A DNA stretch of 64,000 bases from assembly GCA_003116975.1 (NCBI GenBank), contig BGKB01000106.1, positions 124,001 through 188,000 on the forward strand. Direction: 5' to 3'. Source of the stretch: Aurantiochytrium sp. KH105 (Eukaryota; Sar; Bigyra; Thraustochytrida; Thraustochytriidae). Below are positions 1-64,000 of this stretch, piece by piece (within the stretch, counting starts at the first letter, position 1; the number at the start of each line of letters is the position of its first letter). The notes below the pieces were generated by a model. It did not search any database, had not been told where the DNA came from, and saw only the letters and a list, made by a program, of their open reading frames with translations. Position numbers and translations under genes: made by a program.

Positions 1-2
1 GT

Positions 3-128
3 GACATCGGCCACGCCGCACAGCAGCAACAGCAGCAACAGCAGCAGCAGAACAGAGCACCTGTTCGCCGGCCTGCCGGATCATCTCCGAATCCTGACCG
101 GGGGGGGTGGCTCAACCACGAAAGCTAG
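3..128 (+). CDS. Possible 3' end of a polyQ protein (partial)
   Basis: In frame 3 the first 128 bases read as an open tail: a short lead, ten consecutive glutamines from mixed CAG/CAA codons, then a polar, proline- and arginine-rich end finishing ...WLNHES before a TAG at 126-128. The gene would begin before the window. The zinc-finger gene at 3939 and NAF1 at 13007 also carry CAG/CAA-coded Q runs, so a polyQ tail is in keeping with this genome. No domain is visible and the same bases are open in other frames, so this could equally be a CAG repeat in a spacer. Confidence 0.3.
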   Translation, partial: DIGHAAQQQQQQQQQQNRAPVRRPAGSSPNPDRGGWLNHES

Positions 129-2018
129 CTTGGCCCTCTGGCGGTTTGGCCGCGCGACCTGGGAACCGGAGAGCAAGCAAGCCAGTAAGTATGCAAGCAC
201 GCAAGCAAGCAACTTGAAAGCAAGCAGCTTGAAAGCAAGGCCACGCTGTGTACACAGATGCCGTGTCTTGCGGGATCTTGGCGAGAAGTAGCAGCGACAC
301 GCGACAAGCAAGCGCAGCTTTGGCGTCCGACCTCGAAATCGTTCGTCCGGCCACGGTCACGGTTGGGAACCCGCGCATACATTGGCGAGCAAGTTCGAGG
401 TCCAGGAGGCGAAACAGACCGCCAGTCGGACGATCCGAGATCGCCTTGGTTGGATGCGTGCCTGGCCGCACCGTCCAGAGGCCGATGCGAAGCCGCCGCC
501 GGCCACTGGCCAGGTCTGTTGGCCCCGGCCAGGACGAGCAAGGACATGTCCGTCCAGGCCTGGCGATCTGGCTAGTCATGGTCGGCGCGACGCAAGATCC
601 TGTGCTCGGCCCTACGATGGCACCATGACCAGGGCTGGCTGAGGAGAGTCTTGATCTCGGACAGCGGCCGCCACCGATGGCAGGCAACGAGCCCCCCGTG
701 CGCGGCAAGGTTGGACGAATCGGCCGTGTGGCTGCGCGCATCTCGAGGTGCTAGCCCCTGGCGGCTGTCCGGCTCATGGCAAGCGGGGTGGCCTCGGCCG
801 TGCGTCTTGTTGGCGTGTCTTGTCTTATCTTATCCATCCTGCCTCTGCCAGCACCTTTGCGTCAAGCTTTCCCCGGCTCGTTACACCTTTGCCAACAAGC
901 CCTGGCGCTTTGGGTGCGGGAAGCTGTGGGCCCGAGGTGTCCGGCGTCTGTCTCTCCTTTTCTCACAGTCTGTCCGTTTGTCTCTCTGCTCCATCTGTCC
1001 TCGCGCTGCCTCTGCCGGCCCAGGCGTCTGCGTCTGTCTGCCTCTCGCCTGTCCATTTCCCTTTACTGGCTCTCGTCCCTGCGGCGGGCCGGGGCCAGGC
1101 CTGCGTATTCTTGTGACCCACAGCCCGCTCCGGCGCCCTCGCCCCCTCCCGGCAGCCTTCCGACGGTCTCACTGAGGGGACCACTGTGGCGGCCCGTGAC
1201 CGCGCCTCCCTCCCTCCCGGTCTCCGTCCCCTCGCGCGGCCGCGGCGGCTCGTTCGCGCAGAAGTCGCCGCGGCGCCACGAGGCTCGTGCCGTCTCGACT
1301 GCTCGGGTCGCGGCGGCGCAAGGTTACGGAGCAAGAAGAGCGGCCGTGGCGCCACGCCGGCCTGCGACGCGCGGGGAACGGCCGCGTCGCAGCGGCGGTA
1401 GGGGGAAAAAGAGGCGGGACGCGAAGTCGCCGAAAAGAGGGAAGCGCGAGGGAAGAGGGGCCGAGACAAGGCGGGCAGCATGGTCTCCGAGCCGCCCGCA
1501 CAGCAGCACCTGCGAGGCCGTCTGTGAGGACGCGGGCGGCGCCTGGCGGATGCGGCGGCGAGGCCGGGCAAGGACGGTCGGGAACGGGAACTGGCTGGGT
1601 GGCTGGGTGGCTACAAGGATGCTGGACTGCTGGCGGCGGCTGGAGTGAGAGTGCGCCTGGAGAGGGAAAGACTGGCAGACTGACAGACGGGCAAAGGCGA
1701 CGCACGCGGCGCAGCGTGGAGCAGCGCGGAGCAGCGCGGAGCAGCGCGGCAGGCCACGCACCGCCCCAGAGGGGACAGGGGCGCGGGGGGGAGGGCTCCC
1801 CTCTTCTTCGCCCCGCAGCCGCGTGTCTGTAGCAGACTAGGTCCTTTCATGGGGCGGGCGGACGGACGGCGCGCACACGGTCAGAGGTGTGGAAGGGAGG
1901 GAGTAAGTGGGTGCGTGCGGGCCCGCCGCGCGGCCGGTGTGGGGGGAGGAAGAAAGACGCCTGGGGAGGGGTGTGCGCCGCGCGGTGAATGGCTGCGCGT
2001 CCAAACGCGCAGAGGTGG

Positions 2019-2070
2019 CGCAGCGCAGCGCAGCGCAGCGCAGCGCAGCGCAGCGCAGCGCAGCGCAGCG
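2019..2070. repeat. (CGCAG)n pentanucleotide microsatellite
   Basis: About ten uninterrupted copies of a 5-bp CGCAG unit lie in the spacer upstream of the zinc-finger gene. A 5-bp period cannot be tolerated in a coding frame if its length changes, which supports a noncoding region. Confidence 0.95.
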
Positions 2071-2309
2071 TCGGACGCCGCTCGCTGCAGCTCGTGTCGC
2101 CGGCGCGACCATCCGTCCCGTCGACCGCAAAGTCGGACGGCTTCTCCAGGAGCCGTGGCCGCCCCACCAGCATCTCGGGAGCCGCAGCCGCAGCCGCCGC
2201 TTCCCCCTGTCTTCCTCTACTACATCTTTAGCCCTCTCCATTCAGTAGATACTATAATACTAACTGTACGTGGTGGCAGCTTGCTTTCCCGCGCGCGCGA
2301 AACCGCCGG

Positions 2310-2370
2310 TCTCGTCTCGTCTCGTCTCATCTCGTCTCGTCTCGTCTCGTCTCGTCACGTCTCGTGTCGT
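2310..2370. repeat. (CTCGT)n pentanucleotide microsatellite
   Basis: About twelve copies of CTCGT with three single-base variants (CTCAT, CACGT, GTCGT). This is the second 5-bp array in the same spacer. Confidence 0.93.
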
Positions 2371-3659
2371 GTGTCTCCGTGAGACGGAGCGCCGGAGACG
2401 AGGCTGGCGCGGGCGGCGCGAAGGACGCCGGGGTGCGGCGCGCCTGCGCGGTATTTGGCGGCGCGGTGCGGCGGCGGTAGGCACGGGAGCAGGGCGCGGG
2501 TGCGGAGATACGCGGCGCGCGGCATGATGCGATTACAACGCACGTACGCGTAGGTATACGTGCGCGGGTGACGAGTGAAAAGAGCGCGCGCACTCGAATC
2601 GAGTCGAGTCGAGGCGCGATCGCGCGCTGCGAAGAGCCAGGCGGGGCGAGTGGCCGATGGCCAGCCAACCGGCCAGACGGTCAGCAGCAGCGGCGGTAGG
2701 CGGCGGAAAGGGCGCGAGGGCCGGCGAGCAGAAGCGGTGCGCGCGAGGACGAAGCGAGCGCGACCTTGGGGCGCTCGCTCGATGGCCGGCCGGCGGTGTA
2801 GTCAGGGACACGACCGTTGGGTGCGGGTTCGCAGGAAGCAGGGGGGGCCTGGGTAAAGCAGGCTGCGGGTAGCCAGGAAGTTAGCGGCTGCGCACGGGGG
2901 CCATCCGCCGCGCGTTCAGCGCGGATGCGGGATTTGGGTGTCGTTTCTGAGGTATGGCAGGACGTGGCTGCGGGTCCTGGCGCTGCTGTATCAGGAAAGA
3001 CAAGAGCCGGGGTTGGCGGCCAGCGGCCAGCGGAGGCGCGCGCGTCTGCGGTAAGTGACGAATGAGAGACGCGGAGGCAGCGCCCTGACCCCGCAGAGCG
3101 CGGCCACGGAAGGAGCGAGGGAGGTAAGGCAGCCCGCCGAGGTCGGCCAGACCAGGCTCGGCCGCGTCGCCATGCGCAGCCGCCATGGCCGATGCGAGCA
3201 GTGAGCGACCGCTTCTCCGTGGCGATCTCCCTTTTCTCGCTTCCCGCTCTCGTGGCTGCTCTCGTCTCGCCAGTCTCGCCGCTGTGGCCCGCAGAGCGTC
3301 CGTCGGTTCGTCTCGCCGCCGCCGTGCCAGACTGGTCCTTGCAAATCTGCCCGCGTCAGCGTCTACCACGCAGCGGGGAAGGGAAGGAGGCGGAAGATAG
3401 AATCCCAAGCACTGCGGGGGGAGCGGCAAGCCAGCCAGCTAGCTCGCCAGCTGCGGAGCGACCCGGGGGACAGAGCAGTCCTGTCAGAGACGCGGCCGGC
3501 GGCGCGCGCTGGCGGCCGCGGTCTCCCTCTGACCGTCTCGCGGCGTCTCTCCTTTTCCGGGTTCTCCCTTTTCCCAGGTCTCGTGCGGTTTGTCTGTCTC
3601 TCTGTCTGTCTGTGAGGGGGGAACGGGAGAGACGAGGAGGCAGACGGCTGACTCGCCGA

Positions 3660-3732
3660 CTAACTGACTGACTGACTGACCGAGAGACGGACGCAGAGAC
3701 GGAGAGACAGACAGAAAAACAGACAGACAGTC
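3660..3732. repeat. (CTGA)n and (AGAC)n tetranucleotide tracts
   Basis: A run of CTGA units passes into GAGAC/AGACAGAC units. It lies 200-280 bases before the zinc-finger start codon, so it is probably in that gene's promoter or 5' UTR. Confidence 0.85.
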
Positions 3733-3938
3733 ACCAATCGCTCGGGCGCCGGGCCCCGCGCCGAGGCGCGCCGCGCCCGTGCGAGCGAGAGCTGCAGCTG
3801 GAGCGCGCGCGCGAGCGGAGCGGGAGAGAGCGGGAGCGAGCGCGAGCGCGGCCAGTCAGACGGCCAGCGCGCGGGCGAGAGCCGGAGGCGCGCGCGCGAG
3901 CGAGCGGGCAGCGGGGGAGCCGGCGAAGGGAGGGGGAG

Positions 3939-4066
3939 ATGCTGCCCTTCAGCGTGGCGCAGCAACAGGCGCAGCTGCTGGCAGGGCAGGCGCAAAAGAG
4001 CGGGCAGTACGAAGCGGGCCTGCACATGCAGCAGCTGCTGGCGCTGCAGCAGCAGCAGATGCATAT

Positions 4067-4120
<54 letters not shown>

Positions 4121-5525
4121 GCAGCAGACGTTGCCGCCGCAACCGCAGCAATTCCAATTCGTCTTCCCGACGCAGCAACAACAGACGCAGCAGCAGCAAC
4201 AGCAGCAGGTCTCGCAGGTCCTGCCGTCAAACAAAGACAACCAAGCCCAAGACCTGAAGAGCATGATCAGTGCGAGCACACTCGTAGCGAATCCCGAGCA
4301 CGAACACGCATCCATGTTCGGATGGATGAAACAGATGAATGATGCGCAACATGTGCAGCAACAGGCACAAGCGCCCTCGCGGACGCTAGACATCATGGCG
4401 CTCTTGGCCAGCCACCACCAGCAACAGCAGCAGCAGCAACAACAACAACAGCTGCGCCAACTCTGCGAACAACAGCAGCAGATTCTTCAGCAGCAGCAAC
4501 AGCAAATGGCCCAGCATCAGGCTCTTCTCGCGCAACAGCAGGCGCTTCAGCAGCACCAGCAAGTAGCACACGCACTCGCATCAGCTAACTTCAGCAGCAC
4601 CAGCAACGTCGCCGGCATCCCCATCTCCGGCCCGGCACCCGGCGTGGATTTCGCTACCTTTATTGCGGCCAAGGGCGTCCCCGACGGCCTGCAGTCCTCG
4701 CGCCTCCTCAAGGAGCTTCTCGCGCGCAGCGGCAGCGGAAGCTCGACTCCAGCCTCGGGCAGCAGCAGCGTCGACGGTGACTGCATTCGCGCCTCGGACG
4801 CCACCCCAAGGTTGTCCCCGCGCGCAGACTCTGGCATTGGCAGCAGCAGCAACTTGTGCAAATCCGAGCCCGGAGCCCTGCTCTTCCCGGCCGTGGTCCA
4901 GGTTATGACCACCACGGCCGACCAGCCTAGCATCGCCTCTGACGCTGCCGCAAAAGCCAACCAGCGCCGCAAGGGGCCAGTGCTCAAGAAGCAAGTCTGT
5001 CACCTGTGCAACAAGTCCTTTCGCTTTCCCAACGAGCTCAAGCGCCATATTGAGGGTGTGCACGAGGGCATCAAGTTTCCCTGTGAGCTCTGCGAAAAGG
5101 CTTTCAGCACAAAGTGCAACCTTCACAAGCACATCAACGCAGCGCACAATGGCCGCACTTACATGTGCCCTGTCTGCAAAAAGTCCTTTACGGACCCATC
5201 AAATCTTCGCAAGCACATCAAGTCCATCCACGAGCGCCAGCGCTACGCGTGCGACATTTGCGGCAAGCAGTTCACTCAAAACTCGCACTTGCGCACCCAC
5301 GTCAAGAGCTTTCACGAGCGCCGACGCTACCCCTGCACTGTTTGCGCCAAGGACTTTTCTCGCAAGGACCACCTTCAGGCGCACATGCGCACAGTGCACA
5401 CTGCCCTCCCCATGGCCAATGCCGCCATGAACATGGACAGTGCCGCTGCCGCCGCTGCTGCTGCCGTGCAGGCTCTCTCGTTTGCCCCAGCCAAGCAAGT
5501 TCCTGCGGCCACGGGCTCATTCTAA
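3939..5525 (+). CDS. PolyQ-rich C2H2 zinc-finger protein, five fingers
   Basis: This is a 528-residue probable nuclear DNA-binding protein. Residues 1-210 are dominated by glutamine runs, the longest about 20 Q from 4066 to 4130, coded by CAG with interspersed CAA. A less biased serine/alanine-rich middle (about 220-350) follows. Five consecutive C2H2 fingers occupy about 354-488, each with the C-x2-C-x12-H-x3-4-H spacing: CHLCNKSF, CELCEKAF, CPVCKKSF, CDICGKQF and CTVCAKDF start the five. The C-terminus is alanine-rich. The start ATG at 3939 is the first one in frame. PolyQ regions often act as activation or condensate-forming segments in transcription factors; that role here is inference. 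The target is unknown. It converges on the coiled-coil gene at 6403. Confidence 0.92.
4066..4131 (+). repeat. CAG/CAA trinucleotide tract inside coding sequence
   Basis: A nearly pure CAG run interrupted by three CAA codons near its 3' end, encoding about 20 glutamines of the zinc-finger protein. Related shorter CAG/CAA runs follow at about 4170-4208, 4420-4450 and 4470-4503. Confidence 0.95.
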
Positions 5526-6402
5526 AAAGTAAAGGTTAGAGGAGCGGAATACTTTGCTCCTTCCGTGCGAGGTCGAGGCATTTGGGCGGCAAGTCGCTAA
5601 TTCTCTCTTGCCGCACATGCACACGAAACACATGCACACAAACAAAATCAAACGCCCACGCTTTGATTACCTCATGTGTGCACGCACACAAGCCTCTCGA
5701 CCTCCCCCTATGTGACGCATATTCCGCAGCCAGCGTCCCCTGTCTTTTCGCGATAAAAGGCAAGACACAGCGCTGGTTCGTTTTCTAGTTGTCGACTTTC
5801 TGCTCGAAGCGGACAGCAAATCAAGTTCCTGTCCATACTCGAATATACGTATCCTATTTTGCCTCTCTGTAAATGTCGTTGCTCTTCTTCCATTTGTTCT
5901 TCCTTACCATTTACTTCTCGCAATGCCTTGACGTGAATCCAAAGCAAACGTACACTCGTTGAGAGATTGCAGCTTGCTGGCTGTGCTACACGCTCTTTTG
6001 CAAGCTGCGCTGCGAGCTCTTTCACTTTTTCTACAAAAGTAGGAACGGCCCTACGCTCCCGCACGCACTTACTCGAATCCGAATGATTTGATGACTCGAT
6101 CGAGCTGTTTTTTTTGGGAAGATTCGATGATTTGATCAATGCTACACTTTGCGATCTTTCGATCAACTTAGTACTCGAATGTCCAACCATTTGCATGAAT
6201 ATTTTGATTCTCTAAAAAAAGCAAAAGTTGCCACCACTTTGGCATGTATGTATACGACCAAGGAAGAGGGGGGAGAAAAGAAAAAGATCCCAATCAATTG
6301 TGGGGGCTCTTGTTATTGAAACACACCTAAAAACTATCGCGGGCGAGCTTGGCCCAGCTTTTCAACTTTAAAGTCCCAAATGGCAGATCAAAACCCGTTT
6401 AT
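5526..6402. other. Convergent 3' spacer, no gene seen
   Basis: This spacer is noticeably more AT-rich than the flanking genes and lies between the 3' ends of the zinc-finger (+) and coiled-coil (-) genes. On the minus strand AATAAA (plus-strand TTTATT at 6398-6403) overlaps the coiled-coil stop codon, so it may serve as a poly(A) signal. No ORF has a recognisable domain. Confidence 0.6.
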
Positions 6403-9060
6403 TCAGCGGCCCGAATCCGTCCTGTTCTGCTCGAGCTCCTCAACCTCACGACGCAGCTGATCAAGATCAAAATTCAGTGGACTTCCTGCCGATGGCGAGG
6501 CAGGCGCGGCCCCTCCCGCGGCGCCATTCGGCAATTGCTCTGGTCCCATACCATCCTCGTCAGGTGCCTCGTGCGAGTAGTGATGGTGGATTTCGCGGCG
6601 CGCCGGCGAAGCAGCCGCCGCGGGCGAGGCCGATGGGTGCTGTCGCCGAGCTGCTGCCGGAGATGGCGAATACATATTTGCGGCGGCAGCAGAAGGTGGA
6701 GCGCCACCAAAGGAAGAACCCCCGTTGGCCACATAACCCCCGCTCTCGCCAGCGACACCCATCCCGTCTTGCGGCGCGCCCTGCTGCTTGAGAGACGAAC
6801 GCAGGACTTCGTCCAGCTCGCTGCGCAGCGCCATATTGTCCTCCTTGAGGTGTTTGCGCTGGTCCTGCACCATTTTGAGCAAACTCTTGGTCTGTGCAAG
6901 CTGAGACTGGTACTTGCGGTTGCTCTCGCGCAAGGAAGCCAGCTGCGATTCGTTCTTGCGCGAGTGCTGCTTCTCGCGGTCCGAAACATCGCGCGTCTGC
7001 GACTCGAGCGTGCTGATTTGCTCCTGGAGGCTCTTGATGGTGAGCTGCGACTGCTCGAGCGAGCGACGAATCAAATCGCTGTCCGCCTCGAGCGCGTCGC
7101 GCTCCGTGACGGCCTTGCGCAGCTGTGCCTCGGTGTCTTCGAGGCGCTTTTCCAAATCCGACACGCGCGACGCGCTCCGGGCCTGGCTGTCTGCCAGACT
7201 CGCATTGGCGCGCTGCCGCTCTTCCTGCAAGCGCCGGTTCTGCGCCGTCAGCTCCTCTTGCTGATGCTGCAAAGCCTGCACCTGTCGCGAAAGGTCGCTG
7301 TGTTCCGTCGCAGCCGACTCGAACTCGAGACGGGCGTTTTCGAGGCGCTCGCGGCTCGCCTCCTCGAGGTTCTTGACAGCTTCCTTGAGGTAAGCGACCT
7401 CATCCTCGAGACGCAGACGCTCTTCCTCGAGCATAAGGTTCTTGGCGCGCTCCTCGTCGCGCTCCACCTCGGCTGCGAGCTGGGCATCGCGAGCCTTTTC
7501 GTGGTCCATACGGGCCTGATTGTTCGACTCGGCGAGGTCGGCAAGCACGCGCTTCGTCTCGGCATGCCAGTCGCGAATGGGCGCTGCACCGAGTCGTCGC
7601 ATGTTGCTCGAATCCGCTCGCAGCTGCTCGAGCTCGGCGGCAGCCTCGCGATAGCGCTCCTGCGTGTCCCGGCACTCGGCCGCCAATTGCTGAACGGCGG
7701 CGTGCAGCTTGCCGAGCGCTTCCACCTGGGCGCTCGAGCGCCCGGCCATGCTGTTTTGCATGTCTTGCATCTCGGTGAGCAGCTTGCTCATCTCGCGCTT
7801 CATTTCGGCCTCGCGCCTCGCCAAGGTCGCCTCGGCGCCGCGCAGTTTATCCTGCGCGCTGCTCAGACGCTGCTCGAGCTCTTCGCGCTCCTGGGCTGCT
7901 TGCTGCATCTGGGCCTCGTTGTCATCCTGCGCGCGCTGCAAAAGACCGTGCAGCTGCTTGTTCTCGTCCTGCATGCGCGCCTGTTGCTGCTCTGCGGCCT
8001 TGCGCTGATCCGCGGCCTCGGCGGCACGCCCGCGTGCCGCTTCGGAAGCCTGGCGCTCGCGCTCACGGGCATCGCGAGCCAATTGTCCCAGCTCATCCTG
8101 CATCTCCCGAATGCGGCCCTCGAGGCGCTCCTTGTCGGCGGCGCGAGCTTGAGCCTGCGCCAAAAGGTCATTGCCCAGCGTCTCGAGCTCGCCGTTGAGC
8201 GAGCGTACCTCGTCCTGGAGAGCACGGTTGGACTGTGTCAGGTCGCCGACCTCGCGCCGCGCCGCTTCAAGTTCGCGTCGCTGCGAGTCGGCCTGGGCCT
8301 TGACGGCCTCGGCCTGCTGCTGCGTGCGCAGCGCCTTGCTCTGCTCGTTGTGAAGGTCTGACTTGAACTGCGCCTCGGCGAGACCGCGTTGCCGCTCGGC
8401 ATCCTCGAGCTCGGTTACGCGCCGTCGAGAGCGCTCAACGTCCTCGCGTAGACGCTTGACTTCGGCATCGCGTTCGGCCAGCATGCGCTCGCGCTCCTCG
8501 CCGCGAGCCTTGTGCACGCCCAGCTCGCGCTTCAGAGGACCATGAGCGGCCTTGAGCTCGGCCATTTCGCGACTGAGGTCCTCGTACGACTGTCGATGTT
8601 GGCGGAGACGTTCTTCCTCCTCGCGTCCATACTGCTTGAGGCGCTCCTCGAGGCGTTGGCGCTCCTCCTCGACCTCAGCGAGATGGCGCTCCTTGGTCTC
8701 GTTGTCTTCGCGCAATTCCTGGATTGCGCTGTTGGCCTCTTCGGTATACTTTTCCAAGGCGGTGGCCTCTTTGGCCTTGACATCGTACTCGACCTGCAGC
8801 CGTTTGGTCTCTTGCGCTGCGCGCTGGGCCACCTCTTGAGCGCTCGCGAGCTTGCGCCGCAGGTCGGCCTGATCCGCGCGCACCGAGTCACACACGGCCA
8901 TGGCCTGCCTCAGGGCCTGCTGTTTCGCCTGAATGTCCCGCTGCGCCTGGAGCTGCGCCTGTTCATGTTCGTGCAGCTGTTCCAGGAGCTCGTTTGAGAA
9001 GTCCACCTGCTGCGCGAGCTGCGTCGCCAGCTGCTCCACCTCGTCGCCATCGTCGCCCAT
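6403..9060 (-). CDS. Long coiled-coil protein, rootletin/myosin-tail-like
   Basis: This is an 885-residue protein, almost wholly predicted coiled coil from residue 8 to about 740. It is rich in E, Q, R, K, A and L in heptad-like spacing with only short breaks, such as the one at LGAAPIRDW. A proline-, serine- and glycine-rich segment with a His pair (HHHYSHE) follows, then a final short coil, DLDQLRREVEELEQNR. I chose the ATG at 9060 (MGDDGDEVEQ), because the 79 residues upstream in the open frame are Arg/Ala-rich spacer-like sequence. No catalytic motif is visible. Such proteins commonly form ciliary rootlets, centrosomal linkers or Golgi tethers; a rootletin-like role is a guess. The opposite strand carries a long mirror ORF that I regard as an artefact of codon bias. 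Confidence 0.85.
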   Translation of the reverse strand: MGDDGDEVEQLATQLAQQVDFSNELLEQLHEHEQAQLQAQRDIQAKQQALRQAMAVCDSVRADQADLRRKLASAQEVAQRAAQETKRLQVEYDVKAKEATALEKYTEEANSAIQELREDNETKERHLAEVEEERQRLEERLKQYGREEEERLRQHRQSYEDLSREMAELKAAHGPLKRELGVHKARGEERERMLAERDAEVKRLREDVERSRRRVTELEDAERQRGLAEAQFKSDLHNEQSKALRTQQQAEAVKAQADSQRRELEAARREVGDLTQSNRALQDEVRSLNGELETLGNDLLAQAQARAADKERLEGRIREMQDELGQLARDARERERQASEAARGRAAEAADQRKAAEQQQARMQDENKQLHGLLQRAQDDNEAQMQQAAQEREELEQRLSSAQDKLRGAEATLARREAEMKREMSKLLTEMQDMQNSMAGRSSAQVEALGKLHAAVQQLAAECRDTQERYREAAAELEQLRADSSNMRRLGAAPIRDWHAETKRVLADLAESNNQARMDHEKARDAQLAAEVERDEERAKNLMLEEERLRLEDEVAYLKEAVKNLEEASRERLENARLEFESAATEHSDLSRQVQALQHQQEELTAQNRRLQEERQRANASLADSQARSASRVSDLEKRLEDTEAQLRKAVTERDALEADSDLIRRSLEQSQLTIKSLQEQISTLESQTRDVSDREKQHSRKNESQLASLRESNRKYQSQLAQTKSLLKMVQDQRKHLKEDNMALRSELDEVLRSSLKQQGAPQDGMGVAGESGGYVANGGSSFGGAPPSAAAANMYSPSPAAARRQHPSASPAAAASPARREIHHHYSHEAPDEDGMGPEQLPNGAAGGAAPASPSAGSPLNFDLDQLRREVEELEQNRTDSGR

Positions 9061-9420
9061 CCTGGCGGACGAGCTCGAAACAAACCCCGAGTCTACCGCC
9101 GGGCCGCTCGCTCGGCCGGCCAGTCGCCCGCCCGGAGGCCAGGCGCGAGGCGGTCGCTCGCTCCGCGCCGCCCGTCGCGCGCGTCCCACGCCCCCCGCGC
9201 GCGCCGCTCGAACCCGCTTTGGTGCAGCCCGAGCTGCTGCTGCTGCTGCTCGTGCACGGCGCTCACGCACGCACTCACTTCGTTCGCTTCCGCGCAAGTC
9301 GATCTCTCGGCCGATTCGCGCTTTCGCCCGCGCCGCGCAAGTCGATCAAACCCGGCGGTCAATCGACAAAACCGAGGCGCTGGCGCAGCCGCACGTGGGC
9401 GCTTGCCGCTCGCCTTTGCC

Positions 9421-9473
9421 GGACTTGCCGCCGGCTATAGCCCACTTGCGCGCCGCTATAAGGTACTTGCAGG
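9421..9473 (-). promoter_or_regulatory. Cluster of GCAAGTG-type motifs
   Basis: On the minus strand, which is the sense strand of the coiled-coil gene starting at 9060, this segment contains GGCGCGCAAGTGGG (9441-9454), GGCGGCAAGTCC (9421-9432) and CCTGCAAGTACC (9462-9473). Matching motifs lie upstream of the genes at 31851 and 63551 and at about 40.7 kb. The role as promoter element is inferred from position and recurrence only. Confidence 0.4.
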
Positions 9474-10711
9474 TGCCCTTGCGGCGCGCTTGCTCGTCGG
9501 GGCCGCTTGCTACAGTTAGGTCCCGGCGACCGCTTCGTCGCGGCGTCTCGCGCGTAAAACCCGCGCGGGGACGCTAGCGATTGGCGCTGTGCTGCACGCA
9601 AGAGCTTTCGTGAAGACCTGCCCATTTTTGTCTGCCTCCTGCGACGCCGCCAAGCGTCGCATCGCGCCGTGACCAACAGGATCGCGCCGTTGCCCGTTGC
9701 ACAATCCGCGTGGCACCTCACGTCAACTGGTAGGTGCAAGCTGTGCTGCTGCCAGTACTTTTGTTGCAGCCGCCTCGACGATACAAAGTCAAGGATGGGC
9801 TCATTCTCCACTTGCGCCTGCGCCCTCTGCAAATGGCTTATCGCCCTCTCTCGCTCAATCTCCCTTCGTACCCCCTCTCGCCGCCAGGGTCTCCACGAAA
9901 AGTCCCCTAGTCTCTCGCAGGCTGACTCCCAACTTAGTCTCTCCAGGCGCACTCTACCTAGTCTCGACATCCCGAACCTTCCATTTCCCCGATCTCGGCC
10001 AAACCCAACATACCCTCGGCCAAACCGTTCCAGTCTCGCCCAGTGCCCCCCGCGCAGCGTGCCCCCCCAAGCCCCCGCGCGTGCCGCAAGATGGCGCCCG
10101 CGGTGTCTACGTTAGTGTCAACGCTGGTGCGGCCAATGTGGATTCTTGGCCGGTCCGCGGTTTCCGCTAGCGCGGCGCTAGGAGGGCCCAGGCGCGGGCG
10201 CCGCTCCCAGACCCGCTCCACGCCCCCGCCTCGGGCCGCCTCGCCGCCGCGCCTGGGCCCTGCCGAGTCCAGTTCCGAGCCGCACGCGCCCTCCGGACCG
10301 TGCCGCGGCAGCCAGCGGCGGCCAGCTCCACCAGCCAGCCGGCCGGCCGGCGAGCGAGCGAGCGCGGCGAGAGCAAACTCGCGGCGGCTCGATTGGGCGC
10401 GGCGGCATCGGAGATCGCGGGGACCAGACGTCGCGGAGACAGAGCACATCTCCAATCCTAAAACGGCGCGGGCGGGGCTGGCTGGGCCGGAGGGCTCGGC
10501 GCGCGATCCCACCCTGGAATTGACTTGGTTTTTTGCTTCCGGAGGCGTCCTGGAGAGACGCTTTTGAGGCGGAAGAGCTGGCACGAGCCGGGACGAAAAG
10601 GCGGGAAAAGCAGATCAGCAATAGCACGCGAGGGCGGGCGCTTTGGGCGTGCACAGAGAGGACAGGAGCGGCAGGCAGCGCGCGAAAGCGCTCGGATTGC
10701 CTTGCTCCCGT

Positions 10712-10712
<1 letters not shown>

Positions 10713-10754
<42 letters not shown>
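10713..10754. repeat. (GCAC)n tetranucleotide microsatellite
   Basis: About ten uninterrupted copies of GCAC, followed by interrupted copies to about 10778. It lies just before the chosen start codon at 10811. In-frame translation gives a HART-type repeat, which is why the longer reading frame starting upstream is not credible as protein. Confidence 0.95.
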
Positions 10755-10756
<2 letters not shown>

Positions 10757-10810
10757 GCACGTGCGCAAGCACGCACGGCCTGGGCAGAAAGAGGAGAAAG
10801 GAGCAGAAGA

Positions 10811-12799
10811 ATGCAAGGCGACGACCGCCGTCGCAGAATCGCCGTCATTGGCGTGGCGGCTCTCGCAGCCATCGCGTACGCCACGGGCGAGGCGTGCACC
10901 GAGGAACAGCTCGCGTGCGTGAGCTCTGCGCAGGAAACGCTTAATGCTATTGCGGCGGACGCAAGCGACCGGGACGGCGCTGCTTGCCTCGATTTCACGG
11001 ACGCCTACGCCCAGCTTGCGTCCTGCGTTGGCGCAACGGGATGCGACGATGCGGACCTCTCCGACAACAAGGCGTCCTGCTTGGATCTCAATGTCACCGA
11101 GTCGGACTGCCTCGTTGACTGCAGTGCCATCGCAAATAGCCTCAGCGCCGTGAGCGACACCGACGACGAGGAAGCCTTTTCCTACCCCGAATATGGAAAC
11201 GGAACGCTTGGCATCTTCCCTTCGGCCACCTACAATGGACGCCAGTCCACGGACACCCTGCAGACGCCTGCGAACGGCGGCAGCCCCGGCGAGGACTTCA
11301 AGTCCCTCTTTACCTATGATGACGCCGAAGGTGTCGCCGGCAGCGCACCCGTCGAAACCACTGCCGGCGAGTTTGTCTTCAACACTGCAGACGGCATCCT
11401 TGTCTGCGTCAACGCCGCCGGTGACACCGTGTGGGACTTTTCGCCCCTCGATTACAACGACGAAGGCGTCTCTTTCGTGGGCCAGCCGGTGATCACCTCG
11501 CGCGGGGACGTGATCGTTGGCGATGATGCTGGCATGCTCTACCGCCTCGACGAGACCTCGGGTGAAGTCGTCTCGATGCACAATCTCGGCGGAGCCATCA
11601 CCGCAACGCCTGTGGCCTCCCGTGACTACGTCTTTGTATCTTCGCGCGGCACCCCTGGCATCTCGATTCCCTCTGTCCTGCACAAAATCTCCATTGTCAG
11701 CGACGAGGAAACAGACGCTGGACTCGAGATCTGGCGTCGCCCCGTCTGCGACCACGTTGACACGCGACTTGATTGGCCCGACACGGCGCTTGCACTCACC
11801 AACGACGCTGGCATTGTCGTCGTCTGTGCCTGGACGGGCTACGTCGATATTATCGAAGCGGACGCGGGCGACCTGCGATCATCTACGCTCATTGCCGACA
11901 CCTCTGGCAGTGACAGCGTGTCCACTCCGGCTCTCTATGGCCCGGCTCTCGTTGACGCCGATGATGGCATCTATGTGACTGCTCCTGGTGGCGACATCTA
12001 CAAGCTGGCTTCGGACGGCTCATCTGACTTTTCTGTCGCAGGTGCATTTGCGGATGACGTCGAGGGCGCCTTGGCGCTCAACAGTGACGCAGGAATAGGC
12101 TATGCGCTCGGTAACACCGGTATCCTCTACAGCTTTAGCCTCGATGACGGGTCGATTGCGCAACAGCTCAATTTCTCGGACACCGCGCAAAACGTGAACA
12201 GCGGCCTCGCGCCCGCGATCGATGCGTCTGGCAATATTGTCATTGCCATCGGTTCCGAAATTGTGGTTCTCGACAGCTCTCTGCAAGAGGTCTCGAGGGT
12301 CGACGTTGGAGCTTCTGTGCTCGCCTCGCCATCGATTGCCCAGGGTACGGTCTTGGCCGCAACGGAGGACAGTGCTCTCGCTCTCACTGGCGCCGAGGCT
12401 CTTGCTGTTGCAACCGCGGCCCCGACAAACCTGCCGCCTCCCGCCCCCCCTGTACCCACGTCTAGCCCTACAATGGCGACTGCCAGCCCGACGCCATCCA
12501 AGGAGGTCGGAGGCAGCGATGGTGACGACGAGGGCGAGGACAAGGACAACGGCTGGCCTACGTCAGCGATTGCGGTTGTGAGCATTCTCGCCGTTCTTGA
12601 TGCCTGCCTCTTGGGTGCTGTGGGCACAAAAGCGTACCAGCGCAAGAACAGTGTCGGGGGCGACGCCAAGATGTCCAAGAATATTGACGACATGGAAGAC
12701 GCCAAGTCCATGCCTCCGAACAAGAGCCCGCCCACGTCTGCGCCTTCGAGTCCGGGCGCTGCCCCTGCAACAGCGGACAACCAGGTCGCTCAAGCGTAA
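10811..12799 (+). CDS. Type I membrane protein with PQQ-like beta-propeller ectodomain
   Basis: This is a 662-residue protein. Residues 1-25 form a signal peptide: a short basic stretch (DDRRRR) and a hydrophobic core IAVIGVAALAAIAYA. A cysteine-rich segment (about 28-115) follows, then a propeller-like region (about 150-540) with repeats such as GDVIVGDDAGMLYRLD, DGIYVTAPGGDIYKL and GIGYALGNTGILYSF, typical of PQQ/quinoprotein-type blades. After it come a Pro/Thr/Ser stalk, an acidic patch, one transmembrane helix (about 584-605) and a basic, Pro/Ser-rich cytoplasmic tail. The start at 10811 was chosen because it begins the signal peptide; upstream codons are a microsatellite. No PQQ-ligating residues can be claimed. 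A cell-surface sensor or adhesion role is a guess. Confidence 0.82.
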   Translation: MQGDDRRRRIAVIGVAALAAIAYATGEACTEEQLACVSSAQETLNAIAADASDRDGAACLDFTDAYAQLASCVGATGCDDADLSDNKASCLDLNVTESDCLVDCSAIANSLSAVSDTDDEEAFSYPEYGNGTLGIFPSATYNGRQSTDTLQTPANGGSPGEDFKSLFTYDDAEGVAGSAPVETTAGEFVFNTADGILVCVNAAGDTVWDFSPLDYNDEGVSFVGQPVITSRGDVIVGDDAGMLYRLDETSGEVVSMHNLGGAITATPVASRDYVFVSSRGTPGISIPSVLHKISIVSDEETDAGLEIWRRPVCDHVDTRLDWPDTALALTNDAGIVVVCAWTGYVDIIEADAGDLRSSTLIADTSGSDSVSTPALYGPALVDADDGIYVTAPGGDIYKLASDGSSDFSVAGAFADDVEGALALNSDAGIGYALGNTGILYSFSLDDGSIAQQLNFSDTAQNVNSGLAPAIDASGNIVIAIGSEIVVLDSSLQEVSRVDVGASVLASPSIAQGTVLAATEDSALALTGAEALAVATAAPTNLPPPAPPVPTSSPTMATASPTPSKEVGGSDGDDEGEDKDNGWPTSAIAVVSILAVLDACLLGAVGTKAYQRKNSVGGDAKMSKNIDDMEDAKSMPPNKSPPTSAPSSPGAAPATADNQVAQA

Positions 12800-13006
12800 T
12801 AAGTCCCGGGCCACGCCACTTGAACGCACGCGTTATGTCATGATTGCCATGACCTCTGCTCACTCGCAAGCCTTGTACGAACTTTCGCGAGACCGGTTTT
12901 GCCGAGATTTCTTCTTCACAATTCCTTTTTCCTTCTTTATGGTGTCTTGGCGGACGCGGACGCAACCCTTTGATACAACACAAAAACATTTGCTTTCTGA
13001 TAGTGT

Positions 13007-13043
13007 CTAGCTCCTTGACGACGGCGGCCCCTGCTGCTGCTGA

Positions 13044-13087
<44 letters not shown>

Positions 13088-14848
13088 ACCTTGCTGTTGC
13101 GGCTGCTGCCAGTACGGGGTTTGCTGCGCGTAAAAGGGCGCGCCCTGGGTCTGCATTTGCGCTGCACCAAATTGACGATTGTGCTGCTGGGGTGACATCA
13201 TGTCTGGAACCGATGCAAAAGCGCCTCCGGTCGATGAAGCGTGCATTTGCGGCTGACCAAATGCAGCGCCGAATCCAGCGCCTTGGTGTTGGTGGTGGTG
13301 ATGCTGCTGTTGCTGCTGCTGCGCATAAAAGGGAGCCTGCGCCGGCTGTGCGTATGGTTGCATAGGGTGACCTATTGAGGGATTATTGCCATAGGCCGGG
13401 CCGTTTCCATAAGCAAAACCTGCGCCCGCGCCATATGCAGCAGCGCCAGCGCCATACGATCCCGCTTGCGGGTGGTGCTGATAGTTGTACTGATTTTGCG
13501 CATGGGCATTGTAGTGCTGGTAATGAGCCTGTGGCATGCTGCCGCCTCTGCCATGAGGAGCACCCGAGCGGCGTTCACCCGACCGGTGCTCACTCGGGCC
13601 ATCCCGACGACGTTCACGACCGCGACGACGTCCCGAGCCTCCCCTTGCCGGTGCAGACGAGGGGATGACAAACGTTCCATCAGCAGAAGACGACTGCTGC
13701 CCATTTCCATTTTGCGCCTTTCGGGCCGCACGCTGCCGCTGCTTGGCACGCATTTCTTCTTCGTCGTCGCTGTACTCAATCTCATCCTCGTCCGGCTCCT
13801 CGTCGTGCACATTGGATGCGTCAGATCCGCGCTTATCGAGAGCGGCCACGTTTACATATTTTCCATGTCGCTTCAGCACGAACAAAAGCTCATTGTCCTC
13901 CACGGGTACACGGTACGATGACGCAGCAACATCCGCATTTTCAGCCGTGGCCGCGCCAACGACTTCCATGTGACGCACCAAATAGAATGGCTTGATCACA
14001 GGTCCAAAAACTTCTTCAATGCGACCCACGAGTTTTCGTTCCTTTGTGCAAATCACACTGTCCAGGTCCACGGGGCGCACCTCTGCATCTTCCTCGGGCG
14101 GCATGGAAACAACAACGAGCGCGTCTCGCCCATCAGGTTTATTGATGACTTTGCCAAAGAGCTCTATTTCGTCGTCTTGTTTGATATCGTCCACGGGAAG
14201 GGGATCCATCGAAACCTCTTCCGGCACCTTTTCGTTTGCGGTGCGCGGTCCATGTTTAGAAATAGCCTCTTCACCCTCCCCTGCCTCAAAGCGAGTCACC
14301 TTGTCTTTGGCAGTTTCAAGTGAATCATTAGCGCCCGGCATACGTTTGTCGTCATCGTCGCTGTCCTCGGACGACGACGACGACGACGACGAAGAGGATG
14401 AAGCCTCGCTCGCGGCACGTTCGCGAGGATGCGAGGTCATGGCTTCGCTATTGTCCTCCACGGCCATTGGCTCGGCGCTTGGCTCCGCGTCTGCTGCGAT
14501 CCCTGGTGCTGCTGGTACTTGAGCTTCTGTGCTCTGCTCCTTCTCGGTGGTCATGGGCGTGACTTCCGTCGCAGTCTCGGTGGTCTCGGTGGTCTGCGCC
14601 GTCGTCTCGGTGGTCCCGGCAGCCGGGTCCATGGTCGCGTCTTCAGACTTTGCCAAGCTCGGTGTGGTCTCCATCGTCGTCGTCGTCGTCGAAGAAGAAG
14701 AAGAAGATTCCGGCATCGTCATCGCGGCGCTCGCCGCCTCTCCCCCTTGCGTCTCCATCGCGACCCTCTTGCCCACGTGCTCGCTTGCCCTCGCTTGCTC
14801 GCTCGGTTGGCTGGACCCTGTTTCGAGGTCTGGCGCGGAGCCTGTCAT
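13007..14848 (-). CDS. NAF1: H/ACA snoRNP assembly factor NAF1
   Basis: This is a 613-residue nuclear protein of the Gar1/Naf1 family, which chaperones H/ACA RNPs until Gar1 replaces it. The Gar1/Naf1 beta-barrel spans about 215-335 (DDEIELFGKVINKPDG, then VDLDSVICTKERKLVGRIEEVFGPV, then KPFYLVR). The diagnostic Naf1 extension follows it: KRGSDASNVHDEEPDEDEIEYSDDEEE at about 339-365 in outline. The N-terminus is Ser/Thr/Glu-rich with a poly-Ser and acidic run, and the C-terminus is Gln/His/Gly/Tyr-rich and ends in polyQ. A TATA-like ATAAATA (plus-strand TATTTAT, 14849-14855) abuts the first ATG, so the second Met (METQGG, 14758) is a credible alternative start. It is convergent with the propeller gene, leaving a spacer of about 200 bases. 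Confidence 0.95.
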
Positions 14849-16113
14849 TATTTATCACATTCCATCCGCCTGAGGATTTGGGTTGCGCAGAATTGGGTCA
14901 GAGACGTCACGGGTTCGACCAGGCACTGCCAGCAGCAGAGCATCAGCTTGAACAAGGAACGTGAGAGACAAGAAACATGAGGTGAGGATAGGTAGATCAT
15001 TCCGAGCGCTCATACGCTTCGCGATCTGTTGCGTTTTTTCTTTCTTTCATTGAACGATGGCAAAAGTATGCCTTTCCTTGCCTTGCACAAAGTGAATGAA
15101 CGCAATTTTGCTCCGAAGAAGACCCTCGAAAATTGCAGAGGCCTCAAGTGTTGGCTTTGGCGCCTTCCCTGTATGCTTTAACCAGAGCTCGTGCAAGTAT
15201 TCAATGTATGCCGCACAGGCCCCGGTTTCACCTGACTGACCGCGGCAGCTTCAAGAGTTCAGGGGTTTGCGAGAGGCATTGCACTCGAGGACGACTTATT
15301 GCAGGAGACATGCCGAAGACGCTACACAGCAGCCCTCACTCCTGCTTCAGAAGCTCATCTATACTCTCACTACGTTCTGCTTTCGTAGCCGTGCCGATTG
15401 ACGGGGTCCGCAGGGTGTGGGACTCGAGGAAAACGTCGTCGGCTCGACGGGGACTGCATATGTATGCCGTATATGCGTGAGTTCCACGCCCTGCGAACCA
15501 CGTCAGTCGGCACGGCTGCGAGGCACGTCAATTCACACGCACGCACGCACAAACACACACACAGCTCGCAACTGCACGAGCGGGCACGTGCTGTGTGGCA
15601 GCTGCTGTGAGCTTTTTCCATTCTCTCGACCTCGCGCCGGCACGAGCTGACCCGGCAGCAAGTCAGTCTGCACGCTGCGTCATCGTCATCATCGTCCTCG
15701 TTTCCGCGGATTCGACGGCGACCTGATTCGTTCATCCTTTATCCGCACTCTACTCTCCACGTACACACTCCGCATGGTTCTCCTGGGCGCTGTCGCAGTC
15801 GCGCTGGGCGCTGTCGCTCGTCGAGCTCAGCTTGCGCGTTGGGACCCGGCGAGTCTGAGCCCTCCTCGCTCGCTCGGCTCGTGTCGCCGCTTCGCTCCGC
15901 CGCGCCGATGCCGCCGCAGATCCGCAGGCAGACCGGAATCGCCGGAGAGACCGAGGTCCGCGCCGCCCGCATCGCGCGCGAGACGGGAAAGCGGTTCGTC
16001 GCCGGCCGTCGCAGGTCGAAGTGAAGTGACGAAGTGGGAGAGAAGTGAAGTGAGGAAGGAAGGGCCCGAGGAGAAGCGCACGGCCGGCACGCCGCGGCGC
16101 AGCGCAGCGCAGG
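14849..16113. other. Spacer between divergent NAF1 and fumarase genes
   Basis: This 1.26-kb spacer holds the 44-bp inverted repeat described separately (15383-15521), short GCAC/CA repeats at about 15538-15561, GAAGTGA-type repeats at about 16018-16060, and a GCGCA run just before the fumarase ATG. I see no protein-coding gene in it. Confidence 0.6.
15383..15521 (+). ncRNA. Candidate long RNA hairpin (44-bp stem, 51-nt loop)
   Basis: The arm 15383-15426 pairs with 15478-15521 across all 44 positions: 37 Watson-Crick pairs, 5 G-U wobbles and only 2 mismatches, if the plus strand is transcribed. Two further U-G pairs extend the outer end. On the minus strand the five wobbles would become A-C mismatches, so the pairing is strand-biased in the way expected of a transcribed hairpin. 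The loop (15427-15477) contains a near-palindromic GCATATGTATGC-like stretch. No transcript evidence is available. It could also be a decayed inverted duplication or a foldback element. Confidence 0.45.
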
Positions 16114-17688
16114 ATGCTGAGCGCGGGCAGAGCTGCGACGCGGGCGGCGGCGGCGGAGAGGCTTTCGCGAGCGGTGGCCGGAGCGGGAGGCGCGGAGAAC
16201 GCGAAGACGATGCTGCGACACTTGAGCAGCAGCCACCGGCGCGGAGACCGTAAGCACCATGGGTACAAGCACAAGGCCAAGCACGGCGAGACGAGGACGG
16301 AGTCCGACGCCATGGGCGAGATTGAGGTCCCCGCGGACAAGCTCTGGGGCGCGCAGACGCAGCGGTCGCACGACAACTTCCCCATTGACCTCGACAACTC
16401 GCGCATGCCCATCGAAATCGTCCACGCCATGGCGCTGGTGAAGCGATCCTGCGCGAGGTACAACATTGCCGAGAGCCTTATCGATGAGCGCGTCGGCAGT
16501 GCCATCATGGCAGCCGCAAAGGAGGTCATGGAGGGAAAACTCGACGACCATTTTCCCCTGGTTATTTACCAGACGGGGTCCGGTACGCAGACGAACATGA
16601 ACGTGAACGAGGTCGTAGCGAACCGCGCCATCCAGCTTCTTGGCGGCGAGGTTGGCACGAAGGTTCCCGTTCACCCGAACGACCATGTCAACATGGGCCA
16701 AAGCAGCAACGACAGTTTCCCCACGGCCATGCACATTGCCTGTGTTCAAGTAATCGATGCGTCTACGCTGACGGGCCTCGCCATGTTGCGCGACGCCCTC
16801 GAGGAAAAGGCCATCAACTACGCGGACGTGATCAAGACGGGGCGCACGCACACGCAGGACGCCACCCCGCTGTCCCTTGGCCAGGAGCTCTCTGGATACA
16901 TGACCCAAGTCGAGTACGGCATTTCCCGCGTGGAAAAGTCGCTTGATAACCTGTACAATCTTGCACTCGGCGGCACCGCCGTTGGCACGGGCCTGAACAC
17001 CACCATGGGCTACGACGTGCGCATCGCCGAAATCATCGCCGAAGAATCTGGCTTTCCCTTTCGGACTGCGCCGAACAAGTTCGAGGCCCTGGCGGCCCAC
17101 GACGCCATCGTGGAGGCCAGTGGTGCCCTCAACACCGTCGCAGCGTCTCTCTACAAGATTGCCAACGACATTCGTCTTCTTGCAAGCGGTCCGCGCTGCG
17201 GCATTGGCGAGCTCAACCTTCCGGCAAACGAACCTGGCAGCTCCATCATGCCTGGCAAGGTCAACCCGACGCAGTGCGAGGCTCTGACCATGGCTTGCGT
17301 CCGCGTCATGGGCAACAACACGACCATCTCCATGGCTGGCTCGCAGGGTCAGTTCGAGCTCAACACCTTCAAGCCCGTCATGGCTGCGACGCTCATCGAG
17401 TCTGCGCGTCTTCTCGGCGATGCTGCGGCTTCCTTCTCGGAGCGATGCATCGAGGGCCTCGAGCCTAACTTTGATCGCATCGACGAGCATCTTCGCAATT
17501 CACTCATGCTGGTCACCGCCTTGAACCCGCATATTGGCTACGACAAGGCTTCCAAGATCGCCAAGACCGCATACAAGAATGGCTCGACGCTCCGCGAAGA
17601 GGCCATCAATCTCGATTTTCTCAGTGGCGAGGAGTTTGACAGCATCGTCGACCCTTCGAAGATGATCTCGCCCACCCTACCCGAGTAG
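16114..17688 (+). CDS. Fumarate hydratase class II, mitochondrial
   Basis: This 524-residue enzyme reversibly hydrates fumarate to L-malate in the TCA cycle. Residues 1-60 are an Arg/Ala/Ser-rich presequence without acidic clustering, consistent with mitochondrial import. The fumarase/aspartase core follows: [14 protein letters not shown] and [13 protein letters not shown] (substrate-binding loops), [16 protein letters not shown], and the signature [15 protein letters not shown] with the catalytic serine on the mobile loop. The C-terminal helices end in the usual [29 protein letters not shown] region. The length is about 460 residues after presequence removal, as in other class II enzymes. 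The ATG at 16114 is the first in frame; a second Met (16207) would still leave a presequence. Codon use is GC-rich and uniform, and no intron is needed. Confidence 0.97.
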
Positions 17689-18286
17689 TTTTCCTTTTCC
17701 TCCTTCTCCTTCTTCTTCTTCCTTCCCTGCTTTACTTTTTCAAGAAAAAAAACATGTTGAAAAGAGCAGGACTAGCCCTGCTCGACTATATGATCAGATA
17801 CCTTCTTCGTCTCGGTCTTGATCTTCATTTTGCGGGGAGCAGTGCCGGAGTATACAGCAAAAACCACAAGTACTACTGGCTGGCTCAGTGAGTTATACTA
17901 TACTGCTCGTCGCGCGAGAGAGAAAATACAAGCAAGCAAGCAAGGCAGGACTTACTGTTAGTTGTGCACGCATGCATCCTACACACACTTTTTCCCTTGC
18001 TTGCTCCATTGCACTGCACTGCACAGAAGAAGCTCAACGCACAGCAGTCAAAGCCAAGCATGGAGGGTCCAAGTCGCCGCTGTGACGAACGTACGCGCAA
18101 ACAGGAATCCAAGACTAGGCCTAGGGCGCAGAGCGCAGCGCAGAGCGGGCATCGCGGCAGCGTGCTCGACGGCGTGCGCGCGAAGGAGAACCTGCTGGAC
18201 GAGGCGAACTGCGCCGACTCAGGACCAAAGGGATCGTCGACGCGAGGAGCGAGCGAGCGAGCGAGCAACCAAGAGACCAGGCCACG
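17689..18286. other. Spacer between fumarase and CocE-type hydrolase genes
   Basis: A 600-base tandem-gene spacer. It starts with a pyrimidine-rich 3' UTR-like tract (17690-17735) and holds AAGC repeats (about 17930-17945) and a GCACT repeat (about 18008-18022). Presumably the promoter of the 18287 gene lies in its second half. No gene recognised. Confidence 0.55.
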
Positions 18287-20290
18287 ATGGCGGAGCAGGG
18301 ACTGATTTCCGGTGCGACTGCACGCGCGTTGACGCGCAGAGTGACACGCTTCTTGTGGATGCTCGTCTTCTTTGCGAGCAAGGCAGGGGTAGACTCGCTT
18401 TCACTCTTTACCAAGTATATCAGCTTCCTGCGCAAGGAAATCCGTCGGGGCCTCGTCAAGCCGCTGCAGCACGTTTCCGCGCACGCTGGCACCAAGTTCA
18501 GGAATTTACCGCCTGCGAAACATGCCACTGTCTCCTCTATGGATGTGGTCACGGAGGCCTCCGACGGCGTCAAGCTCTACGGAACAATCTACACGCCTTT
18601 GCCTGCGCGGGATGACGATCGGGAGGCTCGACCTGACTTTTCAAGCGGCAAGACCTTTTCCACCATCTTGGTCCGCACGCCGTACGGACGATTTAACGTC
18701 GGGCCAGAATGGGCCAAAGTCTTTGCAGAGCGTGGATTCGTCGTTCTTGTACAGGACACGCGCGGTCGCTTCGGGAGCGGCGGAGACTTCTTCCCCGTCA
18801 AGCACGAAATTCAGGACGGAGGCGATACCATCGACTGGATCCGCGAGCAGCCCTGGTCCAACGGCAAGGTTTCACTCTGGGGTATCTCGTACTTGGGCCT
18901 TACTGCATACGCGGCAGCCGGCAGTAAAGCGGGCCGCCACATTTCTTGCATCGTTCCCATCATGACGGGAGCGCGGGCCTTTTCCATCATTTTCCACCGC
19001 AACTCGGGCAGCCTTGCCCTCGATCTCGTTCTGCGCTGGCTCTGGCTCGCCGTCAAGCTCATGGACACGCCCAGGGTTATTCAATTTTGGTTCCCGCCTC
19101 TCCAGGGAGAGCTCAATCGTTCCTTTATGGATGCTCCGCTTGCCTCGCAAGACGAAAAGCTCATTGGCATGCGTCTTGGTTTTCTTCAGGACGCCATTCG
19201 TGCCACCGATATCGAGCACGAGTTCTGGTCCGACAAGGATATGCTCTGCGACATGAGCCATCCAGAGCGCCCGCCTACGCACATTATTGGTGGCTGGTAC
19301 GACTTTTTCCTCAAGCAATCCTTTGAGGATTTTGAGCGCGGAGCAAGCAAGGGCGAACGCGTCTGCCGAATGACCGTAGGCACTTGGAAGCATTGGCACT
19401 TTGCCAACTACGGCAGCGTTTCGCTTAATGTGGCCCTGGACATGTTTCAGCGCCACATGGAGGACGATGCTGAGAAACAGGAGGATGAGAAGTCCGAAAG
19501 TGCCATTCACGTTGCCATTCTCGGGACCAGTCCCACGCGCTGGTGCTCGTTTGCCTCGTGGCCGCCCCAGGTGGCTAACGAATCGGCCTGGCCCCTCAGC
19601 CGTATGACCACGCGCGCCCCAGTTGTGGAGGCCCAAAAAGGATCAAGCGAAACTGCTGCCTATTCGCACCACATTTATGACCCAGAGAATCCCACGCCGT
19701 ATTGCGGTGGGCCCTCCTTTGACCCGCTCAATTCGGGCCGCGTAGAGCAATCGAGCCTCGAGGCGCGAGACGATGTGCTCGTCTTTTCTTCGCGTCCACT
19801 TCGTCAAGACATGTACGTCTGCGGCGACGTCTTTGTCGAGCTTCATGCGCGCTCAAGCAATCCCCATACAGACTTTTTCTTCAAGCTATGCGAGGTCGTG
19901 CCTTCGCAATGGTTCGTCAGCCCAAAGAGTTACAATCTCGCCGAAGACCTTGCGAGATTTGGTCCAGACGACTGGGATGAGACGAACACCGACGCCAATG
20001 GTGTCGTCTGGTACGAGCTCAAGGGCCGCCGCATCAAGCTCGGTCCTATCGCCACGCGCTACGCTGAAGGGACGCGCATCCGATTGCAGGTGTCCGGAGG
20101 CGCGCACCCACTGTACATGCGCAACTTTGGTACCGATCACGAGATTGCCGAGGCTGTTGAGACTTGCTCTGCAGAGCATCGCATCTTTCATGACACCCAG
20201 CTGGTTCTCCCCATTGTTGACAAGACCGACATTGATCGTCACACTGACCTTCACCCTGCTTTCCCCAATCACATTGCAGAACACGACTAG
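18287..20290 (+). CDS. CocE/NonD-type serine hydrolase (peptidase S15 fold), membrane-anchored
   Basis: This is a 667-residue alpha/beta hydrolase of the Xaa-Pro dipeptidyl-peptidase/cocaine-esterase group. A hydrophobic N-terminal helix (about 20-45, FLWMLVFFASKAGVDSL) could be a signal anchor. The catalytic domain shows FVVLVQDTRGRFGSGGDF (oxyanion-hole strand), the nucleophile elbow GISYLG with Ser201, the acid in GGWYDFF (Asp339), and the histidine in GTWKHWHF (His369 or His371). The C-terminal part (about 480-640) looks like the family's jelly-roll domain, with DVFVELHARSSNPHTDFFFKL and RIRLQVSGG. The substrate cannot be read from sequence; ester, amide and Xaa-Pro bonds are all used in this family. 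AATAAA at 20297-20302, just past the stop, may be the poly(A) signal. Confidence 0.88.
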   Translation: MAEQGLISGATARALTRRVTRFLWMLVFFASKAGVDSLSLFTKYISFLRKEIRRGLVKPLQHVSAHAGTKFRNLPPAKHATVSSMDVVTEASDGVKLYGTIYTPLPARDDDREARPDFSSGKTFSTILVRTPYGRFNVGPEWAKVFAERGFVVLVQDTRGRFGSGGDFFPVKHEIQDGGDTIDWIREQPWSNGKVSLWGISYLGLTAYAAAGSKAGRHISCIVPIMTGARAFSIIFHRNSGSLALDLVLRWLWLAVKLMDTPRVIQFWFPPLQGELNRSFMDAPLASQDEKLIGMRLGFLQDAIRATDIEHEFWSDKDMLCDMSHPERPPTHIIGGWYDFFLKQSFEDFERGASKGERVCRMTVGTWKHWHFANYGSVSLNVALDMFQRHMEDDAEKQEDEKSESAIHVAILGTSPTRWCSFASWPPQVANESAWPLSRMTTRAPVVEAQKGSSETAAYSHHIYDPENPTPYCGGPSFDPLNSGRVEQSSLEARDDVLVFSSRPLRQDMYVCGDVFVELHARSSNPHTDFFFKLCEVVPSQWFVSPKSYNLAEDLARFGPDDWDETNTDANGVVWYELKGRRIKLGPIATRYAEGTRIRLQVSGGAHPLYMRNFGTDHEIAEAVETCSAEHRIFHDTQLVLPIVDKTDIDRHTDLHPAFPNHIAEHD

Positions 20291-20952
20291 ATTTACAATA
20301 AATAATGTATAACGTATACTCCACACGATTACCACCTCGCACCGTCAGTCACTCCACCAGAAAAGTTTGATGCAAGCTTGCTTTGCGAAGCGGAAAGCGT
20401 CATGATATTTCTTTCGAAACGCATTCCTCTTGATTACGCGAGTGCTGGGGCTGCCGGGCAGATAGATGATGGTGGGTGACATGGGAAGCGCCTTTCAGGT
20501 CACGTTCTAAAAGTCACGCGCGCGGAACGAGGGGACCAGGTAGGATAATGGAAGGGAAGGAACCCCTTTTCCATGAGCTTGACGATACTCATTCTCGTAG
20601 GTACGGAAAATAGCAGCACCTTGGTGCTCAAATCACGACGATGCAGAGAACTTTTCTGTTTCGCGATTGATCTCCATACCTCAGGAAAGAACCTATCCCG
20701 GAGCGCCAAGACACGATCATCGTTTAACGCAGTGGTACATCTTATTGATGAGCCACGCCTTTGTCCTCAGCCGAAGAAAGAGACCGCAGTCATGGAATTT
20801 GTTGACGAGGTAACGCCATCTTCTGGGAAACTACAGCTCCTCTGTCCTCGGCTGAAGCATTGACGTTTTTTGTGAAAATCCACAATCGCGCAGTTAGCCC
20901 CCTTTTTACCCCTTACTCCACCAACCTTGTTCTCACTAAGCGCGAGCGCTTC
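20291..20952. other. Convergent 3' spacer, no gene seen
   Basis: A 660-base spacer of lower GC content between the hydrolase (+) and the unknown protein (-). Two short ORFs cross it without any recognisable feature. Apart from AATAAA at 20297 nothing stands out. Confidence 0.55.
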
Positions 20953-21690
20953 TCATGCTTCGAGAAAAGGTCTGCTCCGAAGGGCCAGAACATGAGTTCG
21001 CAAAACATCCGTGTTGGCCTCGCGGCTCAGAGGCGCGCAGACACTCTCAGCAAGCTCGTACTCGCTACAGTAGCGTTCCACAATCTCACGCTGGTCAGAC
21101 CATGATTGAGCAGGCGGTTTGCCTTCGCCCCCCTGGCTATCAACGGAGATCTGCGCCATGGTATTCACAGTGCGCTCAAGTTCGGCGAGCAGGACTCCTT
21201 TGATTTCAAAAAGCAGATTCTCGGCTTCCATGACAGACGCGCGCACTAAGGGCTGATCTTGCGTTTCAGATCCTTCCTTGGTGAGCTCAAAGACGCGGCG
21301 CTTCTCAGCCTTGGCGTCGAGGCGATCCACTCCGCCAAGCTGTGCGGAAAACTTGGCAGGTAAGTCGTGTATTGCCATCAACGTCGTCTCCGTGCCATAA
21401 GATTGCCCATCGCCAGCAACACGCAGAAAGTCTTCAAGAGCGTCAGCGAGACGCGCATGAATCTCGTCAAAGCTCGTGACTTGCTGCTGCAGACGAGCTG
21501 CTAAACTCTTTCTGCTGCTGGTTGGCGGAGGCCGCCTGCTCGCCTGTGCTGATGAGGACGCAGATCTCGACGCCGCCGCCGCCGCCGAGTTTGGTCTGCC
21601 CTTTTTGTTCGAGCTCGCCTTGCCGGTGCTCCTACCTTTGCTCTTGGCCTTGCCCTTGCCCTTGCGGGCGCTTCCGCTCGGCGTCTGCAT
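20953..21690 (-). CDS. Uncharacterised 245-residue protein, basic N-terminus
   Basis: I do not recognise this protein. Residues 1-65 are low-complexity and strongly basic (Lys/Gly/Ser/Ala, several KGK and KSK), as in nuclear or RNA/DNA-associated tails. Residues about 66-245 look folded and helical, with three amphipathic helices (FDEIHARLADALEDFLRVAG, SVMEAENLLFEIKGVLLAELERTVNTMA, REIVERYCSEYELAESVC). There is no catalytic motif or membrane segment. The ATG at 21690 is only 120 bases from the divergent start at 21811, so the two genes probably share a promoter. It might be a small complex subunit, but there is no direct support for that. Confidence 0.6.
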   Translation of the reverse strand: MQTPSGSARKGKGKAKSKGRSTGKASSNKKGRPNSAAAAASRSASSSAQASRRPPPTSSRKSLAARLQQQVTSFDEIHARLADALEDFLRVAGDGQSYGTETTLMAIHDLPAKFSAQLGGVDRLDAKAEKRRVFELTKEGSETQDQPLVRASVMEAENLLFEIKGVLLAELERTVNTMAQISVDSQGGEGKPPAQSWSDQREIVERYCSEYELAESVCAPLSREANTDVLRTHVLALRSRPFLEA

Positions 21691-21810
21691 CTCCCTCGCA
21701 CGGCTGCTCTGCCGCCTCTGTGGAGCAGCGATTCGAGTTTGCCTGGGCCTCTCCTTCTCTTCTACATGGTACTACATTCTGGCCTGGGACCGAACGATCC
21801 GTTGTAAAAG

Positions 21811-23232
21811 ATGAATCCGAGTCCCCCAGCGCAGCCCTTTCAATCCCCATCCATTCTCCTGGCGGATGAGGGGCCCTCGCAGGACCGCAAGGCCAGCCAG
21901 ACAGAGGAAAAGGATCAAAGGCAGATCGCTGGTGGGTCTCGAAGTAAGCCAATCGATCGATCGCGAGCGAGCGAGTGCGGACGGACCGCCGAGCAGACAG
22001 CCAAAGCGACAGACAGTCAGTCAATCAGACCGTCGAGACTGTGCGTTGAAAAACAAAAGATGCGGCAACGCGAGCCATACCCGTTCTACAAGAATACAAA
22101 CGTGATAAAGGAAGAACGAAGACGCCGTCGCAAACGCGCTTTACCAGCTTCAGATGACGTCTCTGACAGCGAAGCACAGCGTGAAGGTCTGGGTCCAAGT
22201 TCGGGAAATCATAGAGTGCTGCCTTCTCCGACAATGAAAGGATCTTTGTCCTCACCATCATTTGCCGCGCCCCCTCGAGACAATTCAAGGAGTGTTGGTT
22301 GTGCCAAAAGGAAAAATCAAAATTTGCGTGGCTCGCATTCATTATTATCGTCCTCATCCTCGACACTGGGTAGTGTACTTCCTGTCTTGTTCGATGAGCG
22401 TAACATTCCCGAATCGCTCATCCCTCCCGAGTCGCTGGTTCGCGCAAACGCACCGGGTAGCTCTGTATGGCCACTTGCAAGCATTTTGGCGCAGCCGGGA
22501 TACAATGCAGCCCCGCAAGGTCACGTCGACGTCGAAAGCGTCAAGCGATGGGTTCACTTTATGAATACGCGGGTCGAGCAAGGCTCTGGCCGCGTCCTTC
22601 CAGAAGATGCCGTCGAGGATCTACAGAGTATACAATACATGGGCTTTCATGAACTTGTTCGGCAAGTTATGGTATCTAATTTCGAGAGGGGGGAGGCACT
22701 TCTCGAGCTTTGGCGTATGAAGACAGAGCTTGACGACCTCGAAAAGCAAGAGCTCAAGAAAAAAATTTCTGCCCTTGAAGCCAAAGTGCGTCAGGGGGCT
22801 CTCTCGAAAGAGAGCAAGACGGGAACGTCGCAGCGTCCAGCTCCAACGCGGAAAAGTTTTCGACCTTCTCATCGTGTTTCGGTTTTTGATCACGCAACAA
22901 TTGCCCGTGTCGACATGCAACGATTCTCGGAGATTGATGCTCCAAAGATACAGTCCTTTGACGCTAAAAAGAATGCAAACGAACCAATTCGGGCGAGCAC
23001 TGCGGGTCCACATGATTCGCGTCGTAAGAGCAGCATTCTCCCAATTTTTGAGCGATTTTTTCTCGATCTCGAATCAGAGCTTCCGGACCAGTCAACTCAG
23101 TCTACGCTTAGTCTTAATCCTGACGAGCACCTCCGAAGCAAGGCTCTGTACAAGGATCTCTGCGAAGCCTTGGAAAAGGTCCACGAGCTCGAGGAGGAGA
23201 ACGAAAGACTCCGCCTCACAGGGCATACATAG
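21811..23232 (+). CDS. p28/AXDND1-like axonemal dynein light-chain domain protein
   Basis: This ORF is 473 residues. The N-terminal 120 residues are basic and disordered, so a later start (for example the Met at 22061, MRQREPYPFYKN) is possible. The segment about 190-330 resembles the p28/DNALI1-AXDND1 axonemal light-chain family: DERNIPESLIPPESLV, then SIQYMGFHELVRQVMVSNFERGEALLELW, which matches the family pattern of a D/E-L-hydrophobic-RQV motif followed by ERG-x-LL, then a Lys/Glu coiled coil (ELDDLEKQELKKKISALEAKV). Family members tie inner-arm dynein to the axoneme, so a flagellar role is inferred. The C-terminus is a second coil (ALEKVHELEEENERLRL) that stops at 23230-23232; a frameshift or 62-base intron may join it to the downstream frame (see 23439). 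Confidence 0.55.
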   Translation: MNPSPPAQPFQSPSILLADEGPSQDRKASQTEEKDQRQIAGGSRSKPIDRSRASECGRTAEQTAKATDSQSIRPSRLCVEKQKMRQREPYPFYKNTNVIKEERRRRRKRALPASDDVSDSEAQREGLGPSSGNHRVLPSPTMKGSLSSPSFAAPPRDNSRSVGCAKRKNQNLRGSHSLLSSSSSTLGSVLPVLFDERNIPESLIPPESLVRANAPGSSVWPLASILAQPGYNAAPQGHVDVESVKRWVHFMNTRVEQGSGRVLPEDAVEDLQSIQYMGFHELVRQVMVSNFERGEALLELWRMKTELDDLEKQELKKKISALEAKVRQGALSKESKTGTSQRPAPTRKSFRPSHRVSVFDHATIARVDMQRFSEIDAPKIQSFDAKKNANEPIRASTAGPHDSRRKSSILPIFERFFLDLESELPDQSTQSTLSLNPDEHLRSKALYKDLCEALEKVHELEEENERLRLTGHT

Positions 23233-23438
23233 AACGTCAGCTAAATGGCCAACTCCCGGTGGCGCAGGCCTGGAAGCGCGGGTCTCAAAGGTTGAAACGC
23301 GTCTCAGCCCAGTCCACTATTACTGAGACATGGACTTACAACTCAGTATTGATCGAGAAATCGGGAAAACTTCAGAGCAGCAAACGTCCAACTCAATATG
23401 CAGGGCACAGAGAGAAAGAAAGCATCGGACGGAGAGAG

Positions 23439-23735
23439 ATGAAGGCAGAGAGAGGCGATAATGTGGAGAGACTGGGAGAAGGTGAAGAGGTAGCGGAGTC
23501 TACCACTGCAAGTAAAGGTCAAGAAACGCGTCTTTCAATGACTTTCTTTAGAAACGGCGCTTCTCGACTCGATGAACTTATGGTGAACAAGGAAATCAAC
23601 GAGCTGAGAACGTGCGCCTTACTTGTGATGGTTGCATTGGGCTTGATATGGGCCGCTATAGTTCATGAAACTGGTTTTATGGTCCTTATTCTCCTCGTCT
23701 TCTTTTGCCGTTTCGGGGAAAACTCGATGGCATGA
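23439..23735 (+). CDS. Small protein with two C-terminal TM helices, or 3' part of the preceding gene
   Basis: From its first ATG this frame gives 98 residues ending in two hydrophobic helices (TCALLVMVALGLIWAAIVHE and GFMVLILLVFFCRF) separated by only two or three residues, a hairpin-type tail anchor. The frame stays open upstream to 23112 without an ATG, overlapping the end of the p28-like ORF in another frame. A GT-AG pair at 23179-23240 would splice the upstream ORF into this frame in phase, and so would a one-base indel near 23220. It may therefore be a tail exon and not a separate gene. Codon use is AGA-rich and unlike its neighbours, which lowers confidence. Confidence 0.35.
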   Translation: MKAERGDNVERLGEGEEVAESTTASKGQETRLSMTFFRNGASRLDELMVNKEINELRTCALLVMVALGLIWAAIVHETGFMVLILLVFFCRFGENSMA

Positions 23736-24424
23736 TGGATTCCGCCTCTTTCATTGTTATCATTCGGTCGTCGGGGTTTCTTTTTAGATGTAGCCATTGC
23801 AACCTTCGTAAGACGCCAAGACCCGCTAGGCTATAAGACTCTCTTTTGTCTTGCTTTATGATGCTTTATGTATTTGACATGCGGAATGGCGACAAGAGAG
23901 CTTGTTAGTCTCGTTCCTTGATAGTATGTTTTATAGCTCGTACTAGGCAGGCACCATGACGAATCTCTAGTTCCCGTTGTAGCAGCAGCTAGCAAAATGA
24001 TCCGCATAGTTTTCCGGTCTTTCAACATCGATGCGATTGAAGTCAGATTCCGCCACACCGTTCATCTAACTATCGTCTTTTCCTGCGCTGAAAATGTCGT
24101 TGCTTGCTGGCGTTGAGCCAAAATCATTTGATTTCGTTTTTCTACTTTAAGATGGCACTCATGCGGTGCAGCGCATCTTTGATTTCTGCCACGGAACACC
24201 ATCAGTCCAGCATAAGCTCAGAACGTATCAATTTGTTTTCATGTCAGTAGACGGCATTGCATCCTTTTTGTCATTCTCTTTCCGACATGTAAGCGACCAG
24301 CAAATGACGAATTTTCATGGTCATTTTTTTTTTTTGGAGCCCCTGCAAAGCTCAAACGAACGAATGAACAATCCAGCGCTAGATACTCTAGCGTCGCTGG
24401 ACGAAGGTTCGCGTCCGTGAGATC
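23736..24424. other. AT-richer spacer upstream of the Ntn hydrolase gene
   Basis: A 690-base spacer with lower GC than its surroundings and a T run at about 24325-24336. No domain-bearing ORF; the promoter of the 24425 gene should lie here. Confidence 0.5.
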
Positions 24425-27361
24425 ATGTTGTCAAACAGCAGCGCGGACGTCGCGGTGTACGCGCGCCTGCTCGATCCAGAGGGAAGCAAAGAGCGCAAGT
24501 TCGCAGGCCTTACCGCCGTGGAGGAGCCGCTCAGAATTGGGAAACATGTCACGATTGCCAAGGTAGCAGCGACGCTTTGCGCCGTGGCGTGGTTCTATCT
24601 TGCAGGTCATACGCTACATTTGGCGTTACTCTGCCCTCGCGCGTTCGGCGTTGCGCTAAGTATCCTTGCGATCGGGGATGCAATTTTCGTTGGTGTTATC
24701 TTGAGAAAAGGGGGACCACGCACCTGTTGTCAACGATGTGCGCTCTTCTTTGGGACCTTGTGCGCGCTGCTCACTGTAACCCTATCTATTTGGATCTACA
24801 AGCGCGCTTTGGTCTCGGAAACCTTCTCTCTTGGCCCTGACGCCGACATTTCGGGCGTTGTCAAGGTATATGTAGAAGACGGGACCGGTATTGTCCACAT
24901 CGAGTCAAGCTCCGATGACCCAGGGGATCTTTTTTTCGCGCAGGGCCTCGTCATGGCTCAAACGCGCACCTTTCAAATGGAGTTCCAGCGCCGCTTGGCA
25001 CGCGGACAACTTGCAGAGGTCGCGGGCGCTGCAGCTGTGCCTCAAGACACTCTCTTTCGCACGCTCGGTTTTGGGCGAGTTGCAGAGCAAACGTATGCGC
25101 GCATGCGAGAAGACCCGCGCTTTGAGGAAGAGATTCTAAATCTCGGGCGATTCTGTGACGGCGTCAATCACTTTTTCACGTCTCGACAGCGATTCTCTGC
25201 GCCTCTCGAGCTCATCTTGCTCTCCTTTCTCTTTCAGACTCCCTTTCCTTGGCAGTTGGAACCGTGGACTCCTGCAGATTCGATCGCTTGGGTCTTGGTC
25301 ATGTCCTATGGGCTGTCGGGCAACTTGCAACGCGAGATGATGCGCTTCAAGCTCATTGCCGACCAGGGCCTCTCTGTGGACCGTGTGAACGAGCTGCTTC
25401 CCGCCTTTGACCTCACCGACTTCCCGACCATTTTGCAGCCCGAAGACGTTTGTCAGGATCCTCACACAAGCCACGACAATGCCACTTGCATAGAAGACCC
25501 AGAAATGAAGGCCTGGCTCAATTCCCTTCGCGCCACGCAGGCCAGCTCCAAGAGGGACCTGGCGAAATCCTCGAGGTCAGTGTGGGATTTTCGCCCGGGA
25601 AACGCCCTTGGCATTTCGGGCGCTTCAAACAATTGGGTCGTGAGCGGTGACCTTTCGCAAAGCGGAGCGCCTTTGTTGGCCAATGACCCGCACCTCGAGT
25701 TGACAGCCCCAAACGTCTGGCTACTCATGCATCTCAAAGACCCGGCCCAAGATGTCAATGTGATTGGCGCATGCTTTCTCGGAGTTCCCTTTGTCGTATT
25801 GGGTCGCAATGCCCATCTGGCTTGGGGCGTCACCAACACCGGAGCCGATGTTCAGGATCTTTTTGTTTTGCAAACCGTAGACTCCGGATCCGCCTACATG
25901 CACAATGGTTCAAAGGTGCTCTTACAAACCCGCACAGAGAGCCTTGGCGTTGCAGGCGAGTCAGCCCTTCGTCGTGTGGCCATTCGCACCGCACCGCACT
26001 ATGGCCCTGTCATTTCCGATCACAACCTCCCCGACACGATTTTAAGAACGCAAGAGGGAGACGCTGCGACGCGACTGGGCAATAATACGGTTGCGCTGCG
26101 GTGGACCTCGCTTTTGGCCGACGAGCCAGAGCATTTTGACACCACTCTTGTGGCTTTTATGCGCATGTGTCGTGCCCGCACAATCGACGAGGCTCGCACG
26201 GATGCGCTCAAGTACCTTGTGGCTCCAGGCCAGAATTTTGTCATGGCTACACACAAGGATATTGCGTATCAGATGACGGGTCGATTTCCTATGCGTGTAA
26301 AGGGTCACACTGGCGTCTTTCCTGTACCTGGAAACGGCTCGTACGACTGGGGCGCTCAACACTATTTTGCCTTTGAGGAACTGCCTTGGGTTAAAAATCC
26401 AAAGCAAGGCTTTGTGGCGACGGCAAATAATCGCGTCCAGCCCCCATGCTTTCCCCTGACGCCCACTTGCGACTTCGATTCGACAGACGGGTACCGGGCC
26501 AAACGTATTACCGAGCTTCTCGCTCATCCCCAAGGCAAGCATTCCGTTGCAAGCATGCAGGCAGTGCAGCAAGATGTGTCAAGTCTTTACGCGGCAGAAT
26601 TGCAAGAGGTGTTGGCCGAGGCCTGCCGTCAGTCAAACGCCCCAGAAGCCGTTGTTTTGTGTGATCTTCTCGTCCATGCATCGAACGAGGACTGGAAGTC
26701 TCATCGAATGAAGGTGAGCTCGGTGGAGGCGAGTCTTTTTAACCTTTGGAACGAGGAGCTTGTACAAAGTACACAGGCTGAGACTGGCGTCAAGTACTGG
26801 ACCGTGCCCTTGTTCACCTCATTTGCCTTTCGTCGTGCTGCAGCGAATGGCACTGCAGGCGTTGGAAGCGTTTGCGCGCAAAACATGAGCGATGCGGATT
26901 GTCTCTCCTATGCAACAGCTGCGCTGGAGCGCGTCGCCTTGCTCCTCGCCGAGGGCAAGGTCAAGCCCTGGGGCACGGTCGGAATGCACGAGACCTGCTT
27001 TGCGTCGCAACTTTTTGCCGAGACCCCTTTGGACTGCCTCTTTTCGCGACGTGTGCCGCATGGCGGAGATGACGTGACTGTCAATGTCGGCTCGTCGTCG
27101 TATCCGAGTTTTGAGCAGCGCGCGGGTTCTTCATTTCGAGCAGTCATGTCCATGGGCGAAGACGCTAACGGCGACGACGGCGCATCCGTCATTGTCAATG
27201 CCCTTGGTCAAAGTGGTTCTCCGTTCTCGCGCCATTACGACAACATGGTGCAGCCCTGGTCTCTAGGCGAGTATTTTGCCATGTCTCTGAAAAATGCGAC
27301 GGCCAATGGGCCTGTGCGCGAATCCTGTCTTGCCAGCGATCGTGAGCTGTGCTCGCCGTAG
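24425..27361 (+). CDS. Membrane-anchored penicillin-acylase-family Ntn hydrolase
   Basis: This 978-residue amidohydrolase belongs to the penicillin G acylase/AHL acylase/aculeacin acylase superfamily (Ntn fold), which cleaves N-acyl amides. Unlike the bacterial enzymes it begins with three hydrophobic helices (about 41-66, 72-93 and 103-126), so it should be membrane-embedded with the catalytic part beyond residue 130. The alpha-chain region carries VYVEDGTGIVHIES and FFAQGLVMAQTRTFQMEFQRRLARGQLAEVAG. The autoprocessing site is GA/SNNW, so Ser401 would become the N-terminal nucleophile of the beta chain; GAPLLANDPHLEL, FVVLGRNAHLAWGVTNTGADVQDLF and the C-terminal family tail follow. The substrate is unknown. 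A single exon; bacterial ancestry is plausible but codon use matches the host. Confidence 0.9.
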   Translation: MLSNSSADVAVYARLLDPEGSKERKFAGLTAVEEPLRIGKHVTIAKVAATLCAVAWFYLAGHTLHLALLCPRAFGVALSILAIGDAIFVGVILRKGGPRTCCQRCALFFGTLCALLTVTLSIWIYKRALVSETFSLGPDADISGVVKVYVEDGTGIVHIESSSDDPGDLFFAQGLVMAQTRTFQMEFQRRLARGQLAEVAGAAAVPQDTLFRTLGFGRVAEQTYARMREDPRFEEEILNLGRFCDGVNHFFTSRQRFSAPLELILLSFLFQTPFPWQLEPWTPADSIAWVLVMSYGLSGNLQREMMRFKLIADQGLSVDRVNELLPAFDLTDFPTILQPEDVCQDPHTSHDNATCIEDPEMKAWLNSLRATQASSKRDLAKSSRSVWDFRPGNALGISGASNNWVVSGDLSQSGAPLLANDPHLELTAPNVWLLMHLKDPAQDVNVIGACFLGVPFVVLGRNAHLAWGVTNTGADVQDLFVLQTVDSGSAYMHNGSKVLLQTRTESLGVAGESALRRVAIRTAPHYGPVISDHNLPDTILRTQEGDAATRLGNNTVALRWTSLLADEPEHFDTTLVAFMRMCRARTIDEARTDALKYLVAPGQNFVMATHKDIAYQMTGRFPMRVKGHTGVFPVPGNGSYDWGAQHYFAFEELPWVKNPKQGFVATANNRVQPPCFPLTPTCDFDSTDGYRAKRITELLAHPQGKHSVASMQAVQQDVSSLYAAELQEVLAEACRQSNAPEAVVLCDLLVHASNEDWKSHRMKVSSVEASLFNLWNEELVQSTQAETGVKYWTVPLFTSFAFRRAAANGTAGVGSVCAQNMSDADCLSYATAALERVALLLAEGKVKPWGTVGMHETCFASQLFAETPLDCLFSRRVPHGGDDVTVNVGSSSYPSFEQRAGSSFRAVMSMGEDANGDDGASVIVNALGQSGSPFSRHYDNMVQPWSLGEYFAMSLKNATANGPVRESCLASDRELCSP

Positions 27362-27894
27362 CTCTGCTGGAGTAAATACTGACGGCGTCAAGATGAGTGC
27401 GAAAGATGTTCTTGTGGCAGGCAGACTGGCAGGCAGGCGAATGAAAGCTCATCCGCCAATCCAAGTCACAATGGCCTACCAACTCTTGTTTGAGACTTTT
27501 ATTTTATTCTTTTGTTGATTTTCCCAGCCCTTTCGTTTTGATGCACTATCGAGCGCCGATCGACGTTGATCGATTGCCAAAATGATTGATGCTGAGTCTC
27601 ATTTCGGTTGGCCACAGACGTGCTTTCATCTCTCTCTCCTCTCTCCTCTCTCTCTTGTTTGCAGTGTCTGCTCCGCCAGATCCTAACACTAACAGGAAAA
27701 GATGAATTCGATCCCAAGCGAGACGCCAAAGCTTGAACGGAGTTTCTTTCTTCTCTCTGGCGGGGGTTTCTTCGTGGCTGCGACGGCACGCGGGGTGCCC
27801 TCGGCAGCGCCATCAAGCCGTGCCCCCTTACTCCCGGTCCACGCGAGGTCAAGTCTTTGCGTCTTGACAACGCGCTAGAAGAGAGCCGGCAAGA
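27362..27894. other. Spacer between Ntn hydrolase and GT47 genes
   Basis: A 530-base tandem-gene spacer with a CT-rich stretch at about 27625-27660. No gene or distinct element seen apart from the presumed promoter of the 27895 gene. Confidence 0.5.
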
Positions 27895-29691
27895 ATGAAG
27901 GCAGGCGTCAACCGTGCCGCGGCAGGAGCGCGCGACTTTTTCGCAGAAGGCGTGCTGGGCGGCAGGCGGAAACAACGCGCGGAAGACAAAGACCAAAAGG
28001 ATGACTGGGTGACCAAAGTAAAGGTCATTGGCATCCTGATGTCACTCTTGCTCATTTTGTACGTGCTTTCCTTTGTCATGGCGCAACGTGGCTCCGAGAC
28101 GGCCCCTCTCGAGGAATGGCAGCGTACAGGCCAGTATCCGGGCCAGACGGAGGTGCTCGCAGATGCGCAAACTCAGCCGCACCCGGCACAGGAGAATAAG
28201 GACCTTTTGCCGGACGACTGGGATGTCAAGGAGCCATCAAGCAACGCCGTTGGGGATTCTGATTCGAACACCGATGGCAACGATCTCGCCAGTGAGGATG
28301 ACGACGAAGTCGTGACCCAGTCGCAGCTGTCACCGGAAGCCCTCGCAGCGCTGCTTGAAGAGACGCCGGACATTGAAGCTGACGAGATGGTGTCATCCGC
28401 GATCCTCGCGCTAGCAAGTCAAAAGGTCTCGTCGCCGTTTTCAACATACGACATTCCGGGCGTGGACCCGGTAAAGGACGCCATCTTTCTCGCCAATGGA
28501 ACCTTGACAAACGCTTACAAGTCAGTTCTTCGCGACAGGGTACCGCAAACGCGACAGGATCTGCCGCGCGTGTTTCCGCGAGATGTAGCGGTCTTTTACA
28601 AGAATGTGCATAAACGCAAGACTGTATGCGTGTACACCCGTACGCCTCGACAAGACTCGCTCTTTCGCACAAACTTTATGTCCATGTTTGCCTCGGGCGA
28701 CTACAACTATGTGATCATGCGTTCGACGGACTGTCAGCACGAGGGAAAGTGCTCGTCACCCGAGGAGGCGCGAAGCCACGCGCGCTGTAACCCGGATTTG
28801 AGCCCAACGGTGCATTTGCTGGAGCGAATCAAGAATTTTCAGCACGAGCGTTTTGAGCAAGTTCTTTCCAATGGCGTGGAAAACTATGACGTTCTCGTTG
28901 CTACAGGCGATGAGTTTTGCCGTGCGTTACACACCTACGACCGTGCGCATTTTCGCATGTATGCGGGTCCGAATGTGGTGAATGCTTCGCAAGGCTCGCC
29001 CATCTACCTGCCTCTGGGTCCTCGCGAGGAGTTCAAACGCGTGTATGCCAACGACGTGCGTCTGGTGAGGGAGCGCAAGTACAAGTTCAACTTTATGGGC
29101 AGTTTGACGTCGCTCTCGCGCAAGGTGCTCGTCAAGGAGCTTGGTCCTTCGAGTGAAAAATACCCATCTTTTGTTTGGGTAGTGTCCAAGTGGAAGAAGC
29201 AACTCACGCGTGCTAATGGGTACATTACCCCGGTGGAGTACAAGCAGATTTTGGTCGACTCGGTCTTTACGTTGTGCCCACAGGGCCACAATCCGGAGGC
29301 GTACCGCATCTACGAGGCGTGTGAGGCTGGGTCGATCCCCATTGTCGTCCTCGATGAGTATTATCGCTCGCACGAGTGTGAAGGGGCCTTTTTGCCATTG
29401 ATTACGCAAGGTGCTCCCTTTGTATTTCTCAATTCGTGGACCGAGCTGCCGGCGTATCTGGAATACATTTTGCAGCACCCCGAGAGGATACAGCAAATGC
29501 AAATGGACACCATGGAGTGGTACAGCAAGTTTATGACCAAGGTGGCGACCCAGTTCGAGACGGTGATGACCTTGCGTTTTTCGGATCGTAGCGAGTCAGG
29601 CAAATTTACTTCGACGCGGTCGATTCCTAGCATTCGTACCTATCTCGACGACGCCGCGTATAGCGTGCCTTTGCAAAAGCCTGCCACGTGA
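27895..29691 (+). CDS. Exostosin-like glycosyltransferase (GT47), type II membrane protein
   Basis: This is a 598-residue Golgi-type enzyme. A short basic cytosolic tail is followed by one transmembrane helix (about 42-62, VKVIGILMSLLLILYVLSFVM) and a long acidic stem (about 65-190). The lumenal exostosin domain follows, ending in the diagnostic donor-binding region: YKFNFMGSLTSLSRK, then YKQILVDSVFTLCPQGHNPEAYRIYEACEAGSIPIVVLDEYY (about 458-500). The CPxG-x-xxxxR-x-xEA-x-xG-x-IPV pattern is shared by EXT, plant GT47 and RXYLT1-type proteins. The sugar transferred cannot be told. The ATG at 27895 is preceded by a purine-rich leader and gives a complete type II topology. It converges with the F-box gene (41-base gap), so the 3' UTRs probably overlap. 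Confidence 0.88.
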   Translation: MKAGVNRAAAGARDFFAEGVLGGRRKQRAEDKDQKDDWVTKVKVIGILMSLLLILYVLSFVMAQRGSETAPLEEWQRTGQYPGQTEVLADAQTQPHPAQENKDLLPDDWDVKEPSSNAVGDSDSNTDGNDLASEDDDEVVTQSQLSPEALAALLEETPDIEADEMVSSAILALASQKVSSPFSTYDIPGVDPVKDAIFLANGTLTNAYKSVLRDRVPQTRQDLPRVFPRDVAVFYKNVHKRKTVCVYTRTPRQDSLFRTNFMSMFASGDYNYVIMRSTDCQHEGKCSSPEEARSHARCNPDLSPTVHLLERIKNFQHERFEQVLSNGVENYDVLVATGDEFCRALHTYDRAHFRMYAGPNVVNASQGSPIYLPLGPREEFKRVYANDVRLVRERKYKFNFMGSLTSLSRKVLVKELGPSSEKYPSFVWVVSKWKKQLTRANGYITPVEYKQILVDSVFTLCPQGHNPEAYRIYEACEAGSIPIVVLDEYYRSHECEGAFLPLITQGAPFVFLNSWTELPAYLEYILQHPERIQQMQMDTMEWYSKFMTKVATQFETVMTLRFSDRSESGKFTSTRSIPSIRTYLDDAAYSVPLQKPAT

Positions 29692-29731
29692 ACAAGAAGA
29701 ACTATAATGACAATGATCTGAGCTTGTGTGT

Positions 29732-30829
29732 CTAGAATGTTGATGGGTCTACCGCGGCTTTTCGGCTTCTCTCGCTTGAGAGAGGAAGGTGCGCCAACGC
29801 TGAAAAAGCATTTAGCGGAAAGGTCTCGGGATGATCTTGGCTTGTATCGAGCACGTGCCATGGCTTTGTGTCGTCCGTGGCAACGTTAGAAAGAGGCGTA
29901 GAGTCTACCCGAGCGTCGGTCTCAATGCGTACAAGCGCTCGCTTGTCACGGCCAACAAAATGTGTCAGGTACAGACCCGAGTCCGTTGCGCTAAACGCGC
30001 AGCTGACAGGCCGGCACAAGTCGGTTTGAATAGTTTCCACGACGCCTGAGAGGAGATTGACACGCACGAGAGAACCGGTTGGACGCAAGGCGTAGAGTTC
30101 TGCGGAAGCGTCGCGGGCGAGAGCTGCGAGATTGACGGATGCAAGATCAAGTTGTGGTTCGCGAGCCCAGGGCTCAGCGTCGCAGGTGAGGTAGACGCTC
30201 AAGTTAGCGCCTCGTTCATCGAGGGCCAAGGATGTGCACGGGGATGACAGCATGATACGCGCGTCTTCACGGCCGTCTGGGCTGATAACGAGCAGAGCTG
30301 GTGTAGCAGCGTCGGCAACGGCGAAGCGATCACGTTTGCGCAAAAAGGCAATGCCAACGGGGTTGACAGCCTTTAGTGGTATCATGCGACTGTATTGGAG
30401 GTTACCGCGCTTATTCACACGCAAGAGATGTATACACGACTCGCCCTGGATAACAGCGGCGATGGAACCGCGCGTCTTGCCCCAGCAGATGGCACCGCAT
30501 TTTGTCTGTTGGCCATGTTTGGCAGCAAGTGTCTTGTTGATGCGTACCGGAATAGGGCACTCGTCAAGCACTGTCAAAGATCGAGAACACCGAAGGCACA
30601 AGCGTCGCGCGTTTCCGTGGTCAATTTCGGCACGCACTTCTGGTGCAGTCGCCGCGAGCACTGCGTTGGATGCCTTTTCCCACTTTTTGCAGACGAGATT
30701 GGCGGATGCGATGAGCTGCAGAGGCGAGAGCCATTCGAGAACGGCTTGCAAGGTTTCCGATGGCAGGCGTTCATTCACGGGACTTTGTGTCAGCGCGTCT
30801 GCCATGACACCAACTTTTCGCGCAGCCAT
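29732..30829 (-). CDS. F-box protein with probable beta-propeller C-terminus
   Basis: This is a 365-residue protein. Residues about 20-60 form an F-box (LPSETLQAVLEWLSPLQLIASANLVCKKW), the Skp1-binding motif of SCF ubiquitin ligases. Beyond residue 90 the chain is rich in short beta-strand repeats with aromatic and Asp/Gly turns (GCRSIAA-, RDRFAVADAATPALLVIS-, DSGLYLTHFVG-type), which suggests an irregular propeller as substrate domain; this is inference. A Cys-rich patch (LCLRCSRSL) lies between the two. Two in-frame Met codons (1 and 9) are possible starts. A TGATAAATA sequence on the minus strand at 31001-31010 resembles the one before NAF1. Confidence 0.75.
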   Translation of the reverse strand: MAARKVGVMADALTQSPVNERLPSETLQAVLEWLSPLQLIASANLVCKKWEKASNAVLAATAPEVRAEIDHGNARRLCLRCSRSLTVLDECPIPVRINKTLAAKHGQQTKCGAICWGKTRGSIAAVIQGESCIHLLRVNKRGNLQYSRMIPLKAVNPVGIAFLRKRDRFAVADAATPALLVISPDGREDARIMLSSPCTSLALDERGANLSVYLTCDAEPWAREPQLDLASVNLAALARDASAELYALRPTGSLVRVNLLSGVVETIQTDLCRPVSCAFSATDSGLYLTHFVGRDKRALVRIETDARVDSTPLSNVATDDTKPWHVLDTSQDHPETFPLNAFSALAHLPLSSERSRKAAVDPSTF

Positions 30830-31850
30830 GACGGGCCAGCCTGGGCGAAGCGTTTCGGCGAGCTGGCGAGGCTGGCTGGCTGGCCAAGCCAGCGTGGCAA
30901 CGCGGTCCCGCTCTTTGGCTCGAAAACAGAGAAGCCAGCACGGCTGACTCGATCCTGCTCGGACCTCCCAGGGAGTTTTCGTTTTTGACCAGCTGGCTGA
31001 CTATTTATCATTCACTGTCAATCTACGTAGTAGGCCTTGGCCTGAACCAACCAAGTAAGGAGACGGTGCACGCCCTTTCTCTCTCTGAAAATCACCTCGA
31101 AAGTTCTCAAAGGAGACAGACGGAACTGCTCTTTACGAATCGTAAGAAAAAGGGTAGCGGGCCTGACTGTGAGCGCGCGCAGCACTGCAGCTGGCTGCTT
31201 CCCCCATTCTTTCCTTTGCTCTTCTCCCCGCGCCCATCTCAACTCGCGCCGTCTCGTCTGGCCTTTCCTGGTCTTTTCTGCTCTCGTCGCGCTTCGACCG
31301 AATTCGGGCCGAGTTCGGTCTGTCCGCGCGCGCATGAAACAGCCGCATGGCATGTCCCCGCGCGCCGTGCCTCTCGGCGCCGGGACCTCGCGCGAGCGCC
31401 GCGGCGGCGCCTGGCCTCCCCGCCGGAGCTGGCCGGCCGGCTAACGCGGCGTAACGCACTTTTGCGCAACGCTTTTCCGCCGCTCCCCGGCCGGCTGCCT
31501 GCCCGCCGGGCGAACGGGGAGGAAGAAGGCGGCGCGAAAGTCGCGGTCACGAGCGCGCATTCCGCACTTGCGCGGGGGAATAGGCCACTGTGGAGGGCGG
31601 CGGCGCAAGTGCGGCTCGCGGGCCCGTGTCCCCGGCTGTGTCCAGTCGCGCGCAAGTGCAGAATGGGCCGCGGGGAAGGGCCTATCGCGGCGGCCGCAAG
31701 TGGAGAATGGCGCAGGGAGCCCTTGCACGCGCCGCGAGTCCACGAAAAGCAAACTCGAATCGTGCGCGCGTCGGCTGCGCGAGCGAGGTCATCGTGCGCG
31801 CGCGTCCGGGCCCGCGCAGCGAGGGAGAGAGCGAGCGAGGGCGGGCGAGG
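30830..31850. other. Divergent promoter spacer between F-box and PDZ genes
   Basis: A 1.0-kb spacer. The half nearest the PDZ gene is GC-rich and contains the cluster of GCAAGTG motifs annotated at 31562-31705; the half nearest the F-box gene is less biased and contains TGATAAATA (minus, 31001-31010). ORFs through it have no domain. Confidence 0.55.
31562..31705 (+). promoter_or_regulatory. Four GCAAGTG motifs upstream of the PDZ gene
   Basis: Within 144 bases there are three sense copies, GCGCAAGTGCGG (31603-31614), GCGCAAGTGCAG (31650-31661) and GCCGCAAGTGGAG (31693-31705), and one inverted copy (CCGCACTTGCGCGG, 31562-31575). The last two sense copies share a longer form in which AAGTG is followed by GAGAATGG or CAGAATGG. 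They end 145 bases before the ATG at 31851. Density and orientation suggest a promoter element; no factor can be named. Confidence 0.5.
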
Positions 31851-33836
31851 ATGGCGTCGCCGGCGGAGGCCGTGCCGAAGAAGAGGCGGTCCGGGGCCGC
31901 GCGCAAGGAGCGGCTCTCGGCGTCGGCGATTGAAAAGCTGCACGAGATCGAGCTGTCTCCTTCGGAGACGGTCTCGCTCGCGTTCGAGGAGGGCCCGCTC
32001 GGGCTGCAGATCCTGGACGTGCCGCGCAAGGGCGTGCTCGTGTGGCACCTCAGCGGGCAGGCGGCCGCGCTGGGAAACGGCGCGCTCCGCGTCGGATCGC
32101 GCGTCGAGGCGGTGGCCGGTGTGTCTTGCGAGAATAAGGACCTCGAAGACGTCTTCGAACTTGTCAAAAAGAACCCTCGTCCTCTTGAGATCACCTTTCG
32201 GCTGCCCATGGCGTCGCGGCCGAACACGCCCGGGGACGCGCCCGTCCCTGCTGTGGAGACCTCGAGAGCGTCCACGCCCTCGTCGACCTCTTCGTCGTCG
32301 ACGTCGGCATCCAAACCCGCAAGCAAGGCAGAACCCGTGTCGCCCTCGACTCCGCCAGGACAGACGCAGGTGCGACTCGAGCCCGTGAAGCGGTCGGTCT
32401 CTACGCGGCTGCGCAACTTTACAGAGTCGGATGCGCATGGCAAGTCCCAAGAACTCTCCAAAGAAGCGCTGGACCGCGCGCAGAACCCGCGGAGGAAGGA
32501 CGACACGGTATGTGTGGTTTTTCGCAGCGGACCGCTTGGTCTGCAAATTTCGGATGTAGGCAAGCGCGTCTTGGTGACTTCTTTTGAAAACAACCCGGAC
32601 GGATCAATGGGCCAGGCCGAAAAATCGGGCATGGTGCACTTTGGATACCAGGTTGTCAAGGTCGGGCAGTCCGAGTGCGAGGGCATGAGCATGCACCAAA
32701 TCGGCATGTTGGTGCAAAAGCAGAAGCGCCCCGTGGCAATTACCTTTCGTAAGCTTTACGAGCGACGCAACCCTGCCGATGATCCTGCGCGTGCTCGGCG
32801 GCGGCGACGATCCCAGTCCAAATCGTCATCAACAGCGGCAGCGGCAGCACCAGTCGCACAAGGAGGAGCGGACGCTGAGCCCGTTGCAGTCCCTCCTTCT
32901 GTGGCGTCTGGCATGTCGGAGACTGGATCGCTGGCAGGAATGAGCGAAAGCGAAGGCGAGCCCGAGACGTTGCACGGAGAATCGGCAACGACCGCGACGC
33001 CCGAAGATGAGGACGCGGAGGAGGAAGGCGAGCAGAACGTGATGACGGAGTGTGAGTGCGGAAACGTTTCGATGCAGGAGAGCGCGCTGTCAAACACGGA
33101 TCCAATGTACTTTCACTTTGTGATGCTGTGCAAGTCGTCGCAAATCCAGATTCTGCTTGACCACGAGGCCACGCTCTCTGAAGCGACGGACCCAAGCAAG
33201 CATCCAGCCTTTGAGCTGAGCTCGCTGCACATGCCCACGCTGTACAAGCGTGTCAATGCGGAGGAGATCCAGTTTCCTGATTGGCCGACGTGGATTCGGA
33301 TGCAGTATTTGGACGCGTACATTTCACAGAGCCAGCGCGTTGACGGAGAGGACGATATTGAGAACCCGGACGATCTCTCTCCGGAGCAGGCGGCAGTGGT
33401 AGCAGCAGAGATTGTTGAAGGACCGATGGCTGGCAAGCCCGGAGCGGAAACGTCAGAGAAGGCGGAGCATGACGAGAGGCTCGTGCCGCCGAATGAGCAG
33501 TGCGCGTATTGCAAGGCTAAGCGCGCGCTGCGGCAGCGGGCGAACACCTTGAATGACGACATGTACATTCACTTTGCGCTGCTGTTCAAGACGGTCAAGA
33601 TCCAGGCAGAGAATTCGACGAGGAACCAGGAGGGCTACGTGGAGTACCTTTCGAGTGTTGACGTGGAGGATCTCTACCGTTGGTGCCAAAAGGACGGCAT
33701 TTCCATGCATGAGTGGATGCAGTGGATCAAGAAACAGTGCGCCATCTCTTACGAGGAGTACCTTTACAAGATTGCGCTTTCGGGTGACGTGGAGATTGAC
33801 CTACGTGACATGATTAAAGAGAGTGTGCCTGCTTGA
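31851..33836 (+). CDS. Double-PDZ protein with a duplicated uncharacterised C-terminal module
   Basis: This is a 661-residue, soluble, scaffold-like protein. Two PDZ-like domains, about 43-125 and about 218-305, share the carboxylate-loop motif GPLGLQI (EEGPLGLQILDV and RSGPLGLQISDV) and a late ITFR strand. An acidic, Ser/Ala-rich linker follows. Two repeats of a roughly 95-residue module begin at Cys401 (C-x-C) and Cys551 (C-x-x-C): each has D-x-MY-x-HF-x-x-L-x-K-x-x-x-IQ, then LSS-x-x-x-x-x-LY, then a Trp-rich helix with W-x-x-W-I. I do not recognise this module. The ATG at 31851 was chosen because upstream codons are Arg-rich spacer and include the promoter-like motifs; Met at 31707 is a less likely alternative. 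Confidence 0.82.
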   Translation: MASPAEAVPKKRRSGAARKERLSASAIEKLHEIELSPSETVSLAFEEGPLGLQILDVPRKGVLVWHLSGQAAALGNGALRVGSRVEAVAGVSCENKDLEDVFELVKKNPRPLEITFRLPMASRPNTPGDAPVPAVETSRASTPSSTSSSSTSASKPASKAEPVSPSTPPGQTQVRLEPVKRSVSTRLRNFTESDAHGKSQELSKEALDRAQNPRRKDDTVCVVFRSGPLGLQISDVGKRVLVTSFENNPDGSMGQAEKSGMVHFGYQVVKVGQSECEGMSMHQIGMLVQKQKRPVAITFRKLYERRNPADDPARARRRRRSQSKSSSTAAAAAPVAQGGADAEPVAVPPSVASGMSETGSLAGMSESEGEPETLHGESATTATPEDEDAEEEGEQNVMTECECGNVSMQESALSNTDPMYFHFVMLCKSSQIQILLDHEATLSEATDPSKHPAFELSSLHMPTLYKRVNAEEIQFPDWPTWIRMQYLDAYISQSQRVDGEDDIENPDDLSPEQAAVVAAEIVEGPMAGKPGAETSEKAEHDERLVPPNEQCAYCKAKRALRQRANTLNDDMYIHFALLFKTVKIQAENSTRNQEGYVEYLSSVDVEDLYRWCQKDGISMHEWMQWIKKQCAISYEEYLYKIALSGDVEIDLRDMIKESVPA

Positions 33837-34571
33837 GCCAAGTCTGTCTATTTGAGTCTGTCTCTTGCTTTATCCCGAACATACATAATACATGAATTGA
33901 GCATTGCATACTGTCTGGCTGATGTGTACCTTCTTTATTTTTAAAATGTGCTGCCTGTGCGTGTATGTTTGAGGAGGTGAGGGGATTTGAGTGAAGAATT
34001 TGGATCTAATGAGAGGGTTTGGATCTAATGAGAGGGGCTTGGATAAGATGAGGGCGGTTTGGATAAGATGAGGGCGGTTTGGATAAGATGAGTGGGGCTT
34101 GTATAAGATGAGGGCGGTTTGGATAAGATGAGTGGGGCTTGAATTTAATGAGAGGGGCCTATCCAAGCCCCTCTCATCTTATCCAAACCCTCTTCATCTT
34201 ATCCAAACCGTGAAAAAGGTCAAGGAAAAGGTGGGAAAAAAGGCTGACGAAAAAGCTGACGAAAACACTGAAAAAGAAGTTTCTTTCTTTTTCCTTTTTC
34301 ATTCCAAAGGCGCTTTGGGTGACGTGTAAGAGTCGTTGTGGTCGAGATTTACCACCAAGGAAGGATGGCAAATATGCTTCTCCTGCGGATGACCGCAAGC
34401 GGTACGACAGGTTTCTCTCTGTAGTACTGAGAGTAGACAACGTATTTATTCGTGAAAAAAGAAAAAGAAAAGAGAAAGCGTCGTCGCAGCAAGCAGACTC
34501 TGCGAGAAAAAAGACATATGTAACACTTACAAAGAGAGAATAAAGGTCTGCTGTGCGTGCGCACAAAGTGA
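33837..34571. other. Convergent 3' spacer with an inverted minisatellite
   Basis: A 735-base spacer between the 3' ends of the PDZ (+) and PNO1 (-) genes. It is AT-richer than average and contains the 20-bp minisatellite at 33999-34209 (see there). The remainder shows nothing recognisable. Confidence 0.6.
33999..34209. repeat. 20-bp minisatellite, eight direct units then two inverted
   Basis: About eight direct copies of a 20-bp unit (consensus TTGGATAAGATGAGGGCGG plus T, with variants GGATCTAATGAGAGGGG) run to about 34158. They are followed without a gap by two copies in reverse orientation to about 34209. The direct and inverted parts can fold back on each other at the junction (AGGGGCCTATCCAAGCCCCT region, 34152-34171). 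Open frames across it simply translate the repeat and are not genes. Confidence 0.92.
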
Positions 34572-35285
34572 TCAGAAGCGCTCGTTCATGCGGCTGGCGA
34601 CGGTCCGCATCTGGTTGTAAACCTTGCCGGGAGGCGCACCAAGGATGAGTTTGCAGATGGCGTCACGCGCAATTTTAATGTTCTGAAAGGAGCCGAGAAT
34701 GTGAATGCGCTGGTCAGCAACGACGATACGGGTACGAGTAGCATTCTCAATCGCGTACTTGGTCTTTCCGCCCTGGCCAGCAATACGACCAATGGCGCGC
34801 GAAAGATGGTCGCCGTGGAGCATTTTGACATCCTTGACCTCGAAGCTGTCGACAAAGAGGTCCTCAAGACGCAGGAGGGCAACAGCGTCCTGAACATCAA
34901 AACCCATGGCAAAGGCCTGGACAAAGTCTGCGGCACGGGCAAGGGCACCGGGATCGTCGGTCTCTGGCGAAGTCTTCATTTCGACGCTACGCGACTTGGG
35001 GTTGAAGCGGACGTGAAGTTTCATGTGCTGCACAAGCGGGGTGAGGATGTTCTCCCACTGCTTTTGGAGGGGGGTGTATCGGTGCGGAGGAATGCGCACG
35101 CGACGGTACTGTGTCTCCCCGCCGGCGACCTGCTCCGCGGTGAGGGGCGCAAACTTGATGCGGTTGCCCGGGCCAAGCTCGTTGTTGTTGGTGTTGTTGT
35201 TGTTGCTAACGTTGCCAGCGGCGCTGGCGGCGAGGGCCTCCTGGGCCATGCTCTCCTGAGCGATAAGGCCCGAGTCGATCTCCAT
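34572..35285 (-). CDS. PNO1: RNA-binding protein PNO1 (Dim2/Rrp20), KH domain
   Basis: This is a 237-residue ribosome-assembly factor, close to the family's usual 240-270. PNO1 partners NOB1 and binds the 3' end of pre-18S rRNA in pre-40S particles. A short Asn/Ala-rich N-terminus precedes YRRVRIPPHRYTPLQKQWENILTPLVQHMKLHVRFN, the degenerate first KH domain, and the second KH domain, GRIAGQGGKTKYAIENATRTRIVVADQRIHILGSF, with the GxxG-like loop GQGGKT. The C-terminus ARDAICKLILGAPPGKVYNQMRTVASRMNERF is the family signature. I chose ATG 35285 (MEIDSG); the frame is open upstream but lacks conservation-like sequence. It is divergent from the SET gene. Confidence 0.95.
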   Translation of the reverse strand: MEIDSGLIAQESMAQEALAASAAGNVSNNNNTNNNELGPGNRIKFAPLTAEQVAGGETQYRRVRIPPHRYTPLQKQWENILTPLVQHMKLHVRFNPKSRSVEMKTSPETDDPGALARAADFVQAFAMGFDVQDAVALLRLEDLFVDSFEVKDVKMLHGDHLSRAIGRIAGQGGKTKYAIENATRTRIVVADQRIHILGSFQNIKIARDAICKLILGAPPGKVYNQMRTVASRMNERF

Positions 35286-35736
35286 CTTCTCTTCTTCCTT
35301 TCTCTCGTGCGGTTCGAGCGCGCAAAGCGAGCGAGCAGGCAGCGGAGAGTGCGGGGTGACGGGTTCCTCCTGAGCACGACTTGCGAAGGCTAGCGCGTCT
35401 ACGAGCGCGTCCGCAGCGAGCGCGAGCGCGTGCGACCAGAAAGGAGTTCTGTCCTCACCGCCACCCAAAAACCACTCGCTGCTCGAAATGTTCCCCGTGT
35501 TTCCTCTGCGCAACCCAAATTGTCTTCACATTTCTTCGCCTCGACATCGAGGCCATTGGCAGAGCGAGCCGGGCAGACGAGATTTGCTCGCTCAATCCGA
35601 TTGCTCGCCGGACGTCGCGCTGTTGCAGTACACGCGTCCCTGAGAGCGAGACGGGACGTGAAGAAGCTGCAAGATTTAAGCTTTTGAGGCGTGGCGGGGT
35701 CGAGCGGGAAGTGGGAAAGCGGAGGCCGAGTCCACC
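35286..35736. other. Bidirectional promoter region between PNO1 and SET genes
   Basis: A 450-base spacer separating two divergent start codons. It contains purine-rich stretches next to each ATG but no TATA-like or GCAAGTG motif that I could find. Confidence 0.5.
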
Positions 35737-37182
35737 ATGACGACGCAGCGCGTGAAGGCGCTCGAGGCGTTCTTGGAGCAACGTGGCGCATCTTGGGCTC
35801 GTGGGAAAGTGGAGATGACGACGGAAGGCGTGGTGCATGGATTCGGCGTCGTTGCCAAGTCCACGATCACCGAAGGCGAGGAGATTTTCCGTATTCCGCG
35901 CGAAGCCGCCTTTGGTGCGGGGCTCTTGGCCGGGACGGGCGATGACAACAACGAGAGTGGGAATGAAGACGAGGTGGAGCACCGTGACTCTCAAATGTTG
36001 CATGCTCTGCTACTGCTTGCAGAGCGCGCCAAGGGCAGCGAGACGTCGCCGTGGGCTCCGCTTTGGGCAACGCTGCCCGAACCCTCCACGTATGAGGACT
36101 TGCCGTGGCTGTGGCCTGCGGAGCGTGGCGAGGCGGTCAAAGGCACAGCCCTGGAGCTACCTATTGCGAACAAAAAGACTCGCATCGAAGAGGAGTGGAA
36201 AGCTTTGGTGGCACGTGGCGAGACGAGTGTGGATCTTGAATCGTACGCTCATGCGTGTGGCGTTATTCTGTCGCATCTGAATCCCTTTTTCGGGGGCGCC
36301 GTCGTGCCCTTTGTGTACATGCTTAATTGCAGTAACACGAATGAGCCGAACGTGGAGTTTGAGTCTGAGGAAACAGAGGAAGGAGACGAAGTTGTGGTGG
36401 GTCGTGCTATTCGCGATATTGCTGCCGGCGAGGAGCTTACGCAGGCTTATGGCAATGATATTTCCAATGCAGAGCTTGTGTATCGGTGCGGCTTTGCCCT
36501 GCCCCAAGCTGAGCTTCGCGATGTGGTGGACGTGGGTTACGCAAGTGAAGTGCAAGCAGGCAAGGAGCGGATACAAGAGGTCAATTTGCTTCAACGCGCA
36601 GGTGTGATTGCGGCTTGCGCTTGGGACGGCTTGGAAGACGTTCTGACCATTGAGGTGAGCAAGGATTCTGGTCTGACTGAGCTTCGTGTGGCTTGCGCGG
36701 TGCGGGGCCTTGATGACGCAACTTTGGCTAAATTTTGCGAGTACTGCGGTCTTCGCGGCGCGGAGGCATCGCCACTGAGTGCAGGCAAGGCCGCGGGGCT
36801 TTCGGTAAAGAAGCAGCGGCTGGACGAGATGGACTGTGTCGCTGTGCTTTTGTGTGCGTGTTTGGATGCGGTTGAACGCGGGGAGTGGCCTCCAAGCACT
36901 GCCAAGTCGCACGCGGCGATGCTGGGTGCGGCGCGCAAGAGTGAAGCTAGCAAAGATGAGGAGGAGGAGGAGGACGACGAGGATGATGATGAGGACGAAG
37001 TGTTGTGGGATGTCTTGCGCCCTGTGTTGGCCAGCAAGGCGGTTCAAAATGCATCAGAAGTTCTGCGCGCACGAATGGCGCGCATCGAAGCGAGTGGGAG
37101 CGCACGATCTGGAGAAGTGGCCATGGAGCAATTGGCAGCGGCAGAAACCAAGATTTTGAATTCAGTATTGCAAAGGACATGA
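35737..37182 (+). CDS. SET-domain protein methyltransferase, SETD3/Rubisco-LSMT type
   Basis: This is a 481-residue protein. The SET domain is split by an insertion, as in the SETD3/SETD6/LSMT group. The N-terminal part (about 26-60) carries GVVHGFGVVAKSTITEGEEIFRIPREAAF. The catalytic core shows HACGVILSHLNPFFGGAVVPFVYMLNCSN-type sequence (about 172-200), where most family members read ...P-x-x-D-x-x-NH, so the usual NH(S/C) motif is altered to NCSN. GEELTQAYGNDISNAELVYRCGF (231-253) matches the SET C-terminal Y-G motif. A Rubisco-LSMT-type substrate-binding domain (about 270-400) follows, then an acidic run (about 408-424). Targets in this group are non-histone lysines or actin histidine; which applies here is unknown. 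Confidence 0.87.
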   Translation: MTTQRVKALEAFLEQRGASWARGKVEMTTEGVVHGFGVVAKSTITEGEEIFRIPREAAFGAGLLAGTGDDNNESGNEDEVEHRDSQMLHALLLLAERAKGSETSPWAPLWATLPEPSTYEDLPWLWPAERGEAVKGTALELPIANKKTRIEEEWKALVARGETSVDLESYAHACGVILSHLNPFFGGAVVPFVYMLNCSNTNEPNVEFESEETEEGDEVVVGRAIRDIAAGEELTQAYGNDISNAELVYRCGFALPQAELRDVVDVGYASEVQAGKERIQEVNLLQRAGVIAACAWDGLEDVLTIEVSKDSGLTELRVACAVRGLDDATLAKFCEYCGLRGAEASPLSAGKAAGLSVKKQRLDEMDCVAVLLCACLDAVERGEWPPSTAKSHAAMLGAARKSEASKDEEEEEDDEDDDEDEVLWDVLRPVLASKAVQNASEVLRARMARIEASGSARSGEVAMEQLAAAETKILNSVLQRT

Positions 37183-37741
37183 CGCAAATGCGGCTCACCC
37201 GCTCCCTTCTCCTCCTCGAAAGTAAGAAAACAATGTCCTCATGAAGGAGATTCATTGGGGAGATAAAGAGCTCAACAAAAAAAATATGAAAAATTCACAA
37301 AAGCAAGACAAGGCAAGGCAAGGCAAGGCAAGACAAGAAAGTTCAGTGGCAGCTTGCTGTGGCGAGTCAATAAAGATGAGAATGTGGAAGAAGGAAGAAC
37401 AATGGTGTGACATCTTGTAGAGAATTCATTAGTTTTGTACACAACTTCAGTCAGATTCAATCAGATTGAGCAGGTAGCTGAGTTTGGCGCAAGGATATCT
37501 AAAAAAGGGAGACAGGTATCCCTTTACTCCTTGCGCAGGTCATATGCGCGTTCACGCGTACAGACTCGAATGCCTTGGTGAGTAGTGGTGTGTGATGTGT
37601 GAAGATCTCACGACGGGCGAGACGAGACGAGAGGGGCGATCGCGAAACAAGGGGGGGAACGAGGAAAAGGGTAGAACGTAAGAGAAGCAGCGCCGTTGGG
37701 CGCGAAAAGGGGTCTCGCAGCAAAGCAAAAAGAAGGGAGCT
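37183..37741. other. Convergent 3' spacer with a pentanucleotide repeat
   Basis: A 560-base spacer between the SET (+) and BioD-like (-) genes. AATAAA at about 37369 could be the SET gene's poly(A) signal. An AAGGC array is at 37310-37334. No gene. Confidence 0.6.
37310..37334. repeat. (AAGGC)n pentanucleotide microsatellite
   Basis: Four perfect copies of AAGGC and one variant (AAGAC) in the 3' spacer. Confidence 0.9.
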
Positions 37742-38560
37742 TTACTTGGAGGCAACGGCCGAGCCCATGCGGTTGGTAACCTGGAGGGTCGAGTTGTGCT
37801 GGTCGACGACGTCGAGCAGCTTTTCAATGTCGATGTGCTGGGCATAATGGTCAGCAACGATCGCAGTGCGCTCGCGGTCCTCGGGGCGGAGCTTGTGGAC
37901 TTGCTTGCCAAGATCCTGAAGATCCGGAATGCAGCCGAGCACCTGGACGTCGCAATACTCCTCAAGCGTGCGTTGCGTGTAGTGCTGGACCTCCTCGAGC
38001 TTGTCGGGGCGCACCTTGTTGATGATGACACCACGGACCGAGGTTCCCTCCATGTTGCAAAAGCCATTGTTGAGGAAAAACTGGTCGAGAGTGTTGCCGA
38101 TGCCGCCGTTGAGCACGAGAACAATGGGGAGGCCGAGCGAGCGAGCGACGCGGGCGTTGCTAAGGCCAACGCTGGCGCCCACGCCGCAATGGCCGGTGCC
38201 CTCGACGACGGTAAACTCGTGCGAGTCGTGGACGCGGGCAAAGGACTCCTCGATGGCCTGGAGCTCGTGCGATGCCGAGATGCGGCCCTCGAGGGAAGCC
38301 TTGGTGTATCCCTTCTTGATGAGGACAGGGCTCATGTCGGCGTAGTCGGCGTCGCAGCCAAAGAGCTCCTTGAAGATGGGGGCATCCTTATCGACGCTGC
38401 GGAGGCCTTCCCTGGCCTGGACCTGGACAGACTTTTGGCCGACGGGCTTGATGTAGCCCACACGGTCAAAGACACCTTGGAGCGAGCGCACGAGTCCCGA
38501 GCTGGAGCATGTTTTGCCCGTGTGCTGGGACGAGGCCGCCACGAAGAGCGCGCGCCGCAT
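37742..38560 (-). CDS. Stand-alone BioD/Pta-N-like P-loop protein (AAA_26)
   Basis: This is a 272-residue protein of the dethiobiotin-synthetase-like fold that is usually seen as the N-terminal part of long bacterial and algal phosphate acetyltransferases. The Walker A loop is ASSQHTGKT (residues 9-17, with Lys16). VGYIKPVGQ follows, then the conserved FTVVEGTGHCGVGASVGLSNARVARSLGLPIVLVLNGGIGNTLDQF (about 140-185) with Mg/nucleotide contacts in EGTGH, and VRGVIINKV and VLGCIPD later. No acetyltransferase domain follows, so it cannot be a complete Pta. Start ATG 38560 places the P-loop at the canonical distance from the N-terminus; the frame upstream is poly-Lys/Phe low complexity. A regulatory or CoA-metabolism role is a guess. 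Confidence 0.82.
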   Translation of the reverse strand: MRRALFVAASSQHTGKTCSSSGLVRSLQGVFDRVGYIKPVGQKSVQVQAREGLRSVDKDAPIFKELFGCDADYADMSPVLIKKGYTKASLEGRISASHELQAIEESFARVHDSHEFTVVEGTGHCGVGASVGLSNARVARSLGLPIVLVLNGGIGNTLDQFFLNNGFCNMEGTSVRGVIINKVRPDKLEEVQHYTQRTLEEYCDVQVLGCIPDLQDLGKQVHKLRPEDRERTAIVADHYAQHIDIEKLLDVVDQHNSTLQVTNRMGSAVASK

Positions 38561-40705
38561 TTTCGCCGCGAGCTCTTTCTGCTTCGACAGCTTGCTAAGG
38601 CCGGACTCCCGAGTTGACACGCGCGAGCACGAGTGCAAGCGCGTACACTTGGGCCCGTGCTGGGTGTTCTGGCAAGAGGAAAAAAAAAAGAAAAGAAAAT
38701 GGGTCTCCGCGCGGAGATGTGTGTGTATGTGTGTGCGCGCGAGAGAGTTTTTTTCTTTTTTTTTTTTTTTTTTTGCTTGGCCGCGTCCCTTGCGGTTACG
38801 CCGGCACTCTGCGCTCACCTCACCTCAACGACACCTCCGCCTCGCCTCGCCGCGCGGCCGCGCCCTTCGCGCCGACTTTGCGGCGCTCGGGAGCTCGGTG
38901 CTGGCAGCTGGTCTCTCGTGCCTGGCGCGCATGCGATGGCCGCCTGCCTGCCTGCCTGTCTGCCTGCCTGTCTGTCTTCTTCCCCGCCCTGCTGTTCCTC
39001 CTCCTCCTCCTCCTCCTTGCCGTTCCTGCCGCTGGTGTTGGTTGCTGCTTTCGCTGCTGTTGCTGCCTGCCTGGAGACGGCCAGTCGGCGCGGCCTCGCC
39101 TGTTTCTGAGCGAAGCGTTGCGGGTTTGGCCGCGCTCTGCCTCGGCTGCGCTGGAGCGCTGCCTGCTTGCGCCTGCTTAGGACTTGAATTCGCCCCCCTT
39201 TCTCCCTTTTCCGCTTTCGCATTCAAATTTGAACTTCTTCTTCTCTCTTTTCGAGGGAGGGAAAGAATTCTTTTTCCCTTTTTCTTTTTTTTTTCTTTTT
39301 TCTTTCTCCGCCGTCTGTCTGTTGCCTTGTTTGTCTGTTGCCGCGTCCGTCTGTTGCCGAGGCCGGCACGGCCCCGCGTCTGTCTCGCCGTCGCGCCGCT
39401 GCCTGCCTGCAGGCCTGCCTCTGCGCGGCGGCTAGCCGAGCGAGCCGCGGCCGCGGGCGGGCGCGCGGGCGGGCGGGAGCGCGCGAGGAGGCGAGCCGGC
39501 GAGCGAGGCGGTCGGTACTTGCGCGCGCCGCTTGCGTCTTCTTGTGCGCGCGGAACTCGATGTTTGCGCGACCCGCCCTGCTCCGCGCTTCCTCCTTTCT
39601 GGCTTTTCTTCTCCTTTTTTTTTTCTTTTCTTTTTTCCCTTTTTTTTTTGGTTGGCTGGTTTTTTTCTTTCCGAGTTCTTCCCTATTCCCCGTCTTTTTT
39701 TTTCTTTTTCTTCTGTCTGTACGCCTCGGCGGGTCGGGACTCGGCGCCTCGGCGGGGCGGGTTTTTATGTCCTATGATCATTGTGCGCGTCCTGGCCGCC
39801 CTCCGAACCCTGCCCCAAGGCGCCTGCGCCACGCCGCGCCGCACCACGCTGCAGCTGCAGCTGCAGCGGCCAGTGCAGCTGCGAGAGGCTGTCCACCGCA
39901 CCTGGCTGGCGACCGACCGCAGAGCGCGCGAGGCGTGCGCCGCACCGTCGGCACGGTCTCCAGCCGGCAGGAATAGGAGAAAAACCAAAAACCCGTCCCA
40001 GCCGAGCGACCAGTCTGGCTTGTGCATTTTTTTTCCTTCAAATTATTTTTGGGCATTTTTCCCACGAGAAAGACGACGCGAGGCGCCCCGCGGCGTACGT
40101 ACGCGCACCCCCTACGAATTACCCTAGCAAGGCCATACAACCCCCACGCGGCCGGTCGGCCGGCCGCCCGGCGCGCGCGGCGGTTCCGCTCCTACCGGAC
40201 GGTAGCCGCTTACTCAGTGTCAGTACACGACGTCCGCCGCGTCCGGTGCGCGCGCGGCCGGGGGTCAGCTGCGTGCAGTTTTCTCCCGTTTTCCGCCTCT
40301 GTGGCCCGCCCTCCCTCTCAGCACCGGGGCTGGTGGCGGGAAAGGGACTCGCCGCGGAGGGAGCGAGGAGGAGGAAGGGAGGCGCAGAGGAGAGAGAGAG
40401 TCGTTGGCGCGGCTGCGGGCGCCGTTGCGGGAAGGGCGCGCGCCGCACGACGCAAGCGGCCACGTCTGCGCACGCAGTGCATAGATAGGCAGGCAGAAGG
40501 AGGACGGGACGGTGATGGCGCCAGCAGCGGAGAGAGGGACGAGGCGTATGCGACGCGCGAAGGCTGGAGGAGAAGCTGCAGCTCTGGCTGGCACCCGCAT
40601 GTGGGGAGAGAGTGCGGGGGAAAGCGGTCCCGCAGAGTCCGGGACGAGGGCGGCAAAGTCCCGCAGAGCGAGGCGGGGCGGCCGGCGGGAAAGTCGAGAA
40701 CCCGC

Positions 40706-40724
40706 GGCCGCAAGTAGAGAATCC
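40706..40724 (+). promoter_or_regulatory. Extended GCAAGTRGAGAAT motif
   Basis: GGCCGCAAGTAGAGAATCC here differs from the copy before the PDZ gene (31691 onward) at only two positions over 18 bases. It sits in a GC-rich island flanked by two E2F-like GCGGGAAAG sequences. This suggests an unannotated transcription start on the plus strand. Confidence 0.4.
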
Positions 40725-42809
40725 GGCGCGGGAAAGGGCCGCAAAGCGCGGCGGGAGGGGAGGTGCGGTGTGGGGTGACGCGCGGCACTGGCCTGAGGCT
40801 GGTTCTGAACAGGTATGCGCATCGATGGATCGATCCATCGACTCATCAACATCGACATCGCCATCGTCGTATCGACGCCGCCGCGCTGGCGGTGCAGCGT
40901 TGCTTTATGAAAGTCAACTTATCGGAAAAAACCCGGCAGGCACGCGCGACCTCTCCTCAGGCTTGTCTCGCTCCTGAAGCGCGCGTCACCCCGCGAGTCC
41001 AGGCGGTGCACCGAGGCCATGACGCGTCGACCGCAGGGCGCGGACCATTTGCCTGCTGCTCTGCTCTGGGTTGCATCGTCACTGATTCTCCTTATGTAGT
41101 AGTAGATTGGATGCGTGAGTGACTGCGACGGCGAGTCCCGCGGGGCGACTGACAGACACACAGACAGACAGACAGAGGCTGACGCCGGTGCAAGAAAGGC
41201 GCCGCGGATCGCAGTCGATCTCGTCCCGGTCGGGCCCCGGTCGGGGCATGGTCGCACGCGCAGCGGTATCAGCTGCAGCGGCAAGGAGAAGGGCGGCAGA
41301 TACGGGTCCGGCGCGTCGTCGTTGCCGAATCCGATGGATCGATCGAGCGACTGCGAGCGATCGAGCGAATGACCGCATGAAAGAAAGATCGGTGGTCGAT
41401 CATTGGCGATTGGATTGACATGACAGTGAGCACGTGGGCAAGCGAGCGGCAGCGTGCGACTGCACGTGAGCGGCAGCAGCCGAAGAAGTGATCGACGACG
41501 ACGATGCCAAGAAGATGGTTCCTCTCAACGTGGACGAAGATAGGTGAAAAGTTGATGCTGTGCGTGTCTGGTGGACGAAAGGATGCTCCGAGAGAGATAG
41601 ATGCTTCTGGGGTGGATGCAGAGTGGCAGAAGGAAGCCCTTGGGGCGCAACTGCGTCGACGATGCGGGCTGCGGCTGCGACTGTAGTGACTGCCTGCAAC
41701 TGCAGCTGCAGCCTATACACCTGCCTGATGAAAAATGGGTTAACTTTGCCTTCTTGGACGTGCGCCACGAACGGCTGCTCGCACCACGTATAATCGTGCT
41801 TGCTTTGCGTTGCTTGCCCTCGTGAGACCGTTTATTAGCGAGCAAGCAAGCAAACTTGAAGCAGCAAGCATGAATTCCTTGCTGGTTTTTTCCCTTGAAA
41901 ATACTTTTCTTTTCCTTTCCTCGTTCCTTCTTCTGCTGCTGCAGCTGCTGCTGTCGCCGCTACACTTCCATCGCACAACTGCACCGCCACTAATAACACT
42001 GCAAGTTAAAATAAAAAAAAGACTGAGCAAGAAGATGCGCGCGAAGATCGCGACATCACTCGAGGCACTGGGACAAGTTCTTTAACAAAGGCCCAGACGG
42101 CTCGAAGCAGCCGCACCATTCATTTTCAAAATCATGCCTTTTCTCTCGGTTTATGACATCTGTAGCCGTCATAGGCCAGGCAGGAGCAGTAAAAGAAGCG
42201 AATGATCGGCAGCAAGCTACAACTTTTCGAGGATAAAAAGAGGCAGTAGCCGCAAATGACCTGCAAAAAATTGCATAGATTCATGGCTTCATCGTCCCCC
42301 AAAAGAAGAAGAATTTTCATTTATGGTTGGTCGGGTCGGGTCTTGTCCCCGTCGCGATCCGTCTTGTGCTGCAAGCGGCGCCAAGAGCACAGACTATGGA
42401 TCTGCTTTTTCGATGCAAACGGGCACACGGCATCGCATAAAAAATTAGGTATGAAAACATTCTCTTCCCGGGCACTGACCCTGAGACGAAATGGAATGGA
42501 CCTCGCTCAAACTCACCATCATCCATCCGCCACGAAGATGCAGCTGGAGCTAGCAAGTACAAGCTGCAGGCATTGTGCGCGCGCTTTGACCTGACAGCAA
42601 AAACAAAAAAACAACTGCGCAGTAGGCGGGCCGTCCCCAGCCACACCTAGTGCATGCGTAAATGATCGCGCGAGCGTGAAGAAATCTGGAAGCTGCGCTT
42701 CGATTTCGCAATCAGCGCGGCCAAAAAGAAAAAAAAAACGCAGCTCACTGTCAGCCAAAGCCTGCAAATTGCATCGACCTATTCAGCCAAAAAATCCGGG
42801 CTGCGCCTC

Positions 42810-42815
42810 TATAAA
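42810..42815 (+). promoter_or_regulatory. TATA-box-like sequence
   Basis: TATAAAG in a GC-rich setting (CTCTATAAAGCTTG), 650 bases before the first exon of channel-like gene 1 and 25 bases before a CAGC array. It may mark a promoter for that gene or for an unseen transcript. Confidence 0.3.
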
Positions 42816-42831
42816 GCTTGAACCGCGAGCG

Positions 42832-42832
<1 letters not shown>

Positions 42833-42862
<30 letters not shown>
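42833..42862. repeat. (CAGC)n tetranucleotide microsatellite
   Basis: Seven copies of CAGC just downstream of the TATA-like box. Confidence 0.9.
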
Positions 42863-42863
<1 letters not shown>

Positions 42864-43464
42864 CAGCTGCAGCCACAGCCACAGCGGATCCCGCTCTTGG
42901 CAGCACCACGCACAGCCACAACCCGGGCCCGGCAAAGAAAAGTGTGATCGTTCCACAAGTTCGTTCTTGGCTTTGGAAAATGGGTTGTTCGAATTCACCC
43001 AGCGTCCAGGAGACGAGGGTGTCATGAGGCAGTTTATTGCCCGAAGAATCCATCTCCATACCGCAGCAGACGAACGCTCATCGGCGCGCGTGCCGCATTT
43101 TGCATGGATGGCCGGCGCGTGCATGCACACCCATCCAGCCACTACTGTGTGCACGCATTATTGACTTGCCGCGGCGCAATAGCCGACTTGCGCAAGGGCT
43201 TCCTCGACCTCTGCTGCTGCTGCTTCTAGTCGAGCATAGTACGCACGCACGCTCGCCCGCCCGCTGGCACGTAGTAAACACGCGCCTGGAGCGGCTGCTG
43301 CCCGAGCAGTCAACACAACACGCCCGGCCAGACCCGTATACCTAGCAAAGGTTACGCGGCAGGAGCGATCGGCACACGCTGCGTTAGTTTCCGCACGCTC
43401 GGACAAGCCAGGCGCGCGCATTGACGCGAGAGCTCGACAAAGCGCTCGTGCGCAAAAAGAGACC

Positions 43465-45350
43465 ATGCCTCTCGGCGATGAGGTCTTCGAAGGTACGTGA
43501 CCACCTCACGGGCGAGCGGGCGGGGCGAGGGGCATCTTGACCTGCTCGAAACAGCTCGAGCTCGAGATTATGAGGCCGCGACTCATCCACTGACTCGCTG
43601 ACTGACTGATTGACGAACGCAATGGCGGCTGCACGATCTCACAGAGGGCGACAGCGAATGGGTCAAGTTCTGGAGATCACGCCTGGAAGAGCCCGTGGTG
43701 GCCGAGGCCCGCTTCGACTTTATCAATATTCGCGACATCAACATCAACAACAGCACCTTTAAATCGAAGCTCCTCGTCTACATTCGCGTGAACATGGAAG
43801 ATCTCGGCATCTCCAACACGGACCGCATTCCTCGACCTCGCAACCAGCACTATCTCATCGATGGCAGCAAGAAAATCTCGCAGTGGACGCCGTGGCTCCA
43901 GTTCCTTGGCGAAGTCTCCAAGCACTCCGAGTGGGTTCGTGAAAAGAATGGCAAGCTCACCTATGCCTACGAGTGGGACGGCGTCTTCCCGCTGGGCGAG
44001 CGCGGTGCTTGGTTCCCCTTTGACTTTCACGAGCTCAATGTAGCCATCACGAGCAATTGGGACGACTCCAAGTTCATTCTCGCGCCCTGGGCTGACTCCA
44101 AGCTCCGCCGCTCCGTGTGGAGCGAGGAGTGTGCTGTTGCTGCCCTCGAAAACGAGGTCACCATCGTCGATAGCGGGTGCTCGCGCGTGCGCGACGAAGA
44201 GGTCATCCTCGTCCTTCGCAACCGCTTCAAGTGGAATAGCACGCCACGCCTCACGTTTGGATCCTCTCGTGGTTTCACGGATTTGCGCTACAGTCAGGCC
44301 ACGGCTTCTGTTCTTGTCGATCGCCGCGCCACCTTTGTCCAGCACATCATTTACGAGCTCCTTCGTCCCTTTCTGCTGGCCGTTCTCGCGCCTCTCTCAG
44401 TTTTGTTCTTTGAGGACGCTGCCACTCGTCTGAACTACTGTGTTACCCTTCTCGTCGCCATGAGTCTTGCGTTTCTGCGCAGCACTGGCGATCGCGTTAC
44501 CTTTTGCGACTACTACAAGTTGGGCATGTTTNCTTGGTTCCCCTTTGACTTTCACGAGCTCAATGTAGCCATCACGAGCAATTGGGACGACTCCAAGTTC
44601 ATTCTCGCGCCCTGGGCTGACTCCAAGCTCCGCCGCTCCGTGTGGAGCGAGGAGTGTGCTGTTGCTGCCCTCGAAAACGAGGTCACCATCGTCGATAGCG
44701 GGTGCTCGCGCGTGCGCGACGAAGAGGTCATCCTCGTCCTTCGCAACCGCTTCAAGTGGAATAGCACGCCACGCCTCACGTTTGGATCCTCTCGTGGTTT
44801 CACGGATTTGCGCTACAGTCAGGCCACGGCTTCTGTTCTTGTCGATCGCCGCGCCACCTTTGTCCAGCACATCATTTACGAGCTCCTTCGTCCCTTTCTG
44901 CTGGCCGTTCTCGCGCCTCTCTCAGTTTTGTTCTTTGAGGACGCTGCCACTCGTCTGAACTACTGTGTTACCCTTCTCGTCGCCATGAGTCTTGCGTTTC
45001 TGCGCAGCACTGGCGATCGCGTTACCTTTTCCGACTACTACAAGTTGGGCATGTTTCTTTACGCCGCGATCGCTCTTGTACTTTCCTCCTTTGACAACAT
45101 CATCAAGGACCTCAACAACATCAATGTTCAGCTCAGCGCTTGGGTGGTCTTTCTCGTTTTTCACGCGCTATACTACGCTGCCTACCTCAAGTACACCTGG
45201 GAGTCCCGATCCACGCACAAGCAATACAGGACAAAGGTCAAGACGTACGAGGCTGTCACCAACAAGCTCCAGAAAGACGTCGATAACCACTTTGCCAGTA
45301 TCGTTGCGGTCAGTATTCAGCAACCGGATAGCGACGATAAAGACGAGTAG
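43465..45350 (+). CDS. Pentameric ligand-gated channel-like protein 1, two exons, assembly duplication
   Basis: Exon 1 is 43465-43492 (28 nt, MPLGDEVFE plus one base), the intron 43493-43644 (GTACGT...CACAG, 152 bp) and exon 2 43645-45350; the join reads EEGDSEWVKFWRSRLEEPVVAEARFDF. The extracellular-domain pattern fits the pLGIC family: QWTPWLQFLG (W-x-P strand), NGKLTYAYEWDGVF, then FPFDFHELNVAIT (FPFD motif). Four hydrophobic helices follow, beginning YELLRPFLLAVLAPLSVLFF, with a long cytosolic tail after TM4. There is no Cys-loop pair and no evident signal peptide. Bases 44008-44531 recur almost exactly as 44533-45056 across an N at 44532, so the 551-codon frame is probably an artefact; without the repeat the protein is about 402 residues, like its paralogue at 45905. 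Confidence 0.72.
44008..45056. repeat. 524-bp direct duplication flanking a single N (probable misassembly)
   Basis: 44008-44531 and 44533-45056 are identical except for one base (44506 G, 45031 C). The offset is 525, a multiple of three, because the one N fills the frame. The copy in the paralogous gene downstream is single. A scaffold join between overlapping contig ends is the simplest reading. Confidence 0.88.
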
Positions 45351-45904
45351 GCTGTCTAGCCTTATGGCGGTATGCAATTCATTTGTTCTTCTTCTCCTGT
45401 CACTCTTGTTGATTTCTTTCCCTGTCATCGCTAGAAAAGTGGGCTTCCGGCCGCTTGCGCTTGGCGACGCATAACCACAGCTAATCATGCCATGTTTAGG
45501 GAGTGACAACGCCAATGAGTGCATCTCCGACATGGACAACTTCTTGCCCAACCTAGTAGAAGCGTTCTCTTTTTCAAAACTATAGGTGACTATGGACCCG
45601 GCCGAATCGCCACGTTGCTAACCCCTCGACTGGGCTCTCTCTATTGGAACCCGAGAAACTACGAGTCAATTTACGGGAACCCTTTTACGCATGATGTCAT
45701 GCGTGCTAAAATCGAGCGGACGCCACAAAACCACATGAGCAGCGCCTACTCGACGTGAAGCCTGCCCATCCGCTCCAACGCCCGTCCGCCCAGCTGGCCG
45801 CCCGCTCGCTCGCTCGCCCAGATCCCCAAACCTGTTGACGGCTGCGCGCTTGGACGTCCAGACACGCTCGAACGATAATGGGAAGGAGCAAACGAAGTGA
45901 AACG
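45351..45904. other. Spacer between the tandem channel-like genes
   Basis: A 550-base spacer; it does not resemble the sequence upstream of gene 1, so the duplicated block seems to begin near exon 1. A short ORF (45519-45758) has no features. Confidence 0.5.
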
Positions 45905-47243
45905 ATGCAGCTCAGCGACGAGGTCTTCGAAGGTACGTGACCCCTGACGGGGGCGGGCGGCCAGGCGGCCCAGGCGAGCCAGGCGGCCGGGCACCTTGAC
46001 GTGCTCGAGACAGCTCAAGCTCGAGATTAAAAGACCGCGACTGACTCGCTGACTGACTGATTGACGAACGCAATGGCGGCTGTGCGATCTCACAGAGGGC
46101 GACAGCGAATGGGTCAAGTTCTGGAGATCACGCCTGGAAGAGCCCGTTGTGGCCGAAACCCGCTTCGACTTTGCCAACATCTACGACATCGACATCAACA
46201 GTCGCACTTTCAAGTCCAAGCTTCTCGTCTACGTTCGCGTGAACATGGGAGATCTTGGCATCTCCTTCTCGGACCGCATCCCTCGGCCTCGCAACCAGCA
46301 CTATCTCATCCATGGCAGCAAGAAAATCTCGCAGTGGACGCCTTGGATCGTATTTCGAGGCAAGGTATTGGAGCACTCCGAGTGGGTTCGTGAGAAGAAT
46401 GGCAAGCTCACCTATGCCTACGAGTGGGACGGCGTCTTCCCGCTGGGCGAGCGCGGTGCCTGGTTCCCCTTTGACTTTCACGAGCTCAATGTAGCCATCA
46501 CGAGCAATTGGGACGACTCCAAGTTCATTCTCGCGCCCTGGGCTGACTCCAAGCTCCGCCGCTCCGTGTGGAGCGAGGAGTGTGCTATTGTTGCCTTCGA
46601 ATCCGGGGTCACCCTCGTCGACAGCGAGTGCGCGCGCGTGCGCGACGAAGAGGTCATCCTCGTCCTCGGCAACCGTTTCAAATGGGGTGGCACACCGCGT
46701 CTCGTCTTTCGTTCGTCGCGTGAATTTGCACAGGATCTTCTTTGCAGTCGGGCGACGGCTACTGTAATCATTGCTCGCCGCCCTTCCATTGATCAGCACG
46801 TCATCTACGAGCTCCTTTGGCCCCTGATGCTTGCAATCCTCGCGCCACTTTCCATGTTGATCTCTGAGGATGCCGCCGCACGTCTCAGCTACTGTGTTGC
46901 TTTGCTCGTCGCCATGAGTCTCTCGTTTTTGCGCAGCACGACCACTCGCGTCACCTTTTCCGACTTCTACAAGCTTGCAATGTTCTTATTCGTCTGCATC
47001 ACTCTTCTTTTTTCCTCCTTTGACAAGATTTTTAACAGCATTGACGTGCAGCGCAGCGCCTGGATCATCTTTATCGTCATCCACATTCTCTTTTACGCTG
47101 CATACCTCAGGTACATTTGGAAGTCTCGATCCACGCACAGGCAATACACAACAAAGGTCAAGACGTACGAGGCTGTCACCAAGAAGCTCCAAGAAGACGT
47201 CGAGAACCGCTTCAGCCAAGTCGTTGCAGTCAGCATTAAATAA
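45905..47243 (+). CDS. Pentameric ligand-gated channel-like protein 2, two exons
   Basis: Exon 1 is 45905-45932 (28 nt, MQLSDEVFE plus one base), the intron 45933-46095 (GTACGT...CACAG, 163 bp) and exon 2 46096-47243, giving 391 residues. The protein is closely related to gene 1; the stretch KNGKLTYAYEWDGVFPLGE through LRRSVWSEECA is identical at the protein level. The FPFD motif (WFPFDFHEL) and four helices (ending HILFYAAYLRYIW) are intact, with a coiled tail (TYEAVTKKLQEDVENRF). No Cys-loop disulphide pair and no signal peptide are visible, unlike animal receptors. The intron position, the splice sites and the last 40 intron bases are conserved between the paralogues, which supports the gene model. 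The ligand and ion are unknown. Confidence 0.75.
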
Positions 47244-47610
47244 CCGGACAGCGACCACGATCAAGACAGTAGGCCCTACAGCCAGGACTTGGATGAGATA
47301 AAAGAAAGAATTGGATCCTCGTCTTCTCTTTTTTTGCACGATTTCCTACTACGTAGATCTTGCGCCCATCCAGCCATGATGAGCATTCACTTTCCGTAAC
47401 GATCGCCCCAAGGCTTATTCCATTCAGGGGGCAGTAAGTCACTCTTGCTTGCAAACTGGCTCAATCGCCGGGACACCTCGCGGCACCTCAGCGCGCGGCG
47501 TGGAAAAAAAATTGCTTCGTTTTTTTTTTCCACCTCAAAAAGAAACAACGACTCCGTTGCAAGCAAGTCTCGTCGAGAGAACCTCGAGACCTTCCACAAA
47601 ACCCAATGGG
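47244..47610. other. Spacer before the lipase-like gene
   Basis: A 367-base spacer with an A run and a T run at about 47503-47530. The open frame continuing upstream from 47611 has no ATG. Confidence 0.5.
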
Positions 47611-49242
47611 ATGGGGGTTCGCACGCGGAGACAAACTGCGAGCGCAGTCAAGCGTGAGGAGGACAGCAACGGTGACGCGGTCAGCGACCACGCTGAGAAA
47701 GAATCTTCGCGCTCGAAGGACCGGGACGGCGCGAACTCGAACAGGTTCGAGAACCATGACAAAGACGAGCAACTCGTCGAGACGGCGCGCGAGCGCGCCT
47801 GTCAGGTGATTCGAGAGGCGCACGAGACCAAACGCAGTACTTTCCATCGTCTCTTTCTCAAGCATCAGCCGCCAAAGCCAGTCGCCTGGGCCCTCTGCGT
47901 GGTTGCCCTTCCTGTTCTCCTTGTCGTCGGTCTTGTACTTCTCTTGTGCCGATTACTAATGCGCATCGAAGCGCTCGCAAAGTTCTTCAGTGACATCATT
48001 CCTGTGGCCATGCACGAAACCTTTCACGTTTTCCCCAATCTCGAGTCCATTACCCTGCAAGAGTTTCTCATGCGTCATGGCACGGAAAAGGCCAATGACG
48101 AGTCCAAGGGCACTGCTTGCAGCAGTGCCGCTCCTCTCGGCGCGAAGCCAGTCGAGACTGCAAATCTGAACTGGGCTTATCCCTGGCAGCCCGATGTTCG
48201 CATGTACTGGTTCGGGCTCGGCCGCGTCTGTGGTGCTGGGCCGGACTGCGAATACTTTGACGCAAGTAAACCCACCATCATTTATGTGCACGGCTGGCAG
48301 CCGGGCGTTACCGAGCGAGGATTTCGCGAAACGATCAACTGGGTCAATCCGCCAGGTACCACCTCGTCGCTACCAGACACGCAGGTCGTCGACCTATGGG
48401 TCGCTCGCGGATACAACGTTGGCGTCTTTTACTGGAACCAGCTCGCCGATGAACCAACTGTCTCCGAGGCCGAGCGCAAGATCTACAACGCCACGGACGG
48501 TACCCGCTTGCGCTGGCGCCGTCGCAATGCCGATGGATCAACGATGTTTGTCGATCATGCGGGGCTCTTTGACACTGATCACTGTGTTGCCGACATGCTT
48601 GTCAAGTCTTACCTCGCCCATTTTCCCCCAAGGTCAACAGCACACTATGGCGCCGTACACATTCTCGGTCATTCGCTCGGAGCCCAGCTCACGCTCGAGT
48701 TTCTGCGTCGGTTGCTGCTGGGGCAGACCTCGTATTATGGCACGGCAAAAGCCAGTCCAATCTGCTACCCGGAGCGGCTGACTCTCGTTGATCCGTTCTT
48801 CACCTCGGACTGCAAGTCGTATGGCCCTTTGGATGGCTTGCGACCTTCACAGCGAGCCACTGAAAACTTGCACCTCGTGCGCGAGGCTCTTCCGAAGCTA
48901 CTCGTGGAGACGTACGAGACATCGCTCATTGGCGCTGGCGCGCTCGGGGATTCGTGCCCGCGTCTCAAGCGACATTCAGTCTACCACGTCATCGATATTG
49001 AGCAGATCCCGTGGACCGACGTTAGTCTTCGCCATTGTGCCGCGCCTTTTGTATATTTCTGCAGTATACTTCGCAAAGACGCCGAGCAGTGGCGGCCCAA
49101 TCTCTTTAATGCTGCAGTGCCCTACGCAGATTTGCTCGAAAAGATGCCACCGCATGCCACCCATGAAGGCCCTCTGCACGATCATCTCCGTCCTGGCCAG
49201 GCGCTCTTGGCGTCCGCGTCGCTTCTCGTCGCGCCCCAATAA
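47611..49242 (+). CDS. Membrane-anchored lipase-like alpha/beta hydrolase
   Basis: This is a 543-residue protein. Residues 1-85 are charged and disordered. One strong transmembrane helix (about 91-117, VAWALCVVALPVLLVVGLVLLLCRLL) follows. The hydrolase domain contains KPTIIYVHGWQPG (strand and oxyanion HG, about 220-232), the nucleophile elbow GHSLG with Ser355, the probable catalytic Asp394 in LTLVDPFF, and candidate histidines in the KRHSVYHV or LRHCAAPF segments. The GHSLG-x-Q arrangement and HGW resemble pancreatic-type and plant DAD-like lipases, but the substrate is unknown. I chose ATG 47611; the frame extends upstream only through non-ATG codons. Confidence 0.83.
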   Translation: MGVRTRRQTASAVKREEDSNGDAVSDHAEKESSRSKDRDGANSNRFENHDKDEQLVETARERACQVIREAHETKRSTFHRLFLKHQPPKPVAWALCVVALPVLLVVGLVLLLCRLLMRIEALAKFFSDIIPVAMHETFHVFPNLESITLQEFLMRHGTEKANDESKGTACSSAAPLGAKPVETANLNWAYPWQPDVRMYWFGLGRVCGAGPDCEYFDASKPTIIYVHGWQPGVTERGFRETINWVNPPGTTSSLPDTQVVDLWVARGYNVGVFYWNQLADEPTVSEAERKIYNATDGTRLRWRRRNADGSTMFVDHAGLFDTDHCVADMLVKSYLAHFPPRSTAHYGAVHILGHSLGAQLTLEFLRRLLLGQTSYYGTAKASPICYPERLTLVDPFFTSDCKSYGPLDGLRPSQRATENLHLVREALPKLLVETYETSLIGAGALGDSCPRLKRHSVYHVIDIEQIPWTDVSLRHCAAPFVYFCSILRKDAEQWRPNLFNAAVPYADLLEKMPPHATHEGPLHDHLRPGQALLASASLLVAPQ

Positions 49243-49903
49243 GGTCATCAAGCGCATGTATTCGCGTGTGAGAGAGAGAGAGCCGAGAAGCAGTTTACAC
49301 AATGGAGGCCAACGAGCGAAAGTGAGTGGTATTGTGCGCGAAGGAAGATGCATTTCACATTGATTCTGCATTTTCGGCGTTCGCAAGGTGAGGTCGCGCA
49401 AGAAAATGCGCGTTCGATTCTACAAATTCAAAACTCTCGCCACCCAGTTGCTAGCAACAAGGAGTCCGTGTGAAGATCAACGAACCACTACAGAGACACC
49501 AGTAAGTACGTCTGAACAGCAAGCCAAGAGCCGGAAAATAGAGACAAATGTAGAAAGAGCAAATTTGATATGTTGATGGCAGCGCAAAGGAGGAGACGAC
49601 TTTCGTCGGCCTCCAGCCCCTGGAAAAAGCTGCGCAATATCCCACCTACTTTGACAATCCCATAGATGTGATAATCATCATGATGCATGGGAAACGTCTG
49701 ATGTGTATAACAGAGAGAGAAGGAGAGAGAAATGAAGATTTTGATGTATGCGTGTTGTGCATCACCAAACCAACAAATGGCAGGGCGCGTAGACGCGCGT
49801 GACGTCGAGACTTTCCGACTTACGAAAAAATACGAAGAAGTCGCGCTGGGAACTTTTCTATCTTTTCTTTTTCCTTTTGACCATAAAGGTGGCCGCAAAC
49901 AGT
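49243..49903. other. Convergent 3' spacer, no gene seen
   Basis: A 660-base, AT-richer spacer between the lipase-like (+) and PEMT (-) genes with GAGA tracts (about 49271-49283 and 49712-49730). Nothing else recognised. Confidence 0.55.
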
Positions 49904-50431
49904 TCATGCCTCCCAATAAAACATGGAGGAGGTGTACAGGATGGTCTCAATAAGAGGCAGGTAGTACCAGTCCGGGCAGTCGTTCCAGCTGAAGATGAAC
50001 ATGCCCCAAACTGTTAGGATGGCGCCGAGGTATTGTGGGTGAGAAAAGTGGCTGTAGGGAAACTTGGTGCACCAGGGAATGTTGCGACCAAAGCACGAGC
50101 CGTAGCAGACGCCGTCGATGCCGATCCGGTACCAAACCATGGCGTTGAGAATTTGACCAAAAATAAGAATCGGGGCGCCAATAAGAAACTGCGTCCAGCT
50201 GAGCGAGGGCAGCGTGGTGCCGTAGTGCGTGTAATACCATGTGCTAAAGACGTACATTTGCACGAGCTTGAAGGCGCGCACAAAGTTAAAGATCATCTCG
50301 GGCTCCTTTTGCTTCATGCCCACCATCTGCGCAGCCTTGGCCACGGTCTGTGGCTTCTTCCAAACGACGCCGTACGCGAGTCGCTCCATCGAGAGGAGCA
50401 CAGCAAAGCTCGCGTAGTCCATGGTGGCCAT
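49904..50431 (-). CDS. Phospholipid N-methyltransferase, PEMT family
   Basis: This 175-residue integral membrane enzyme uses S-adenosylmethionine to methylate phosphatidylethanolamine derivatives towards phosphatidylcholine, normally in the ER. Hydrophobic helices lie at about 35-60, 70-95, 120-145 and 150-170. The diagnostic loop is IPWCTKFPYSHFSHPQYLGAILTVWG (about 113-138), matching the family's FPxS-x-x-x-HPQY-x-G; YLPLIETILY follows with the Glu (here IET) of the SAM-binding end. The length matches short single-domain PEMT/Opi3 proteins. Start is ATG 50431 (MATMDYAS), with ATG 50422 an alternative. Confidence 0.9.
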   Translation of the reverse strand: MATMDYASFAVLLSMERLAYGVVWKKPQTVAKAAQMVGMKQKEPEMIFNFVRAFKLVQMYVFSTWYYTHYGTTLPSLSWTQFLIGAPILIFGQILNAMVWYRIGIDGVCYGSCFGRNIPWCTKFPYSHFSHPQYLGAILTVWGMFIFSWNDCPDWYYLPLIETILYTSSMFYWEA

Positions 50432-51103
50432 TCTCGTTTCTCCCTCTAAGCGTCCTCTTGCTCTTGTCTGTCTACGTGCTCGAGTGCGCTGCACTGCACT
50501 GTGTCCACTTTGCCTGTCCCTGTTCTTCCGCTACCGCCGATCGATCGCTCGAGCGGCTTCCAGGTCCTCGTCACAACGGGCCTCGGGCTCCGCGCCGCTC
50601 GCTCTGTGCTGCCTCGAGAAGCTGGCGACCTCGCGCGGCTGGGCGTGACGCGACGACCCTCGGCAATGTGGATCGTTTGCTGCTTTGCCTCTTTGTCTCA
50701 AGCCGCAATCGATTGGGCGATCGAGCGATCGTCGTTTGTTGTCTGCTTCGCTTGTTTGTTTGGACTCTGCATCGTGGATTCCGTGCTTGCCGCGCCTGGG
50801 TGCGGACGTGCGGGCTACCCCCTTGGGCGGCGGCCCCTCTGCGGCGCCAGAGGGGCGAGCCCCGTGGCGGCGCGAGGGGGGTGGGGGGCACGCAGGGCGC
50901 GCCGGCCGGAGACCTGCATGAGCGCCCTCTTCTTGAGCGCACCGCCGCGTATCGCCGCGCATCCCGCGCATTCATTTATCCAAATCATTCATTACTTGGC
51001 AGCGGACGCCGCCGCCGCCGCCGCACGTCTCGATCGAGGTCGCGGCAGGAGCGGAGGCCTTGCCGGCGCAGGGAAGCGGCGCCGGCACCCGGGATGCGCT
51101 TGA

Positions 51104-51136
51104 GCCGAGCGAATCTTGGCGAAAGATTCGCTCGGC
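51104..51136. repeat. Perfect 14-bp inverted repeat, 5-nt spacer
   Basis: GCCGAGCGAATCTT (51104-51117) and AAGATTCGCTCGGC (51123-51136) are exact reverse complements around GGCGA. It lies in a gene-free region, about 670 bases upstream of the PEMT start and 1.66 kb upstream of the LRR-GT49 start. It could be a dyad regulatory site or a hairpin in a transcript. Confidence 0.85.
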
Positions 51137-52298
51137 CCAGGTGTGCGTTACGCTGCTTCCGACAGGACAGGCTGACTGTAGTAAGCTGCAGCTGCTGCAT
51201 TTCCAGAGTCCGAACCCGGATGGTCGCCGTTGCAGTGGCAGGCGAGACCTCGCTTGGACTCCAGGCCTCGGTCGCGGCGCGCAAAATCTTGCGACGGAGA
51301 CGAGACCGCCGGCCGCGGAGGATGGCGCCGCGATGCGACGCTGGTCGGTGCGCCCAGGGCGGCAAGAATGATGGGAGAGCGCAGATGCCAGTGTGCCCTG
51401 CTCGCCGCTAGGACACGCGTAGGCGCTTCTTCCGGGTCCATCTAGCGAAACAAGAAGATCGTCGCGTGTCGCGTCGATCCCCAGGTAAGTAAGATAGATG
51501 CGCTCTCCGGCTGAATGGCGGCTGGACGGGCCGGTCGGTAGCAAACGGACAGGACCTCAGCTACTCGTAGCGCAGCGAGGCAGGAGAAGTTGCGCTTTCG
51601 TTGTCAATGGTAGTAGTGGTCGCGTGACCTGGATCGCTTCTTTGGCGCGACGAGGCCGAGGACGAGAAGCTTTCTTTGATGAGTTGGTTAGTAGTAAGAG
51701 GGAGAAAAAGAGGGCCAGGGTTTACCGGTCAGCTGAGGCCTAGATGCGATCGCAGCGGTGAAGGACTGGCAAAGCTGTATAGCTTGCTGCACTGCGTGCG
51801 GGGTGGAGTAGGCCTTGGTGGTGATCGGGACTAGGAGATGAGACAAGAGAGATCGATCGCAACAAGAACGGCATAATTAGGAGTAAAAAATGCAAAGAGC
51901 TCTGCTGCTGACCGGAGAAGGAAGCTTGCGTTCGCAGTCAGTCACCAATTAGACAAGCCTTGGTATCCATCCCGAATGGAGTTGACCTCGCTGATGATGG
52001 AGTCGACTCATAATCATCAAGAGGAAGCAGCAGCTGCAGCAGCATCAGTCAGTTTGCCCGTTTGCTAATCTGCTGCGAGAGAAAAGTGCGTTTTGCCCAC
52101 CTAACCCATCCCTGCCCTGTCGACGCAGCGTGACGGCAGGATTAGGCCTCGCGTAACGCCAAACCTAGCGTGCGTTCAACCAAGATTCGCGTGGCTGTGG
52201 GCCTGCGAGATGCGCTGGCCGCTGCGATCGAGCAGGACACACACTGATCACTAGATACAAAGAGACCTAAATAGCGAGACCCTCGCACAGAAAGGACC

Positions 52299-52306
52299 TA
52301 TAAAAA
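52299..52306 (+). promoter_or_regulatory. TATA-box-like sequence upstream of LRR-GT49 gene
   Basis: TATAAAAA in the sequence CCTATAAAAATGG, the best TATA match in this spacer. The implied 5' UTR of about 460 bases would span the poly-G run. Confidence 0.3.
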
Positions 52307-52640
52307 TGGCTACGAGCTGAGCCGTGCAGTGTAGTATCTGGTACTAGTAGTATGTTAGTACCACGATCTCCCTCTTGCCAGAGAGCCATTACATCCATCC
52401 TCAGCTCGAAGCCTTCGATGAGTTCCCCAGTCGCAAGTCGGGGAAGGTATACAGCTACCCAAGCAGCTGCTGCAGCTGGCTCGCCCAGCAGATGCAGGCA
52501 CACCGCGAATCAAAGGAGCTTGGAGAGCCCGATGGACGCATGGGAACCATGGCCAGTTCCTCCGCACGTGCACACCACCATACCTACGATTTTCACGCCA
52601 GGGCCCACCTCTAAGCAAGTCCTACGTTTCGCCTAGCCAG

Positions 52641-52653
52641 GGGGGGGGGGGGG
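52641..52653 (+). repeat. Homopolymer of 13 G
   Basis: Thirteen consecutive G, about 140 bases before the LRR-GT49 start codon. Such tracts can form quadruplexes and are also prone to length errors in sequencing. Confidence 0.95.
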
Positions 52654-52793
52654 CTTGCGCCTAGCTTCGAGTAATGGGAAGCGAGTGAGACAAGCCAGCG
52701 GCGATGCACAGCAGCACCAAACTGGTTTTTCAGGTCGACGACGATTTTTGATCAGAGTGGCCTGCACCAAAACTCGAGCGCAAGCCAGCCAAG

Positions 52794-55700
52794 ATGGGCA
52801 CAGGCGCGAGCTCGCAGCGCAAGGCGCTTGCAAAGGGAGCGTTGCCCGCCGAGCAAGAACGCAAGGTCCAAGACCTACTGGTCGCGCGGCGCGAGCGCGA
52901 CACCGATGTTCTCTTCTTGGCCGTGGGCTACGCCAGCACCTCGAGCGAGCAGACCAAGCTGAACAAGGGCAAGAGCCTCGTGGTCGTGAACTGCTACCGC
53001 GTCTATCTGTTCAGAGGGTCCTGGACGACAAAGTTTAAAGTCACATGGAGCGTCCCCGTGGTCCATATTGCGAAAATTGCCATCCTTGGCGATAGTGATG
53101 GCGATGGTGCAAAGGGATCCAAAAAGGTAGACGCCTTTCGCGTACGCCTCACACTCATCAATGGCAGCTCGCAAGACCTCCTTGTGAGCGACCCAGAAGG
53201 CTTTGCTCGATCCGTGCAAACGGCGCACGCCATGGCTTCGTATGGCGTGCCTTGGGCCTTTGTCATGCCCCCTCAGCTGGAATCGCCCAGACCCATCATT
53301 CCTGGGGCCATCCCCGTAATTGATGTTCCTCCTTTCCTCGCGCTCTTTCGCATTTACGCCAATATAATTTCTGGAAGCGGCGTCTTGGCGCAACAAGTCC
53401 TCGATGCTGGCGCCACCCCAATTACCACTCCCGACGACGGCCTCGGGCCGATTTCGATGCGCCTGTCTCCCACCGAGCGTCTGGGCGGCGACACAGCATG
53501 GCAGCCCGCTACCGCCGTGGTGATTCAGGCGCTCACCGCTCTATCCCTGGCGGCCACCTATGACGCATCTGTGAAGAAGGTGAGCCTGAACGGTCTTGAC
53601 GATGCGCTGCTGAAGCAGAACCCAGACTTTAGACTTGCCATTTGGGAGCTCCTGCGCTGGAATGTTGGTATCGAAGCGCTCGAGCTTTGCCAAATAGAAT
53701 GCGAACCCGCATTCTGGTCAGTTCTCTCGCAGGCTCTCCTCGCAAACCCACGGCCGAGCATGGGTGTGCATTTCATGCTCGATCGCTGCAACGTCGACTC
53801 GAGCTCCGGCCTTGCACTTGCCATGCAACGCGCATATTACTTTGCCTCCCCGCTTTCGCTGCGTGTGCACCAGTTTCTAAAGGCAGGCCAGGAGAATGTG
53901 GACCCAAATGGCGAGGGAGCAAGCTGGATCTTTGAGATTTTCAACGGTGACTATCTTCCCTCACTCGACGCCACGCGTCCGCTACCGCTTCCATATCTGG
54001 GCATGTTGCAAGAATTGGATCTTACGGGGACTCTCATTCCCGTCGCTAGCTTCGAAGCCGCCAACGCCTCCCTCTCGGGCTGTGCGTCGCTGCGCAAGCT
54101 CGTCCTTGCTGGATCCCTTCAGGAACTCGCCTCGCAGGGCCTCGTGGAAGACCTTCTCAAGGCGCTCCCCGCCAGTCCTCTTGCAACCCTTGACCTGAGC
54201 GACAACAGCAATCTTTTTGCGGTCCCCGGCTCTCGTTTTGTTGATGCTCTTGCCGACTTTGTCTACAACCGCCTCGGCTCGCTGGTCAGTATCGTGTTGA
54301 CGTCAACCAACATTAGCGGCAATGAGCTCCTCGCCCTCTGCAAGGTGCTCTGCGACGACGACCAAGATGCGCTTGCTCTGCGCCGCAAAAAATTCGCAGC
54401 CACGCGCCGTCTGGTTCCTGCCGTGCAGTGGACGCGCGAGCTCATTGCGCAAGCAGCCATCACGCTTTGCGTCGGCTCCAACGAGTCATTGACCAATATT
54501 CTTGAAGCAGAATCAATGCCAAAGCTTCCCATTGGATTTTCGCTCGTTGCGAACAACCTGACCTGGAGTCGACTCGCGCAAAAGTCCATCCTCCAGTCGT
54601 TGCACACTACCGAGAGCGCGACTTTGGACTTCTCCCTCGATGAGGCCAATGCGCAATTCGACCTTCACGTCGTTGCAACGGACTATTCGCATTTGCAGGC
54701 ATTTCCGCACATGGACCCACTTCTCTACCGGGGCGGCGTTTACGCTGCTCAGGCCACTGGCCAACCCTCTGCTGCCCTCCCAGGGGGAATGAGCATCTTT
54801 GCGCTCGCCAGCAACATTGTCGACAGAATTCCGTACTCTATTATCCAGCAAATTGACGTTTGGTCCAGGACTGACATCGAGACGCAAGTCTTGGACAGCG
54901 AGCCAGAGCGTGAGCTCTGCCAACTCGTTGGAGATACGGCTCTATCCTGCGAACACCTATGGAAATTGAGTTTGCGTAACTGGCGTCTAGGACCCATGGC
55001 CTCTGCATTCTTTGAGGAGGGTATCGCACTTAACAAGACACTTCTCTCCCTCGACATTACAGGCAACTACATTGGAGACCGGGGCGCCGAGGCCCTCGGC
55101 CGAGCGCTACGCACCAATCGCACGCTCGTGTCGCTGCACATGGATGACAACCACGTCGGCCTCGATGGCTGGAAGGCCATCCGAGGGGCGCTCTATGGCA
55201 ATCGTAAGATCGCGGAGTTCACGTATCCAGCAAAGGACGTAGCCCGGCGCAACGAACGGCTCAATCAGCAAATTGCTCTTGGCGACGAGATTTACAAGGT
55301 CGGCAAGCTCGATATCAAGAGAACCTATAATTCCTATTCCTTGAAACCGCGAAGCGTCGAGGTCATCAAGTATGGCAAGAAGCTCCGCCGCCATGCTATT
55401 GCGCACGCCCAAAAGATTCAAGATACTCTGGCCCAAATTCTTGCCGCTGTGGCCGACAACGCCAATGGGTGGGGTGACAAATTCGCTCCAAAGCAAGACA
55501 AGCAGCGTGCCAAGGCCCAGGACCGCATCGTCTCCAAGGTCGCACGAAAGCAAGCCAAGCTTCTTGCCAAGATGACCCGCCTTCTGAGCAAGTCCGCCGT
55601 AAAGGGTCGACGCAATAAGCGAAGCAATCCGTACGTACCCTCGGCGATTGATCCTCTGCGCCGCGGCCCCATCCTCTCCACTGATCCCGTCTACGACTAC

Positions 55701-57728
55701 GATGACTACCTGGGTGAGACGTATCCCAACGATGTGAACAGACTGCTTCCCTATCGTTATCGTGGCAGGCGACGTCGCTATATCAATCGTGCACCCTCCC
55801 ACCACGATGGGCACGTGAATGGTGGCAATGATGGCAGGGACAGCGACAGCGACAGCAGCGATGACCACGATGATCATGTCGACCATGTCAACGATAATGA
55901 TCGCGAAAATGAGGGGGGTCGCTCTACGAGTGAGCAACAGGACTCGGGACGAGACCGCGAAGTCGCAACGGCGGAAACAGCCGCGGCCGCCATTCTCGCG
56001 CTCGGCGCGGCCGCATTTCTTGCCGCAAACCTCGACCAGCTGCAAGCCCAGGCAGCGATGCTTGACCCTTCTGTGCAGGCGCAAATGAACGAGCTCATTG
56101 ATGAGGGTCGAGAAACTACCGAGCTGTTGAATGAAAATACTGCCCTGTGGGGCCCCGGAGCTGCCGAGGCGACGGCCGACGCCCTTGATGATGCTGTCGA
56201 TTCACCGGATATGAGTGGACTCGACCTCGATGGAGATGCCGGAGCGGATAATGACGATGACAACGATGATGATGATGACATGGACGATGTCGAAATGTAC
56301 GCTGGGGCTGGGCCGGATCAACGGGATGGTGACTTCCGTGCACCTCCGCGCGCCCCTCGCGTGCTGAGCGGATCACAAGGCCCCATCTTGTATGCAGCGG
56401 CCCGGGGTACAGTCGAATATGCTGTGCAAGGGTCCGATTGCTCGGCCGAGAGAGATCTCGAGCGATTGCGCACCGAGTTCACAGACTGGTTTGCTGAGCA
56501 GGAGCGTCTCTTTGCTCAGGTCGACGCGGACCTCAAGCAGGCATCAGCGCGTGCAAAGGTCGAAGCTTTTTTGAGCCTTGGGCAGTTCTGGAAGACTCCC
56601 TCTTCGTACTCGTCACAAATCTTGTGGACGCCTTCGAGTGAGCAAAGACAGAGTGACCAACGCGACTGGTGTGTGCTTTGCACGCAATTGAGCGCAGACC
56701 GTTGGCCGCGTTTCGAGCGGCTTGCGCGATCTTGGAACGGAGCTCTCAGCGCCGCCGTTTACCTTCCCGACGACAACGACGAGACTGCCATTCCCGTCGC
56801 CGCACGTTTGCGGGCGAGCTGCGCAGCACTCGTCAAGGCACAACCGCGCCTTCGTCTCCACGTGGTCCTTGTCACGCCATCAACCCTTCAAACGTGGTAT
56901 CCCATCAACATGCTGCGCAATGCAGCCCTCATTGGAGCGCGCTCCACGTTTGGGCCTGTTGCCACGCATGTTTTTCTGCTTGATGTCGACTTTATGGTGG
57001 ACCACATGCTTGCGGATCGCCTTCGCGACGACGAGGATCTCCGCACCCATGTGCGCGAGGCACGAAACACGGCCTTTGTCGTTCCGGCGTTTGAGAACGT
57101 CCAGGAAGAACTTCATAAGGGTCCGTTTGCGTGCTTGGACACGAGAGACGTGCGCGCAAGTTTTGCCAATGGACGTACAGCTGGGTTTCACGTGGAGAAC
57201 TTTCCTAAGGGACATGCGCCGACGAACTTTGTTCGCTGGGCCGACGCACAAGAGCACCACTTGCGCATGTCATACGCGGTGAGTTACGAGGATTGCTTTG
57301 AGCCATATGTCATTGTTCGCGTGGAAGACGTTCCCCTTTACGACGAGCGTTTTACTGGCTATGGCATGAACAAGATCAGCCACTTGTTTTCGCTGTCGCG
57401 ACGTGTATCCAGGTTTCGAGTGCTCTTTGACCATTGCGTTGTGGCCGATCCTCACCCGCGCAGCGACGAGTGGGCACGAACATCCTCGACAAGCGATCGT
57501 TTGGCTTATCTCAAGGCACTCTACATTAGTTTCAAGCGCACTGGAGGTCGCAAGATTGTCGTCTCGGCCACCACAACCACCGCCATGGCTCGCTTGGACG
57601 CTGAGCAGCGTAAAAAGACCTGCACCCCTGAAGACTATCCGGAGAATCTGCTGCGTACGGGTCACGAGGCGAGCGACATGCAATCTACCAATGACGCCCC
57701 GTCATGGGTCGCGATGGATCTCAAGTAG
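52794..57728 (+). CDS. PH-like/LRR protein fused to a LARGE-type GT49 domain
   Basis: This is one uninterrupted 1644-codon frame. MGTGASS is a good N-myristoylation signal. Residues about 20-155 look PH-like (RRERDTDVLFLAVGYAS, SLVVVNCYRVYLFRG, DAFRVRLTLINGSSQDLLVSD), and about 280-810 hold leucine-rich repeats of the RNase-inhibitor/CARMIL type (LQELDLTGTLIP, LATLDLSDNSNLF, LLSLDITGNYIGDRGAEALGRAL). Lys-rich coils, a His/Asp-rich acidic linker and an alanine-rich hydrophobic stretch (about 1061-1080) follow. From about 1290 a GT49 domain is clear: YPINMLRNAALIGARSTFG, the DxD in FLLDVDFMVD (Asp1397, Asp1399), FEPYVIVRVEDVPLYDERFTGYGMNKISHLFSL. LARGE/B4GAT1 GT49 domains add glucuronic acid in the Golgi lumen. 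With the 1061-1080 helix as a membrane anchor the LRRs would be cytosolic and the GT49 lumenal. Confidence 0.85.
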   Translation: MGTGASSQRKALAKGALPAEQERKVQDLLVARRERDTDVLFLAVGYASTSSEQTKLNKGKSLVVVNCYRVYLFRGSWTTKFKVTWSVPVVHIAKIAILGDSDGDGAKGSKKVDAFRVRLTLINGSSQDLLVSDPEGFARSVQTAHAMASYGVPWAFVMPPQLESPRPIIPGAIPVIDVPPFLALFRIYANIISGSGVLAQQVLDAGATPITTPDDGLGPISMRLSPTERLGGDTAWQPATAVVIQALTALSLAATYDASVKKVSLNGLDDALLKQNPDFRLAIWELLRWNVGIEALELCQIECEPAFWSVLSQALLANPRPSMGVHFMLDRCNVDSSSGLALAMQRAYYFASPLSLRVHQFLKAGQENVDPNGEGASWIFEIFNGDYLPSLDATRPLPLPYLGMLQELDLTGTLIPVASFEAANASLSGCASLRKLVLAGSLQELASQGLVEDLLKALPASPLATLDLSDNSNLFAVPGSRFVDALADFVYNRLGSLVSIVLTSTNISGNELLALCKVLCDDDQDALALRRKKFAATRRLVPAVQWTRELIAQAAITLCVGSNESLTNILEAESMPKLPIGFSLVANNLTWSRLAQKSILQSLHTTESATLDFSLDEANAQFDLHVVATDYSHLQAFPHMDPLLYRGGVYAAQATGQPSAALPGGMSIFALASNIVDRIPYSIIQQIDVWSRTDIETQVLDSEPERELCQLVGDTALSCEHLWKLSLRNWRLGPMASAFFEEGIALNKTLLSLDITGNYIGDRGAEALGRALRTNRTLVSLHMDDNHVGLDGWKAIRGALYGNRKIAEFTYPAKDVARRNERLNQQIALGDEIYKVGKLDIKRTYNSYSLKPRSVEVIKYGKKLRRHAIAHAQKIQDTLAQILAAVADNANGWGDKFAPKQDKQRAKAQDRIVSKVARKQAKLLAKMTRLLSKSAVKGRRNKRSNPYVPSAIDPLRRGPILSTDPVYDYDDYLGETYPNDVNRLLPYRYRGRRRRYINRAPSHHDGHVNGGNDGRDSDSDSSDDHDDHVDHVNDNDRENEGGRSTSEQQDSGRDREVATAETAAAAILALGAAAFLAANLDQLQAQAAMLDPSVQAQMNELIDEGRETTELLNENTALWGPGAAEATADALDDAVDSPDMSGLDLDGDAGADNDDDNDDDDDMDDVEMYAGAGPDQRDGDFRAPPRAPRVLSGSQGPILYAAARGTVEYAVQGSDCSAERDLERLRTEFTDWFAEQERLFAQVDADLKQASARAKVEAFLSLGQFWKTPSSYSSQILWTPSSEQRQSDQRDWCVLCTQLSADRWPRFERLARSWNGALSAAVYLPDDNDETAIPVAARLRASCAALVKAQPRLRLHVVLVTPSTLQTWYPINMLRNAALIGARSTFGPVATHVFLLDVDFMVDHMLADRLRDDEDLRTHVREARNTAFVVPAFENVQEELHKGPFACLDTRDVRASFANGRTAGFHVENFPKGHAPTNFVRWADAQEHHLRMSYAVSYEDCFEPYVIVRVEDVPLYDERFTGYGMNKISHLFSLSRRVSRFRVLFDHCVVADPHPRSDEWARTSSTSDRLAYLKALYISFKRTGGRKIVVSATTTTAMARLDAEQRKKTCTPEDYPENLLRTGHEASDMQSTNDAPSWVAMDLK

Positions 57729-58039
57729 AAGTTTGATGATAGCTAGGAAGAGAAGAGAGAGAAAAGAGACTGAGTTTGGTTTTCTTTCGCTCGAAGGCCT
57801 GCGACCCCTACATTCTTGAGTTGGCCACAAGAAGACTCAATCGAAAGATTCGCAGCTCCCATTGTGTTCTTCTCCTTTCTTTTCTTTTCTTTTCTTTTTT
57901 CCAAAGCTTTGAAAAAACAAAAAGAAGAAGAAAAAAAACGGATCAATTCCCTTGGGCGTGCTTGCTGTGAGCAGCTTGACGTGCTATTGCTGTGAGCAGC
58001 GAGTGGATCGTAGATTGCAAAGTAGTCGCACGACACACA
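57729..58039. other. Spacer between LRR-GT49 and ankyrin genes
   Basis: A 311-base spacer with a TTTTC pentanucleotide tract at about 57875-57897 followed by an A-rich stretch. Probably the 3' UTR of the first gene and promoter of the second. Confidence 0.5.
57875..57897. repeat. (TTTTC)n pentanucleotide tract
   Basis: Four copies of a 5-bp TTTTC unit in the spacer between two tandem genes. Confidence 0.8.
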
Positions 58040-58813
58040 ATGGACCAGCTCGTGTACCATGCTGTTGCCACGGGCAACCTCGGGCAGGTCCTGGAGCTCG
58101 TAGCGGAGAAAAACTCGTGGAGTTGGACGCCCCGTCACGAAAAGGTCGAAACACAACGCTTGGGCGATGTTGTAGACCTTGGTAAAGGTCATGGTCCCAA
58201 TGAGACGACCTTACTGCACGTATGCAGCGCCAAAAGCCACGTCCGTACCGCCAAGGTTCTGCTTGATATGCTCGCGGGAAGCACAGACGCCGCTACGCGA
58301 CGACGCATTGTCAATAAGCGAGAATGCAGCAAGATTGGTGGGTATACGCCACTTCATTTGGCTTGCCTCAGCAAGTGCACGACCGCCGCAGACATGGCGG
58401 AGCTCTTGATACAGTATGGTGCCGATCCTGACGTAAAGGACGCCAATTGCTCCTTTACGGCACTCCATCTTGCCGTGCGCTCACATGCCTTTGAGGTTGC
58501 TCGAGTGCTTGTGCGTGCTGGCGCCGACTTGTTAGCGCGTGACAAGTTTGGCAACAACCCAGCTTTTTGGCTCAAAGAACTTTACCCCGACGCTACCAGT
58601 TCAATGCGAGACTTGCTTGGTCCGCCGAAATCAGCAAGCATCGAGGAAAAGTTCTTCGCCTTACACCGGGATCGAACGGCACGAGGACTCCCGACAAACA
58701 CTCTACCAGCAGCAAATCCGATGGCTGCACCGCGGTACAAAGCCTTTGTCAAGGCCAAGGGAAAAGGAGGAAAAGCCGGAAGCAAAAAGAAAAAGACGAA
58801 GAAAAAGAAATAA
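58040..58813 (+). CDS. Ankyrin-repeat protein with poly-Lys tail
   Basis: This is a 257-residue soluble protein. It begins with an ankyrin-like helix pair (MDQLVYHAVATGNLGQVLELVAE). Repeats follow at about 53-80 (ETTLLHVCSAKSHVRTAKVLLDML), 96-135 (GGYTPLHLACLSKCTTAADMAELLIQYGADPDVKD) and 136-170 (CSFTALHLAVRSHAFEVARVLVRAGADLLARD), with a partial one after that (KFGNNPAFWL). The tail KGKGGKAGSKKKKTKKKK is strongly basic and could act as a nuclear localisation or RNA-binding segment. The frame is open upstream to a GTG at 57992, but 58040 is the first ATG. The partner is unknown. Confidence 0.88.
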   Translation: MDQLVYHAVATGNLGQVLELVAEKNSWSWTPRHEKVETQRLGDVVDLGKGHGPNETTLLHVCSAKSHVRTAKVLLDMLAGSTDAATRRRIVNKRECSKIGGYTPLHLACLSKCTTAADMAELLIQYGADPDVKDANCSFTALHLAVRSHAFEVARVLVRAGADLLARDKFGNNPAFWLKELYPDATSSMRDLLGPPKSASIEEKFFALHRDRTARGLPTNTLPAANPMAAPRYKAFVKAKGKGGKAGSKKKKTKKKK

Positions 58814-59122
58814 GATTCGTTGCGTGACACGGCTCTTGCATTTTGATATAGATAAGCACCGATTCGATATGTCTTTATAAGTACACGCGGCGCCCTCATG
58901 TCAAATTTGCATCGATTCAAGCCCTGACAGCATGGATGTCAGTCCGTCAGCGCCGTCGCCCTCGTACGCTGGGGGGAGCAATTGACTTTCGCGAGATTCA
59001 GATGGGCGCCAAGCAGCACTTTGCCAGCTTGAAACATTTTCCTCTACCAGCACGGAAGCAAGCAAGCAAGCAAGCAAGTACAACCTCACATGGTCGTTCT
59101 CTTGCCATGGTGAGCGTTTTGC
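58814..59122. other. Convergent spacer between ankyrin and MCU genes
   Basis: A 309-base spacer containing an AAGC repeat at 59055-59079. No gene. Confidence 0.5.
59055..59079. repeat. (AAGC)n tetranucleotide microsatellite
   Basis: Six copies of AAGC in the 3' spacer of the MCU-like gene; similar AAGC runs occur near 175-235, 17935 and 41845. Confidence 0.9.
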
Positions 59123-60610
59123 TCACGGGTGCTCGTTTGGTTTTCCGGGGCCGTTAAGATCTTTTGCGGCTTCCGCGGCATTTTGCACATCCTCATCAGA
59201 AAGTGAGGCAAAGATGCGCTCGTTCTCCTCGATCGCGGCTGCAGACCAGAGCGAGCGCGGTGGCTGCAGGACGACAAGCTGGCGCTCAAACTTGAGCGCA
59301 AGCGATTGAAGCTCTGTGTAGCGCGAGATGTCAAATCCATTGCGCACGTAGAGCTTGGTGGCCCTTCGCTGGGTAAGGAGTGCCGCGAGTGCCGGATAGG
59401 AATACTCGATCTTGTGATATTGAAAGAAGACAAGTCCGAGGATGGCCGTGCCAAAGGTGATAAAGTAGGTGATGGGTTCCATGACGTCCCAGCCGAAGCG
59501 AGAGAAAAAGGTGAGCTTGGCAATGACGGCCGCTTGGGAAAGAAGATAAAGGAGGCAAACTGTGAGCACGCGCTTGGTGTGGCGCGCAGCCTGGGCGTCG
59601 AGAGGACGTTTCTCACGCTCCATGGAGGCTAGCTCGACAAGCGTGTCGTGGAGTCGCTCCTGTTTGTGTTCAATGACGTCAGCTGTGCGTCCCTCGGGCT
59701 GCAGCGTAAGACGATATCGCATACCATTGATGGAGACGTGCAGGCCCTCATTTTCGTCGGCCATGGCGCTAAATTGCTGGACCGAGAGCGGGATTTCAAC
59801 ATTAAGCGCACTTGGTTCCTGGAACTCGAGACCTGCCTCTGCCAGCGACTTTTTGCGCAAGAAAGCTTCCCATTCCGCGTTGCTGACACGCCCATCGCCA
59901 TCGGTGTCGGCAAGAAGAAACTCTTGAAAATCCATCTCTGATCTGCTTTTCAAATGTGCAAATCGTCTTGAGAAGAGATCGTGTGCGCCGCCGGACTTGT
60001 TCTCCTCGTCCATGCGTTCGAGCATGCGCATGATGCGCAAGCGTGAGTCAAGGCTCAAGCCCTTCTTTTTACGGGCACCATTTTCCTCGAGAAAACGGTC
60101 CTGGATGGACAGGTGAAGGGGCTTTGAGTTGTTGATGCCAAACCTCCCATCCTTGCCCGATTGCGGCGCCGCTGCGTCCGCGGCAGCAGAGGCTACGGAC
60201 GTGGATGTGGCCGGGTCAAATGACGGGGGTGGCGACCCCGAAGTCGTACCTCTCGTCGAAGAAGACGTCGACGACGACGGTGACGGTGGAGATGGAGATG
60301 AAGAGGATGACGAGGAGGATGAGGAGGAAGAGAATGAACGTGCTGTACCGGCAAAAGGCACGCTCTGTTTGTAAGTCTTGCCGTTTCCAGAGACTCGTCT
60401 GCAGCGAAGTTCCTCCCCCTCGCGTCGCGGGCCAACGACTGGCACTTGACGGTCCCTACGCCTACGCTTTCTGCATGCGCCGCCTGCCCTGGCCCCGGGC
60501 CACGCGTCCTCGCTCGCTACGACGACCAGTGCTCGTGCGAGGCTGACAGCCGGCGTTGGCGTTGCTGGGCCCAGCGGCCTCAATGCCGCGCGCGTCCAGG
60601 CGCTCAGCAT
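59123..60610 (-). CDS. MCU: Mitochondrial calcium uniporter (MCU) with an N-terminal EF-hand
   Basis: This is a 495-residue pore subunit of the inner-membrane Ca2+ uniporter. Residues 1-90 are Arg/Ala/Ser-rich, an import presequence (MLSAWTRAALRPLG), and are followed by a poly-Ser/Pro linker. A canonical EF-hand loop lies at 235-246 (DTDGDGRVSNAE, acidic positions 1, 3, 5 and 12 all present). The MCU core runs from about 270: a beta-rich segment, a coiled coil (EHKQERLHDTLVELASMEREKRPLDAQAA), TM1 (about 348-367), the selectivity motif WDVMEP (374-379; WDIMEP in animals) and TM2 (about 382-398), then YSYPALAALLTQRRATKLYVRNGFD. The start at 60610 begins the presequence. A fused EF-hand is unusual; the Ca2+ sensors MICU1/2 are normally separate proteins. 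Confidence 0.92.
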   Translation of the reverse strand: MLSAWTRAALRPLGPATPTPAVSLARALVVVASEDAWPGARAGGACRKRRRRDRQVPVVGPRREGEELRCRRVSGNGKTYKQSVPFAGTARSFSSSSSSSSSSSSPSPPSPSSSTSSSTRGTTSGSPPPSFDPATSTSVASAAADAAAPQSGKDGRFGINNSKPLHLSIQDRFLEENGARKKKGLSLDSRLRIMRMLERMDEENKSGGAHDLFSRRFAHLKSRSEMDFQEFLLADTDGDGRVSNAEWEAFLRKKSLAEAGLEFQEPSALNVEIPLSVQQFSAMADENEGLHVSINGMRYRLTLQPEGRTADVIEHKQERLHDTLVELASMEREKRPLDAQAARHTKRVLTVCLLYLLSQAAVIAKLTFFSRFGWDVMEPITYFITFGTAILGLVFFQYHKIEYSYPALAALLTQRRATKLYVRNGFDISRYTELQSLALKFERQLVVLQPPRSLWSAAAIEENERIFASLSDEDVQNAAEAAKDLNGPGKPNEHP

Positions 60611-60665
60611 GTCTGTTCTCCGCGGGCGGGCGCCTGCCGCACGCGCTCCGCGGCACCCAGAGCCG

Positions 60666-60666
60666 T

Positions 60667-60696
<30 letters not shown>
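60666..60696. repeat. (CTGC)n tetranucleotide microsatellite
   Basis: Seven to eight copies of CTGC immediately upstream (on the minus strand) of the MCU start. Confidence 0.9.
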
Positions 60697-60697
<1 letters not shown>

Positions 60698-60852
60698 CCT
60701 GTCTGCAGGCGTGCTGCGCGGGTCCTCGCGAGCCTCGCGCTGCGGCGCCCCGCTGCACACGCGCGCGCAGGGAGTTGGTTATTGCTTGCTTTCGCGCTTT
60801 CTTTCTTTCTTTCTTTCAAGTTGGGCCCCGGGAAACAAGGCGAGCGAAGGAG

Positions 60853-60897
60853 GAGGAGAAGGAGGAGGAGGAGGAGAAGAAGAAGAAGAAGAAGAAG
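60853..60897. repeat. (GGA)n/(GAA)n trinucleotide tract
   Basis: A purine-only run of GGA units passing into GAA units; the purine strand is the plus strand. Confidence 0.9.
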
Positions 60898-61026
60898 TCG
60901 TTCACGTTATTATGGAAGTCACTCACGGTCAGTCAGTGGCACAAGCGCACGTTGCGTTGCATCATGATCGCACCATGGATGGCTTTAGTGCCCGTGGCGT
61001 ACGTAGCGAAGTGCCATGGCTGCTCG

Positions 61027-61150
61027 GCATTGCATTACACTTCTCTGCGTTGCATTGCATCGCATTGCATTGCAGCCATTGCACTTACTACTGTGAGTTT
61101 GGGTAGGTTAGGTGCGGTGCAGTGCAGTGCAGTGCAGCGCAGTGCAGCGC
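61027..61150. repeat. Two pentanucleotide tracts, TGCAT-type and GTGCA-type
   Basis: 61027-61083 is a degenerate array of GCATT/GCATC units; 61112-61150 is an array of GTGCA units turning into GCGCA. Both have a 5-bp period. Confidence 0.85.
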
Positions 61151-61801
61151 GGCACAGCGCGGTCGAGGGAAGGGGAGCGCGCGGCACGGAAGGGGCTGCA
61201 GATGACATTTCGCACGCCTGCGCGCTTGGACGACGAGGAAGGCGGCAACGGCGACGATTTTTCTTCACTGTCAGTTTGCTTGCGCAAGCCCATGATTTTG
61301 TGAAACGTGCAACTGCGCGGGCGAGGAAAAGAGGTCGGGCAGGCGGGCGATGATGGCGTCGACGTTGCAAATTGACAGACGTAGGGCGCGTGGCTGGGAT
61401 ATCTTGTCTCGCGGATGCGTCATCAGCATGAGTTCTGGATCCGCTCGGTATTGCGCGAACGAAGGAGAGGAAGGGAGGAAGATCTTTGGCAGAGAGAGGA
61501 GAGAGAAAAGGGCCCAAGGCTGCGAGCATCCTTTTTCAAGTCTTGTGGGCAAAAAAGTTTGGGCAAGGCTGCGCGCAAGAGAAATTTCTCGAGATGGCAT
61601 TGAAATTGGATGAACACGGGACCATGAAGTGAAATGAAAAAGCAAGAAGCAGAAAATGGCAGCGAGAGACAATCTTACTTTTATTTACGATAATAATAAA
61701 ACCAAGTGAGTTGTTCCACGAATAAAGATGAGCAACCCATGCAAACAAACTAGGTTCGGGTGATAAAGTTGCTTTGGAGCACAGTGTGCGCCGTCGACTG
61801 A

Positions 61802-62380
61802 CTATTCCTTGCGCTTGCTGGGGTCCGTGGGCAGATACTGGATCTTGACGTTGAGAAGGGCGACCTCCTCGACAAGGATAATGATGGGCAGGGGCACCAT
61901 CATGACCTCGAAGAACAGACACGAGCTCAGCACCAGACCATAGAGGAGAGCGAAGATCCTGATGCGAATGTTCATGCCCGGAAGGTACGTAATGATGACG
62001 AGCGCGGCGCACATGAGGTAGGCAAACTCATCGGCCTCTTCGTAGCCCATATCGCGCAGGAACATGATGGCGATGACACTGCCGAGTGCCGTGATGGCGA
62101 GACCGCATTCTCCCAGAGGGGCCTCCTTGCGGAGATAGAGCGAAACGATGTACATGACCTGCTGCGGCACGAAGACGGCGAGCAGGTGCATCTGGTGCGT
62201 GGGGTCAAACTCCGGAACAATGCTCGCGGCCGCGAGCACGGAGGAGACCGCGGTCCATGCCGATCCGATGCCAATGCTTGTCTGGTGCGGCATGAGCAGA
62301 TGCTCCATGCCGATCTTGCGCAGGCCGATAAAGGTCACCATCGTCAGGGCGACGAGCACGGCGCCGATGGGGACGTCCAT
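61802..62380 (-). CDS. Uncharacterised membrane protein with about six TM helices
   Basis: I do not recognise this 192-residue protein. Hydrophobic helices lie at about 4-20, 34-54, 63-82, 90-107, 115-133 and 138-168; the last is long and may be two. Conserved-looking polar residues inside or next to the membrane segments include RKIGMEHLLMPH, FVPQQVMY and RDMGYEEADEF. The tail DPSKRKE is short and charged. The start ATG at 62380 (MDVPIG) leads directly into helix 1; the frame continues upstream into Pro/Arg-rich GGGC repeats, which are not protein-like. It could be a transporter-like or ER membrane protein; nothing here decides it. Confidence 0.68.
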   Translation of the reverse strand: MDVPIGAVLVALTMVTFIGLRKIGMEHLLMPHQTSIGIGSAWTAVSSVLAAASIVPEFDPTHQMHLLAVFVPQQVMYIVSLYLRKEAPLGECGLAITALGSVIAIMFLRDMGYEEADEFAYLMCAALVIITYLPGMNIRIRIFALLYGLVLSSCLFFEVMMVPLPIIILVEEVALLNVKIQYLPTDPSKRKE

Positions 62381-62495
62381 GATGTCGATGTTGGCGCGTG
62401 CGTGCTCCTCCTCCGGGGCGGTCGACGTGGAGAGCGCGGGCGCGAGGGCGCGCGGTCGAGGCGGGCGGTCGAGGCGAGCGCGCGGTGAAGGCGAG

Positions 62496-62526
62496 CGGGC
62501 GGGCGGGCGGGCGGGCGGGCGGGGGC
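62496..62526 (+). repeat. (GGGC)n G-rich tract, potential G-quadruplex
   Basis: Six GGGC units followed by GGGGG. It lies 116-146 bases upstream of the start codon of the minus-strand TM gene, so it is probably in that gene's promoter or 5' UTR. Confidence 0.85.
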
Positions 62527-62930
62527 GAGGTCTAGGCGGGCAGCAAGGCACGAGACCGCGAAAAGATGCAGCTTTGGCCTTTATTTGACCCGCCTTGTTC
62601 TGGAAGGGCGGATTCGTTGCAGTGTGCACACCCGCCTCTACATGAAAATAGCAGTCTCCCCATGTTGAACTGGCATCCCGCGCTCCTTCTCGCGTGCGCG
62701 CGAGTGCTCTCGACCCACCCTCTTGCTCGCGTACGCGTATCCGTAGCCTTTCCAGGTTTATAGCAAAAAAATGTTCACTCGCTCGCCAGGTTTTTAGTAG
62801 GCCTAGTAGGTAATACAGTTGGGCAATGTCGAGGCTCGCCGCAGGTGCTAGCAAACGTTGCACTTACATCTGCTGCAGCTGATCAAATGTCTACAAAATG
62901 TGGGCAAGAAAACTTTGCCCTGCACGCTCG

Positions 62931-62961
62931 CATGCCATGCCATGCCATGCCATGCCATGCC
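62931..62961. repeat. (CATGC)n pentanucleotide microsatellite
   Basis: Six perfect copies of CATGC. Confidence 0.93.
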
Positions 62962-63309
62962 TTCAAGTTGATGACGTCCTGCCTCCGCGCGCCCGTCCGC
63001 GTCCCTCCCTGGCCAGCCCGCTACGCCCCATCCCATCGCCTCGTCGCGTCCCTGCAAGTAAGCGATCCGTGTCCGCCCCGGGCCGGGTCTCTTTTCTTTC
63101 TTCGCCTGGGCAGGATCCCTCCCATCCGTCGCCCGTCTCTCGCTGCGTCCGCGGCAGTCCTCCGAGGTCTGCTCGCCGCGCGTCAGGTCGCCGCTGCTGT
63201 GCTGCTGCCGCTGCTGGCGACGGCCTCCGCGCACGCAAGCTGGGTTGTTGCGCATGCTGGCGAAGGTGGCGGGCGAATGACAGCGCGATCGAAAGCGATT
63301 ACAGGCCGC

Positions 63310-63367
63310 TCGCCAAGTGCACGTTCGCGCGGCGCGCAAGTGGAGCAAAGGCCGCCGGCAAGTGCGG
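63310..63367 (+). promoter_or_regulatory. Three GCAAGTG-type motifs upstream of the hydratase gene
   Basis: Sense-strand copies TCGCCAAGTGCAC (63310-63322), CGCGCAAGTGGAG (63333-63345) and CCGGCAAGTGCGG (63355-63367), ending 183 bases before the ATG at 63551. Spacing and orientation resemble the cluster before the PDZ gene. Confidence 0.5.
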
Positions 63368-63550
63368 CTGCGCTCTGTACTGCGTGGCTGGAGGACTTGG
63401 GCTACGCCAAGCTTGGATCCGGCCACTGGGACTCGAGCGCAGCAGACCTGCAAGCTGGACGAGCAGGAGCACGAGCACGAGCACGTGAGCGCGAGCAGCA
63501 GCAGAGCAGAGCAGACGCCGCGCCGAGACAAGCGGAAAGGACCAGGCAAG

Positions 63551-64000
63551 ATGGGCGAGGAGGAGATCGTCGAGACGGAGCCCTTCCTCAACAAGTGGAC
63601 TGAGCAAAAGGTCGCGTACGTGTAGAGAGAGCCTGGCATTCATGGAGAAGTCCTACGTGCGGAGCGGAGGAGAGGCAAGGGCGACGCGGCGCGGGGCAGC
63701 GAGAGGGAGAGAGAGGAAGAGCACGCGAGACTGAGATCGCGAGCACGGTTACGTTGCGAGATTGTGTCTCGTTCGCGCGAGGCGCAAAGAGAATCGCGTT
63801 TTTGCGCGTTATCAAGAAGGTAGAATGAACAAGACGGACTGACTGCGTATTATCTGTGAACTTGTGTTGTTGCCATTGACTTACGAAGGTACAACCAGCG
63901 CGATCTCCTGCTGTACGCCGTGGGCATCGGCTGCGACGAGCTCAACTTTACGTACGAGCACGATGAGGACTTTGAGGCGTTCCCGCTGTACCCGATCGTG
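63551..64000 (+). CDS. Enoyl-CoA hydratase 2 / MFE-2-type MaoC protein (5' part, two exons)
   Basis: The gene runs off the window end. Exon 1 is 63551-63615 (MGEEEIVETEPFLNKWTEQKVA, 65 nt), the intron is 63616-63888 (GTACGT...GAAG, 273 bp) and exon 2 starts at 63889. The join gives KVAYNQRDLLLYAVGIGCDELNFTYEHDEDFEAFPLYPIV, which matches the start of the N-terminal hot-dog domain of eukaryotic hydratase-2 proteins (Y-x-x-RD-x-x-LYA-x-G-x-G, then YE-x-D-x-DF-x-x-x-P). Such proteins hydrate trans-2-enoyl-CoA in peroxisomal beta-oxidation, alone or as the C-terminal half of MFE-2; since the hydratase is at the very N-terminus here, a stand-alone enzyme is more likely. The C-terminus, and any peroxisomal signal, lies outside the window. 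Confidence 0.85.

Follow-up and report, generated by a model that had tools for sequence, protein, structure and literature searches.

In Aurantiochytrium sp. KH105, one reading frame joins an LRR half to a GT49 glycosyltransferase domain. The window, the whole 64,000-nucleotide stretch of DNA that was analysed, is contig C106:124001-188000, part of a 76-Mb assembly. Its positions 52794-57728 (+) form an uninterrupted ORF from ATG to stop, with 1644 codons and a product of 1644 aa, and this ATG is the first ATG/GTG/TTG past an in-frame stop located 15 codons upstream. Pfam matched both PF13896 Glyco_transf_49 (1.6e-37) and LRR_6 (9.4e-07) in this same 1644-aa frame. No stop of the kind considered in the preliminary description lies between the LRR and GT49 halves, and the frame is unbroken to 57728. 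The 1644-codon frame is real and very probably encodes one protein. LRRs and GT49 are both known; their combination is genuine, and this combination, together with its possible topology, is the new part.

A second copy of the fusion is present on the minus strand of contig C115, with the same start, stop and domain order and a length of 1643 aa. At the DNA level the two copies share 97.6% identity, with a single indel, of 3 bp, over 4.9 kb, and they lie within a collinear match of C106 and C115 that extends over ~16 kb at 95% identity. The flanks, 1500 bases on each side, contain 19 and 7 indels between the copies (26 in 3 kb). The flank rate predicts 43 indels for the frame and 11 for residues 861-1290, and 1 and 0 were seen; at the lower rate of the downstream flank, the probability of zero indels in the linker is 0.002. 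The dN/dS of the frame, copy against copy, is 0.31 overall. Residues 171-860 (dN/dS 0.23, P 1.7e-5) and 1291-1644 (dN/dS 0.27, P 1.4e-4) are under significant purifying selection. The linker alone does not reach significance (residues 861-1180, P 0.08), and dN/dS is 0.93 in residues 1181-1290, just ahead of the GT49 domain. An assembly misjoin was rejected because C115 has the same fusion inside this collinear stretch of ~16 kb. With the second copy intact, 1 indel set against 26 in the flanks and a dN/dS of 0.31, neither a misjoin nor a broken gene is likely. Both the intact second copy and the constraint on the coding sequence thus support the joining of LRRs and GT49 in one 1644-codon frame, as first described.

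Silent divergence in the fusion gene between the copies is ~5%. Many matches of the genome searches pair up on two contigs, numerous LRR matches among them, and the GT49 frames found form three pairs. Therefore, the assembly probably represents two haplotypes, or a homeologous or duplicated genome.

In all 17 of 17 blocks of 52794-57728, the codon score is higher in frame than in any of the other five frames, with a training set of nine other long ORFs in the window, mostly putative genes. The codon usage of the fusion frame runs on through residues 1080-1280 (56031-56633, +), a linker or stem that is acidic and of low complexity. We infer a single transcript for the fusion frame, with splicing possible. 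In the linker (residues 860-1290), 28 formal GT-AG intron candidates begin, of which 11 keep the frame (e.g. residues 1046-1063 and 1046-1231), and some of the frame-keeping candidates would excise residues 1062-1078. These candidates, together with a conserved Met at 927, would allow an internal transcript start or splicing to yield a separate GT49 product, with the fusion seldom made. However, no Met between 927 and 1089 is common to both copies, the coding signal continues unbroken through the linker, and the linker is free of indels between the copies. Production of two such products is quite improbable.

The protein begins with the candidate N-myristoylation signal MGTGASSQRK (52794-52823, +), which is identical in both copies, as is the hydrophobic segment 1062-1078. 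Read by eye, the MGTGASS start fits the N-myristoylation motif, with Met-Gly at the beginning and Ser at position 6. This agrees with the signal reported in the preliminary description, and its pattern indicates that the N-terminus is probably myristoylated. The PH-like region placed after this signal, about residues 27-150 (52872-53243, +), is unsupported. Residues 1-170 match zero Pfam families at E<=10, Carm_PH included, and residues 1-700 match zero solved-structure (PDB) sequences at E<=10. When searched against the whole genome, residues 1-700 match only themselves and the sibling copy, and the Carm_PH profile finds no match in the whole genome, in a search whose controls gave no match either. 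The predicted structure of residues 1-1000, made from 2 sequences, has a mean pLDDT of 31.8. Its strands at 38-131 and the subsequent helix resemble a PH fold, a resemblance that was discounted because model confidence is too low.

The LRR region spans residues 247-820 (53532-55253, +), and its repeats are clearest at 405-471 and 722-808. LRR_6 matches residues 747-768 with 28.9 bits in the whole protein, against a cut-off of 23.4, and with 38.1 bits when the segment is searched alone. Residues 171-860 contain six strict LRR motifs, compared with a shuffle mean of 0.82, and six were reached in 0 of 2000 shuffles; residues 1-170 and 1081-1644 contain zero. The LRR domain claimed earlier is confirmed by the Pfam match above cut-off and by the motif count. 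Its assignment to the CARMIL type found no such support. A total of 36 PDB sequences match the LRR half at E<=0.1, the best at 5.1e-15 and with the best stretches inside residues 669-831, and the two CARMIL chains rank only 21 and 22 among them. CARMIL/LRRC16A resembles the fusion in its RNase-inhibitor-type LRRs, with a weak match confined to residues 723-818, but the fusion has no detectable Carm_PH and carries an attached GT49 domain. At the level of sequence, the CARMIL-type label lacks specificity and is not supported. The LRR region is followed by a basic segment, residues 857-942 (55362-55619, +), which is possibly helical according to the helices of the low-confidence model.

The GT49 catalytic domain occupies about residues 1291-1600 (56664-57593, +). 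The PF13896 match scores 130 bits (cut-off 27), with its best stretch at residues 1367-1547, which upholds the GT49 domain that had been proposed. Among PDB sequences, residues 1151-1644 match LARGE1 best (2.3e-28 over 1288-1587); LARGE is a gene family linked to muscular dystrophy. The GT8 xylosyltransferase domain, which precedes GT49 in LARGE, was not found in the 1644 aa (Pfam, E<=1). The DxD motif is present where it had been located, as D1397-V-D1399 (56982-56990, +), and aligns with LARGE1 D563/D565. H1554 (57453-57455, +) aligns with LARGE1 His708 and is invariant across the six GT49 sequences of the genome. LARGE2 and B4GAT1, like LARGE1 GT49 glucuronyltransferases of the Golgi, share the GT49 domain, DxD and the equivalent of His708 with the fusion. 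The fusion resembles LARGE1 in these features and differs from it at the H705 position, where it has Ala1551. According to PMC9746966, LARGE1 H708 seems to be involved in manganese binding, and the comparison with K4CP made there suggests that H705 would be the usual metal-binding His. Elsewhere in the genome, the H705 position holds His in the C32/C195 pair and Asp in the C178/C74 pair. The two LARGE1 Cys of the aligned region are not kept in the fusion, which speaks against the type II reading given below. The predicted structure of residues 1040-1644, made from 6 sequences, has a mean pLDDT of 38.2.

Ala1551, and the dN/dS near 1 directly ahead of the domain, would fit a GT49 domain that is catalytically altered or inactive and is used as a binding module. 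The retention of DxD, H1554, FEPYV and GYG-NK argues against this, as does that of KGHAPTNF, though the second copy reads KGHGPTNF. The purifying selection on residues 1291-1644 noted above is a further argument, and the C178/C74 pair likewise has no His at the H705 position. An altered or inactive enzyme is improbable, and catalytic activity, predicted from these residues, is likely, not assured.

The candidate type II signal anchor is the hydrophobic segment 1062-1078 (55977-56027, +), TAAAAILALGAAAFLAA, which is the best hydrophobic window of the whole protein with a score of -0.84 on an insertion scale. It was compared in a table of 50 frames, in which several rows are one gene repeated and several are clipped by the locus end. 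Among the other GT49 frames, presumed anchors have scores of -1.90 to -1.61 (L005/L006) and -0.02 to 0.65 (L003/L004), and a mitochondrial calcium uniporter frame scores -1.40. All 11 rows of putatively soluble LRR frames (L015, L018-L024, L029-L031), of which 7 are clipped by the locus and L015 and L030 are one gene, score at least 1.70. The segment thus falls between the presumed anchors of its GT49 sisters and apart from the LRR-frame rows. Frames of unclear reality score similarly low, with two window frames at -0.71 and -0.69, and two doubtful frames lie at or below the segment score (L045 958-5109 (-), -0.91; L016 1564-3189, -4.39). Shuffles of residues 1001-1280 reached the score in 0 of 300 cases with windows of 17 and 19, and whole-protein shuffles in 5 of 40 with windows of 17.

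With 17-19 residues and an Ala-rich composition, the segment is a marginal anchor candidate, and more than 1000 residues ahead of a first anchor is unusual. It stands between a cytosolic-type half and a stem-like low-complexity stretch. This placement matches Golgi type II enzymes, and the type II anchor was counted as more credible for this reason. LARGE1 is one such enzyme, according to PMC9746966. The anchor proposed at 1061-1080 in the preliminary description gains some support: the best hydrophobic segment is there with an anchor-like score, but it is marginal and equalled by 5 of 40 whole-protein shuffles. A type II anchor at 1062-1078 is thus plausible and somewhat likelier than a soluble helix.

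A soluble Ala-rich helix at 1062-1078 would instead belong to a wholly cytosolic, myristoyl-tethered protein, in which the LRR half selects the protein substrate of GT49; in OGT, TPRs choose the substrates. This arrangement is the main alternative and is possible, though doubtful. The segment scores like the presumed anchors of the organism's own genome, and each of the four further GT49 frames found there has an anchor-like hydrophobic segment ahead of the domain, both of which oppose it. The experimentally known GT49 enzymes, which are lumenal, speak against it too. LARGE1 is among them, as described in PMC9746966. On the other side, the N-terminal myristoylation motif is present, and the segment is short and Ala-rich. 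Residues 1081-1644 contain 0 N-glycosylation sequons against 2.0 expected, with a 10% chance of none, which also favours a cytosolic protein. Glycosylation in the cytoplasm is common among protists, and AgtA has a WD40 domain that binds Skp1 and acts on it (PMC8724618). If the protein were entirely cytosolic, a GT49 enzyme would have been relocated to the cytosol, which would represent a new protein-glycosylation route.

The preferred reading, tentative and at just under even chances, is a type II fusion of the secretory membrane with the LRR half cytosolic and GT49 lumenal, in which the LRRs would place the enzyme or control it. For topology, activity, acceptor and LRR role, we infer the following. 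One gene would yield one large N-myristoylated protein with an LRR binding surface on its cytosolic half. The LRR half would be followed by the basic segment, the short anchor 1062-1078, the acidic stem and GT49. As a type II protein of the Golgi or another secretory membrane, it would turn its LRRs to the cytosol and its GT49 domain to the lumen. GT49 might then extend a glycan on a scale, cell-wall or surface glycoprotein, and the LRR half may bind a cytosolic partner and thereby place or regulate the transferase. More specifically, the very large LRR half might act like a receptor whose ligand in the cytosol, for instance a protein of the cytoskeleton or of trafficking, controls from that side of the membrane where or when the lumenal GT49 extends a surface glycan; this more specific reading is rather unlikely. 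Golgi glycosyltransferases normally expose just a short tail to the cytosol. If the type II reading is true, ~1060 cytosolic residues with protein-binding repeats would be a direct link from the cytosolic state to glycan synthesis.

The fusion differs from LARGE1, LARGE2 and B4GAT1 in carrying ~1060 LRR-containing residues ahead of the anchor candidate. Dictyostelium AgtA, a cytosolic protein with GT77 and WD40 domains, resembles it in combining a glycosyltransferase with a protein-binding repeat domain (PMC8724618). In contrast, the fusion has another GT family, another repeat and a possible membrane anchor. No description of an LRR-GT49 fusion was found in the literature searched, which covered few subscription journals. 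Brown algae are reported to have GT49 (PMC11468063), and a paper on a cryptomonad genome includes the family in one of its tables (PMC6260743). Among viral and prokaryotic DNA collections, which are uninformative for other protists, no relatives from outside the genome were confirmed.

A second kind of GT49 fusion occurs in the same genome in two copies, L005 (C178, 187-3582) and L006 (C74, 10-2934). In one frame, L005 has a presumed N-terminal anchor, GT49 and Stealth CR1-CR4; Pfam was run on L005 only, and CR4 is under the cut-off and CR3 at the cut-off. This domain order suggests that the GT49-Stealth fusion may be a bifunctional phosphoglycan-making enzyme. It is similar to the LRR fusion in having GT49 within a multidomain protein, and it differs in its presumed N-terminal anchor, its Stealth sugar-phosphate transferase module and the absence of an LRR match.

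Immediately 3' of the LRR-GT49 gene, an ankyrin-repeat protein is encoded at window positions 57992-58813 (+). The window frame at 59123-60760 (-) encodes a mitochondrial calcium uniporter (PF04678, 1.7e-31), and ahead of that domain it has an EF-hand match below threshold. Elsewhere in the assembly, PUFA-synthase-like frames are found on opposite strands at C72:305786-314912 and C155:166452-175544. Positions 6-1035 of a PfaA-type profile match C72/C155 with 930 bits, and positions 1759-2567 match C290/C61 with 456 bits, both under the whole-protein cut-off; the profile also matches 11 of 14 control genomes below the cut-off. These matches fit the labyrinthulomycete origin assumed in the preliminary description but are no proof of it. 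The PfaA parts of C290 and C61 span profile positions from 1287-1313 to 2567. The opposite-strand matches on C72/C155 resemble the divergent PUFA-synthase genes of thraustochytrids.
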